A model generated the notes under the pieces. It saw nothing but the letters and a program-made list of their open reading frames with translations. It had not been told where the DNA came from and searched no databases. A stretch of 49,009 nt of DNA from Opitutus sp. GAS368. Its GTDB lineage: Bacteria; Verrucomicrobiota; Verrucomicrobiia; Opitutales; Opitutaceae. Shown here piece after piece: positions 1 through 49,009 of this stretch; position 1 is the first letter of the stretch, and the number at the start of each line of letters is the position of its first letter. The position numbers and the translations under genes are program-made. Where the stretch lies: assembly GCA_945903545.1 (NCBI GenBank), contig CAMDOO010000014.1:1-49009 (forward strand). Reading direction: 5' to 3'.

Positions 1-1688
1 CGCACCGCCGCCTCGTACTGCACCAGTGCCTCGGCCAGCCGCCCGGTCATGGAGTAAAGCGCGTTCGCCAGGGTGCTCCTCGCCTCCACATCCTCGGGGG
101 CCAGCCGCACGGCGGCGGTGAAATGCTCGATGGCCTCCGCTTCTCGCCCGGGCAGGCCAGCCAAGGCCAGCCCGAGGTTGGCGTGGGCATAGACATGGTT
201 CGGGTTGAGCCGGAGCGCGGCCTCCGCGTGCTGGATGGCCTCTTCCAGTCTGCCGGGCTGATTGATCAGGACCCCGGCGAGGTTGCTCTGCGCATCGGCA
301 TGGTCCGGGCGAAGCCGCACCGTCGCGGCAAACTGCTCCACGGTGTCCGCCTCGCGACCCGGGGTCTTCGAGTAAAGCAGTGCGAGACTGTAGTGCGCCC
401 GCCAGTTGCCCATTTGCTTCGTGAGATTGTCCTCCCAGATTCCCTGCTCCGTCGCGTAGTCCGTATTCCGGCGCACGGTCAGGGCCAGCAGGAGTACCGC
501 CACTGCGCCGCCAACCACCAGCGTTCGTCGGCCGGCCATCCGGTGCAGTGCGAGCACCAGACCCACCAAGACTGCGGCGAGCGGCAGGTATAGCCGGCTC
601 TCCGCCATGGGTTGGAATGTCACCGGCACCACCGTCGAGGTCGGAGCCAGGATAAGTAGAAAGGTGCAGCCCAGGAATCCGGCCGGGGGCGAGCGGCGCC
701 AAGCATAGGCAATGACCCCGAGCAACACACCCACGGCCAGCATCCAGGGCAACGCGGCGCCCAGCCCACCCAGATAGACCCCAGGGCCATAATCGAAAAC
801 CAGCGGATGCGGCCAGACCGCCAGACCCAGATAGCGCACCACCACCTTGAATTCCGTCAGCGCGTAGATCCACGGGGTGATGTCCGCGGTCGCCCCAATG
901 CCGCGCGCCGCATGCGACCGGCTCAGCATGAAGGCCGCGAGCAACAGCCAAGTGGAAGCCAGTCCAAGGTAAACGGCGCGATGGCGCCGCCACGCCTCCC
1001 GGAATGAACCACTGACAAAAACCCGGTCGTAGAGGGCGATCAGCACCGGGGCTGTGGCCATTGGTTCCTTGATGGCCATGCCCGTGGCACAGGAGGCCAC
1101 TGCAACCCAACGCCAGCCCACCTTGGCCCCGGGGGTCGTCCCCCGGATAAAGGCGTAAAGCGTGAAGAGATAGCACAGACCCATCATGGCCTCGGCCCGT
1201 TGGGAAATATAGGTCACCGAGGCCGTCTGCAGGGGATGCAGGGTCCACCAGAGCGCCGCCACCAGCGCCAAGGTCCAAGCCGCGTCCTGCGTGGCTGGAG
1301 CCAGGCGCGGCGAGACGAGGGTCCGCCGCACAACCCCGAACAGCGTCAGGCCGGCCAGCAGGTGCACCAGCAGGTTCGCCGCGTGATACCCGAAGACCGA
1401 TTCGCCCCCGAGGGCGTGATTGATCGCAAAACTGAGATTGAGCAGGGGCCGGCCCGCGGTCGTCATGCCCTCCGGCGGCCACAAAACCGCCCCGAGATTG
1501 GCGAGGTTCCAAACTGAAGGGTTTTTCAGGACCGCCCCGTCATCGTCCATCAGGAACGGAACCCCGAAGCTGTTGGCGTAGGCCGCCAGCAACGCCACCC
1601 CCAGGGCAACCGCCGGCCAAGCCACCGATTTATTCTCCGGGGGCTTCGGCGCAGCAGGATGCTCCTTGCGACGGGTGCGGTCTGACAT
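1..1688 (-). CDS. TMTC-like multi-pass membrane protein with C-terminal TPRs (partial)
   Basis: Open reading frame from an ATG at 1688 running off the left edge; 562 residues are visible and the C-terminus is missing. After a charged N-terminus come roughly ten hydrophobic segments, with an acidic FLMDDDGAV motif near residue 45 in the first external loop and a GRPLLNLSF motif shortly after, as in GT-C fold membrane glycosyltransferases of the TMTC/PMT type. From about residue 436 four TPR-like units follow, for example the one around AIQHAEAALRLNPNH. Known TMTC-type proteins transfer mannose to proteins; that role here is inference. The preceding gene on the same strand is the TonB receptor, which has its own strong terminator, so this gene is probably transcribed separately from the 1689-1805 gap. 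Confidence 0.75.
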   Translation of the reverse strand, partial: MSDRTRRKEHPAAPKPPENKSVAWPAVALGVALLAAYANSFGVPFLMDDDGAVLKNPSVWNLANLGAVLWPPEGMTTAGRPLLNLSFAINHALGGESVFGYHAANLLVHLLAGLTLFGVVRRTLVSPRLAPATQDAAWTLALVAALWWTLHPLQTASVTYISQRAEAMMGLCYLFTLYAFIRGTTPGAKVGWRWVAVASCATGMAIKEPMATAPVLIALYDRVFVSGSFREAWRRHRAVYLGLASTWLLLAAFMLSRSHAARGIGATADITPWIYALTEFKVVVRYLGLAVWPHPLVFDYGPGVYLGGLGAALPWMLAVGVLLGVIAYAWRRSPPAGFLGCTFLLILAPTSTVVPVTFQPMAESRLYLPLAAVLVGLVLALHRMAGRRTLVVGGAVAVLLLALTVRRNTDYATEQGIWEDNLTKQMGNWRAHYSLALLYSKTPGREADTVEQFAATVRLRPDHADAQSNLAGVLINQPGRLEEAIQHAEAALRLNPNHVYAHANLGLALAGLPGREAEAIEHFTAAVRLAPEDVEARSTLANALYSMTGRLAEALVQYEAAV

Positions 1689-1805
1689 TGCGGCCGATCC
1701 TGCATGGCAAACCGGCGGAGGCAAAACTCTATCGCGGCGCACATTTTCCCAAGGATTCCCACGGGATCATTCGGCGCCTCCGTGCCGACAGCCCTTAACC
1801 CGGGC

Positions 1806-1842
1806 AAAAAAACGCCCGGTGTGCCGAAGCACACCGGGCGTT
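1806..1842 (-). terminator. Rho-independent terminator of the TonB receptor gene
   Basis: A perfect 13-bp stem (1811-1823 with 1830-1842), loop CCGAAG, is followed on the minus strand by seven T residues (the A-run at 1806-1812). It lies 25 bp beyond the receptor stop codon. Confidence 0.9.
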
Positions 1843-1867
1843 GCTGAATTCTATTCGCTTCTTGAGC

Positions 1868-4800
1868 TTAGCGAGCGTTGCGCCCGCCGCTGCCGAACGA
1901 ATAAGTCGCGGTCAAACGGAAGTTCATCGGCTCATTGATTTCCGTCGGGTTGCCGGACTCGAGGAGGACCCGATCCGGCTTGGTCAAATCACCCTGAGGC
2001 TGGCGGCTCACCGAACCGTAACGGAGGGTGGGCACGGCGATGTTGTTTACCCGCAGAGCCAACGCCAGGGTCTTGGAATCCTTCAGGCGGAAGGTGTAGG
2101 CGAAGTTGGCTTGGGTCCGGACTGCACCCGACTTCCAGATGATGTCGGTATTGTTCACGCTCGGATCGTCGATCGCAACCTGGCCGAGGACCGGGTCGGT
2201 GACGATGATCGTTTGACCGCCATAGTTACCGAAGTTGGTCGGTCCCTGCCACTGGACACCAGCACCAATCCGTAGCCCCTTGGCGAGGCCCGATTGGACT
2301 TGGTAGTCGGCATAGAAGTTTGCCGACGGGGTGTTCCGGGTACGCGTCGCATTGGTCGCGAGCTGGTCGTTCTGGATCCAGAGGTTGTTGTAGGCATTGA
2401 CGGCATTGGTGCTGTCCAAGCCGAGCGACTTGCCCGGCATTGGCGTGAGGACCGCGAGACCGGCGGCGCCCACGACCGTGCGACCGTTGCTGACCGGCTT
2501 CTGGGTGGTGTCCAGGCTGGCACCGGCGTCCTCAAGCAACGCGCGGAACTCTGCCACCCGATCGGGATTCGCCATGTACTCCTTGGTGAGGGGGTAGAAG
2601 GTCGAGTTGTCGGTCGCGCGACTGCTCGCGCCACCATTCACCGTTAGACGGAGACCCGAGAGAACCTGAGCGCTCAACTCCCATTCATAGCCATAGTTGC
2701 TCGAGGTGTTGTAGTCGCCGTTGCCGTTCAGCGGGATGATCCCGAGCTGGTTGATGGCGGTACCGGCACCGGCGGCCGTGTTGATGTCATCCCAGCGGTT
2801 TGCGTTGATTAGACCGTTGATGTTCGTGATCACGCCGTTGGTGGCCGGGGAGTTGTATCGGGTGGTATCGTAGTAGTTATACTTTCCCGAGAGCTTGCCG
2901 TTCAGGAAGCTGAACCGGGCGCCGAAGTCGGTGCCTTTGGCCAACATGTCCTTGGAGGGACGACCAACCAGGTCCACCGGAGGAGTGCTGGTTGAAGCGC
3001 TCGACAGGGTAACGGGCAGGATCTGATCGCTCTTGTTGATGAACGGAGCGAACCAATTGGTGACATTATAGGTCACGCCGTAGGTCTTGGTGCTGCCGTA
3101 GCTGCGGAGATCCGGAACACCCCAGTCATCACGGAACTGGTCGTTCACGTAGCGGGGATCCATGACTGTGAAAGTACCGTTCAACTGGCCGCCATTCACG
3201 CCATCCACGCCACCGGTGGTGATGGTCGTCATGGGACGAGTAGACGCCAAGCGCGGTGATCCGACCTTGTTCCCGTTTGCATCACGCGGGGTGTAGGTCA
3301 GTTTGTAGTAGTCGGTCATGCTGCCGGCGAACTTCGGCTTCCAGAAGCGAGTGATACCGTCCCAGCGGGTATTACCGCCGTTGGGCAGCACTCCCGAATA
3401 ACCGAGCGGGCGCTGAATCGCATCAATGGTGGGTTGGAAAGCCGGCAACATAATCTGCCGGGTCATCGTCTTGTTCAGGTCCCGGCGGTAGCCACCGAGG
3501 AAAACGACTTTACCGTCGAGCCAGCGGGCCGTGGACTGGAGGGCCAACTGCTGGGAGAGGAAGTCCTGGATGACCGCGGGAGCCGAGCCGAAGGAATGGA
3601 GCGCCCATTGGGTCTGGACGGTGGAACGCGTGACCGTGGGGGTGAAGGCATTGGCATCGCCTTCGGTGCCGGTGCCGTTCCACTGCGAATTGATCAGCGT
3701 GAAGTCCGTCAGCGTGCGGGGCTCGCGGTAGCCCTTATCATTGGACTGACGGATCATCATGCGGACCGAGCTACTCGTCACCCAAGAGCGTGGATCCTTG
3801 ACCTGATTCTGCAGGGCAGGATCATTCGGAGCGCTTCTGATGGCGAGCCCGTAGAGACCGTAATCGTAGCGACGGGTATTGGCATTACCGTTGAGATTGA
3901 AGACGTAGTTACCCCATTTACCGGTATCCAAGGTATACTGGACATTGGCGCGGAGGCCCTTGTCGGTCGAGATGGAGTGCTGGATGCCAGTGCCGTCACC
4001 GGCGGAGGCCGAGAACATCGCGAGGAAATTCGGATTCGGGGTGCCGTCGGGAAGGAGCTGGTTGATATCGAGTTGAAGCCCGTTCACCTGACGATCCATC
4101 AAACGTCCGTCGACTTGGTTGCGGTTCCAATCACCCTGCAAGCCGAGGGCAAGATTGTTGCCGATACGGTGAGAAAAGCTGAATTGAAAATCGCGCGAGC
4201 GACTTTCCTGGGCTGGGCCCTCCCAGTTCATGTTCTCCCGGATCCCCATGGTATAAAACTTCGAATTGGCGGCTGCCCGCTGGTACATATCCAAGGGCAA
4301 TCCGGTGAGATTCAACCAGGTCCGGTTGGCAACGCCGAAATTCACATCTTGATTGCCGGCGACTCCGAAGCTGGTGGTGGTTTGGGGCCGCGTGCCCTGC
4401 ACGAAGAACTGGCCGTTGGGCGCCGTCGTGCTCCAGAGCGGGGTGCGGCTGGTGGCATTGGCACGGCGGGTGATCAGCATGCCGCGCATGTTCATGATCA
4501 TGTTGGTCGAGTAGTCCAAATAGTAGGCATTGGCGTTACCGTTGTAACGAGCGACGCCGTTGGGCTCACCGCCGAAGGCCACCGGGGTCGCGGTGCCCAG
4601 GATGGAACCATACGCCTTGCTGAGGCTCGCTGAGTTGTTATTCACCGTGTTGGGCATCATCGTGCTGTCGATGAGACCGCGGCCAACGGTTCTGCCGTCC
4701 CATCCCGAGATGTTTTCATTCATCGTGGTCGGGTTGTGCTGCTGGGATTTGTCGTACGAGAGCTCGACCGACAGGTCGGTGTTGTTGGAGATCCGGAAGG

Positions 4801-5677
4801 ACGCCGCGATTTGCAGACCGCGCTTCTGGACTTCGCGGTGATCCGTGAAGCCATGCTGATCCAAGTCCACGGCGTTGATGCGAACACCGATGCGGTCGGA
4901 AATCGGCCGGTTGTGATCGAACGTGAAGCGGCGATAATCCCAAGCGCCGATTTCGGCGGCGATGGAGGTCTGCGTCCGATCAAGTCGCGCCTTCTTGGTT
5001 TGCGTGCTCTGGACACCCGCAAGTCCGGCGGCGCTGGCTGACGCCTGAAACTGTCCGGTGGATTGGGCTCCGCCGAAGAGAATGCCGTTGGGGCCCTGGC
5101 CGAAGTCGAAGGTTTCGACCGCATAGGCGTCCTGATTGCCGGCCGCGCTATTCTGGAAGAAATTGCGCTGGGTACCCGTCGAACCACCGGAGCTGTTGGT
5201 GGAATTCGGGGTGGTCAACTGCGTGAGACCGCGTTGCTGGAACCGGCCATACTGGCCATCGGAATCGCCCAAGCCGTTGGTCGGGTTGAAGGACTGGCCG
5301 GGGGCCCAGGAGGCGGCCTCGTTGATGTCAGTGATACCAAGCGCGTCGATGAACGCGCGGTTGATCACTGAATACTGGGCGGGGACATCCTTGAGCTCCA
5401 GAACCATGCGACCACCGGTTCCGACCGTGCTGGTATTGAAGCTGTCGTCCACCGCCTCCGAGACCTCGAAGGGGTTGAGTCGCACCGTGTCAGTGGGAGC
5501 CGACGCAGCCGCGGAAGGGGCGGCGGCGGACTGGGCTTGGAGTGACACAGGGAGTGCGAGCAGGGACAGGGCTAACAGTGTGCTGCTGAGCTGAAGGGGC
5601 GAAACGCCCCGTCGGTTGGAGCAGAGCGAGGCCGACGGACGGTCTTCTCGCGAGCTGACGGTTTTCGAGGTAGTCAT
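1868..5677 (-). CDS. TonB-dependent outer-membrane receptor, Opitutaceae-type
   Basis: A 1269-residue protein. The N-terminus is long, with a hydrophobic signal segment at about 32-48 and likely cleavage near Ala48. An Ala/Ser-rich stretch and the motif NPFEVSEAVDDSF (68-80) follow, the latter in the TonB-box region of many verrucomicrobial receptors. Next comes a plug domain (KDVPAQYSVINRAFIDALG, near 97) and then a long beta-barrel of aromatic-rich strands ending ATYSF plus nine residues, rather than the usual terminal Phe. It should import a substrate across the outer membrane using TonB-ExbBD energy. No SusD-like partner or polysaccharide enzyme lies beside it, so the substrate is unknown. 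Start: first ATG, with a long AT-richer upstream gap and a downstream terminator, so it is a monocistronic unit. Confidence 0.9.
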   Translation of the reverse strand: MTTSKTVSSREDRPSASLCSNRRGVSPLQLSSTLLALSLLALPVSLQAQSAAAPSAAASAPTDTVRLNPFEVSEAVDDSFNTSTVGTGGRMVLELKDVPAQYSVINRAFIDALGITDINEAASWAPGQSFNPTNGLGDSDGQYGRFQQRGLTQLTTPNSTNSSGGSTGTQRNFFQNSAAGNQDAYAVETFDFGQGPNGILFGGAQSTGQFQASASAAGLAGVQSTQTKKARLDRTQTSIAAEIGAWDYRRFTFDHNRPISDRIGVRINAVDLDQHGFTDHREVQKRGLQIAASFRISNNTDLSVELSYDKSQQHNPTTMNENISGWDGRTVGRGLIDSTMMPNTVNNNSASLSKAYGSILGTATPVAFGGEPNGVARYNGNANAYYLDYSTNMIMNMRGMLITRRANATSRTPLWSTTAPNGQFFVQGTRPQTTTSFGVAGNQDVNFGVANRTWLNLTGLPLDMYQRAAANSKFYTMGIRENMNWEGPAQESRSRDFQFSFSHRIGNNLALGLQGDWNRNQVDGRLMDRQVNGLQLDINQLLPDGTPNPNFLAMFSASAGDGTGIQHSISTDKGLRANVQYTLDTGKWGNYVFNLNGNANTRRYDYGLYGLAIRSAPNDPALQNQVKDPRSWVTSSSVRMMIRQSNDKGYREPRTLTDFTLINSQWNGTGTEGDANAFTPTVTRSTVQTQWALHSFGSAPAVIQDFLSQQLALQSTARWLDGKVVFLGGYRRDLNKTMTRQIMLPAFQPTIDAIQRPLGYSGVLPNGGNTRWDGITRFWKPKFAGSMTDYYKLTYTPRDANGNKVGSPRLASTRPMTTITTGGVDGVNGGQLNGTFTVMDPRYVNDQFRDDWGVPDLRSYGSTKTYGVTYNVTNWFAPFINKSDQILPVTLSSASTSTPPVDLVGRPSKDMLAKGTDFGARFSFLNGKLSGKYNYYDTTRYNSPATNGVITNINGLINANRWDDINTAAGAGTAINQLGIIPLNGNGDYNTSSNYGYEWELSAQVLSGLRLTVNGGASSRATDNSTFYPLTKEYMANPDRVAEFRALLEDAGASLDTTQKPVSNGRTVVGAAGLAVLTPMPGKSLGLDSTNAVNAYNNLWIQNDQLATNATRTRNTPSANFYADYQVQSGLAKGLRIGAGVQWQGPTNFGNYGGQTIIVTDPVLGQVAIDDPSVNNTDIIWKSGAVRTQANFAYTFRLKDSKTLALALRVNNIAVPTLRYGSVSRQPQGDLTKPDRVLLESGNPTEINEPMNFRLTATYSFGSGGRNAR

Positions 5678-6279
5678 TTTACGGTAGGACTAGGGTTGGG
5701 GAATAACGCTAACAAAGGCCCGATGGCCTTGAAATATGGATGTAGAAGACGCCTCTCGGGGGACCGAGCGGCATGAAAAGACACTAACTGGGATAAAGCC
5801 GGGGACGGCAGATGAGGGGGGATAACGCCATCACATTACCAATTACCCCGAACGGTTGATAGCAGCTTAGGCAGCAATTTTGGTATTAGCGCGTCGGTTT
5901 TCTATAATTGAATAGCTTAACACGACTCCGCTGAATTCAGCGTTATGGCACCAATGTACAAATGTAAGGCATGATAATGCAAATTACCTGCGGGCTGATC
6001 TTTCCGATCTCTGCCCACTGGCGCCGGAAACAGTCCCAGACCATCAAGACGGTCTCAGGGCCCCCTGCGCAGAACAATTGCTGCAAATAGGATAAAATCC
6101 CGGACGCGCCCGGCTCCGGCAACAGCCCAACCGATCAAAGCCAAGTCTGTGACCGGCCTGCGACTTTGGCTACCCGTGCCACCACGCCTTCACGCTGATT
6201 GATATAGACCAGTCGGCCCGGTTGTTTGCAACCGGGCCGGCTCGCTGAAGTGCAGGCCTCAGGCTCGTTTCCAGCCTCC
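5678..6279. other. Intergenic gap upstream of the TonB gene and downstream of gltD
   Basis: No coding region is supported in these 602 bases. The part at 5860-5990 is clearly more AT-rich than the surroundings and should hold the minus-strand promoter of the receptor gene, but I cannot place -35 and -10 boxes with confidence. A perfect 14-bp palindrome, CGCTGAATTCAGCG, lies at 5929-5942 and could be an operator. The gltD-proximal end holds a strong hairpin (separate entry). Confidence 0.6.
6214..6239 (-). terminator. Hairpin downstream of gltD, probable transcript end
   Basis: Perfect 11-bp GC-rich stem (6214-6224 with 6229-6239, loop TTTG), 40 bp after the gltD stop. No U-run follows on the minus strand, so it may protect a 3' end rather than terminate by itself. 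Confidence 0.5.
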
Positions 6280-7761
6280 TCAGGGGAGATCGGTGACACC
6301 CATGAGGTACTTGTCACACTCCCGGGCGGCACCGCGACCTTCGTTGATCGCCCAGACCACCAAGCTCTGACCGCGCCGGCAGTCGCCGGCAGCGAAGACG
6401 CCCTTGAGGCTCGTGGTGTACTTTTCGTGCTCGGCCTTGATGTTGCTCCGCGGGTCGGTCTCGAGCTTGAGCTCCTTGAGCAGCGCTTGCTCGGGCCCAA
6501 GGAAACCCAGGGCGAGCAGCACCAGCTGCGCGGGGCGGGTCTTCTCGGTACCGGGCTGCTCCTTCGGGATGAACTGACCCTTCTCGTTCTTCTCCCACTT
6601 GATCTCGACGGTCACGATCTCCTTCAGCTGACCGGCGGAGTCGCCGATGAACTTCTTCACGGTGGTGAGATAGACCCGCGGATCAGCGCCGAACCGGGCG
6701 GCCGCCTCCTCCTGACCGTAGTCCATCTTGTAGGTCTTGGGCCACTCCGGCCAGGGGTTGTCAGCCGTGCGCTCCAGCGGCGGCTTCGGTAGGATCTCGA
6801 TCTGGACGACACTCTTGCAGCCGTGGCGCATCGAGGTGCCGACGCAGTCGGTGCCGGTATCGCCGCCACCAAGGACGACGACATCCTTGTCCTTCGCGTT
6901 GATCGGGCTCGCGCCGTTGTTGCCGAGGACCGCCTTGGTGTTCGCGGTCAGGAACTCCATCGCGAAGTGCACGCCCTTGAGGTTGCGGCCCTCGATGGGT
7001 AGGTCGCGCGGCTGGGTGGCACCGGTGCAGATGACCGTCGCGTCGTATTCCTTCAGGAAGATCTGGGGCTCGACGTTGTCGCCCACGTTGGCGTTGCAGA
7101 TGAACTTGATGCCCTCCTGCTCCATGAGCTTGATGCGGCGCAGGACGACCTCCTGCTTGTCGAGCTTCATGTTCGGGATGCCGTACATCAGCAGGCCGCC
7201 CGGACGGTCGGCGCGCTCGAAGACCGTCACGCTGTGGCCGGCCTTGTTCAGCTGGGCGGCGGCGGAAAGTCCGGCCGGGCCGGAACCGATCACGGCCACC
7301 TTCTTGCCGGTTCGGACCTTGGGGGCCTCGGGGATCACCCAGCCCTCGTCCCAGCCGCGGTCGATGATCGAGGCTTCGATGTTCTTGATCGTCACCGCCG
7401 GCGCGTTGATGCCGAGCACGCACGAGCCCTCGCAGGGCGCCGGGCAGACCCGTCCGGTGAACTCCGGGAAGTTGTTGGTCTTGTGCAGGCGGTCGAGCGC
7501 CTCGTGCCAAAGACCCCGGTAGACGAGGTCGTTGAACTCCGGGATCAGGTTGTTGATCGGGCAGCCGGAGGCCATTCCGCTGATGAGCTTGCCCGTGTGG
7601 CAGAAGGGCACGCCGCAGTCCATGCAGCGCGCACCCTGCGTGCGCAGCTTCTTCTCATCCATGTGATGATGGAATTCCTTCCAGTCCTTGACGCGCTCGA
7701 CAGGCGCGCGGTCGACGGGAAGCTCGCGCAGGTACTCGATGAAGCCGGTGGGTTTGCCCAT
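6280..7761 (-). CDS. gltD: Glutamate synthase small subunit
   Basis: A 493-residue protein, normal family length. GltD takes electrons from NADPH and passes them through FAD and iron-sulfur clusters to GltB for glutamate synthesis from glutamine and 2-oxoglutarate. The N-terminal ferredoxin-like domain shows the cysteine pattern [10 protein letters not shown] (Cys46, 49, 54), GCPINN (Cys67) and CPAPCEGSC (Cys106, 110, 114). The FAD-binding GSGPAG is at 159-164, and a second dinucleotide motif, [11 protein letters not shown], lies about residue 300. Start: the ATG of [11 protein letters not shown]; the frame stays open further upstream, but that extension is antisense-like and unsupported. It lies 65 bp downstream of gltB on the same strand and is presumably co-transcribed with it. 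Confidence 0.95.
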
Positions 7762-7826
7762 GGTGGTTAAGGATCTGAGATCTGAAATTTGAAATTTGAA
7801 ATGCGGCGGGCTGTCGCGCCCGTCGC
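7762..7826 (-). other. gltB-gltD intercistronic leader with AT-rich repeat
   Basis: Contains a repeated AAATTTC unit and the near-palindrome GATCTCAGATC, read on the minus strand just before gltD. It is far more AT-rich than either gene. A related string containing TTTCAGATCTTAAATC precedes atpH (33213-33229). No clear ribosome binding site is visible. Confidence 0.45.
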
Positions 7827-10800
7827 TTAGTTGCCGCCGACGCGCGAGAGGTCGCGGGAGTTTTCCTCGAAGGCGGCCATGACGGCCTCCTCGCCGGTCA
7901 GGCCCTGAAGCTGCACGCGCTCGATGCATTCCTGCATCCGCTTGTAGTCCTTCGGCATCACCTTCACGAACTTCGGAAGGAGGGCGGCCCAATTGGCCAG
8001 GACATGCTTGGCCCGCGCGCTCTTGGTGTACTTGAGGTGGTTCTCGATCAGGGCGCGGACCTCGGCGATTTCCTTGGGGGTCTCAATTTTCTCGAGGCCG
8101 ACCATGGCAAGATTGACGTCCTTCTTGAAGACGCCGGCCTCGTCGAGCACGTAGGCGACGCCGCCCGACATGCCGGCCGCAAAATTGCGCCCGGTGGTGC
8201 CGAGGACGACCACGCGGCCGCCTGTCATGTACTCCAGGGCATGGTCACCCACGCCCTCGACGACGGCGTTGACACCGGAATTGCGGACGCCGAAGCGCTC
8301 GCCGGCCCGGCCGTTGAGGTAGACCTCACCCGCGGTGGCGCCGTAGAAGGCGACGTTGCCGACGATGATGTTGTCCTCGGGTTTGAAGGAGGCGTTGGAC
8401 GGCGGGTAGATGATGATCCGGCCGCCGGACAGGCCCTTGCCGACATAGTCGTTGGCGTCACCCTCGATGGAGAACGTCATGCCCTTCGGCATGAACGCAC
8501 CGAAGCTCTGGCCGGCGGAACCCTTGAAGTGGATCCGGATGGTGTCCTCGGGGAGGCCCTGGGCGCCGTACTTCTTGGTGACCTCGCTGCCGGTGATGGT
8601 GCCGACGACGCGGTTGACGTTGCGGATGGGCAGCTCGGCGACGACCTTCTCGCCGCGCTCGATCGCCGGGCGGCAGAGCTCGAGGAGCGTCGTGAGGTCG
8701 AGGGACTTGTCGAGGCCGTGATCCTGGGTCGTCTGGCAGAAGCGCCCGACTTCCGGCCCGACCTCGGGCTGGTAGAGGATGTTGCTGAAATCGAGGCCGC
8801 GGGCCTTCCAGTGCTCGACGGCCTTCTTCGGCTCGAGGCGCTCGGTGTGACCGATCATCTCCTCGATGGTGCGGAAACCGAGCTGGGCCATGAGCTCACG
8901 AACCTCCTGCGCGATGAACTGCATGAAGTTCACGACATGCTCGGGCTTGCCGGCGAACTTGGCGCGGAGCTGCGGGTCCTGGGTCGCGACCCCCGCGGGG
9001 CAGGTGTTGAGATGGCAGACACGCATCATGATGCAGCCGGTGGCGACGAGCGGCGCGGTGGCGAAACCAAACTCCTCGGCGCCGAGCAGGGCGGCGATGA
9101 CGACGTCTCGGCCGGTCTTGAGCTGGCCGTCCGTCTCGACCGCGATGCGGGAGCGGAGGTTGTTGAGGACGAGGGTCTGGTGGGTCTCGGCGAGTCCGAG
9201 CTCCCACGGCAGGCCGGCGTGGTAGATGGAGGTCTGCGGCGAGGAGCCGGTGCCGCCGTCATGACCGGAGATCAAAACGACGTCGGCGTGCGCCTTGGCG
9301 ACACCCGCGGCGATCGTGCCGACACCGACCTCAGCCACCAGCTTCACGCTGATGCGGGCGTGGCGGTTGCTGTTCTTGAGGTCGTGGATGAGCTCGGCGA
9401 GATCCTCAATCGAGTAGATGTCGTGGTGCGGCGGCGGGGAGATGAGGCCGACGCCCGGGGTGGTGCCGCGGGTCTTGGCGATCCAAGGATAGACCTTGGA
9501 GCCGGGCAGCTGGCCGCCCTCACCGGGCTTGGCGCCCTGGGCCATCTTGATCTGGAGTTCCTTGGCGTTGACGAGGTACTCGCTGGTGACGCCGAAGCGG
9601 CCGGCCGCGACCTGCTTGATCGCGGAGCTCTTCGAGTCGCCGTTGGGCATCGGGACAAAGCGTTCGGGATCCTCACCACCCTCACCGGTGTTCGACTTGC
9701 CGCCGATCCGGTTCATGGCGATGGCGAGCGTCTCGTGGGCTTCCTTGGAGATCGAGCCATAGGACATGGCGCCGGTCTTGAAGCGCTTCATGATCTTCTC
9801 CACCGACTCCACTTCCTCGATCGGTATGGTGTCGCCGGCCTTGAAATCGAGCAGGCCGCGAAGGGTCGCCACGTTCTTCGAGGTCTCGTTGATGATCTGT
9901 GAGTAGCTCTTGAACGTGTTGAAGTTCCCCGTGCGCACCGCCTTCTGGAGGTAGTGGATGGATTCGGGGTTGAAGAGGTGGTACTCGCCCTCCTTGCGCC
10001 ACTGGAACTGGCCGCCGGTGGGGAGCACGATGCCGTCGACCTCGCGGTCGGGGAACGCGGCCCGGTGCCGGGCGAGGACTTCCTGCGCGATGACATCGAG
10101 GCCGATGCCGCCCACGCGGGAAGGCGTCCAGGTGAAGTAATGATCGACGATGTCCTGGCGAAGCCCGACGGCCTCGAAGACCTGCGCGCCGCGATAGCTC
10201 TGGATCGCGGAGATGCCCATCTTGGACATGACCTTGACGACGCCCTTGGAGGCGGCCTTGACCATGTTTTTGCAGGCGGTCTTGTGGTCGACGTTCACGA
10301 GCAGGCCGTCCTGGATCATGCCGTCGATCGTCTCGAAGGCGAGGTACGGGTTGATCGCGCTGCAACCGTAGCCGATGAGCAGGGCGAAGTGATGCACCTC
10401 GCGCGCCTCGCCCGTCTCGAGGACGATGGAGATGCGCGTGCGGAGACCCTCGCGAATGAGGAAATGGTGCAGGCCGGCGACGGCGAGCAGCGACGGGATC
10501 GGGGCGAAGTCCTTGGTGACGCCACGGTCGGAAAGGATGAGAACGGTGACCTCCTCGTCCTCGATCATGCGGCGGGCGATCAGGCACAGCTCCTCCATCG
10601 CCTTGGCCAGGCCCTTCTCGCCGCGGGTGGCGCGGAAGAGGGTCGGGAGTACACCCACCTTGAAGCCGGGCTGGTCGAGCCGGCGGATCTTGGCGAACTC
10701 CTCGTTGGTGAGGACGGGCCACTTCAACTCCACGCGGCGGCACGCGAGCGGGCCGGGGTTGAGCAGGTTGCCCTCGGAGCCGATGCGGGTCTCGGCGGAG

Positions 10801-12461
10801 GTGATGATTTCCTCGCGGATGCTGTCGATCGGCGGGTTCGTGACCTGCGCGAAGAGCTGCTTGAAGTAATCGAAGAGCAGGCGGGATTTGTTGGAGAGGA
10901 CGGCCAGGGGCGTGTCGTTGCCCATCGAGCCGATGGCCTCGACGCCGTCGCGCGCCATGGGGGCCAGGACCACGCGCTGGTCCTCGAAGGTGTAGCCGAA
11001 CGCGATCTGCCGGTGCAGCAAGGTCGCATGGTCGGGTGCGGGGACCGCGGGGGCCGACGGGAGGTCCTCGAGCTTGACGAGATACTCGCTGAGCCACTGG
11101 CGGTAGGGCCGCTCGGCGGCGAGCTGCTGCTTGATCTCCGCGTCCTCGATGATCCGGCCCTGCTCGGTGTCGACGAGGAACATGTGGCCGGGTTGGAGGC
11201 GGCCCTTCTCGCGGATCTGGTCGGCGGGAATGTCGAGCACGCCGGCCTCGGACGCCATGATGACGAGGTCGTCGTTGGTAACGTAGTAGCGCGAGGGCCG
11301 CAGGCCGTTGCGATCCAGCACGGCGCCCATCTGCTTGCCATCGGTGAAGGCGATCGCGGCGGGCCCGTCCCACGGCTCCATCAGGCAGGAGTGGTACTGG
11401 TAGAAAGCCTTGCGGGCATCATCCATCGTCTCGTGGTTGGACCACGGCTCGGGGATCATCATCATCATCGCGTGCGTCAGCGGACGCCCGGCGAGGACGA
11501 GCAGCTCGAGCGTGTTGTCGAACATCGACGAGTCGGAGCCGTTCGGGTTGATGATCGGCAGGATCTTCTGCATGTCCTCGCCGAAGAGCTCGGACTCGAA
11601 CAGCGCCTGGCGGGCATGCATCCAGTTGATGTTGCCGCGGAGGGTGTTGATCTCGCCGTTGTGGGCGATGTAGCGGTACGGGTGCGCGCGGTCCCAGCTC
11701 GGGAACGTGTTCGTGCTGAAGCGCGAGTGGACGAGCGCGAGGCCCGACTCCATCAGCGGGTTCTGCAGGTCGAGGAAGTACTGCTCGAGCTGCGCGGTCG
11801 TGAGCATGCCCTTGTAGACGATCGTCTTGAAGGAGAGGCTGGGGACATACCATGTCTCGCCGCCGGCGAGGGTCGCGGTGCGGATCTCGGAATAGGCCCG
11901 CTTCCGGATGACGTAGAGCTTGCGCTCGAAGGCCATGTCGTCGGTCAGCGCCGGGTTGCGGCCGATGAAGACCATCCGGATGAACGGCTCGGCCGACTTG
12001 GCCGTCTCGCCGAGCATGCTGTTGTCGGTCGGCACCGTGCGCCAGCCGAGCAGGGTCTGGCCCTCGGACTGGATGATCTGGCCGAACACCTGTTCCAGCT
12101 TGCGGCGGGAGGTGGCGTTGCGGGGCATGAACACGAGCCCGCAGCCATACTGGCCCGCGGCGGGCAGGGTGAAGCGGGCCTTCTTGGCGCAATCGGAGAG
12201 AAACTTTTGGGGCAGCTGGAGGAGGATACCCGCGCCATCGCCGGTGTTGACCTCGGCGCCGCTGGCACCGCGGTGATCCAGGTTGGTCAGGATCTGCAGG
12301 CCCTGCTTGACGATCTGGTTCGACTTGCGGCCCTTGATGTCGACGACGAAGCCGACGCCACAGGCGTCGTGCTCAAACCACGGATCATAGAGACCCTGCT
12401 TGGCGGGGCGGGAAGACCCCGACGGGCGCGACGGGCTGGTGCGATCGGATCGGCTAGGCAT
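7827..12461 (-). CDS. gltB: Glutamate synthase large subunit
   Basis: A 1544-residue protein. The class II glutamine amidotransferase nucleophile is Cys34 in HDACGVGF, so the first 33 residues are a propeptide to be removed; this fits GltB family processing. Further along are the central domain, the FMN-binding synthase domain (motifs such as [29 protein letters not shown]), and the 3Fe-4S cysteines in [13 protein letters not shown] near 1143-1154. The GXGXG C-terminal domain follows ([26 protein letters not shown]). It makes two glutamates from glutamine plus 2-oxoglutarate with GltD. Start chosen at the ATG of MPSRSDRTS, giving a propeptide of usual length. A terminator separates it from the upstream glutaredoxin-like gene. 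Confidence 0.96.
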
Positions 12462-12510
12462 GTTCGGTGTTGGGAGAGGTGGGTCAGCGGAGCAGGAACG
12501 GGGCCACTGC

Positions 12511-12548
12511 AAAAAAATGGGCCGGCCTCGTTGTAGCGAGAGCGGCCC
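12511..12548 (-). terminator. Terminator between the glutaredoxin-like gene and gltB
   Basis: On the minus strand a 12-nt imperfect stem (12537-12548 with 12519-12530, two internal mismatches, loop CTACAA) is followed, after one A, by seven T residues. It leaves only about 50 bp for the gltB promoter and leader, so it might instead act as an attenuator for gltBD. Confidence 0.7.
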
Positions 12549-12584
12549 GGAGGGAAATTATGTGCGGTGCGCGCTCAGCTTGGT

Positions 12585-12920
12585 TCAAAAGAAGCGGATC
12601 GTTTTGGTCGCCATCTTGGCGTGCTCCTCGTCGGAGCAGCCGGCGTTGGTCGGCACAGCGGTCGCGGCGGCCGTGTCTTTCACGAGATTGTTGCTGAGGA
12701 GGTAGTTCTCGACCTCTTCGCCGGAGACGTCGGCGAGCATCACGCCATCGATCTCGACGCAGGGGGAAAGCGGCTGGCCGGACTTTTGCACCATCTCGGC
12801 GTAGTTCGCGCCGTTGTTGATGATGTCGATGTCCTCGTACGCGAGATGATGCTTCTGCATGATCGCGCGGACGCCATTGGACCAGCCACAGGAGGGCTTG
12901 AGATAGGCTTTGATCTTCAT
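12585..12920 (-). CDS. Glutaredoxin-like thiol protein, CGWS motif
   Basis: A 111-residue thioredoxin-fold protein with the active-site motif KPSCGWS at 8-14, so a single redox Cys11 followed by Ser14 (monothiol type). A cis-Pro region (LSPCVEIDG) and the C-terminal helix of the glutaredoxin fold (ADVSGEEVENYLL) follow. An extra C-terminal tail of about 25 residues holds a further Cys in NAGCSDEEH. Likely a small cytosolic thiol oxidoreductase or electrophile-handling protein; partner unknown. Start: MKIKAYLK; the upstream in-frame extension would add an implausible leader. It lies upstream of gltB on the same strand but has its own terminator, and is divergent from the epimerase gene. Confidence 0.8.
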   Translation of the reverse strand: MKIKAYLKPSCGWSNGVRAIMQKHHLAYEDIDIINNGANYAEMVQKSGQPLSPCVEIDGVMLADVSGEEVENYLLSNNLVKDTAAATAVPTNAGCSDEEHAKMATKTIRFF

Positions 12921-13083
12921 GACGGGAGGAAAAGTTGGTACCGGAGGTTCAAGGTAAAGCACCGTGTTTCCGCCGAGCAAGAGGAAGTTTGGGTTTTTTT
13001 CGCCCCGGTCAGCCGCCCGGGATTTCGGCGCCGCAAAAAATCCGGGCTAGCCGTGCCCGGATCGCTGCCCTATCACGCGCCCA

Positions 13084-14082
13084 ATGAAAGTCCTCGTCAC
13101 CGGCGCCGCCGGCTTCATCGGCCACCATGTCGCCCGTCGTTTGGCGCAGACCAAGCGTTGTGAAGTCCTCGGCGTGGACGCGATCGGCGACTACTATGAT
13201 CCGGCCCTGAAACAGGCCCGCCTCGCCGAGCTCTCAAAGCTCGAGGGATTTCGCTTCGTGCAGGGGGATTTCGCCGACGCGGAAAAATTCGCCGGGCTCA
13301 TGGCCCAGTTCAAACCGGAGTACGTGGTGCACCTCGGAGCCCAACCGGGTGTGCGGTACAGCTTCGAGAATCCCGCCGCGTACGTGCACAGCAATCTCGC
13401 GGGCTTCACCAGTGTGCTAGAGGCCTGCCGGCGCACTCCGCCCAAGCACCTGGTCTATGCCTCGAGCAGCAGCGTCTACGGGGCGGGGGCGACCGCTCCC
13501 TTTCGCGAGGATGCCAACACGGACCGGCCGGTCTCGTTCTACGGCGCGACAAAAAAGGCCAACGAAGTGATGGCTCACAGCCACGCCCACGCGCATGGCC
13601 TGCGGATCACCGGCCTGCGGTTCTTCACCGTCTATGGCCCCTGGGGGCGTCCCGACATGGCCCCCACGCTCTTTGCGCGGGCCATCTCCGAGGGCAAACC
13701 GCTCCGCCTCTTCAATCACGGCAAGAACCTCCGCGATTTCACCTACATCGATGACATCGTCGATGGCGTGGTGAAGGTCCTGCTTTACCCTCCGGCGGAT
13801 CAGGCCGGCGCCGCACCGCCAGCCCCGCGCATCTTCAATCTCGGGCACCATCGGCCCGTCGAGACGCTACTCTTCGTCCGGATGCTCGAACAACTCCTGG
13901 GCCGGCCAGCCGAGGTGGAACTGCTGCCGCCCCAACCGGGCGACATGTTCGAGACCTGCGCGGACCTCACCGCGGTCGAGGCCGCGATCGGCTTCAAGCC
14001 CAAGGTGCCGCTGGAAGACGGCCTGCGCCGCTTCGTCGAATGGTTCCGCGAGTATTACGAGGCGGCTTCCCCGGGTAATTAG
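13084..14082 (+). CDS. NAD-dependent nucleotide-sugar epimerase/dehydratase (UDP-glucuronate 4-epimerase-like)
   Basis: A 332-residue extended short-chain dehydrogenase. The NAD-binding GAAGFIGHH is at 7-15, a Ser triad lies in YASSSSVYG (125-133), and the catalytic pair is Tyr153/Lys157 in YGATKKANE. The motif GLRFFTVYGPWGRPDMA and a C-terminal substrate-binding region follow the pattern of UDP-glucuronate 4-epimerases (GalE/CapI group). It would supply sugar nucleotides for cell-surface polysaccharide. It begins 163 bp from the divergent glutaredoxin-like gene, and the following DUF486 gene is on the same strand 111 bp on. Exact substrate is inferred only from motif resemblance. Confidence 0.88.
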   Translation: MKVLVTGAAGFIGHHVARRLAQTKRCEVLGVDAIGDYYDPALKQARLAELSKLEGFRFVQGDFADAEKFAGLMAQFKPEYVVHLGAQPGVRYSFENPAAYVHSNLAGFTSVLEACRRTPPKHLVYASSSSVYGAGATAPFREDANTDRPVSFYGATKKANEVMAHSHAHAHGLRITGLRFFTVYGPWGRPDMAPTLFARAISEGKPLRLFNHGKNLRDFTYIDDIVDGVVKVLLYPPADQAGAAPPAPRIFNLGHHRPVETLLFVRMLEQLLGRPAEVELLPPQPGDMFETCADLTAVEAAIGFKPKVPLEDGLRRFVEWFREYYEAASPGN

Positions 14083-14193
14083 CAGTTGGGAATTGGTCGT
14101 TAGGGCCGGAGGCGAGGCCCAAGACCCGGCCCGTCAATGGCTCGAACCAACTGCCAACTTCCCATTCCCAGCTCCCCGCGATCACCGCGCCCC

Positions 14194-14562
14194 ATGAAAA
14201 CCATCCTGCTGCTGGTCTGCTCCAACATCTTCATGACCCTGGCCTGGTACGGGCACCTTAAGTTCAAGTGGCTCGAAGGGCGTTCGCTGCTGACCGTCAT
14301 CCTCGTCTCATGGGGGATCGCCTTCTTCGAGTACTGCCTGATGGTCCCGGCCAACCGCGGCGGTTACCTCAGCGGCGAGTTCACCGGCTACCAACTCAAG
14401 GTGATCCAGGAATGCATCACGCTCGGCGTCTTTGTGGTCTTCGCCTCGCTCGTGCTGAAGGAACGCATCACCTGGAACTACGGCGTGAGCTTCCTGCTCA
14501 TGGTCGCGGCGGTGTGGTTCGCCACGGCCTTCAAGCCGGGCGGGCCGGCGGGCGGGCATTGA
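14194..14562 (+). CDS. DUF486 / DMT-superfamily small membrane protein
   Basis: A 122-residue protein with four hydrophobic segments, starting MKTILLLVCSNIFMTLAWYG, typical of the DUF486 family (putative four-helix members of the drug/metabolite transporter superfamily). The helices end with FLLMVAAVWFATAF before a short Gly/Pro-rich tail. Its transported substrate is unknown for the family. Start: the ATG at 14194; the frame is open upstream through the intergenic repeat-like sequence, but the conserved family start is this Met. It converges with recA, and the two share a palindromic terminator-like repeat. Confidence 0.85.
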   Translation: MKTILLLVCSNIFMTLAWYGHLKFKWLEGRSLLTVILVSWGIAFFEYCLMVPANRGGYLSGEFTGYQLKVIQECITLGVFVVFASLVLKERITWNYGVSFLLMVAAVWFATAFKPGGPAGGH

Positions 14563-14570
14563 GATAAAAA

Positions 14571-14646
14571 GGTAGGGGCGTGTGTCCCACACGCCCTCCC
14601 AGCGGCCCATTCAAGGCAAGGGCGGCTGAGGACAGCCGCCCCTACC
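14571..14646. repeat. Paired GTAG palindrome (REPIN-like) between convergent genes
   Basis: Starts GGTAGGGGCG and ends with its complement CGCCCCTACC. Each half is a hairpin (GGCGTGTG/CACACGCC type on the left, GGGCGGCTG/CAGCCGCCC on the right). It is flanked by AAAAA on the left and TTTT on the right, so it can act as a bidirectional terminator for DUF486 and recA. Confidence 0.8.
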
Positions 14647-14659
14647 TTTTAAATGGCCC

Positions 14660-15736
14660 TCACTCGGCCGCGGCGCCGGTGACGACGGTCCCGCCGGTGA
14701 CGTTCACCTTCTCGAGGATCGCCTTCGTGATCTTCTCCGCGAGTTCCGGCTTCTCCTTGAGCATCGCCTTGGCGGCGTCGCGGCCCTGGCCGACGAGGTT
14801 GCCCTCGTAGGCGATCCAGGCGCCCTTCTTCTCGAGGATCTTGTGCTCCAGGCCGAGATCGAGGAGCGAGCCCATCTTCGAGATGCCCTCGTCGTACATG
14901 ATGTCGAATTCCACCTCGGTAAACGGCGGGGCGACCTTGTTCTTCACGACTTTGATCTTCGTCCGGTTGCCGATGACCTTGCCCTCGGGCGTCTTGATCT
15001 GGTCCTTGCGGCGGATGTCGATGCGGACCGAGGCGAAAAACTTCAGCGCGCGGCCGCCCGAGGTGGTCTCCGGATTGCCGAACATGACGCCGATCTTCTC
15101 GCGGATCTGGTTGGTGAAGATGCAGACGCAGTTCGTCTTGCTCACCACTGCGGTGAGGCGGCGCATGGCCTGCGACATCAGCCGGGCCTGGCTGCCCATC
15201 GTCATGTCGCCCATCTGGCCGTCGAGCTCGGCCTTGGTCGTGAGCGCGGCGACCGAGTCGAGCACGATGACATCGATCGAGTTGGAGCGGATCAGCGTCT
15301 CCATGATGTTGAGCGCGTCCTCGCCGCTATCGGGCTGGGAAACGAGCAGGTCATCGAGGCTCACGCCGACGACGCGGGCGTATTTCGGGTCGAGTGCGTG
15401 CTCCACGTCGATGAAGGCCGCGAGACCGCCGCGCTTCTGGGCCTCGGCGATGACGCTGAGACAGAAAGTGGTCTTGCCGGAGGATTCCGGCCCGTAGATC
15501 TCCACGATGCGGCCCTTGGGCAGCCCGCCCACGCCCAGGGCGAGGTCCACGGCGAGCGAGCCGGTGGAGAGGGTCTCGACCTTCATCCGCGCATTGCTAC
15601 CCAGGCGCATGATCGAGCCTTCACCGAACTGCTTGGTGATGGAGGAAACGGCGAGCTCGATATTCTTTTCGCGCACGTGCGTGGCGGGAACGACGGCGGC
15701 TTTGGCTTCGGTACGGGTGGGGGCGGCTTTGGACAT
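14660..15736 (-). CDS. recA: Recombinase A
   Basis: A 358-residue protein of usual RecA length. Walker [10 protein letters not shown] is at 82-90, Walker [11 protein letters not shown] near 155-165, and the ATP-interacting [17 protein letters not shown] region and the conserved core are intact. A slightly Ala/Lys/Glu-rich N-terminal tail of about 25 residues precedes the core. It forms the filament for homologous recombination and co-protease activation. Start: ATG of [10 protein letters not shown]. The 118-bp upstream gap (15737-15854) is AT-richer and must hold the promoter; I see no obvious LexA operator there. Downstream is the shared palindromic element with flanking A/T runs. Confidence 0.98.
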
Positions 15737-15854
15737 GTGTTTAAATTATTCGAGAGTTATTCCAACAAGGGTAAGAACGTAAGTGGGACCGTGAATCTTT
15801 CACTTTTTGATGCAAGACCGGCGATTATTTTGACGGCTAATGGGCCTGAAACGC

Positions 15855-16487
15855 TCACGCCGCGGCCGGGGAGTGGCAATAACGCGCCAGTTGACGATCC
15901 GTGATGCCCGGCGTGCGCTGGAGCGTGAAGATGGTCCGGGGCTCCCACAGCATCGCCCGCAGGGGCCCGAGGAAGCGCTTCGGCACGTCCGGATCGGAGA
16001 GATTGCGCAGCACGCCCAGCGTCTGGCGCGAGGAGGGCAACCCCAGCCACTCGAGCAGCCCGAAGATGCCGCTGCGTTCGTAGATGGCGTTGATCTCGGA
16101 CCAGACCGGGCCGGCGGTGCCGCGCAGGTCGGCATGCGACGCCACAAAGGCGGTCAGCGCCGGGGTCTCGGCCAGCTCCGCGAGCAGCACTGGGCAGCGG
16201 GCGGCGACGAGCAGGGCCTCCATCCGGGTGAACCGGAAGCGGGCGAGGTACTCCCGGATCGGGGCGGGCACGAACTCGAGGTAAGGCTGCCAGTTCTGCT
16301 CGTTGAGCATGCGGGCGGCCGAGGCGAGGACATCCGTGGAGGCGGCGACCGGGATCCACTCGGTCCCATAGCAGCGCTCCAGCTGCACCTCGGGCCACGG
16401 CGTGACCCGGTACGCCGCGCCGCAGTGCGACCAGGCGAGAACAAGGGGAAAGGACATCGGGGACCGGCGGGAGATGGTTGAGTTCAT
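15855..16487 (-). CDS. Uncharacterised protein, divergent from the WYL regulator
   Basis: About 210 residues, unrecognised. The sequence is soluble-looking, rich in Leu, Ala, Arg and Trp, and probably mostly helical (MEALLVAARCPVLLAELAET, FLGPLRAMLWEPRT). No signal peptide, membrane segment or catalytic signature is seen. The ATG at 16487 is chosen because an AGGA lies seven bases upstream; a GTG two codons earlier is possible. It is divergently arranged with the WYL-domain regulator, 164 bp apart, across inverted repeats, suggesting control by that regulator. recA is the next gene downstream on the same strand. The reading frame uses codons like its neighbours, so I consider it real. Confidence 0.7.
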   Translation of the reverse strand: MNSTISRRSPMSFPLVLAWSHCGAAYRVTPWPEVQLERCYGTEWIPVAASTDVLASAARMLNEQNWQPYLEFVPAPIREYLARFRFTRMEALLVAARCPVLLAELAETPALTAFVASHADLRGTAGPVWSEINAIYERSGIFGLLEWLGLPSSRQTLGVLRNLSDPDVPKRFLGPLRAMLWEPRTIFTLQRTPGITDRQLARYCHSPAAA

Positions 16488-16538
16488 GGGCACATCCTAC
16501 CCCACCCCCTGGGACATTGACTGTCCCACCCACAAAAT

Positions 16539-16643
16539 ATCTTACTCTTTCTCTTAATCGTTCTCTTTCTCCCGATCCGGATCGCCAGGTAGGGCTGGCC
16601 CGCTGGGCCGGCCGCGATGATCGATCGGGAGAAAGAGTAAGAT
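16539..16643. promoter_or_regulatory. Nested inverted repeats in the divergent promoter region of the WYL regulator
   Basis: Two perfect 15-bp inverted repeats overlap. ATCTTACTCTTTCTC at 16539-16553 is complementary to 16629-16643, and CTCTTTCTCCCGATC at 16563-16577 is complementary to 16623-16637. Between the arms lies a half GTAG palindrome (16588-16626, GGTAGGGCTGGCCC type). The right arm ends nine bases before the regulator ATG, so it is a candidate operator or a transcript hairpin. Confidence 0.6.
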
Positions 16644-16651
16644 CCCATCCC

Positions 16652-17638
16652 ATGACCCCCCGCGCCCAGCTCTCCCGCCCTCCCCTCGAACGCATGCTCC
16701 GGATCCACGAGGAGCTGCGCCGCGGCACCCTCATCAACTGCACGAAGCTCGTGCAGGCGCTGGAGGTGTCGCGCAAGACGGTTGTCCGCGACATCGCCTT
16801 CATGCGCGACCGCCTGGACCTGCCGATCGAGTACGACCAGGGCATCCAGGCCTACCGCTATACCCACCCGGTGAATTCCTTTCCCACGGTGCATGTGACC
16901 GAGGGCGAGCTGATGGCCCTGCTCGTGGCCCAGCGCGCGCTGGAGCAATACCGGGGCACGCCCTTTCACCGCCAGCTGGAGATCGCCTTCGGCAAACTGG
17001 CGGGCGGCCTGCGCGACAAGATCTCGTTCTCGCCGGCCGACGAACTGCGGGCGGTCTCGTTCAAGAACATGGGCCTCGGCCGCACCGACCTCGCCGTCTT
17101 CAACGCGCTCAGTGGCGCCGTGCTGCGGCAGGAAGAGGTGACCTTTAACTACCGGAAGCCCGGCGACACGAAACCCGCCACCCGGCGCGTGCGGCCCTAC
17201 CACATGGCGAACCGGGAAAACCTCTGGTACCTCGTGGGCTTCGATGTCGAGCGGGAGGCCCTGCGGACCTTCGCCGTGACCCGCATCGCGGCCGTCGGGC
17301 CAACCAAGGAGACCTTCACGCGCCCCGCGGACTTTTCGCCCGAGAAATTCTTTGCCAACGCCCTCGGCGTGATGGGCGGTGAGGGCAACCACCGCGTCGT
17401 GATCCGCTTCGACCCCGGAGCCGCGGAACGGGTGCGCGAGCGCGAATGGCACGAATCGCAGGAGATGGTGGAACTGCCCGCCGGCCGGCTGGAGCTCCGG
17501 CTCAAGCTCGGATCGCTGACCGAGATCGAGCATTGGATCCTCGGCTGGGGAGCGGCCGCCGAGGTGATCGCCCCCAAGGAACTCCGCGAACGCATCCGCC
17601 ACACCGCCGCCGGGATCACCGCGAGATACCGGAAATAA
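16652..17638 (+). CDS. HTH/WYL-domain transcriptional regulator
   Basis: A 328-residue protein. N-terminal winged helix (about 12-62: LERMLRIHEELRRG, then SRKTVVRDIAFMRDRL) of the DeoR/HTH_11 type, then a helical linker. A WYL domain follows, whose name motif is at 192-194 (ENLWYLVGFD), and then a WCX-like C-terminal extension (WHESQEMVELPAGRLELRLKL). WYL proteins bind DNA and sense ligands, often nucleotides or nucleic acid fragments, and frequently act in stress or defence regulation; the ligand here is unknown. Start: ATG at 16652, just after the inverted repeats. It is divergent from the unrecognised gene at 15855-16487, which is its most likely target. Confidence 0.88.
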   Translation: MTPRAQLSRPPLERMLRIHEELRRGTLINCTKLVQALEVSRKTVVRDIAFMRDRLDLPIEYDQGIQAYRYTHPVNSFPTVHVTEGELMALLVAQRALEQYRGTPFHRQLEIAFGKLAGGLRDKISFSPADELRAVSFKNMGLGRTDLAVFNALSGAVLRQEEVTFNYRKPGDTKPATRRVRPYHMANRENLWYLVGFDVEREALRTFAVTRIAAVGPTKETFTRPADFSPEKFFANALGVMGGEGNHRVVIRFDPGAAERVREREWHESQEMVELPAGRLELRLKLGSLTEIEHWILGWGAAAEVIAPKELRERIRHTAAGITARYRK

Positions 17639-18021
17639 GGAGAGGGTTGCTTCGTAATTCGGCAGGGCGTTGGTTCCTCCCGCCGCCGGGATCAAGGTAG
17701 GGCTGGGACGCCGTCCCGGCCGGGATCGATCTTGCGAACGGTTGGCACGCAGAGACGCAGAGAACGCGGAGCCCGGAATTTCTTTGTTTGGTTCGAACCT
17801 CCGCGCCCTTTGCCTTGTCCCGCGTCCGCGGGACTTCTCTGCGTGAAACCAATCCGGAATCATCGCGGTCGCCACGGGGTGGCAACCCTACCCCGAACCC
17901 ATCCGGTCGCACTCCCCGCATCAGGCACGGTTCTGACGCCTGCACAGCCAACTACACCCGGCGGGAAAACGGCGGTTGTCCGTTGCGGCGGCCCTCAAGT
18001 TGTTTTCACTGGAACACTGTC
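17639..18021. other. Intergenic gap with repeats upstream of the ABC exporter
   Basis: No gene is supported. The gap holds a split GTAG palindrome (17696-17892, separate entry) and then about 130 bp of ordinary GC-rich sequence ending at the ABC ATPase start. The exporter promoter should lie in 17893-18021, but no convincing boxes are visible. Confidence 0.6.
17696..17892. repeat. GTAG palindromic element interrupted by a GCAGAG-type repeat
   Basis: The left half (17696-17731, starting GGTAGGGCTGGGACG) and right half (17861-17892, ending GGCAACCCTACC) match the intact element at 39262-39329. Between the halves are 129 bp beginning near ACGCAGAGACGCAGAG and ending near CTCTGCGTGAAACC, themselves inverted-repeat bounded (CACGCAGAG/CTCTGCGTG). 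Confidence 0.7.
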
Positions 18022-18762
18022 ATGACTGCAACCGCCTCCCCTGCCCTGTCGCCCGGCGGCGAGATCGTGTTCCAGGCCCGGGGACTCGCCAAGGTTTACG
18101 GTGACGGCGAGGCCGCGGTTCACGCCCTGGACGGGGTTGACCTCGAATGCGCCGCGGGTGAGTTCGTCGTCGTCCTCGGCGCCTCCGGCAGCGGCAAGTC
18201 CACCCTGCTCAATCTCCTCGGCGGGCTCGATGTGCCCAGCAGCGGCTCCCTGCTTTACCGCGGCTGGGACCTCGCGCACGCCGATGAGGCCGGCCTCACC
18301 CAGTTCCGCCGCGATGCCGTTGGCTTCGTTTTCCAGTTCTACAATCTCATCCCCAGCCTGACCGCGCGGGAGAACGTGGCCCTGATCACCGAGATCGCCC
18401 AGAACCCGATGGAGCCGGAGGACGCGCTGGATCTGGTCGGCTTGAGCGGGCGGCTCGACCACTTCCCCGCCCAGCTCTCGGGCGGCGAGCAGCAGCGCGT
18501 CGCCATCGCCCGCGCCATCGCCAAGCGCCCCGCCGTGCTGATGTGCGACGAGCCCACCGGGGCGCTCGACGTCCGCACCGGCATCACCGTGCTCGACGCC
18601 ATCGACCGCATCAACCGCGAGCTCGGCACCCTCACGCTCGTGATCACGCACAATGCCGTGATCGCCGACATGGCCAGCCGCGTGATCACCCTCTCCGACG
18701 GCAAAATCACCGGCGCGCACGTAAACCAGCACCGCCTGCCCGTGGGGGATTTGAAATGGTGA
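18022..18762 (+). CDS. ABC transporter ATP-binding protein (MacB/LolD-like)
   Basis: A 246-residue nucleotide-binding subunit. Walker A GASGSGKS is at 53-60, Q-loop Gln105 in [18 protein letters not shown], signature LSGGEQQRV at 152-160, Walker [13 protein letters not shown] at 172-183, and the switch His in VITHN near 210. The FQFYNL and ENV motifs place it with the LolD/MacB/FtsE-like group that powers FtsX-type permeases. It dimerises in the cytoplasm and drives the permease encoded next. Start: [10 protein letters not shown]; the frame is open further upstream in non-coding-looking sequence. A palindromic element lies between it and the permease gene. Confidence 0.95.
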
Positions 18763-18794
18763 TATCGAATCAGGGCGGCGGCATGTCGGAAAGT

Positions 18795-18856
18795 GGTAGG
18801 GGCGGCTGTCCCCAGCCGCCCTCGATCCAGGGCACGTGGGGACACGCGCCCCTACC
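18795..18856. repeat. Paired GTAG palindrome abutting the permease start
   Basis: GGTAGGGGCGGCTG with complement CAGCCGCC forms the left hairpin, and GTGGGGACACGCGCCCCTACC the right half. It ends three bases before the permease ATG, so it occupies the place of a ribosome binding site between two genes of one operon. Confidence 0.8.
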
Positions 18857-18859
18857 TTG

Positions 18860-21226
18860 ATGTCCCTGCTCGACCTCAAGCTCCTGCGCGACCTGCGCGC
18901 GCTGAAGGCCCAGGCCATCGCCGTGGCGCTTGTGATGGCGTGCGGCCTGGCGATGATGATCATGACGCGCAGCCTGATCGTCTCGCTGGAGACGGCGCGG
19001 GACGAATACTACCGCGACAACCGCTTCGGGCAGGTTTTTGCCCGGCTGAAACGCGCACCGGTCGCGGTCGAGGCCGAGCTGGCCGCCATTCCCGGCGTCG
19101 CGGTCGTGCAGACCGGCATCTCCCTGCAGGCCACGCTCGACGTCCCCGGGATCGACCAGCCGGCGGTGGGCACCATCCTCTCGTTGCCCGAGCGCGGCGA
19201 ACTCGAGCTCGGGCGCCTTTATCTCCGCCAGGGCCGCATGCTCACCGGCCGGGCCGAGCCGGGCGAGGTCATGGTGGGCGAGGCCTTTGCCGAGGCGAAC
19301 CACCTCAAGCCGGGCGACACGCTCAACGCCGTGCTCTACGGGCGCGGCCAGGTTTTCCGGATCGCCGGCATCGTGCTCTCGCCGGAGTTCGTCTTCGAGG
19401 CCCCGCCGGGCGCGGCCCTGCCCGACAACCGCACCTACGGCGTGTTCTGGATGCCGTACAAGGAACTCGCGACCGCGAGCAACCTCTACGACGCCTTCAA
19501 CAACGTGACGCTCACCCTGGCGCCCGGCGCCTCCGAGCGGGCCGTGATCGCCGCCGTGGACCGCGTGCTCGAGCCTTACGGCGGCCGCGGCGCCTACGGT
19601 CGCGAATCTCATCCCTCGCACACGCGCCTGCGCGACGAGATCGGCACGCTGCGCGGACTCTCCGTCGGCTTCCCGCTGGTGTTCCTCAGCGTCGCCGCGT
19701 TCATGGTCAACGCCGTGATGAGCCGCCAGATCACGCTGCAGCGCGAGCAGATCGCGATCCTGAAGGCCTTCGGCTACTCCAACCGCCAGGTCGGCTGGCA
19801 CTACCTGAAGTTCGCCCTGGCGATCGTGGTCGTCGGCACGCTGCTGGGCGCGATCGGCGGCGCGGTGCTCGGGCAAAAGCTCGTCGAGATGTACCACCTG
19901 TTCTTCCGGTTCCCCCACCTGGAATTCATGCTGGCGAGGAACGCGCTCATTGCCGCGGGGCTGGTCTGTGCGCTTGCGGCGGTGGTGGGTGTCCGTGGCG
20001 CCGTGCGCGCCGCGATCCAGCTCCCGCCCGCCGAGGCCATGCGCCCCGAGCCCCCCACCCGCTACCGCCCGGCCCTCGTGGAACGCCTGCGGATCGGCCG
20101 GGCGCTCCCCGCCTCCGTGCGGATGATGTTCCGCAACATCGAGCGGCGGCCCTGGCGCGCCGTGCTCACATCCGCCGCCCTCGCCCTCGCCACCGGGATC
20201 CTCGTCGTGCCGAGCGCGTTTCGCGACGGGATCAACTACGTGATGGATTACCAGTGGGACATCATCCAGCGGCAGACCGCGTTTGTCTCCCTGATCGAGG
20301 GCGGCTCCGCCCGCGCGCTGGCGGACCTGCGGCATTTGCCGGGCGTGACCCTCGCCGAGCCGGTGCGCAACGCGCCGGTCGAGATCCGCAACGGCAGCCG
20401 CATGCGGCGCCTCGGCCTGATGGGACTGCCCCAGCATGCCGTGCTCAACCGCGTGATCGATGCGAACGACCGCGAGATCATCCTCCCGACGCAGGGGCTC
20501 GTCCTTTCCTCCAAGCTGGCCGAGGTGCTCGGTGTCGCCGCGGGCGACGAGGTGAACCTGCGCGTGCTGGACGGCAAACGGGCCGAACTCCGGGTGCGCA
20601 TCGCCGCGCTCTCGGAGGATTTCGCCGGCACGGCCGCCTTCATGGAACTCGACGCGCTCAACCGCCTCCTCGGCGAGGGCGACCGGATCAACGGCGCGTA
20701 TCTCTCCGTCGCCGCCGGCAGCTGGCGCGAGTTCCTGCGGGAACTGAAGCGGACCCCGCAGGCCGCGAGCCTGCTGGTGAAGGACTCGATCCGGAACAGC
20801 TTCCGCAAGACCACCGCCGAGAGCATCGGGCTGATCCAGCGCCTCTACCTCGGTTTCGCGACCGTCGTCGCGTTCGGCATCGTCTACAACAGCGCGCGTA
20901 TCTCGCTCTCGGAGCGCCAGCGCGAGCTGGCCACGCTGCGGGTGGTGGGCTTCACGCGGGGCGAGGTGGCCGTGGTGCTGGTGGGCGAACTCGCCCTGCT
21001 GACCCTGCTGGCGCTGCCGGCGGGCCTGCTCATCGGGTCGGTCTTCGCCGCGGGGATTCTCCAGACGGTGAACAACGAGTTCATCCGCCTGCCGCTGATC
21101 CTCACTTCATCCAACTACGCCTTCGCCGTGCTCGTGGTCACCGTGGCCTCGGTCATCTCGGCCATCCTCGCCTGCCGGCTGCTCGACCGGCTTGATCTTG
21201 TCGGCGTGCTGAAGGCGCGCGATTGA
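18860..21226 (+). CDS. FtsX-like ABC transporter permease
   Basis: A 788-residue membrane protein with duplicated FtsX/MacB_PCD architecture. The N-terminal helix (KAQAIAVALVMACGLAMMIM) is followed by a large extracytoplasmic domain, three helices near 270-400, a second N-terminal-type helix (RAVLTSAALALATGILVV), a second periplasmic domain, and a final three-helix FtsX domain (LYLGFATVVAFGIVYNSARI to the end). Such permeases work by mechanotransmission or export of lipids, peptides or drugs with a fusion protein. It follows the ATPase in the same direction and precedes the fusion protein by seven bases. The ATG at 18860 has no Shine-Dalgarno because a palindromic element ends three bases before it; a TTG directly before is an alternative start. 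Confidence 0.92.
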   Translation: MSLLDLKLLRDLRALKAQAIAVALVMACGLAMMIMTRSLIVSLETARDEYYRDNRFGQVFARLKRAPVAVEAELAAIPGVAVVQTGISLQATLDVPGIDQPAVGTILSLPERGELELGRLYLRQGRMLTGRAEPGEVMVGEAFAEANHLKPGDTLNAVLYGRGQVFRIAGIVLSPEFVFEAPPGAALPDNRTYGVFWMPYKELATASNLYDAFNNVTLTLAPGASERAVIAAVDRVLEPYGGRGAYGRESHPSHTRLRDEIGTLRGLSVGFPLVFLSVAAFMVNAVMSRQITLQREQIAILKAFGYSNRQVGWHYLKFALAIVVVGTLLGAIGGAVLGQKLVEMYHLFFRFPHLEFMLARNALIAAGLVCALAAVVGVRGAVRAAIQLPPAEAMRPEPPTRYRPALVERLRIGRALPASVRMMFRNIERRPWRAVLTSAALALATGILVVPSAFRDGINYVMDYQWDIIQRQTAFVSLIEGGSARALADLRHLPGVTLAEPVRNAPVEIRNGSRMRRLGLMGLPQHAVLNRVIDANDREIILPTQGLVLSSKLAEVLGVAAGDEVNLRVLDGKRAELRVRIAALSEDFAGTAAFMELDALNRLLGEGDRINGAYLSVAAGSWREFLRELKRTPQAASLLVKDSIRNSFRKTTAESIGLIQRLYLGFATVVAFGIVYNSARISLSERQRELATLRVVGFTRGEVAVVLVGELALLTLLALPAGLLIGSVFAAGILQTVNNEFIRLPLILTSSNYAFAVLVVTVASVISAILACRLLDRLDLVGVLKARD

Positions 21227-21233
21227 TTTTCCC

Positions 21234-22493
21234 ATGAATAAGAACGCCGCCAACCCCACCACGCCCCCGCCCCGCGACCGGAGCTCCGCCGGCCGCTGGA
21301 CCCAGCGCCTGCCCTGGCTGGGCGGAGCCGTGCTCGCGTCGCTCATCGTGATCGGACTCTGGCCCAAGCCCCTGCCCGTCGAGGCCGGCGTGGTGTCGCG
21401 CGGGCCGCTCTCCGAGACCGTAAACGAGGAGGGCATGACCCGGGTGAAGAACCGTTATGTCGTCTCCGCCCCCATGGCCGGCCAGCTCCGGCGGATCGAT
21501 TGGAAGGCCGGTGCGGAGGTGATCGCCGGGCGCACTCCCCTCGCCCTGCTCGAGACCGCCGGCGCGGATCTGCTCGACGCCCGCGGCCAGGCCCAGGCCG
21601 ACGCGCGGGTCCGCGGCGCGGAAGCCGCCCGCGAAGGTGCCGTGGCCCAGCGAGCCCGGGCCGATGCGGCCGCCAAGTTGTACACCACGGATTTCGACCG
21701 GATGCAGCGCCTCCTGGAGCAAAAGGCGATCTCGGTGCAGGAATTCGACGGCGCCCAGATGCGGGCCGGCACCTCGGCGCAGGAAGCGCGGGCCGCGGAG
21801 TTTGCCGTGAAGGTGGCGGAATTCGAACTCGAGCAGGCGCGGGCCCTGCAAATGCGCGGACAAGCCACCGGCGGCCCGGGCGAGGCGTTTGTTGTCACTT
21901 CACCCATCAGCGGGCGCGTCCTGCGCGTGCTGCAGGAAAGCAGCCGCGTGGTGCCCGCCGGTTTTCCCCTGCTGGAGGTCGGTGATCCCGGCGACTCGGA
22001 AGCCCGGATCGAGGTCCTGTCGCGCGATGCCGTCGCCATCCAGCCGGGAGCCCGCGTGTTTTTGGAGAAATGGGGCGGCGCGGCGCCGCTGAATGGCCGC
22101 GTGCGGGTGGTCGAGCCCTCGGCCTTCACCAAGATCTCCGCCCTCGGCGTCGAGGAACAGCGCGTGTACGTGGTCGTGGACTTCACGGACCCGATCGAGC
22201 GCCGTCCCTCGTTGGGCGACGCCTACCGGGTGGAAGCCCGGATTGTCACTTGGGAATCAGCCAATGTCCTGAAGGCCCCGGCCGGCGCGCTTTTCCAGCG
22301 CGGCCAGGCGTGGCAGGCCTACGTCCTCGACGGCGGCACCGCGCGCGCCCGCAACGTGAAGATCGGCCACAGCGACGGCCTGGAGACCGAGATCCTCGAA
22401 GGCCTGCAGGCCGGTGACCGCGTCGTGGTCTACCCCGGCGACCAAATCGCCGACGGCGTGCGGGTGAAGCCGATGGTAGTCTCGGACCGCTGA
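21234..22493 (+). CDS. HlyD-family periplasmic/membrane fusion protein
   Basis: A 419-residue protein with one N-terminal membrane anchor (about 28-43, WLGGAVLASLIVIGLW). A lipoyl/barrel-sandwich half (VSAPMAGQLRRIDWKAGAEV) follows, then a helical hairpin rich in Ala, Gln, Arg and Glu (about 115-205), the second lipoyl half (VTSPISGRVLRVLQESSRVV), a beta-barrel domain and a C-terminal membrane-proximal domain (EILEGLQAGDRVVVYPGDQI). It links the inner-membrane ABC permease to an outer-membrane channel, but no TolC-like gene is in the window. Gene order ATPase-permease-adaptor and the 7-bp gap support one exporter operon. Confidence 0.93.
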   Translation: MNKNAANPTTPPPRDRSSAGRWTQRLPWLGGAVLASLIVIGLWPKPLPVEAGVVSRGPLSETVNEEGMTRVKNRYVVSAPMAGQLRRIDWKAGAEVIAGRTPLALLETAGADLLDARGQAQADARVRGAEAAREGAVAQRARADAAAKLYTTDFDRMQRLLEQKAISVQEFDGAQMRAGTSAQEARAAEFAVKVAEFELEQARALQMRGQATGGPGEAFVVTSPISGRVLRVLQESSRVVPAGFPLLEVGDPGDSEARIEVLSRDAVAIQPGARVFLEKWGGAAPLNGRVRVVEPSAFTKISALGVEEQRVYVVVDFTDPIERRPSLGDAYRVEARIVTWESANVLKAPAGALFQRGQAWQAYVLDGGTARARNVKIGHSDGLETEILEGLQAGDRVVVYPGDQIADGVRVKPMVVSDR

Positions 22494-22893
22494 GCGTCGG
22501 CGTTTTTGGCCCACAGAGACACAAGGCTCTGAGCTGAGTCGAAGGGCGACGAACCTCAGGAAGGTCAGCCGCAAAAGGCGCAAAAGTTTCCGGGACTGCG
22601 AAAGGAGTCTCCCGTGCGCTTATAAGCGCGATGGTGACGTCACCGGAGCCGGAGAATTTTTGCGCCTTTTTGCGGCCAAACCGGCTTGGGCCAGCCGTCC
22701 TTGATCCAGGGCCCGTGGGTCACGCTCCCCTACCCTTCCTCCGCTCTCCGTCTTGTGCCTCCTGCCTGCCGCGGCGTAGCTCGCAGGAGCGAAGACGGGT
22801 GCCTCTTCGTGGCTATCCGCTCCCTTCTGAATTTGCCCACGAAGAGGCACAAAAGTCACTAGGTCGCGTCGGCCCCTTCGGCTCGGCCCCGAT
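22494..22893. other. Intergenic palindrome cluster
   Basis: No gene is supported in these 400 bases. Seen: an inverted repeat of GCCGCAAAAGGCGCAAAAG type (22568-22591 against 22651-22676). Between its arms lie two perfect palindromes, GCGCTTATAAGCGC (22616-22629) and GGTGACGTCACC (22633-22644). A degenerate half GTAG element spans about 22690-22733 (ends CCCCTACCC). A 13-bp inverted repeat TGCCTCTTCGTGG is at 22800-22812 with its complement at 22837-22849. Confidence 0.7.
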
Positions 22894-23091
22894 CTAGCGG
22901 CTGCCGGCCGGCCCGGCGGGAGCGAAGACCAGGCTGGGGTACACGATCATGATGACCGTGCCGACGAGGATGAAGAAGGCGGCCACCCAGAAGAATGCGC
23001 TGTGGTGCATGCGTTTCCAGGCAGGGCCGGGAGGAGGATAGCTCGATGAGCTCGGTCCGCCGTGATGCTGGAGTTTTTTGGGATGCTGCAT
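22894..23091 (-). CDS. Small single-pass membrane protein
   Basis: A 65-residue product starting MQHPKKLQHHGG. A Pro/Ser-rich N-terminal segment precedes WKRMHHSAFFWVAAFFILVG, which leads into one strong transmembrane helix (to about IVYPSLVF), then a short Ala/Pro/Gly tail. Function unrecognised. It stands alone on the minus strand between two repeat-filled gaps. Hydrophobic continuity and a sensible start support it, but with such a short frame it could be spurious. Confidence 0.5.
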   Translation of the reverse strand: MQHPKKLQHHGGPSSSSYPPPGPAWKRMHHSAFFWVAAFFILVGTVIMIVYPSLVFAPAGPAGSR

Positions 23092-23521
23092 GGTGAAAGG
23101 CGCGTCGCGCGCCAAAACAACGACACCGCCGGAAGGCTATGGTGCGATTATGTCGATCATCGGCCCAACCCCTTCGCCTCGGCCTAGCTTGATCCGGTGA
23201 ACGCCCCCGGGCCAGGGCGGCGAAACCGTCCCAATGCCGGCGACGCCCCCGATCAAACAATAAACGCCCCGACCCCATCCGGATCGCGGGCGGCGGCGCT
23301 GACGTTCAGCCGGAGACGGGCGGGATCCGTGAAAGGGGTTGGGCCGCACATTGTCACATTTACCGGCGTGATGGGTGATAAATGTGATAAAGTGCGGCCC
23401 AACCCCTTCGGATCGGCCCCCATGCGGGCCAGGCGGGTTCCGGCCGCCCTGCCCTTCCTTCTTTCCCTTGTGCTCCCTGCGCCATCTGCGTGCCAAAGGC
23501 CGGGGTTCTGAGGGCCGGTGT
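23092..23521. other. Intergenic gap holding a large hairpin
   Basis: No gene is supported in 430 bases. Besides the long inverted repeat at 23335-23406, the phrase CGGCCCAACCCCTTCG recurs (near 23161 and at 23396-23410), and related CGGCCCCTTCGGCTCGGCC lies at 22870-22888, so this patch is built from reused repeat pieces. Confidence 0.6.
23335..23406. repeat. 28-bp inverted repeat with 16-nt loop
   Basis: The arms at 23335-23362 (starting GGGGTTGGGCCGCAC) and 23379-23406 (ending GTGCGGCCCAACCCC) match at 26 of 28 positions. Either strand would form a very stable hairpin. No coding sequence overlaps. Confidence 0.85.
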
Positions 23522-23755
23522 TTACGGGACCTGAAGACTCTGCAGGCCTGCTTTGAGGTAGCCCAGGGCGTAGGCCATGCCGGCGTGCCAGGGGGCGGCG
23601 CAGCTCATTTGCGGCGCATGGTCGGGGATGATCACGCCTTCGAATTGGTTGCGGTGCAGGATCGCGAGGACGCGCAGCACGTCCACCTCACTGTCGTCGA
23701 TGAAGGTCTCCTGATAGTGCGGGACTTTGCCGCGCACGTTGCGGGGCCGATTCAT
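23522..23755 (-). pseudogene. C-terminal remnant of mannonate dehydratase (uxuA-like)
   Basis: A 77-codon frame whose residues from RNVRGKVPHYQETFIDDSE onward, including FEGVIIPDHAPQMS and AYALGYLKAGLQSL, match the expected C-terminus of UxuA-type mannonate dehydratase, a manganese enzyme of hexuronate catabolism. The family is about 350-400 residues; only the last 73 or so remain, and the N-terminal barrel is absent upstream. The homology stops abruptly near 23745, about 50 bp from a relic start region and brnTA. It is best read as a truncated remnant left after insertion or deletion; I rely on motif memory, not a search. Confidence 0.7.
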
Positions 23756-23795
23756 GGGTCAGGCCGCAGATCGTTAGAAAAGTGATCTCGGCGCC

Positions 23796-23859
23796 CGATT
23801 GTGTGAAAGATCGGGATCCTTTTCTGCGTTATACCCGGTATGGACCAAACCATGCCGTT
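23796..23859 (+). promoter_or_regulatory. Relic start region shared with the DUF1016 gene
   Basis: Matches 48542-48605 at 50 of 64 positions without gaps, including GTGAAAGATCGG, CGTTAT, GGTATGGAC and CATGCCGTT, with the ATG (23840) at the same place. After about ten codons the frame here diverges and stops 60 bp after the ATG, so only the upstream and start part of a DUF1016-type gene remains. It could still serve as promoter for brnT. Confidence 0.7.
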
Positions 23860-23914
23860 AACCGGAGGCCGGCGGCCTGCCCCGCGCTGCCGGACGAGGT
23901 AAATCCATCCGGCG

Positions 23915-24196
23915 ATGGCCCTGCATTTCGAGTGGGACGAGCGCAAGGCACGATCCAATCTCGCCAAGCATGGCGTGAGTTTCGCCGATGCGGCCACGGT
24001 CTTCGGCGATGCGCGTTCGCTGACGATTCCTGATCCGGCTCACTCGCATGTGGAGGAACGGGCGATTGTCCTGGGGCAGTCGCGTCAGCGAAAATTGCTG
24101 GTTGTCGTGCACACCGAGCGGGGCGACCATATCCGCCTCATCATCGCCCGGCCCGCGAGCCGGCACGAACGAAAGACCTATGAAGAAGCCCACTGA
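23915..24196 (+). CDS. brnT: BrnT-family toxin (DUF497)
   Basis: A 93-residue protein with the family hallmarks FEWDERKARSNLAKHGVSF (5-23), a GDARS segment, an ERAIVLGQS strand and a C-terminal IIARPASRHERKTYEEAH, typical for BrnT/DUF497 RelE-like ribonuclease toxins. Known BrnT proteins inhibit translation by RNA cleavage and are neutralised by BrnA. The frame is intact with all usual segments. The antitoxin frame starts inside its last codons (overlap 17 bp), as in typical brnTA operons, but is frameshifted. It sits in a scarred accessory patch next to a uxuA remnant. Confidence 0.9.
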   Translation: MALHFEWDERKARSNLAKHGVSFADAATVFGDARSLTIPDPAHSHVEERAIVLGQSRQRKLLVVVHTERGDHIRLIIARPASRHERKTYEEAH

Positions 24197-24406
24197 GAAG
24201 ATCGCCGCCCCCGCCATGCGGGCTGAGTACGATTTCTCGCGCGGGACGCGCGGCAAGCATGCGCGGCGTTATGCGCAGGGTGCCAACGTGGTCGTCCTCG
24301 AACTGACGTCGCAAAAGCTTTCCCCAATGCCGGGGCGGTGAACGATTCCCTGCGTGCGCTGGCGGGCATCATCCGTCGGCGAAACAAGGTCCTGGCCAAC
24401 AAGTGA
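24180..24406 (+). pseudogene. BrnA-family antitoxin, frameshifted
   Basis: Starts MKKPTEKIAAPAMRAEYDFS and reads normally through KHARRYAQGANVVVLE, then runs into a stop at 24341 after 53 residues. From 24305 another frame continues with DVAKAFPNAGAVNDSLRAL and then AGIIRRRNKVLANK to a TGA at 24404-24406, matching the expected BrnA C-terminal half. One base missing around 24303-24304 (a Pro codon) would restore a full 75-residue antitoxin. Known BrnA represses the operon and binds BrnT. Either a real frameshift or a sequencing error. Confidence 0.82.
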
Positions 24407-24678
24407 AGCGGGCGGTCTGACCCGCACCCTGACCGGTCATCGCGGCGGACTCAGCGAGTCCGCCCTACCCCGCTGGTCAATCCCAGCACTCGATCCAGGG
24501 CGCGTGGGACCCAGCTTCGCCGAGGCAAGCACGCGCCCCCACCCTTTTCTCTCCTCAGTCTTCCGCCGTCTGTCATCCGTCCTCCGCGCTCCCTGCGCTC
24601 TCCGCGTGAAACCTCCGGGGTCCGAGCCCCCGGGCTTTTGGTTTGGCAACCTGTGGCGCGGCGGGTTGGTTCGCGCGC
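24407..24678. repeat. Gap with degenerate GTAG half-elements upstream of mnmE
   Basis: A half-element GGCGGACTCAGCGAGTCCGCC, interrupted after 20 bases in this description only, ends CCTACC at 24444-24469. A second, expanded degenerate half spans 24489-24543 (CGATCCAGGGCGCGTGGG to CACGCGCCCCC). A pyrimidine-rich tract of CTCCGCGCTCCCTGCGCTC type follows. No gene is seen; the mnmE promoter is not recognisable. Confidence 0.55.
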
Positions 24679-26037
24679 ATGCCCGGGACTCCCGATACCA
24701 TTTGCGCTTTGGCGACGCCGGTTGGGACGGCGGCGATCGCGTTGGTGCGGGTAAGCGGGCCAGCGGCCAAGGAAATCGCCGCGGGCCTCTGCGGCGGGGC
24801 TGCTCCCCTGCCCCGCGTTGCTCACCACGGCGACTATCGCGATCTCGCGGGAGCGCTGCTGGACGACGTGCTCTACACGTTTTTCGCCGGGCCCAACTCC
24901 TACACCGGAGAGGATGTGCTGGAAATCTCGGGTCACGGGAATCCCTACATCGCGCAGAAGATCCTCGAGGATCTTTTGGCGCGCGGTTGCCGGATGGCGG
25001 AGCCCGGGGAATTCACCCAGCGGGCATTTCTCAACGGGCGGATGGATCTGAGCCAGGCCGAGGCGGTGATGGACCTGATCCACGCGCGCGGTGAACGGGC
25101 GCTCGCGGCGGCGAATCAGCAGCTGCGGGGGGCGCTGGGCCGCCATCTCTCCCCGCTCGTGGACGGGTTGCTCGGGGTGTTGGCGCGGGTGGAGGCTTAC
25201 ATCGATTTCCCCGAGGAGGATTTGCCGCCGGAGGATCGCGCCCAGCTGGTGGGGGAACTTGAACGCCTGCAGGCCGACACCAGCCGGCTACTGGCGACGA
25301 GTCACTATGGGGCCATGCTGCGTGACGGCATCAAGACCGTGATCCTGGGGCCGACAAATGCCGGCAAGAGCAGCCTCCTGAACCGCTTGGTCGGACACGA
25401 CCGCGCCTTGGTCAGCCCAGAACCTGGCACCACCCGCGATTTTATCGAGGAACGCATCGTGATCGGGCCACACGCGATTCGATTGATCGACACGGCCGGA
25501 TTGAACCCCAATCCGGGCGCCATCGAGCGGATGGGCATCGAGCAGACCTTCGGGCGCGCCGCCGAGGCGGATCTCATTCTGATCGTGATGGATGCATCAC
25601 TGCCATCCCCTACCCTGCCCGCGGACCTTCTGCCGCTGCTGACGGCGGAGAAAAGCATCACGGTCTTTAACAAGCTGGATCTTGTTAAAAATATCCCGCC
25701 CCCCGCCCCGGCGGGACGGTCCCTCGCGGTCGGTGTGTCGGCCCTGACTGGCCAGGGAATCAACGAGCTCACCCAGGCCATCGTTCGGCTGGCCGACACC
25801 TTTCAAGTCGCCGTCGGCGACGACCTGGTCGCGATCTCCGCCCGCCACGCCGACGCCTTGGGTCGGGCCCGCTCCGCCCTTCAGGACGCCCGAAGCAAGC
25901 TGGCCCAAAATGCACCCACGGAATTGCTAGCGAGCGACCTGCGCACAGCTTTGGATGCCTACGGCGAGATCTCCGGCAAGATCGACAACGAGCGGATGCT
26001 GGATCAACTCTTCGCGACGTTCTGCATCGGGAAGTAG
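24679..26037 (+). CDS. mnmE: tRNA modification GTPase MnmE
   Basis: A 452-residue protein. The N-terminal formyl-THF-binding dimerisation domain (1-118) starts with DTICALATP. The helical domain is interrupted by a G domain with G1 GPTNAGKS (224-231), G2 TTRD (251-254), G3 DTAG (271-274) and G4 NKLD (331-334). The C-terminal C-I-G-K motif (449-452) carries the catalytic Cys. With MnmG it installs the 5-aminomethyl-type group on wobble uridine 34 of tRNAs. Start: ATG of MPGTPDTIC; an open extension upstream is not conserved. mnmG follows 90 bp on. Its TAG stop is part of the GTAG of a palindromic element. Confidence 0.97.
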   Translation: MPGTPDTICALATPVGTAAIALVRVSGPAAKEIAAGLCGGAAPLPRVAHHGDYRDLAGALLDDVLYTFFAGPNSYTGEDVLEISGHGNPYIAQKILEDLLARGCRMAEPGEFTQRAFLNGRMDLSQAEAVMDLIHARGERALAAANQQLRGALGRHLSPLVDGLLGVLARVEAYIDFPEEDLPPEDRAQLVGELERLQADTSRLLATSHYGAMLRDGIKTVILGPTNAGKSSLLNRLVGHDRALVSPEPGTTRDFIEERIVIGPHAIRLIDTAGLNPNPGAIERMGIEQTFGRAAEADLILIVMDASLPSPTLPADLLPLLTAEKSITVFNKLDLVKNIPPPAPAGRSLAVGVSALTGQGINELTQAIVRLADTFQVAVGDDLVAISARHADALGRARSALQDARSKLAQNAPTELLASDLRTALDAYGEISGKIDNERMLDQLFATFCIGK

Positions 26038-26091
26038 GAGCGGCTTTACGCCGCGATTCCGGCGATCATCGCGGGATAAACCCGCTCCTAC
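26034..26091. repeat. REPIN-like element, copy 1 (after mnmE)
   Basis: 58 bp from GTAGGAGCGG to CCGCTCCTAC, made of two opposed hairpin halves (GCGGCTTTACGCCGC and GCGGGATAAACCCGC). The mnmE stop codon lies within its GTAG. It differs from copy 2 at 28028-28085 at one position. Confidence 0.92.
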
Positions 26092-26127
26092 AGTCTATGG
26101 ACCAACAGATTCTATTATTTTAATATA

Positions 26128-28023
26128 ATGCTATTCAATAAGATACCGTACGATGTGATCGTCTGCGGCGCCGGCCATGCCGGCGTCGAGGCGGCGCTCG
26201 CGGCATCGCGGATGGGGGCCTCTACCCTACTCCTTTCGGGCAACATCGATACGATCGCCCAGATGAGCTGCAACCCGGCCATTGGCGGTCAGGCCAAGGG
26301 ACAGATGGTCCGCGAGATCGACGCGCTCGGCGGCGAGATGGCGATCAACACCGACGTCACCGCGATTCAGTTCCGACTGCTCAATGAGTCCAAGGGACCG
26401 GCCGTGCAGTCGCCGCGGGCCCAGTGCGACAAGAAGGTCTATCAGCTGCGGCTGAAGCACACCTTGGAGATTCAAGAGAACCTACAGATCTTCCAGGCCA
26501 CGGTCACGGGCTTGATCTACAAGAACGGCAAGGTCGTCGGCTGCCGGACCAACCTCGATATCGAGTTCGCCGGCTCAACCGTGGTCATCACGACCGGGAC
26601 GTTTCTACGCGGCCTGATGCATATCGGCCAGAACAAGAATGAGGGCGGCCGTCTGGGCGACTTTTCCGCCAAGACGCTTTCGAGCAGTTTGGCGGAAGCC
26701 GGAATCGAGCTTCAGCGCTTAAAGACCGGCACGCCGCCGCGACTGCTGGGCCGCAGCCTGGATTTCTCGAAGATGACCGAACAACGCGGTGACGCGGTTC
26801 CGACGCTATTTGCTTATCACGACACCCGGATGGATTCCGACTTGTTCCACGTAGAACGGACCGGCGAAAAGAGGCTGGGGTGGGCACCCGGCTCGGACTC
26901 GGTGTCTTGCTGGATGACCTATACGACGGATCAGACCGCCGAGATCGTCCGGAGTAATCTTTCGAAGTCGGCCATGTATAGCGGGGAAATCGAAGGGGTA
27001 GGGCCGCGCTATTGTCCGAGTATCGAGGATAAGTTCGTCCGGTTCGCCGATAAGCCCCGCCATTTGCTGTTTCTTGAGCCCGAGGGGCGAACCACCAACG
27101 AGTACTACGTGAACGGGCTATCAACGAGTTTGCCATTCGATACTCAGATGGAGATGGTCCGCAGCATTCCAGGGTTGGAGAACGCCATGATTCTCAGACC
27201 AGCTTACGCGGTGGAGTACGACTTCGCGCCGCCGACCCAATTGCTGCCCAGTTTAGAATCGAAGAAGGTCGAGGGCCTGTTTCTGGCCGGCCAGATCAAT
27301 GGGACCTCGGGTTACGAGGAAGCCGCCGCGCAGGGATTGGTGGCCGGCGTGAATGCGGTCAACAAGGTGAGGGGAGCAGCTCCCCTGATCATTCAGCGCC
27401 ACGAAGCTTACATTGGGGTGTTGATCGATGACCTGGTGACCAAGGGCACGCATGAGCCCTACCGGATGTTCACGAGCCGGGCAGAGCATCGGCTACTCTT
27501 TAATCACGGCAGCGCCGAGTTGCGTCTCTGGCATCATTCTGAATCATTTAAGCTACTGTCGGAAAGCCGCTTAAATCGGATTAAATCCAAGGCCAAGTCC
27601 GTGGAGCAGTGGACAGAAAAACTGGCCAAAGACCGCAACGGCCAGAGCACGTGGGCCGAGCAAATCCGGCGCGAAGCGACCGCGGAGCGAGGGGAGGGGG
27701 ACGAAAATCCGCTCCGGCGTCTGTCGTTTCCTGATGAACTCGGACGCGAATCCGCCGCCATCCGCGATGAGGTTCTCTACCGCGTCGCCTACGCCGGTTA
27801 TCTCGACCGGGAGTATCGCCAGATCGATAAACAGCGGCATTTGGAGCAGATCCGGATCCCCGACGGCTTCGATTTCCTAGGCCTGCGTGGCCTGCGCAAG
27901 GAAGGGGCGGCCAAACTGGCCTCGGCCCGGCCCTTTTCCCTGGCCCAAGCCAGCCGCATCAGCGGGGTGACCCCAGCCGACATCAGTGTCCTGATGGTGG
28001 CAATCGGGCGGGTGGGCGGATAG
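26128..28023 (+). CDS. mnmG: tRNA uridine 5-carboxymethylaminomethyl modification enzyme MnmG
   Basis: A 631-residue protein of normal length. FAD-binding [13 protein letters not shown] is at 14-26; the family signatures [45 protein letters not shown] and [20 protein letters not shown] and the C-terminal helical domain that docks MnmE ([16 protein letters not shown]) are all present. It oxidises methylene-THF-derived groups with FAD as MnmE's partner. The ATG at 26128 follows a strongly AT-rich stretch (26107-26127) without a Shine-Dalgarno. It is bracketed by two nearly identical REPIN-like elements. Confidence 0.97.
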
Positions 28024-28027
28024 TGCT

Positions 28028-28085
28028 GTAGGAGCGGCTTTACGCCGCGATTCCGGCGATTATCGCGGGATAAACCCGCTCCTAC
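28028..28085. repeat. REPIN-like element, copy 2 (after mnmG)
   Basis: 58 bp, 57 identical to copy 1 at 26034-26091 and in the same orientation, starting five bases after the mnmG stop. Confidence 0.92.
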
Positions 28086-28166
28086 ATTCAAGATAGACCA
28101 CCACCCGTGGGTGGATCATTCTTGGGTCGATGCGGCACCAATCGGGTCACGGGCCGGCCACGGACG

Positions 28167-28196
28167 CTGTAACATTTGTGAAACGACACCTATATT
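28167..28196 (+). promoter_or_regulatory. Candidate phoBR promoter with Pho-box-like repeat
   Basis: CTGTAAC-ATTT-GTGAAAC (28167-28184) has the 7-4-7 spacing of a Pho box, and TATATT at 28191-28196 could be the -10. The match to the CTGTCAT consensus is partial and the spacing to the -10 is shorter than usual. Confidence 0.35.
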
Positions 28197-28235
28197 CGCT
28201 AGGAGCGGGCTCATTGTCCGGCTAAGTTACGTCCG

Positions 28236-28943
28236 ATGAACGACGCGATCACAGCGAAAATCCTCGTGGTGGATGATGAGCCGGATGTGACCACTCTGCT
28301 GGTCTATCACCTGAAGGCGGCCGGGCACTCGGTGCAGGCACTGAACGACCCGAGGCGGGCCGTCAATTTGGCGAAGGAGTTTCTCCCAGACTTGGTCATT
28401 CTCGACGTGATGATGCCAGATTTGAGCGGTCTGGAGATCTGCCGGGCGTTGCGGAAGGATCCCAAACTCAAGCAGGTGCCGGTGATTTTCCTCACGGCCC
28501 GAACCGAGGAAAACGACCGGATCGCCGGCCTGGAGAGCGGGGCCGATGACTATGTCTGCAAACCATTCAGCACGAAGGAATTGATGCTGCGCGTGCAGTC
28601 GATTCTGCGTCGCCGCAGCTCCGGGGAACAGGACGGGCAAGGGAAGCTGCTGGAAGCCGGCCGGATCGCGCTCGATCCGGTGCGCCATGAGGTGAAAATT
28701 GGCGGCGAGGCGCTGAGCCTGACGGCCACCGAGTTCAAGCTCCTGCAGATCCTGATGGAGCGCCGCGGCCGGGTGCAGACCCGCGAGAAGCTGCTCGTGG
28801 ATGTTTGGAACTACGAAGCCGAGATCGAGACCCGCACGGTCGACACCCACATGCGGCGGCTGCGGGAAAAGCTGGGCGATGAAGCCTCTTGGGTGGAAAC
28901 CATTCGCGGGGTGGGGTACCGCCTCTCGGATCGGAAGGCTTGA
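28236..28943 (+). CDS. phoB: PhoB-like response regulator
   Basis: A 235-residue OmpR/PhoB-family regulator. The receiver domain has acidic residues Asp13-Asp14, phospho-acceptor Asp57 in LVILDVMMP, the Thr of FLTAR and Lys of CKPFS. The C-terminal winged helix (about 140-232) contains LTATEFKLLQILM, TVDTHMRRLREKLG and the closing IRGVGYRL. It would be phosphorylated by the kinase encoded six bases downstream and control phosphate-starvation genes. The assignment to Pho rather than another OmpR system rests on similarity of the pair and is good but not proven. Confidence 0.88.
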   Translation: MNDAITAKILVVDDEPDVTTLLVYHLKAAGHSVQALNDPRRAVNLAKEFLPDLVILDVMMPDLSGLEICRALRKDPKLKQVPVIFLTARTEENDRIAGLESGADDYVCKPFSTKELMLRVQSILRRRSSGEQDGQGKLLEAGRIALDPVRHEVKIGGEALSLTATEFKLLQILMERRGRVQTREKLLVDVWNYEAEIETRTVDTHMRRLREKLGDEASWVETIRGVGYRLSDRKA

Positions 28944-28949
28944 GCCAGT

Positions 28950-30227
28950 ATGAACCTCCTGCTTGTCGTCCTCACCTTGGTCGCGCTGGGCTTTTTGTAC
29001 TCGGCCCGCAGCAGCCTGCAGCGGCACCGGGAAGCGCTGCGCCGTCTCGGCCAGTCGCTGGCGCGCCGGCAGCCGTTCCTGGGCGAGGATGAGCCCGCGT
29101 TGCTGGGCCTGGAATTTCAGCAACTCTGCGGCACGGCCAACGATCTCGTCACGGGGCACAACCGCCTCAGCCAGTTCAGCAACAACCAGCTCGCCCAAAT
29201 CGACACCACGCTCGGCAGCCTGAAGGAGGCGGTGATGATCCTGGACGAGCAAAACCGGATCATGCTCGCGAACGGCGCCCTCCACGCGCTTTTCCCGCGC
29301 ACCCGCGGAGTGCCGCAGCAACGGCTCGAGCTGGCCTTGGATTCGCGCGGATTTCTCGAGTACGTGAACGCGGTGCGTGCCGGCAACGCGCCGACGCAAC
29401 AGGAGGTTGAATTCGCGAATGGCGGAGCCTCCATCTGGGTTGAGGCAACCGGCGCGCAGATCCCGGCGATCGATCAACCGAGCGGATCCTGGTCGCTGTT
29501 TGTCCTGCACGATGTCACGCGGCAAAAGAAACTCGAAGGACTCCGCCGCGATTTCGTCGCCAACGTCTCACACGAGCTGCGCACGCCGCTGAGCGTCATC
29601 AAGGGCTACGTTGAAACCCTGGTCGACGGGGGCCGCGACATGCCCGTGGAGGACCGCGAGAAATTCCTGCTCACGATCCAGCGCCACACCGAGCGCTTGA
29701 ATTCCCTGCTCGAGGATCTCCTCACGCTTTCGCGCCTCGAGTCCACCACGCCGGGATTGAATTCCGAGAAGATCAATCTCACCGCCCTGATCTCCAGCGT
29801 GGTCGAGGACGTGAGCCGCCGGCCCGCGGCCTCCGGACACAGTCTCAAGCTGACCCTCGAGCCCGGGGTGGGGGAGCTCGCGATCGATCCGCTTAAAATC
29901 ACCCAGGTGTTCGAAAACCTGATCGACAACGCCCTGAAGTATTCTCCCCGCGGATCCGTCATCGAGGTGACCGCGAAGGTGGATGCCGCGGGTGTGCAGG
30001 TTTGCGTGCGCGACAACGGCCCGGGGATTCCCGCCGAGGACCTTTTGCGTATCTTCGAGCGCTTCTATCGCGTGGACAAGGGCCGCTCGCGCGAGAAGGG
30101 CGGCACGGGTCTCGGGCTCAGCATCGTGAAACACATCATCCAGCTGCACGGCGGCCGGGTTTGGGTCGAAAGCGAGCTCGGCAAGGGCGCGGCGTTTTTC
30201 TTCAGCCTGCCTCGGCGGATGGAATAG
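28950..30227 (+). CDS. phoR: PhoR-like sensor histidine kinase
   Basis: A 425-residue kinase. One N-terminal membrane helix (about 2-18) without a periplasmic domain, a linker, a PAS domain (about 88-198, SLKEAVMILDEQNRIMLAN), then the phosphoacceptor His208 in DFVANVSHELRTPLS. The catalytic domain follows with N box NLIDNALKYSP, G1 DNGPGIP, F box FERFYRVDKG and G2 GGTGLGLSIVKHI. The single anchor plus PAS layout is that of PhoR, which senses phosphate status through the Pst transporter and PhoU; neither is in the window. It sits in an operon with phoB. Confidence 0.9.
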   Translation: MNLLLVVLTLVALGFLYSARSSLQRHREALRRLGQSLARRQPFLGEDEPALLGLEFQQLCGTANDLVTGHNRLSQFSNNQLAQIDTTLGSLKEAVMILDEQNRIMLANGALHALFPRTRGVPQQRLELALDSRGFLEYVNAVRAGNAPTQQEVEFANGGASIWVEATGAQIPAIDQPSGSWSLFVLHDVTRQKKLEGLRRDFVANVSHELRTPLSVIKGYVETLVDGGRDMPVEDREKFLLTIQRHTERLNSLLEDLLTLSRLESTTPGLNSEKINLTALISSVVEDVSRRPAASGHSLKLTLEPGVGELAIDPLKITQVFENLIDNALKYSPRGSVIEVTAKVDAAGVQVCVRDNGPGIPAEDLLRIFERFYRVDKGRSREKGGTGLGLSIVKHIIQLHGGRVWVESELGKGAAFFFSLPRRME

Positions 30228-30355
30228 GTCGGGATCAACTCAATTTGGTTTCACGCAGAGTCCGCAGAAGTCGCAGAGGTCGATCCGTTTTTAACCGCGG
30301 ATTTAGCGGATTTAAGGGATTTAAAACCGCCGGAATTTTTAATCACGGAGGATGA

Positions 30356-30440
30356 GGTAGGGCCCGACGTCACGGCGGGCCGTTCGGACGGACCGCGTTT
30401 GATCCCGCAAGCTCGGGCCGCCCTGAGGTCGGCCCCTACC
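30356..30440. repeat. GTAG element with central bulge, copy A, in the phoR-trmB gap
   Basis: From GGTAGGGCCCGACG to GTCGGCCCCTACC; closely matches 38774-38858 along its length. The 30228-30522 gap also holds a GCAGAG-type run (30253-30276), an AT-rich CCGCGGATTTAGCGGATTTA phrase (30295-30320) and a further half-element at 30455-30479 ending CCCTACC. No gene is seen. Confidence 0.75.
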
Positions 30441-30522
30441 TCGAGCCAATCACAGCGCCGACGGAGTCGACGCCCTACCGGCCGGGCTTGCGCCGGACCC
30501 CGCCGGATTCTAGCCGTGCGCA

Positions 30523-31116
30523 GTGGATAATTCCGAACGCACCGCCGAATACCGCACCCGCCTCGGGGAACGCCGGGATAAACTGCAGGCCGAGATCGCG
30601 GCCATTTTACCCCATGGAGGTCCCTTCGTGCTGGAGGTGGGATCCGGCCACGGCCATTTCCTGAACGCCTTCGCCGAGGCCAATCCCGCCCGGGTCTGCG
30701 TGGGGATCGACCTGCAGCAGGAACGGGTGGTCCGCTCCCTGCGCAAACGCGACCGGGCCAAGCTCAAGAACCTCCATTTCCTGCGCGGGGACGTCGCCAT
30801 GCTCCTTGAGGTCCTGCCGGCCGGGGCTCTCGCGGACCTCATCTTCGTCCTCTTTCCGGATCCCTGGCCGAAGCTGAGGCATCATAAGCACCGCACCATG
30901 CAGGCTCACTTCCTCCAAACGTTGGCAGCCAGGACCTTACCGGGATCCCACCTGTGTTTTCGCACCGATTTCGAGCCCTATTTCCGCGACGTCGAAGCCA
31001 CACTGAAGACCCATCCGGACTGGGAATTGGTCCAGGCGCCTTGGCCTTTTGAGCTTCCGACGGTCTTTCAGGAGCGGGCTGAAGCCTTCCATTCCCTAAT
31101 CGCCCAACGGCGCTGA
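30523..31116 (+). CDS. trmB: tRNA (guanine-N7-)-methyltransferase
   Basis: A 197-residue SAM-dependent methyltransferase forming m7G46 in tRNA. SAM motif LEVGSGHGHF at 37-46, acidic motif VGIDLQQE, and the TrmB signature FPDPWPKLRHHKHR (111-124), followed by the FRTDFEPYF motif. It starts with GTG at 30523 (reads DNSERTAEYR next); no better ATG lies in register. It stands alone between repeat-bearing gaps. Confidence 0.93.
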   Translation: MDNSERTAEYRTRLGERRDKLQAEIAAILPHGGPFVLEVGSGHGHFLNAFAEANPARVCVGIDLQQERVVRSLRKRDRAKLKNLHFLRGDVAMLLEVLPAGALADLIFVLFPDPWPKLRHHKHRTMQAHFLQTLAARTLPGSHLCFRTDFEPYFRDVEATLKTHPDWELVQAPWPFELPTVFQERAEAFHSLIAQRR

Positions 31117-31159
31117 ACGGGCCGGAGGTAGTTGGGCCAATTTGGCCGAATGATCTGTC

Positions 31160-31215
31160 TGTAGCCGGGGTCGTTGACCCCGGTGCCGGAACCGGCCTCA
31201 ACGAGGCCGGCTACA
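31160..31215. repeat. REPIN-like element of the TGTAGCCGG family
   Basis: TGTAGCCGGGGTCGTTGACC continues into two perfect hairpins (CCGGGGTC/GACCCCGG and CCGGCCTC/GAGGCCGG) and ends GGCCGGCTACA. The same family occurs inside the WD40 gene at 46639-46690. Confidence 0.85.
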
Positions 31216-31364
31216 GAAAACAGACCCCTACCGGGCCGGATAAGAAAACGGGGGAATCACCCTTCTTGGTCTAATTCCCAAACCTCATGGTGGAAACGCG
31301 CGGTTTCGGGGGTTGACGGGGTTTCAGACGTTTGCCTACGTCCTTTCCTTTCTAGCACATTACC

Positions 31365-32270
31365 GTGTCCCGCACCTTCTTCAAACTAGGCACAAAGTCC
31401 GTCTCCGCTCTGGCGTTTCTGACCGCAACCGCGGCGTTCGCTTCCGAGGGAGAAGGGGTCGCCCCGAGCGCGGCCAAGCTCGCCGACTTCGGCGGCGGCT
31501 GGACGATTTCCAACAGCATGGCAACTGGCTGGGCGGTTTCCGCGCTGTTGGTATTTCTCGTGCTTTGGCTGGTGGGAAAACCATCCGTGCTTCCGTCCAA
31601 GGGTCAGGCCGTGGTTGAGGCCCTGATCGAGGCCCTGCGCGACCTGTTCGAGCCCATCGTCGGCAAGAAGGCTTTCCCGGCTTCCTTTCCGATCCTGGTC
31701 ACCCTGTTTCTTTTTATTCTGTTCCACAACTGGATGGGTCTCATCCCCGGCGTCGGCACGATGGGCTGGGGCCATGAGGTCGATGGTCAATTCCACATCA
31801 CCCGCGCACTGATCCGGCCGTTCAACTCGGACTTCAACGGCACCATCGCGCTCGCCCTCATTTCCTTCGGCGCCTGGCTCATCATCGTCTTCAAGTACGC
31901 CGGTCTCAAGGTCATCATGTGGGACCTGTTTGGCAACAAGGCCGACAAGAACGAAACCCCCGGCTGGCTCTATCCGATCTTGGCACTGGTGTTCATGATC
32001 GTCGGCCTCATCGAGGTGTTCTCGATCGGCATCCGGCCCTTCACGCTTTCGGTCCGTCTCTTCGGCAATGTGTTCGGCGGTGAGAACCTGCTCCACGGCA
32101 CCGGCTTCTTCTTTGTCTTCTACTTCATGGAGCTGCTGGTCGGCCTGATCCAGGCGATCGTGTTCACCCTGCTCAGCTCGGTTTACATCGGCCTGATCTG
32201 CAACCACGGCGACGATCATGATCACGACAAGGACGCCGCGCACGGCCACGCCGGGGAGTCCCACCACTGA
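31365..32270 (+). CDS. atpB: ATP synthase F0 subunit a
   Basis: A 301-residue membrane protein. An apparent signal-like hydrophobic N-terminus (10-26, ending AAFASEGEG) precedes five or six helices. The essential Arg is Arg231 in TLSVRLFGNVFGGE, facing the c-ring carboxylate. The C-terminus is His/Asp-rich (HGDDHDHDKDAAHGHAG). It forms the proton half-channels of F0. First gene of atpBEFHAGDC; translation starts with GTG. No atpI is upstream. A TTGACG at 31312-31317 may be a -35, but the matching -10 is poor. Confidence 0.95.
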   Translation: MSRTFFKLGTKSVSALAFLTATAAFASEGEGVAPSAAKLADFGGGWTISNSMATGWAVSALLVFLVLWLVGKPSVLPSKGQAVVEALIEALRDLFEPIVGKKAFPASFPILVTLFLFILFHNWMGLIPGVGTMGWGHEVDGQFHITRALIRPFNSDFNGTIALALISFGAWLIIVFKYAGLKVIMWDLFGNKADKNETPGWLYPILALVFMIVGLIEVFSIGIRPFTLSVRLFGNVFGGENLLHGTGFFFVFYFMELLVGLIQAIVFTLLSSVYIGLICNHGDDHDHDKDAAHGHAGESHH

Positions 32271-32343
32271 GTTTCACGAATTTCCCGCCGGGAGCGTGCC
32301 CTGAGTGCGCACGGCGGAAACCCAACAAAAAATACACACCACC

Positions 32344-32580
32344 ATGAACAACATCATCCTCGCCGCCGCTGAAGGCGCCGCTCCCGTCGCCGGTGTCACC
32401 GGCAACATCGCCAGCGCTCTCGGCCTCCTCGGTGCCGCCATCGGCGTCGGTCTCATCGGCCAGAAGGCCGCCGAGGCCGTCGGTCGCAATCCCGGTGCTT
32501 CCGGCAAGATCCTGGTCCAAGCCATCATCGGCATGGCGCTCGCCGAAGGTCTCGGCATTCTCGCGCTGTTCCTTGCCTAA
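32344..32580 (+). CDS. atpE: ATP synthase F0 subunit c
   Basis: A 78-residue two-helix hairpin. Helix 1 (GNIASALGLLGAAIGVGLIG), polar loop GRNP (47-50), helix 2 with the ion-binding Glu68 in GMALAEGLGI. The residue after Glu is Gly and the helix-1 position used for sodium in Na+-type rings is Val, so coupling is most likely to protons. The N-terminal segment (MNNIILAAAEGAAPVAG) is slightly extended. Start at ATG 32344; the upstream frame is not part of the protein. Confidence 0.97.
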   Translation: MNNIILAAAEGAAPVAGVTGNIASALGLLGAAIGVGLIGQKAAEAVGRNPGASGKILVQAIIGMALAEGLGILALFLA

Positions 32581-32638
32581 TTGAAGTGTGTCCCTTGACG
32601 GCGCGGGTTCGCCCGCGCCGTCCCTCCCTTTTTCCGCC

Positions 32639-33208
32639 ATGACGCTGCCCCTCTTCTTCGCCGCTGCCGCTGAGGCCGCGGGCGCCCCAGGCCCCATCGC
32701 GGGCCTGCAGCAGACCTTTGAGCACTTCGGCGTCGAGCCGAAGTTCATCGCCTACCAGACCATCAGCATCGTCATCGTGATGTGGGTGCTCTACCGGTTC
32801 GCGATCAAGCCCGTCATCGCCACGATGGACGAGCGCACGCAGAAGATCTCCTCCGGCCTGAAGCACGCCGAGGAAATGCAGGTCAAGCTCGCCGCCGCCC
32901 AGCAGGAGAGCGCCGCGATCGTCAAGAAGGCCTCGCAGGAGGCTGGCCGCATTGTCGACGACGCCCGCAAGTCCTCCAAGGAATACGTCGAGAAGCAGAC
33001 CCAGGAAGCGTCCGCCAAGGCCAACGACATCCTCCAGAAGGCCCAGCAGGCGATCGAGCTCGAGCACAAGAAGATGCTCGCCGACGCCCGCGGCGAGATC
33101 GCCCGCCTCGTCGTCGCCACCACGCAGCGCGTCCTCGCCAAGGAGCTCTCCGAGGCGGACCGCGCCCGCTACAACGAGGCCGCCGGCCGCGAGCTCACCG
33201 GCGTCTGA
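32639..33208 (+). CDS. atpF: ATP synthase F0 subunit b
   Basis: A 189-residue stator subunit. An N-terminal Ala-rich extension and one membrane helix ([18 protein letters not shown], about 44-61) are followed by a long charged helix with heptad pattern ([20 protein letters not shown] onward) to about 165. It links subunit a to the F1 head through delta. Start: ATG of [13 protein letters not shown]; in-frame sequence upstream reads into the atpE-atpF gap. 58 bp after atpE. Confidence 0.94.
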
Positions 33209-33229
33209 GATTTCAGATCTTAAATCCCC

Positions 33230-33625
33230 ATGGCCGCCCACGCGAAGAAAGCCCAGATGCTCGCCCGCCAGCTCTTCAAGCTGAGCCTCGTGGACGGCAC
33301 CGTGTCGACCGACCGCGTCGCCGGTGTCCTCGCCTACGTCGAGAAGCACAAGCTCGCCAATCCCGTGATGGTCCTGCGCGCCTATCGCCGCCTCGTCGTC
33401 ACGGAGCTCGCCAAGAGCCACGCCATCGTTGAGCACGCCGGCGCAATCCAGGATGCGACCCTCGCCGGCATCGCCGCCGCGCTCACGCAAAAGTACCGCC
33501 GTCCCGTCACCGCGGCCGCCAAGGCCAATCCCGCGCTCCTCGCCGGCCTGCGCGTGAAGGTCGGCGACGATATCTACGAGTCCTCCATCGCCGGCCAGCT
33601 CGCCGCCCTTTCCGCCGCCGTCTGA
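33230..33625 (+). CDS. atpH: ATP synthase F1 subunit delta, short form
   Basis: Only 131 residues, against about 175-180 in typical delta subunits. The C-terminal half is recognisable (LRAYRRLVVTELAKSHAIVE, then ALTQKYRRPVT, NPALLAGLRVKVGDDIYESS). The N-terminal helical domain is reduced: only about 45 residues precede that part, so several of the six helices that bind the alpha subunit appear to be missing. Start is the ATG directly following a short leader with AGATCTTAAATC. The genomic position between atpF and atpA fixes the identity. Confidence 0.88.
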   Translation: MAAHAKKAQMLARQLFKLSLVDGTVSTDRVAGVLAYVEKHKLANPVMVLRAYRRLVVTELAKSHAIVEHAGAIQDATLAGIAAALTQKYRRPVTAAAKANPALLAGLRVKVGDDIYESSIAGQLAALSAAV

Positions 33626-33667
33626 TTTTCTTCCGCCTTTTTTCCAACCGCATTTTCCCCGTCGTCC

Positions 33668-35194
33668 ATGAGCACCGCCCTCGAACAAATCGAACAGCAG
33701 ATCGCCAAGCTCTCCAGCAAGGCCATCAAGAAGAACACCGGCAACATCCGGACCGTCGCTGACGGCGTCGCCAAGATCGACGGCCTCTCGGAGGTCATGT
33801 ACAACGAAATGGTCCAGTTCCCCGGCGGCGCCATCGGCATCGCGCTCAACTTGGAAGAGGACGAGGTCGGTTGCGTCATCCTCGGCGACGTCTCGAAGCT
33901 CAAGGAAGGCGACGAGGTCCAGACCACCGGCAAGCTGCTCTCCGTCCCCGTCGGCAAGGCCCTGCTCGGCCGCGCGGTTGACGCCCTCGGCAACCCGGTC
34001 GACGGCAAGGGTCCGATCGCCGCCACCGAAACCTATCCGGTTGAACGCATCGCACCCGGCATCATGGCCCGCAAGTCGGTCAACCAGCCCCTCTTCACCG
34101 GCATCATGGCGATCGACTCCATGATCCCGATCGGTCGTGGCCAGCGCGAGCTGATCATTGGCGACCGCGGCACGGGCAAGACCACGATCTGCATCGATAC
34201 GATCATCAACCAGGCCAAGATCAACAAGGTCGGCCTCGCGAGCGGTGACCCGAAGTTCCGCCCGGTCTACTCGATCTACGTCGCCGTCGGCCAGAAGAAC
34301 TCCAACATCGTCCGCACCATGTCGGCCCTCGAGGCCGCCGGCGCGCTGGAGTACACCATCATCGTCGCCGCCCCGTCGGCCGACAACCCCGCCAACCAGT
34401 ACCTCGCGCCGTTCTCCGGCGCCGCGATGGGCGAGTGGTTCATGGAAAACGGCATGGATGCCCTGATCGTCTATGACGATCTCTCCAAGCACGCCGTCGC
34501 CTACCGCCAGATCTCGCTCATCCTCAAGCGCCCCTCCGGCCGCGAGGCGTACCCGGGCGACGTGTTCTATCTCCACTCCCGCCTCCTCGAGCGCGCCGCG
34601 CGCCTCGACGGCAAGGGCTCGCTCACCGCGCTCCCGATCATCGAGACCCAGGCCGGCGACGTGTCGGCCTACATCCCGACGAACGTGATCTCGATCACCG
34701 ACGGCCAGATCTTCCTCGAGACCGATCTCTTCAACCAGGGCATCCGCCCCGCGGTGTCCGTCGGTCTCTCCGTCTCGCGCGTCGGTTCCTCGGCGCAGAT
34801 CAAGGCCACCAAGCAAGTCGGCGGCAAACTCAAGGGCGAGCTCGCCCAGTTCCGCGAACTCGCGGCCTTCGCGCAGTTCGGTTCCGATCTCGACGCCAAG
34901 ACCAAGTCCCAGCTCGAGCGCGGCGCCCGCATCGTCGAGCTCTTCAAGCAGCCGGCCTTCAGCCCGCTCCCGATCGAGCTCCAGGTCTCGATCCTCTTCG
35001 CGATGCAGAAGAATTTCTTCGATCCGATCGACGCCAAGAAAGTCGTCGCCGCGGCCGCCGCGATGAAGGACTTCTTCGCCACCCGGAAGGACGCCCTGCT
35101 CACCGAGATCCGCACCAAGGCGGCGCTCGACAAGGACCTCGAGGCCAAGCTTCAGGCCGCCTGTGACGAGTGGAAAGCCGGCTACACGGCCTAA
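33668..35194 (+). CDS. atpA: ATP synthase F1 subunit alpha
   Basis: A 508-residue protein. The N-terminal beta-barrel is followed by the nucleotide-binding domain with P-loop GDRGTGKTT near 169-177 and the family signature [18 protein letters not shown]. The C-terminal helical domain contains [20 protein letters not shown]. The catalytic-interface Arg lies in the [13 protein letters not shown] motif. It forms the non-catalytic sites of the F1 head. 42 bp after atpH. Confidence 0.98.
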
Positions 35195-35236
35195 ATCCAC
35201 GCCCGCCTCCTCCCTCCAGCCTTCCGCCTTCCGTAA

Positions 35237-37572
<2,336 letters not shown>

Positions 37573-37660
37573 GCGGACGAAGCTCCAAGCAACAAGTAGC
37601 AAGAAGACCGACCTGCTGAGTTCCTGGTACTTGATCCTTGGTCCTTAATACTTACCCAAG

Positions 37661-38068
37661 ATGCCTCTCACGCTGGAAATCGTCACCCCGGAAGCCCGGG
37701 TCTATTCCGACACCGTCGAGTCAGTCGTCATCCCGACGACCACCGGCGAGGTCGGGATCCTGCCGGGGCACATCCCGCTGCTCACGCAGGTTGAACACGG
37801 TGAGCTCCGCGTGACCAAGGACGGCGCCACGCTGCTGCTCGCCATCAGCGGTGGCTTTGCGCAGGTCGAGGGCGACCGCGTTCACGTCCTCGCCGAGCAC
37901 GCCATCACCGAGGAAAAGATGGACGAGAATGTCATCGAGGCCGCGATGAAGCGCGCCGAGGAGCGCCTGAAGGAAGCCGCCCACCTCGACCCGAACGAGT
38001 TCGAGTATCTGCAGGAGATGATTCGTTTCTCGGGCGTCCAGCTCGCGATCAAGCGGCGCCGCCGCTGA
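37661..38068 (+). CDS. atpC: ATP synthase F1 subunit epsilon
   Basis: A 135-residue protein. An N-terminal beta-sandwich (MPLTLEIVTPEARVYSD, TTTGEVGILPGHIPLLTQV, SGGFAQVEGDRVHVLAEHA) is followed by a C-terminal two-helix region (IEAAMKRAEERLKEAAHLDP) that regulates rotation. It is preceded by an 88-bp low-complexity gap of CAAGTAGCAAGAAG and TACTTGATCCTTGG phrases unlike the other short operon spacers. Last gene of the operon. Confidence 0.96.
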   Translation: MPLTLEIVTPEARVYSDTVESVVIPTTTGEVGILPGHIPLLTQVEHGELRVTKDGATLLLAISGGFAQVEGDRVHVLAEHAITEEKMDENVIEAAMKRAEERLKEAAHLDPNEFEYLQEMIRFSGVQLAIKRRRR

Positions 38069-38080
38069 GCCCAAAATCAC

Positions 38081-38108
38081 AAAGCCTCTCTGCGGAGAGG
38101 CTTTTTTT
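38081..38108 (+). terminator. Rho-independent terminator of the atp operon
   Basis: A perfect 9-bp stem AAGCCTCTC/GAGAGGCTT (38082-38090, 38095-38103), loop TGCG, runs into a seven-T tract, 13 bp after atpC. Confidence 0.95.
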
Positions 38109-38118
38109 GTGGCCGCAG

Positions 38119-38239
38119 GGGTAGGGGCCGACGTCCCGGTGGCCTGGGTTTGCGGTATCGAACGCGGTCGGCGCAAACGGCCCGCCGGGGACGGCGGGCC
38201 CTGCCTCGATCCAGGGCGCGTGGGACCCGCGCCCCTACC
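38119..38239. repeat. Composite GTAG element
   Basis: Starts GTAGGGGCCGACGTCCC, contains a second hairpin GCCCGCCGGGGACGGCGGGC, and ends GCGCGTGGGACCCGCGCCCC then TACC. It fills the space between the atp terminator and the DUF5069 stop codon. Confidence 0.7.
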
Positions 38240-38704
38240 TCAGACCTTCTCCCAGGGCCGGTCCCGCTGGGGATCCCGACCCTCGTCGTATTCGATCAGG
38301 TCGAAGAACGTCTCGATCGGCAGGGTCGCCATGCCGGAATCGATCTTGCGCTGGCGGATGATGGCCGCCCGGTCGTCACGCAGGCCGAGCTTCATCAGGA
38401 AATGATTCCACGCGAGGCAGTCATCGTCGGTGCGCCGGAGGCCGCCACGGGACCCCGCCCAAGCGAGCATCTCCTCGTCGGTACCGCCCTGCAGGGTGCG
38501 TACTCGCATCTCCTCATAGGGCACCCCGAGGAAGCGGCAGCAGCGGGCGTCGAACACGGCCGGCCGCGGTTCGCCGAGATTGGCGTGGTAGTCGGCCGGC
38601 AACTTGCCGGCGGCGTGCAGGCGGATCTTGTCGAGCATGCGGCCGAAGAAAATGAGGCGGCCGATCTTGGCGTAGGGGCTGCGGAGTCCGGGGACAGCAG
38701 GCAT
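38240..38704 (-). CDS. DUF5069-domain protein
   Basis: A 154-residue protein of a family I recognise from Verrucomicrobiota: VPGLRSPYAKIGRLIFFGRM at the start, then DKIRLHAAGKLPADYH, CCRFLGVPYEEM, GGTDEEMLAWA, WNHFLMKLG and ETFFDLIEYDEGR. No enzymatic role is known to me; no signal peptide or membrane segment. Start: ATG at 38704 (MPAVPGLRS); the frame extends upstream through a GTAG element and is not coding there. Convergent with the atp operon. Confidence 0.85.
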   Translation of the reverse strand: MPAVPGLRSPYAKIGRLIFFGRMLDKIRLHAAGKLPADYHANLGEPRPAVFDARCCRFLGVPYEEMRVRTLQGGTDEEMLAWAGSRGGLRRTDDDCLAWNHFLMKLGLRDDRAAIIRQRKIDSGMATLPIETFFDLIEYDEGRDPQRDRPWEKV

Positions 38705-38773
38705 GATGTCAGAAGTCAGAGGACAGAAGGCGGAGGACGGAAGTCTGAAGAAAATCTCCGTGACCCGGTCTTG

Positions 38774-38858
38774 GGTAGGGCCCGACATCGCGGCGGGCCG
38801 TTCGCGCTGACCGCGTTTGATTCCGTAAACCCGGGCCGCCCGGAGGTCGGCCCCTACC
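38774..38858. repeat. GTAG element with central bulge, copy B
   Basis: Same layout as 30356-30440: GGTAGGGCCCGACA to GTCGGCCCCTACC, with shared inner words GGCGGGCCGTTCG and GACCGCGTTTGAT. It lies between the DUF5069 gene and the next minus-strand gene. Confidence 0.8.
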
Positions 38859-38865
38859 TTTCGAT

Positions 38866-39156
38866 TCAATGCCGATTCCGCACGCGCAGCCAGTAAACCA
38901 GCGTGCAGGTGGCGCCGAAAATCACCGTGGGAATGTTGATCCACAGCGCATGAACCGGGATATGGAATTTCGGGACGGCCCAGACCACGACCCCCCACTT
39001 GATCGCGATCAGGATCCAGCCGATCACCAGAATCCGCTCCAGGCGGCGCGAGCGCGGCATACGCTCCTCGATCGAGATGCTGCGCACAAACGCCTGTTCG
39101 TACGCAGCGGAATCGGCGTCACCATCGGACTTCAGGGGGATGAAGCTGTTCAGCAT
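38866..39156 (-). CDS. Two-helix membrane protein, unknown
   Basis: A 96-residue protein. A charged N-terminal part (SIEERMPRSRRLE) precedes two predicted membrane helices (ILVIGWILIAIKWGVVVWAV and ALWINIPTVIFGATCTLVYW). Not recognised. It precedes the DUF5069 gene on the same strand, with a GTAG element between them, and follows a repeat-bearing gap. Helix quality and a clean ATG support it. Confidence 0.65.
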   Translation of the reverse strand: MLNSFIPLKSDGDADSAAYEQAFVRSISIEERMPRSRRLERILVIGWILIAIKWGVVVWAVPKFHIPVHALWINIPTVIFGATCTLVYWLRVRNRH

Positions 39157-39261
39157 GCCAGACCCAAGGTACGCGACGTGGCGCCAAAAGCAAAGCGTCC
39201 TGAAGCGGGTTTTTCAGCTCAATCTGAGACGGCGGCGCCTCCGCTCGCCGCCGGGATCGAA

Positions 39262-39329
39262 GGTAGGGCTAGGTCGACGGCCCGGCCGGGATCGATCATT
39301 GCGGTCGCCTCGTCGAGGCAACCCTACCT
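39262..39329. repeat. Intact GTAG element of the GGTAGGGCT family
   Basis: From GGTAGGGCTAGGTCGACG to GTCGAGGCAACCCTACC. This is the uninterrupted counterpart of the split element at 17696-17892; the preceding bases (GCCGCCGGGATCGAA) are also shared. It ends five bases before the malQ stop. Confidence 0.75.
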
Positions 39330-39333
39330 CGAA

Positions 39334-40869
39334 CTAACGCGCATACATCTCACCCAGCGCGGCGAGGTAAGGCGCCGTCTCGCTGAAGAGTCCGTCGATC
39401 TGGGCCTGGGAGCAGCGCCACTGCCAGTTACCGGCCGGGATGCCGGGGGCGTTGAAGCGCGCCTCGGGGCCGAGGTTCAGGATGTCCTGGAAGGGAATCA
39501 CGGCCAGGCGGCTGACAGAGGCGTAACTCGTGCGGATGAAATCCCAGCCGATCTCGCGGCCGTCGACCCGCAGGTAGCGCCGCACGTGGTCGCGGGTTTT
39601 CTCGTCGGTGCCAGCATACCAGCCGAGCGTCGTGTCGTTGTCGTGCGTGCCGGGGTAGATGACGCTGTTCGTGGTGTGGTTGTGCGGCAGGTAAAGGTTC
39701 GTGGGCTTGTCGCCGAACGCGAACTGCAGCACCGCCATCCCGGGCAGGCCGGTCGCGGCGTGCAGTTCCTTGACGGTCGGGGAGAGCATGCCGAGGTCCT
39801 CGGCGATAATGCGCGCCTCGGGCAGCGCGGCCTGCACCTCCCGGAAGAAGTCCAAACCCGGCCCCGCGGCCCAGGTGCCCTTGCGCGCGTTCACGGCCGG
39901 GTAGGGGATGCGCCAGAATTCATCGAAGCCGCGGAAGTGGTCGATGCGCAGCACGTCACAGAGGGCGAACACGGCCTTGAGCCGGTTGATCCACCAGTCG
40001 TAGTTGCCCTCGGCGTGCCGATCCCAGCGATAGAGCGGGTTGCCCCAGAGCTGGCCGTCCGCAGCGAAATAGTCGGGCGGCACACCGGACACAGCGAGGG
40101 GCAGGCCCGTCTTGGGGTTCAATTCGAACAAGTCCGGATTGGCCCAGGTGTCGGCGGAATCGGCGGCGACAAAGATCGGGATGTCCCCGATAATGCTGAT
40201 CCCGCGGGCGGCGGCGGCGGCGCGCAGGCGCGCCCACTGGCCGAAAAAGACATACTGGGTAAAAACGTGGGCTTGGATCGCCACCCGCAACTCGGCCTTC
40301 AGGGTGGTGCCCAAAGCACCCTCGTAAGAACGCAGCACCGCCGGCCATTCCCACCAGGGACGGCCGCCGTGATGATCCTTGAGCGCGCGGAAAAAAGCGT
40401 AGGCCTCGAGCCAGTCGGCGTTGCTTTCCCGAAAATCGTCGAAGTCCCCAAACAGCGGCGGCGAACCTGCTTCCTCGTAGCGCTCGCTGGCGCGGAAAAG
40501 CAGCGGCCACTTGCGCTCATAGAGCCCACCAAAGTCCACGCGGTCGGAGGGCAGGGTGGCAAGTGCCGCCAGATCGGCCTGATCGAGCAGGAAATGGGTC
40601 ACCAACTCGTCGAGGTCGATCAGGTAGGGATTGCCCGCAAACGACGAAAAACACTGGTAAGGCGAGTCGCCGTAACCCGTCGGGCCCAGCGGGCAAACCT
40701 GCCAGTACTTCACCCCGGCGAGCTGGAGCAGATCGAGAAACCGCACGGCCTGGCCGTTCAGCGTGCCGATCCCGTGGGGCCCGGGCAGGGCCGTGGGGTG
40801 CAGCAGCACGCCCGCAGCGCGGTCCTTGAGCCAGTCGAAGAGGGGGGACATGGATTCGGTATCGGCCAT
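39334..40869 (-). CDS. malQ: 4-alpha-glucanotransferase (amylomaltase, GH77)
   Basis: A 511-residue GH77 enzyme that transfers glucan chains between malto-oligosaccharides, used in maltose and glycogen metabolism. N-terminal RAAGVLLHPTALPGPHGIG, substrate-loop motif YWQVCPLGPTGYGDSPYQ, catalytic Asp310 in VLRIDHFRGF, acid/base Glu357 in IIAEDLGML, and YPGTHDNDTTLGW near the end. Start: ATG of MADTESMSP; the frame is open far upstream but is overlapped there by the divergent gene. No other glycogen genes are adjacent. Confidence 0.95.
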   Translation of the reverse strand: MADTESMSPLFDWLKDRAAGVLLHPTALPGPHGIGTLNGQAVRFLDLLQLAGVKYWQVCPLGPTGYGDSPYQCFSSFAGNPYLIDLDELVTHFLLDQADLAALATLPSDRVDFGGLYERKWPLLFRASERYEEAGSPPLFGDFDDFRESNADWLEAYAFFRALKDHHGGRPWWEWPAVLRSYEGALGTTLKAELRVAIQAHVFTQYVFFGQWARLRAAAAARGISIIGDIPIFVAADSADTWANPDLFELNPKTGLPLAVSGVPPDYFAADGQLWGNPLYRWDRHAEGNYDWWINRLKAVFALCDVLRIDHFRGFDEFWRIPYPAVNARKGTWAAGPGLDFFREVQAALPEARIIAEDLGMLSPTVKELHAATGLPGMAVLQFAFGDKPTNLYLPHNHTTNSVIYPGTHDNDTTLGWYAGTDEKTRDHVRRYLRVDGREIGWDFIRTSYASVSRLAVIPFQDILNLGPEARFNAPGIPAGNWQWRCSQAQIDGLFSETAPYLAALGEMYAR

Positions 40870-41013
40870 TGGCGGGGGAAAAGAAGTGGAAAGCAGGAAG
40901 GGCGCGAGGGGATTTACAAAAGAGGGCAGGGGCCCGCAGAGCCAAAAGGCCCTTTCTTTTGCGGGTGCGAACGCTAAGGTGTCCGCACCCCAACAGTCCG
41001 CACCTTCAAATCC

Positions 41014-41538
41014 ATGCGCGCCCTTGCCCCCACCGTCCTGCTCGTGATTGCCGCCTTCGCGACCGGGGTGTTTTGGACGAAAACGTCCGCTCCGGTACCG
41101 CAGCAGATCGCGGCCACAGCCGGGACCCTTGACGACCAGGCGCTGGCCGCCATGCGCAAGGACAACCAACTGGTCCGCGACCAGCTTTTCGTGCTCGCCG
41201 GTGAGGTGGCCCAGTTGCGCGCCGCGCTGCAGGACCACCCGGTTGCCACGGTGGTCGAGGCCACAGCCACGGCCCAGGCGGACCTGCCCGATACCCCGGC
41301 CAACAAGCCGGCTCGCGAGGCCTTGGAGCGTTATCGCGCCGCCACCGGCAACCAGCGGCCCGCGACCTTGGCCGAGCTCGTCCCCTTCTTCACCGATCCG
41401 CAGCAGGCCGCGAAATATTTATTAAATCGCGAGGCCGCGGCCGCCACGAAACCGGGGCGCGAACAGCTCAAGGCCGAGGTGAAGAACGAGCTGAAACAGC
41501 GCCTGAAGGCAGGGACTTCCGCGACTCCGGCGCCCTGA
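41014..41538 (+). CDS. Uncharacterised membrane-anchored protein with coiled-coil segment
   Basis: A 174-residue protein. An N-terminal hydrophobic stretch (ALAPTVLLVIAAFATGVFW) acts as a signal anchor or uncleaved signal. A heptad-like part (QALAAMRKDNQLVRDQLFVL), a Thr/Ala-rich spacer, and a charged C-terminal helix (REQLKAEVKNELKQRLKAG) follow. Not recognised. Divergent from malQ (144-bp gap). Confidence 0.7.
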   Translation: MRALAPTVLLVIAAFATGVFWTKTSAPVPQQIAATAGTLDDQALAAMRKDNQLVRDQLFVLAGEVAQLRAALQDHPVATVVEATATAQADLPDTPANKPAREALERYRAATGNQRPATLAELVPFFTDPQQAAKYLLNREAAAATKPGREQLKAEVKNELKQRLKAGTSATPAP

Positions 41539-41730
41539 CTGCGCAAGTGGCTGCTAAGATTTACCTTGCCAGCCTCCTCGTCGTCTGCGTCTTTCGCGAC
41601 CTCGTTAGTGAAAGCGTTAGGTGACAGGATCTGGTGAGTCGTTGGCTGAGCGTTTGGCTTAAGTGATGATTTCGAAACCCACGGTGGGAACGGAACTGGC
41701 AGCAGACGGTGGATCTACGAAGAACATCAC

Positions 41731-42123
41731 ATGAGTAACTCCAAACTGTACGTCGGCAATATGTCGTTCAAGACCACCGAAGACGAGCTCCGTCAGGCCT
41801 TCGGCCAATTCGGTTCCGTCACCGACGTTTACGTCGCCATGGACAAGATGACCGGTCGCCCCCGGGGCTTCGCGTTCGTCACCATGGGCACCGCCGAAGA
41901 GGCGAAGGCCGCGGCTGAGAAGCTGAATGGCACCGATCTCGGCGGTCGCGCCCTGACCGTCAACGAAGCCCGTCCGAAGGAAGAGCGCTCCGGCGGCTTC
42001 GGCGGCGGCGGCGGTGGCGGCGGCGGCCGTGGTTTCGGCGGCGGTGGCGGTGGCGGCGGCGGTGGCCGTGGCGACCGCGGTGGTTTCGGTGGTGGCCGCG
42101 ATCGCGGCGACCGTCGTTACTAA
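41731..42123 (+). CDS. RRM RNA-binding protein with Gly-rich tail
   Basis: A 130-residue protein. One RRM domain (4-82) with RNP2 KLYVGNM and RNP1 RGFAFVTM, then a Gly/Arg-rich tail of about 40 residues containing RGFGGG and [15 protein letters not shown] repeats. Such small RRM-Gly proteins in cyanobacteria and other bacteria bind RNA and rise in the cold. A 192-bp leader precedes it without a gene; a strong terminator follows, then a DEAD-box helicase, a pairing consistent with RNA restructuring. Confidence 0.93.
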
Positions 42124-42151
42124 TCCCGGAATCCTTTAATTCCGATTTTCG

Positions 42152-42190
42152 AGGGACGGAGCTCCTTTCGGGGCTCCGTCCCTTTTTCTT
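42152..42190 (+). terminator. Rho-independent terminator of the RRM gene
   Basis: A 14-bp stem AGGGACGGAGCTCC (42152-42165) pairs with 42170-42183 with one G-U pair, loop TTTC, followed by a T-rich tail (five Ts, C, then TT and further T-rich sequence). Confidence 0.92.
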
Positions 42191-42242
42191 TTTTCCCTTC
42201 AGCCTGCATCGCGTCCGTAAATCGAATCAGCCCGTCTGTCCT

Positions 42243-42348
42243 GTCCCATTCCGGGACGTCAGAGCTGCGGAGGATTCGACCGACCCATCCTCGATTGAGG
42301 ATGCCGGTCCCGATGGAATCCTCCCGTCCGCCTGTTTTCACGGCGGAC
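42243..42348 (+). promoter_or_regulatory. Structured leader of the DEAD-box helicase gene
   Basis: Three hairpins in 106 bp. GTCCC/GGGAC (42243-42257). A nested stem GGAGGATTC/GAATCCTCC (42269-42277, 42316-42324) encloses GACCG/CGGTC and CATCCTC/GAGGATG with loop GATT. GTCCGCC/GGCGGAC (42326-42332, 42342-42348). The last ends 16 bases before the ATG. The promoter must lie between the upstream terminator and this leader. Confidence 0.6.
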
Positions 42349-42364
42349 CACCTCTGACTTAATC

Positions 42365-43609
42365 ATGCCTTTCAAAACACTCGGTCTTTCCGAATCCGTC
42401 CTCCGTGGCGTCCAAGCCGCCGGTTACACCGATCCCACTCCCATTCAGCTGCGCGCCATCCCGGCCGTGCTGTCCGGCCGCGACCTGATCGCGTCGGCCC
42501 AGACCGGCACCGGCAAGACCGCTGCGTTCGCGCTGCCGATCCTTTCCAAGCTCGGCACCCACGGCAAACCGCGCGTGCTCATCCTTGAGCCCACCCGCGA
42601 GCTTGCCGCCCAGGTCGAGACCGCCTTCCGCGATTTCGCCCGCTTCACCAACATCAACACCGTCGCCGTGTTCGGCGGCGTCGGCTACGGCCGCCAGCGC
42701 GAGGAACTCCGCCGCGGGGTCGACGTCATCGCCGCCACGCCCGGCCGCCTGATGGACTACCTCAAGACCGGCGAGATCAACCTGCGCGACATCAGCATCC
42801 TCGTCCTCGACGAGGTCGACCGCATGCTCGACATGGGGTTCCTCCCGGTCGTGAAGGACATCATCGGCCGCTGCCCGCGCGAGCGCCAGACCCTGTTCTT
42901 CTCCGCCACCATCCCGCCGGAAATCGCCGCCGTCGCCGCCTTCGCGCTGCGCGATCCGGCCCGCATCGAGATCGGCGTCAATCGCTCGGTGAACCAGTCC
43001 GTCACCCACGCGCTCTATCCGGTCAATGCCGTGCAGAAGTTCGACCTCCTGCTCGCCCTGCTTGAGAAGATCGATTTCCAAAGCGTGCTGATCTTCTCCC
43101 GCACCAAGCACGGTGCCGACAAGATCGCCCGCAAGCTCAAGGCAGCGAACCACTCGGTCGCCGTGCTCCACGCCAACCGCTCGCAGAACCAGCGCCTCGA
43201 AGCCCTCGCCGGCTTCAAAAGCGGGAAATACGAGCTCATGGTGGCGACCGACATCGCGTCCCGCGGCATCGATGTCGCCGGCGTGAGCCATGTCATCAAC
43301 TTCGACGTCCCGGAGAATCCCGAGGACTACGTCCATCGCATCGGCCGCACCGGCCGCGCGCAGGCCGTGGGTGACGCCTTCACGCTGGTGACCCCGGAGA
43401 ACGCCAACGATATCCGCGACATCCAGCGCTTCATCGGGGCGAAGATCCCCGAGCTCAAGCTCGAGGGTTTCCCGTACCAGGCCTACACCGCACGCCCCGA
43501 GCAGACCGCCCAACCCCGCGGCGGCCAAGGCCGGCCCGCCGGGCAGGGTGGCCAGCGCCCGGCCGGTGGCGGTGGCGGCCGCAGCTGGGGCTTCCGCGGC
43601 CGGAGGTAA
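42365..43609 (+). CDS. DEAD-box RNA helicase, RhlE-like, with DEVD motif II
   Basis: A 414-residue helicase. Q motif GYTDPTPIQ (20-28), motif I AQTGTGKT (45-52), Ia PTRELA, Ib TPGR, motif II reads DEVD (149-152) rather than DEAD, III SAT, IV VLIFSRTKHG, V ATDIASRGID, VI HRIGRTGR. The C-terminus is Gly/Gln/Arg-rich (GGQGRPAGQGGQRPAGGGGG). Roles: RNA unwinding in ribosome assembly or cold adaptation. It follows the RRM gene beyond a terminator, so it is separately transcribed. Confidence 0.95.
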   Translation: MPFKTLGLSESVLRGVQAAGYTDPTPIQLRAIPAVLSGRDLIASAQTGTGKTAAFALPILSKLGTHGKPRVLILEPTRELAAQVETAFRDFARFTNINTVAVFGGVGYGRQREELRRGVDVIAATPGRLMDYLKTGEINLRDISILVLDEVDRMLDMGFLPVVKDIIGRCPRERQTLFFSATIPPEIAAVAAFALRDPARIEIGVNRSVNQSVTHALYPVNAVQKFDLLLALLEKIDFQSVLIFSRTKHGADKIARKLKAANHSVAVLHANRSQNQRLEALAGFKSGKYELMVATDIASRGIDVAGVSHVINFDVPENPEDYVHRIGRTGRAQAVGDAFTLVTPENANDIRDIQRFIGAKIPELKLEGFPYQAYTARPEQTAQPRGGQGRPAGQGGQRPAGGGGGRSWGFRGRR

Positions 43610-43626
43610 TCCGGTTCCGATCTGAA

Positions 43627-43730
43627 TGTAGCCCGGGCAGGCCTCTGCCCGGAAATCCGCCGGCAGAGGGTAAGGGCGTGGGTGCCCCACACGCCCTCGA
43701 TCAGGACGGCTGGAGACAGCCGTCCCTACC
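43627..43730. repeat. Tandem GTAG elements: one half and one paired
   Basis: Half-element TGTAGCCCGGGCAGGCCTCT into GCCCGG (43627-43652) and a paired element 43669-43730 from GGTAAGGGCGTGGG to GCCGTCCCTACC. They fill the gap between the helicase and the glycosylase gene. Confidence 0.75.
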
Positions 43731-43772
43731 TTTCTCTGGACTCATCCCGCCCGGCGCGGCCAACCTTGCCGC

Positions 43773-44381
43773 ATGTGTGCCGCCTCCGTTGCCGTCGTTG
43801 AAAAACACCTCGCGGCGCTGCGCGCGTGCGACCGGTGCCCGGCGATGCACAAGCCGGTCGTGGTCGGCCGCCCCGTCGCGAGCCGCGTGATCCTGGTCGG
43901 GCAGGCTCCGGGCGACAAGGAGCCCAAGTTCGGGCGTCCCTTTGCCTGGACCGCGGGCAAGACCCTTTTCAAGTGGTTCCACGGCGCCCTCGGCTGGACC
44001 GAGGAGGAGGTGCGCGACCGCATTTACTTTGCCGCGGTGTGCCGCTGTTTCCCGGGCAAGAAGCCCGAGGGCGGCGACCGCGTACCCGCTCCCGATGAGA
44101 TCGCGGCCTGCTCAGCCTGGCTGCAGGCCGAGGTGTCCCTGCTGCGACCCGCCTTGGTCCTGCCCGTGGGCAAGCTCGCGATCACCCAGTTCATGCCCGC
44201 GGCCCCGATGCAGGACCTGATCGGAAAGAGCTTCTTCCTCAACTACGCGGGCGTCGCACTCGACTGCATCCCCCTGCCGCACCCGTCGGGTGCATCGCCG
44301 TGGCACCGCCTGGAGCCCGGTAAGACGCTCCTGCAGCAAGCGCTGGCGCTGGTCGCCAAACACCCGGCGATTGGGCTCTGA
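43773..44381 (+). CDS. Uracil-DNA glycosylase family protein
   Basis: A 202-residue member of the UDG superfamily (COG1573-like). It has cysteines in RACDRCPAMH near the N-terminus and VCRCFPGKK in the middle, probably ligands for an iron-sulfur cluster. The active-site motif is VGQAPGDKEPKFGRPF and the closing motif HPSGASPWHRLEPG. It should remove uracil or related lesions from DNA. The GQAPGD wording differs slightly from classic family 4 (GEAPG), so precise subfamily is open. ATG at 43773; a half GTAG element starts 14 bp after its stop. Confidence 0.85.
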   Translation: MCAASVAVVEKHLAALRACDRCPAMHKPVVVGRPVASRVILVGQAPGDKEPKFGRPFAWTAGKTLFKWFHGALGWTEEEVRDRIYFAAVCRCFPGKKPEGGDRVPAPDEIAACSAWLQAEVSLLRPALVLPVGKLAITQFMPAAPMQDLIGKSFFLNYAGVALDCIPLPHPSGASPWHRLEPGKTLLQQALALVAKHPAIGL

Positions 44382-44394
44382 CCTGTAGGAGCGG

Positions 44395-44414
44395 GTTTAC
44401 CCCGCGACGATCAT
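44395..44414. repeat. Half REP of the GTAGGAGCGG family
   Basis: GTAGGAGCGGGTTTACCCCG and the following CGA match the halves of the elements flanking mnmG; the partner half is absent. Confidence 0.75.
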
Positions 44415-44475
44415 GGTACTCTGGGCTCCCCCTTCCGGAAATCTGTACCCAAAACTCTGCGGCGCCAGCCGCCAC

Positions 44476-44500
44476 TGGAATCGGCCGATGGCCGATTCCA
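44476..44500. repeat. Perfect 11-bp inverted repeat upstream of the FKBP gene
   Basis: TGGAATCGGCC (44476-44486), spacer GAT, and its exact complement (44490-44500). Either a repeat family member or an operator for the FKBP gene. Confidence 0.7.
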
Positions 44501-44586
44501 GATTTGACGGTTCCGCCGCCCTTCACACGTTGGGCAGGTCGGGAATTCATTCCCCGCCCCGCCCCTCCCAACCGCCTGTTACCACC

Positions 44587-45093
44587 ATGAAGCCGATTGT
44601 CCGCCTGCTGCTTGCCGCCGTCGCCTGGTTCACTCCGCTCCTTGGGCATGCCCAGCGTGAGAAGCTCCCGCCGGCCGACCTCGCCATCGTCGAAAAGAAA
44701 TGGCCCGAGGCCAAGAAGACCCCCACGGGCATGCGCTATGTGATCCTGAAGGAAGGCACCGGCAACCCGCCCAAGGTGGGCGACAGCGTCCGGGTGCTCT
44801 ACAAGGGCATGCTCATCGATGGCACGGTGTTCGACGAGGAAGCCAACGCCAAGGCCGGCATGTCCTTCCGCCTGGGCCGCGGTCTCGTGATCGAGGGCTG
44901 GGATCAGGGCCTTAAGCTGGTCAAGCCGGGTGGCAGGATCCTGCTCATCATTCCCCCCTCGCTCGCCTACGGCACCCGCGGCGATCCGCCGAACATCCCG
45001 GGCAATGCCACGCTCCTCTTCGAAGTGGAACTGCTGGACGTGAATCGGCCGGAAGCGCCACCGCCACCGCCGAAGTCCCTGATGAAGAAATGA
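44587..45093 (+). CDS. FKBP-type peptidyl-prolyl isomerase, secreted
   Basis: A 168-residue protein with a signal peptide (MKPIVRLLLAAVAWFTPLLG, cleavage near GHA at 21-23) and one FKBP domain. VGDSVRVLYKGMLIDGTVFD, FRLGRGLVIEGWDQGL, ILLIIPPSLAYGTRG and ATLLFEVELLDV form the isomerase pocket. A Pro-rich tail (APPPPPKS) ends it. It should assist protein folding in the periplasm. Start: ATG at 44587; the longer upstream frame runs through repeats. Its TGA overlaps the next gene's ATG. Confidence 0.93.
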   Translation: MKPIVRLLLAAVAWFTPLLGHAQREKLPPADLAIVEKKWPEAKKTPTGMRYVILKEGTGNPPKVGDSVRVLYKGMLIDGTVFDEEANAKAGMSFRLGRGLVIEGWDQGLKLVKPGGRILLIIPPSLAYGTRGDPPNIPGNATLLFEVELLDVNRPEAPPPPPKSLMKK

Positions 45094-45719
45094 GCGGCCG
45101 GGCGGCCATCCTTCTGGCCACCGGGCTGCTCCTGCTATCCGTCGCATGCCGGCGGGAAACCGCGGTCCCGGCCGTCGCCGTGGACCCGGTCGCAGAACTG
45201 GCGTCCTTCCGCGCACGGAAGGACGCCTACTTCCGCACCAGCCCGCAATCGCCCTTCCAAGCGGAGCCGAAGGTGCCCTTTGCCCCGTTGAAGTACTTCG
45301 CGCCGGACCCCGGCTGGATCTACCAAAGCAAACTGCGCCTCGATCCCAACCCGCGGGTGGTCGCCATCCGCGACACCCAGGGCGAGCAACGCGAGGCGAC
45401 CATCATCGGCACCGTCGGCTTCACCCGTGAGGGACGGAGTCACACGCTCACCGTCTACCGCATGGCCGGCCTCGCGCCTGGCACCTATCATTATTCGCTC
45501 TGGTTCACTGATCTCACGACCGGGAAGGAAGCCTACGAAGTCGGACGTTACCTGGACTTCCTCAAGGACGAGGACCCCGACCACGTCTACCCCCTCGACT
45601 TCAACCACGCCTACAATCCGTACTGCGCCTACTCGCCGTCCTACGCCTGCCCGATCCCGCGCAAGGAGGACCACCTCGACCTCGCCGTGACCGCCGGGGA
45701 AAAGAAGTGGCGGGAGTGA
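45090..45719 (+). CDS. DUF1684 lipoprotein
   Basis: A 209-residue protein. The N-terminal signal ends in the lipobox SVAC (Cys20). The DUF1684 core shows FRARKDAYFRTSPQSPF, PLKYFAPDPGWIYQSKLRL, a heme/cofactor-less beta core (HTLTVYRMAG), and the conserved C-terminal AYNPYCAYSPSYACPIPRKE, then TAGEKKW. Function of the family is unknown to me. The start codon overlaps the FKBP stop (ATGA), so the two are translationally coupled. Confidence 0.88.
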   Translation: MSGRAAILLATGLLLLSVACRRETAVPAVAVDPVAELASFRARKDAYFRTSPQSPFQAEPKVPFAPLKYFAPDPGWIYQSKLRLDPNPRVVAIRDTQGEQREATIIGTVGFTREGRSHTLTVYRMAGLAPGTYHYSLWFTDLTTGKEAYEVGRYLDFLKDEDPDHVYPLDFNHAYNPYCAYSPSYACPIPRKEDHLDLAVTAGEKKWRE

Positions 45720-45720
45720 T

Positions 45721-45784
45721 GGGGAGGGACGCCTGTCCCCAGCCGTCCTTGATCCGGGGTCTGTGGAACCCAGGCCCCTGCCTT
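45721..45784. repeat. Degenerate GTAG-type element
   Basis: GGGGAGGGACGCCTGTCCCC, then AGCCGTCC, GATCCGGGG and CAGGCCCCTGCC resemble the paired element at 46945-47006, with decayed ends. It lies between the convergent DUF1684 and WD40 genes. Confidence 0.55.
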
Positions 45785-45789
45785 CCGGA

Positions 45790-46893
45790 TTAATCAGCCT
45801 TCAGCACGTACACCGCGCCCTTCTCGCTCCCGATGGCGAGCAGGCGGTCATCCGGCGACCAGACCAGCTTGGTGGCGGGGGCCGGCATCTTCACGGTGGC
45901 ACGCAGGGGAGTTTTGCGCTCCGGGCTCCAAAGCATGACGACCCCGTCCTGCGAAGCCGTGGCCAGCAGGCCGTGGGCATGCTGGAATGCGACCGCGCAC
46001 ACCGGCGCATCATGGGGAAACATCGCCGGCTCGCGGCCCTCCGGTCCCTCGCCGGAGCAGTCCCAAATGCAGGCGTCGCGCCCGCCGCCGGTCGCGAGCC
46101 AGCGCGAGGCCTGGTCAAAGGACAGGTGCTTCACCTTGGTCTCGTAGCCGCTCATCTGCAGCTCCTCATTCGCCGCCGGGACCCAGAGGTGCACGCTCGG
46201 ATCCTGGTTGCCCGAGACGAGCCACTTGCCGTCGGGCGACCACACCAGGGCGTGAATGCCATTGTTGTAGACGTACTCCTTCTTCGCCGAGAAATCGCCG
46301 GTATCCCAAAGACAGACCCCGCCGAAGTAGGCGACGGCCAGCACGGGCACCGACCCGGTGGACTGTGGGCGGTGGGCGGTGGGCGGACACCAAGCGAAAG
46401 CAGTGATCGTCTTGGGCGCGGGTTTGAACTGATGCCGGATCGAGGCGTCGGGGTTGATCAACGCGAGCTTCCGGCCAGCTGCGGCCGCCAGGACCGATCC
46501 GCCCTGCGCAGCCGGTGCCCAGGCCAGGTGCTCCACCCAATCGGTGCCAAGCTTGGCCGTGGCGACATGCTGGCCCGCGACCGTGTCCCAAAGTTTCACC
46601 GCGCCATCCTGCCCGCCGGTGGCCAGGATCTGCATCGCTGTAGCCGGGCTCGGTGAGCCCGCAATCCCGGGGTCACCGACCCCGGCTGCAAATCCAGCTG
46701 CTGGCGCGAACGCGATGGCGTTGGTGCCGTTCTCATGCCCCAACAATAGGTGACGCTTCGCGCCGTCAGCCGAGGCGAAGAGCCAGACCGGGCCGGCGGC
46801 CGACGCCGCGGCCAGCAGGCTGCCATCGGGCGACCATGCGAGATCGATGACATAGTCGTCGAGCGCCGCGGCCCAGTGCTTGATCAATTGCAT
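45790..46893 (-). CDS. WD40-repeat protein with an in-frame palindromic insertion
   Basis: A 367-residue cytoplasmic beta-propeller. About seven blades are visible (VIDLAWSPDGSLLAAAS, ATGGQDGAVKLWDT, ALVWSPDGKWLVSG, LATGGGRDACIWDC, LLATASQDGVVMLWSP, LVWSPDDRLLAIGSEKGAVY). WD40 propellers serve as binding platforms; partner unknown. In blade 2 residues 68-85 (FAAGVGDPGIAGSPSPAT) are encoded by a palindromic element (46639-46690) that keeps the frame. A second oddity is the GGGCGGT tandem repeat near 46367-46388, encoding the TAHRPQSTG stretch. It lies downstream of the COG0523 gene on the same strand. Confidence 0.88.
   Translation of the reverse strand: MQLIKHWAAALDDYVIDLAWSPDGSLLAAASAAGPVWLFASADGAKRHLLLGHENGTNAIAFAPAAGFAAGVGDPGIAGSPSPATAMQILATGGQDGAVKLWDTVAGQHVATAKLGTDWVEHLAWAPAAQGGSVLAAAAGRKLALINPDASIRHQFKPAPKTITAFAWCPPTAHRPQSTGSVPVLAVAYFGGVCLWDTGDFSAKKEYVYNNGIHALVWSPDGKWLVSGNQDPSVHLWVPAANEELQMSGYETKVKHLSFDQASRWLATGGGRDACIWDCSGEGPEGREPAMFPHDAPVCAVAFQHAHGLLATASQDGVVMLWSPERKTPLRATVKMPAPATKLVWSPDDRLLAIGSEKGAVYVLKAD
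46639..46690. repeat. REPIN-like element inside the WD40 coding sequence
   Basis: TGTAGCCGGGCTCGGTGAGC continues to two hairpins (CGGGCTC/GAGCCCG and CCGGGGTC/GACCCCGG) and GGCTGCA. Same family and layout as 31160-31215; length and phase keep the host frame open. Confidence 0.85.
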
Positions 46894-46944
46894 GCGCGGC
46901 AGGTTGGACAGGGCGTGGAGCCGCGCAAGCGCACAGGGTCAAAA

Positions 46945-47006
46945 GGTAGGGACGGCTGTCCCCAGCCGTCCTTCGATCAAGGTCGTGTGGGACACACGAC
47001 CCTACC
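46945..47006. repeat. Paired GTAG element between the COG0523 and WD40 genes
   Basis: AAAAGGTAGGGACGGCTGTC at the left (from 46941), GTGTGGGACACACGACCC and TACC at the right. The AAAA on the left gives a U-run for minus-strand transcripts, so it can terminate the COG0523 gene, whose stop is five bases away. Confidence 0.8.
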
Positions 47007-47011
47007 TTGTC

Positions 47012-48421
47012 TTAAGCTAGGCAGGCCTTGAACGCCTCCGTCAGCGCGGTGCGGTCGAGATTCTTGCCGATGAACACGAGGGTGTTCTGGCGCGGGTCGG
47101 CACCCCATTCGCGGTCGAACTTCGCGTCGAAAAGCATGTGCACGCCTTGGAAAACCAGGCGCTTGTTGCTGCCCTTCACGCTCAGCACGCCCTTCATCCG
47201 GTAAATGTCGCCGCCCTTGGTGCGGAGCAGATCGCTGATCCAGTTGTTCAGCTGCTTGCCGTCGAGGTCGCCTGGCAGGCTGATGCCGACCGAGGTCACG
47301 TCGTCGTTGTGCTCGTGCGCCGCATGGAAGTCCTCCTGCCACACGGGCTTCACGACGTCGCCGTTCACGTGAATGTGGAGCGGGTCGTGCCCGCACGACT
47401 CGAACACGAGGAACGTGCCGGCGTGGGCGACATCCAGCACGAATTTGCCGTCGCCGTCCTTGAGCAGCAACCGGTGGAGCGTCGCGCCCGGGGCCACCGT
47501 CTCGCCGTCCTTCACGCGCGATTCCCAGTCGGCGAAGCTCAGCACCGCAGCGTTGAGGGAGATCGTCCGGTCGCGCTCCTCCAGCGACTTCACCGGCATG
47601 ATCACGACATCCAGTTCGTTCGGATTGCCGTGGTGGTGATGGTGGTCGTGGCCCTCGTGACCATGATCATGGCCCTCATGCCCGTCGTCATGATCGTGCT
47701 CCATGTGGCCGATCACCAACTCGTGCTGACCCGCGGGCAGCGGGTAAGCACCGGCCCACTCGAACGGGTACTCGGGCTCGAGGAACTTCGGGTCGAGCTC
47801 GCTGGCGCGCTCGAGGTTGAAGCCGCCGACGTTGAGGACCTGGTCCAGGGGCAGCGCGCAGTTCTGCGTGCGGTGGATCTTCGCGACCCTGTTGATGTGG
47901 TGGATCCGGTCTTCGAGCGCATCGAGGTCGGCCGGGGTGACGAGATCGGTCTTGTTGAGCAGGATGACATCCGCAAAGGCCAGCTGCTTGACCGACTCGT
48001 CATCGGCCGCGAGGTGCTGGATCACGTGCTTGGCGTCGACGACGGTGACGATGGCGTCGAGCCGGTAGTGCTGCTTGATCTCGTCGTCGGTGAAAAAGGT
48101 CTGCGCGACCGGCGCGGGATTCGCGAGGCCGGTGGTCTCGATCAGGATGCCGTCGAGCTTGTCCTTGCGCTTGAGCAGGCGCCCGAGGATGCGGATGAGA
48201 TCGCCGCGCACGGAGCAGCAGATGCACCCGTTGTTCATCTCGAACAGCTCCTCCTCGCTGGTGATGACGAGCTGGTTGTCGACGCCGACCTCGCCGAACT
48301 CGTTCTCGATCACCGCGAGTTTCTTGCCGTGGTTCTCCGTGAGGATCCGGTTCAGGAGGGTGGTTTTGCCGGCGCCAAGGAAGCCGGTGAGGACGGTGAC
48401 GGGGATCATGCGGTTGACCAT
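47012..48421 (-). CDS. COG0523/CobW-type G3E GTPase, His-rich metallochaperone
   Basis: A 469-residue protein. Walker [10 protein letters not shown] (13-21), [11 protein letters not shown], the metal-binding CICC at 66-69 ([13 protein letters not shown]), [10 protein letters not shown], and NKTDL for guanine. A His/Asp-rich segment of about 25 residues (starting [20 protein letters not shown] near 255) precedes the C-terminal CobW domain. Known relatives deliver zinc (ZNG1/YjiA type) or cobalt. No Zur box or metal transporter is visible nearby. Start: ATG of [10 protein letters not shown]; an internal ATG four codons on is possible. Divergent from the DUF1016 gene. Confidence 0.92.
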
Positions 48422-48541
48422 TGCGGAAGGCGAAAGGCGGATTGGCAAGACAGGGCTGGAGATGCGCCAATCTCCGTGCCTTGCCGACCGCGTCAAATCC
48501 AAGACCGGAAGAGGAAAGCACAACTTTTCGCCCACCAGATA

Positions 48542-48585
48542 CGATTAGGTGAAAGATCGGCGACGTTTTCCTCGTTATGGGAGGT
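48542..48585 (+). promoter_or_regulatory. Upstream region of the DUF1016 gene, shared with the brnTA locus
   Basis: Together with the first 20 coding bases this matches 23796-23859 at 50 of 64 positions. GGGAGGT directly before the ATG is one of the few good Shine-Dalgarno sequences in the window. On the opposite side, GGAGAT/ATCTCC (near 48455-48472) could be a hairpin in the COG0523 leader. Confidence 0.65.
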
Positions 48586-49009
48586 ATGGACGAAATCATG
48601 CCGTTTTCCCGGGACTACACCGCGCTGCTGACCGACATCAAGCAGCGCATCCGCACCGCCCAGATACGGACCGCGATGGCGGGGAACACCAGCCTGCTCA
48701 TGCTCTACTGGGAGATCGGCGGCGTGCTCGCGAAACGCCAGAAAAAGGAGGGCTGGGGTGCAAGGGTGCTGCCGAGACTGGCGGCGGATTTGCACAGCAC
48801 TTTGCCGGAAGTGAAGGGCTTCTCCGTCCGCAACCTCAAGCGCATGGTGCAGTTTTTCCACGAGTATCCCGCGCTTTTCGCAATTGGGCCACAGGCTGTG
48901 GCCCAATTGACCAATCGTTCCCACCGAGCGGCAATTTCGCAACCGGCGGTTGCGAAATTGGAAAACGATCCGAGTTCCGGCAACGAAAGCCGGCCGTTCG
49001 TGGCTGTGT
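48586..49009 (+). CDS. DUF1016/YhcG-type PDDEXK nuclease-like protein (partial)
   Basis: Runs off the right edge with 141 codons visible. The N-terminal DUF1016 domain is clear: YTALLTDIKQRIRTAQIRTA, then SLLMLYWEIGGVLAKRQ, GWGARVLPRLAADLHSTLPE and FSVRNLKRMVQFFHEYPALF. The PDDEXK catalytic half would lie beyond the window. Members occur as accessory genes beside restriction systems or transposons; function mostly unproven. After residue 98 the sequence departs from the usual WSH-type continuation and encodes two similar stretches, AIGPQAVAQL and AISQPAVAKL, each inside a DNA palindrome (48881-48909, 48932-48960). ATG chosen for the Shine-Dalgarno. Confidence 0.85.
   Translation, partial: MDEIMPFSRDYTALLTDIKQRIRTAQIRTAMAGNTSLLMLYWEIGGVLAKRQKKEGWGARVLPRLAADLHSTLPEVKGFSVRNLKRMVQFFHEYPALFAIGPQAVAQLTNRSHRAAISQPAVAKLENDPSSGNESRPFVAV
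48881..48960 (+). repeat. Two adjacent palindromes within the DUF1016 coding region
   Basis: First: CAATTGGGCCACAG (48881-48894) with exact complement at 48896-48909. Second: CAATTTCGCAACC (48932-48944) with exact complement at 48948-48960. Both are bounded by CAATT and AATTG but have different inner sequence. Confidence 0.85.

Follow-up and report, generated by a model that had tools for sequence, protein, structure and literature searches.

An in-frame GTAG-class REPIN in a WD40 gene of Opitutus sp. GAS368: a tolerated insertion in a variable loop of a predicted propeller

Introduction

How a mobile palindromic DNA element can come to be translated as part of a protein, and whether the peptide that it encodes has acquired a function there, is the question raised by a WD40 gene of Opitutus sp. 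GAS368. The gene lies in the window analyzed here, i.e., the whole stretch of 49,009 nucleotides of contig CAMDOO010000014.1 (assembly GCA_945903545.1). A previous reading of this DNA made from its letters, designated the sequence-only reading below, had proposed that a REP element was domesticated in frame as a surface loop of the WD40 protein, in a manner comparable to the Rickettsia palindromic elements (RPEs). GTAG REPs inside genes have been reported by Di Nocera et al. (2013; PMC3733652), Opitutus terrae being the species with the most copies. The in-gene copies of O. terrae described there are often dimers, lie in frame in unrelated genes that include uvrA and DNA ligase, and give rise to inserts of 20-30 residues. 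Flexible linkers or loops were suggested as the positions of the inserts, and as the reason for their tolerance (PMC3733652).

Materials and Methods

The host genome of the window (G000) is a 3.08-Mb draft of 122 contigs, in which the window is contig C14. Matches to the WD40 protein were found in 33 of 57 genomes and provided 28 usable loci (L012-L039), to which seven further distinct WD40 loci were added from the 12 that were returned by a contig search. A partial row (L040), two distant rows (L041 and L053), and four duplicates (L042, L044, L046, and L052, derived from the same genomes as G002, G019, G030, and G001) were left out, and L038, which has an internal stop, was left out of the tree and of the loop alignment. 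In the latter, 31 inter-strand loops were measured on one alignment of 34 orthologues, and a gain was defined as at least 8 residues over the shortest form. Parsing of loops by pattern in 35 rows resolved the AB loops of blade 2, blade 3, and blade 4 in 34, 21, and 32 rows, respectively; the counts given for the blade-3 and blade-4 loops were taken from the 34-orthologue alignment.

The survey of REP dimers, defined by two hairpins and at most one mismatch across the two ends, covered stretches sampled from five genomes (G000, 805 kb; G019, 222 kb; G026, 238 kb; G005, 340 kb; G022, 168 kb; overlaps included). With the exception of the window and the first 20 in G000, the stretches were picked around pattern hits, i.e., not at random. 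A looser scan, with 59 hits in the host genome (28 in genes, mostly without the family core) and 24 hits in G019 (10 in genes), was discarded and superseded by this stricter definition. The other proteins with inserts were named by reading their sequences, and Pfam was used for UvrA and the dihydrolipoamide dehydrogenase-like protein only.

Results

The WD40 insert belongs to a multi-copy GTAG REPIN family

The WD40 gene is located at positions 45790-46893 on the minus strand and encodes 367 amino acids. The element within it, at 46639-46690, is 52 nt long (1 mod 3) as read on the WD40 coding strand (minus) and consists, by the two-hairpin definition, of two inverted GTAG-type REPs, which is the structure of a REPIN. 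Several statements of the sequence-only reading were borne out at this point: the palindrome is wholly contained in the open frame 45790-46893 on the minus strand, this frame runs through it uninterrupted, and the codons of residues 68-85 (46639-46692, minus strand) read FAAGVGDPGIAGSPSPAT upon translation. Folded as single-stranded DNA, the element reached -22.7 kcal/mol (z -5.43), and none of 200 shuffles performed as well. The outer ends of the two hairpins differ, reading TGTAGC and TGCAGC, one tag being changed to GCAG; a GYAG tag is permitted in some GTAG REP families (PMC3733652).

The 52-mer is unique in its own genome at up to 3 mismatches, and the 12-mer core of its family, GTAGCCGGGGTC, is present there in 54 copies versus none for the reversed control, which identifies the family as multi-copy. 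A second member of the WD40-insert family, 56 nt long and not inside a called gene, is located at 31160-31215 of the window. The nonamer TGTAGCCGG has 140 matches in the genome versus 91 for its control, and by itself says little because it often represents ordinary codons. Among the TGTAGC[CT]GG sites in the sampled part of the genome, 31 of 82 are inside called genes, most of them without the hairpins of the element. Counting of nonamers, which gave 28 matches in the window at one mismatch or fewer versus 9.67 expected, was dropped, the in-gene nonamers being mostly plain codons.

REPs of the window's family flank a RAYT gene in the relative G005 and none in the window's genome. The latter has three Y1_Tnp genes, none of which carries the window's REPIN family in the flanks examined, and two of them, the RAYT-type genes L010 and L011 (on C18 and C46), are flanked by dimers of a different GTAG family, TGTAGGAGC. 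One of the four Y1_Tnp matches in G005, a frame of 190 codons, is immediately preceded by the window's REPIN and immediately followed by a single REP of the family; in G019 and G025 no Y1_Tnp match was found. Because a family-flanked RAYT is lacking in the own genome, REPIN denotes the two-REP structure throughout this text, and mobilization by a RAYT transposase is what we infer from the relative G005.

The insert is predicted to be a disordered loop of an apparently eight-bladed propeller

The protein matches the WD40 profile PF00400 (110.7 bits, cut-off 27) and has a predicted propeller fold, which together assign it to the WD40 propellers. An AlphaFold2 model based on 12 sequences had a mean pLDDT of 85.9 and a pTM of 0.85, and only residues 67-85 and 174-179 scored below 50. 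As the sequence-only reading had anticipated, the model places the insert in a loop, namely the blade-2 AB loop (residues 63-88; 46630-46707, minus strand) between strands 57-62 and 89-94, and residues 67-85 are modeled as a disordered segment connecting strands A and B of this blade. The N-terminus of the protein is common to its orthologues. The 32 strands of the model fit eight blades, and the protein is, as predicted, apparently an eight-bladed propeller. The top Foldseek match by E-value was a prokaryotic WD40 domain (TMq 0.63), and the designed eight-bladed proteins Ika8 and Tako8 matched at TMq 0.74-0.76, and ODA16 and Rsa4, which are eight-bladed, at 0.77-0.83.

The other segment of low confidence (residues 174-179) belongs to the blade-4 AB loop (residues 169-183; 46345-46389, minus strand), which is one of the three length-variable loops described below. 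With its short tandem repeat (GGGCGGTGGGCGGTGGGCGG, plus strand), it seems to be a second loop of the protein that is growing by repeats.

The insertion looks recent

In the tree of WD40 orthologues, in which 15 of 31 inner branches are weakly supported, the window's gene groups with that of sister species G001 (support 100/97) and then with that of G002 (100/98), all of one genus. The blade-2 AB loop has 6 residues in G002 (NAIAFAPGSGALASGGQDG) and is an unrelated stretch of 29 residues in G001. The core GTAGCCGGGGTC has 54 exact copies in the window's genome, 1 in G001, and 3 in G002, the latter two numbers being lower bounds because these drafts are 92% and 75% complete.

An orthologue carrying the peptide without the palindrome was looked for, and FAAGVGDPGIAGSPSPAT occurs in none of the 33 other parsed blade-2 AB loops; G022, missed by the loop pattern, is by eye also without it. 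The expectation that an alignment would reveal some 18 residues absent elsewhere thus held for the peptide itself, and was too simple for the loop: 17 of the 33 have 4-7 residues at this position and 16 have a different stretch of 12-47 residues, so that 17 of all 34 parsed rows fall in each length class. Judged from these comparisons, the insertion of the REPIN in the WD40 gene looks recent. Net insert sizes vary among sites.

The codons on both sides of the insert are under purifying selection, averaged over branches. Before the insert (codons 1-62) the NG86 dN/dS was 0.11 relative to G001 and 0.066 relative to G002, and after it (codons 90-367) 0.095 and 0.088, respectively. These values average the time before and after the insertion, and therefore indicate that the gene matters and say nothing of the importance of the loop.

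Three loops of the WD40 protein receive different inserts

Gains of at least 8 residues were confined to three of the 31 inter-strand loops, i.e., the AB loops of blade 2 (15 of 34 orthologues), blade 3 (19 of 34), and blade 4 (6 of 34); the other 28 loops had no such gain, and 23 of them were constant in length. The long blade-2 loops are of diverse kinds. A fold z of -2.79 or lower was found for 7 of the 17, and the proposition that all long loops are palindromes was ruled out by the other 10, which are not clearly palindromic. The loop of G032 contains another REP family (GTGGGAGGGGCTTTACGCCCC; fold z -10.6), with 16 matches in the G032 genome versus none in that of the window at one mismatch or fewer, and the loop of L043 is an inverted repeat of GGAGACAGG/CCTGTCTCC (z -6.8). 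In G019, G026, G017, and G018, peptides resembling QKSEVRSQ..SDLRPLTSDL are encoded by 7-nt repeats in inverted order, of which the fold z was -3.4, -4.6, -1.6, and -2.8, respectively. With up to 2 mismatches allowed, the heptamer pattern TCTGACCTCTGACCTCTGA matched 23 of the 57 genomes, including G019, G026, and G017; G018, where it had no matches versus 8 for the control, was assigned to this family by its peptide only.

The window's REPIN family recurs in the blade-3 AB loop of G019 (VAGVVDPGPGSPSPAT) and G005 (VAGVADPGPGSASPAT). As these genomes belong to different clades (support 99/99 and 95/95), the other members of which have no REPIN in blade 3, independent insertions are the simplest reading of these sequences. 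In Cephaloticoccus and its relatives, the blade-3 loop of L047 contains the left half of a REPIN, those of L049 and L051 look decayed, and that of L050 has no REPIN remnant; the loops of L047, L049, and L051 are possibly an old insertion that is eroding while the loop stays, and their candidate half or decayed REPINs were left out of the counts.

As judged from the loop sequences, different inserts have thus been taken up repeatedly by the same three loops of one protein in different genera. The presence of unrelated element families in the same few loops suggests that the tolerance of the protein, rather than the target choice of one enzyme, filters the insertions that survive.

In-gene copies are nearly all of one length class

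The non-random survey yielded 113 dimers (G000, 22; G019, 18; G026, 16; G005, 41; G022, 16), of which 18 were inside genes called by our own gene finder (1, 5, 3, 9, and 0, respectively). The window copy was added by hand, because the finder had started the WD40 gene 3' of the element and the orthologues show this start to be wrong, which brings the in-gene total to 19, in four of the five sampled genomes. About 93 in-gene dimers would be expected if placement ignored genes, and 94 of the 113 were outside; in the window's own genome, 20 of the 22 sampled dimers were outside genes with the window copy counted as inside.

The length was 1 mod 3 in 18 of the 19 in-gene copies versus 45 of the 94 others (Fisher p 9e-5), with genes called by our own finder and copies sharing one site in different genera counted separately. 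The difference remained when the 101 strict family members were considered (18 of 19 versus 44 of 82; p 6e-4) and upon permutation within genomes (p 6e-4). In G026, for example, the commonest length outside genes is 74 and the three in-gene copies measure 70, 61, and 64 nt. The only in-gene copy of another length class, from an RND-type gene of G005, has 50 nt. The left arm of all 19 in-gene copies is read in the same frame, which was rejected as a sign of convergence: 184 of the 202 element strands can be read through at offset 1, and 127 have no other open frame, so that the shared frame is mostly forced. In the usual reading of its family, offset 1 alone is open throughout the window's element.

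Other proteins with in-frame inserts

Inserts were recognized by sequence reading in UvrA (G019, G026, and G005, at the same site), a TrmH-type methyltransferase (G000 and G005, at the same site), and proteins read as a RecD2-like helicase, dihydrolipoamide dehydrogenase, isocitrate dehydrogenase, RlmN, dihydropteroate synthase, an RND transporter, DNA ligase, and, in G005, the product of a CobW-type gene. Insert-free relatives confirmed the sites in UvrA and TrmH. At the UvrA site, 23 of 30 loci were parsed, 18 with a form of 40 residues and three, with the REPIN, of 55-67 residues; at the TrmH site, 24 of 28 were parsed, 16 with a form of 37 residues and six with 54-66, an element being recognizable in three of these six (G000, G005, and G024). 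A constant net insertion of the element plus 2 nt was considered and failed: the TrmH of G000 fits (51 for 49) and the UvrA of G019 does not (45 for 49).

Discussion

Taken together, the data are very probably explained by the insertion of a GTAG-class REPIN in frame into an AB loop of a WD40 propeller, where it is tolerated, most likely as a near-neutral, disordered surface loop. The tolerated in-frame insertion is the well-supported part of this explanation. The REPIN would have been amplified in the window's species and not in the two sampled congeners, and its entry into the WD40 gene would most simply postdate the divergence from the sister species. The element may have survived because the frame that was read is the usual open one (T|GTA|GCC), because the downstream frame was kept, and because it fell in the blade-2 AB loop, which is among the three loops in which additional residues are tolerated. 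The product would then be a disordered surface loop of which near-neutrality is most likely. The mobilizer counts against this explanation, since none of the three Y1_Tnp genes of the genome is flanked by the WD40-insert family, and so do the 10 of 17 long blade-2 loops that are not clearly palindromic, the varying net insert sizes, and the draft state of G001 and G002, in which low copy numbers are lower bounds.

Domestication in the strict sense, in which the REPIN-encoded loop was recruited for a function, e.g., as a binding loop of the propeller, could account for the retention of both frame and palindrome, and for the confinement of the recurrent inserts to AB loops of three neighboring blades, as a specialized variable face might display. 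We consider it improbable, as the loop is unrelated in the sister species and absent in the congener, half of the parsed orthologues (17 of 34) have no insert in the blade-2 AB loop at all, and the model gives the insert no structure. The loop differs completely between nearest relatives, which tolerated cargo fits better, and the domestication proposed by the sequence-only reading, taken as an acquired function, is not supported; the element is more likely a near-neutral passenger than a domesticated part. Its strong fold, and the roles of REPs discussed in the literature, would also suit a palindrome kept for the DNA or RNA (an mRNA hairpin, or a site for gyrase or another protein) with an incidental peptide, but the relatives lack it at this site, which is in the early part of a single coding region, and the 94 of 113 family copies outside genes indicate no in-gene role, which makes this reading less probable still.

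An assembly error, by which the element was wrongly joined into the gene, comes to mind for a metagenome-type draft of 122 contigs with many family copies. It is highly improbable for a 52-mer that is below read length and has no second match at up to 3 mismatches, and in a frame that continues into conserved sequence on both sides; moreover, similar in-frame cases occur in the single-contig genome G005. That a GC-rich loop merely resembles a repeat by chance has in its favor that the nonamer is common in codons, as the 31 of 82 TGTAGC[CT]GG sites in called genes illustrate, and is contradicted by the family match of two hairpins and both ends and by a fold that no shuffle equaled, to the extent that its probability is close to nil. 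A tolerated insertion remains the preferred explanation.

The closest known system is that of the GTAG REPs of O. terrae, which share with the present case the family Opitutaceae, GTAG-tagged palindromes in frame in genes, and uvrA and DNA ligase as targets. In comparison with PMC3733652, the present case concerns another species and a WD40 gene; what it adds is a structure model of the protein, the length rule, congeners in the empty state, and a hot spot for several families. In the open-licence PMC literature searched, no report was recognized of a REP in a WD40 gene or of the length rule, and the supplement of PMC3733652 may list the WD40 gene of O. terrae. The WD40 insert is a clean further case of a phenomenon published for Opitutaceae, with a testable regularity around it.

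The comparison with RPEs is a fair one and has already been drawn in print (PMC3733652). RPEs are likewise short palindromic DNA in frame in unrelated protein genes (PMC10969869, PMC3733652), a pattern seen here in 19 in-gene copies from four of five sampled genomes. According to the sizes and classes given there, RPEs are about 150 bp or of the CGTC class (RPE-4 and RPE-6), whereas the WD40 element is a 52-nt GTAG-class pair from a different phylum, which resembles an RPE in how it works without being one. With the REPINs described by Bertels and Rainey (2011; PMC3116915) it shares the arrangement of two inverted REPs as a high-copy unit, and the RAYT gene of G005 lies between copies of the window's family. 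That paper stresses extragenic REPINs, and the window's genome has no RAYT flanked by the WD40-insert family.

The case offers a REPIN insertion that can be placed between sister species, with a structural reason for its tolerance, and a natural experiment in which three loops of one protein were hit by different elements in different genera. Whether selfish palindromes become parts of proteins is thereby a question that can be tested in a small protein, and a simple rule is suggested for the copies that are able to live in genes, i.e., a length of 1 mod 3 and one open frame. A bolder proposal, which we regard as rather unlikely, is that several unrelated families of mobile palindromes recurrently feed new protein loops in Opitutaceae, with the AB loops of blades 2-4 of the WD40 protein as a variable face renewed by one in-frame insertion after another, and with the eligible families set by their length modulo 3 and a single open frame.

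Proteins of Opitutaceae seem to be entered by several further palindrome families. In-frame repeat-like stretches were observed at a second UvrA site (L224-L233), e.g., GTGVPPV..HGRDARAT in the UvrA of G005, and in a DNA ligase (L189:2266-5337; GDATPSSR..GVAAPA). In the window, another palindrome with GTAG-like ends (GGTAGGGACGGCTGTCC ... GGACACACGACCCTACC) and 20-nt arms of 85% complementarity lies at 46943-47008, between the WD40 gene and a neighboring gene for a CobW-type GTPase (47012-48535; PF02492). The latter has a His-rich stretch, and in its G005 counterpart a REPIN of the window's family adjoins this stretch; by its position only, the GTPase is a candidate partner of the WD40 protein. 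Within a gene that starts at 48577 on the plus strand, a pair of perfect palindromes (48881-48909 and 48932-48960; 14-nt arms, 1-nt center) lies in frame and encodes FAIGPQAVAQLT and AAISQPAVAKLE; this pair is a second case of in-gene palindromes in the window.
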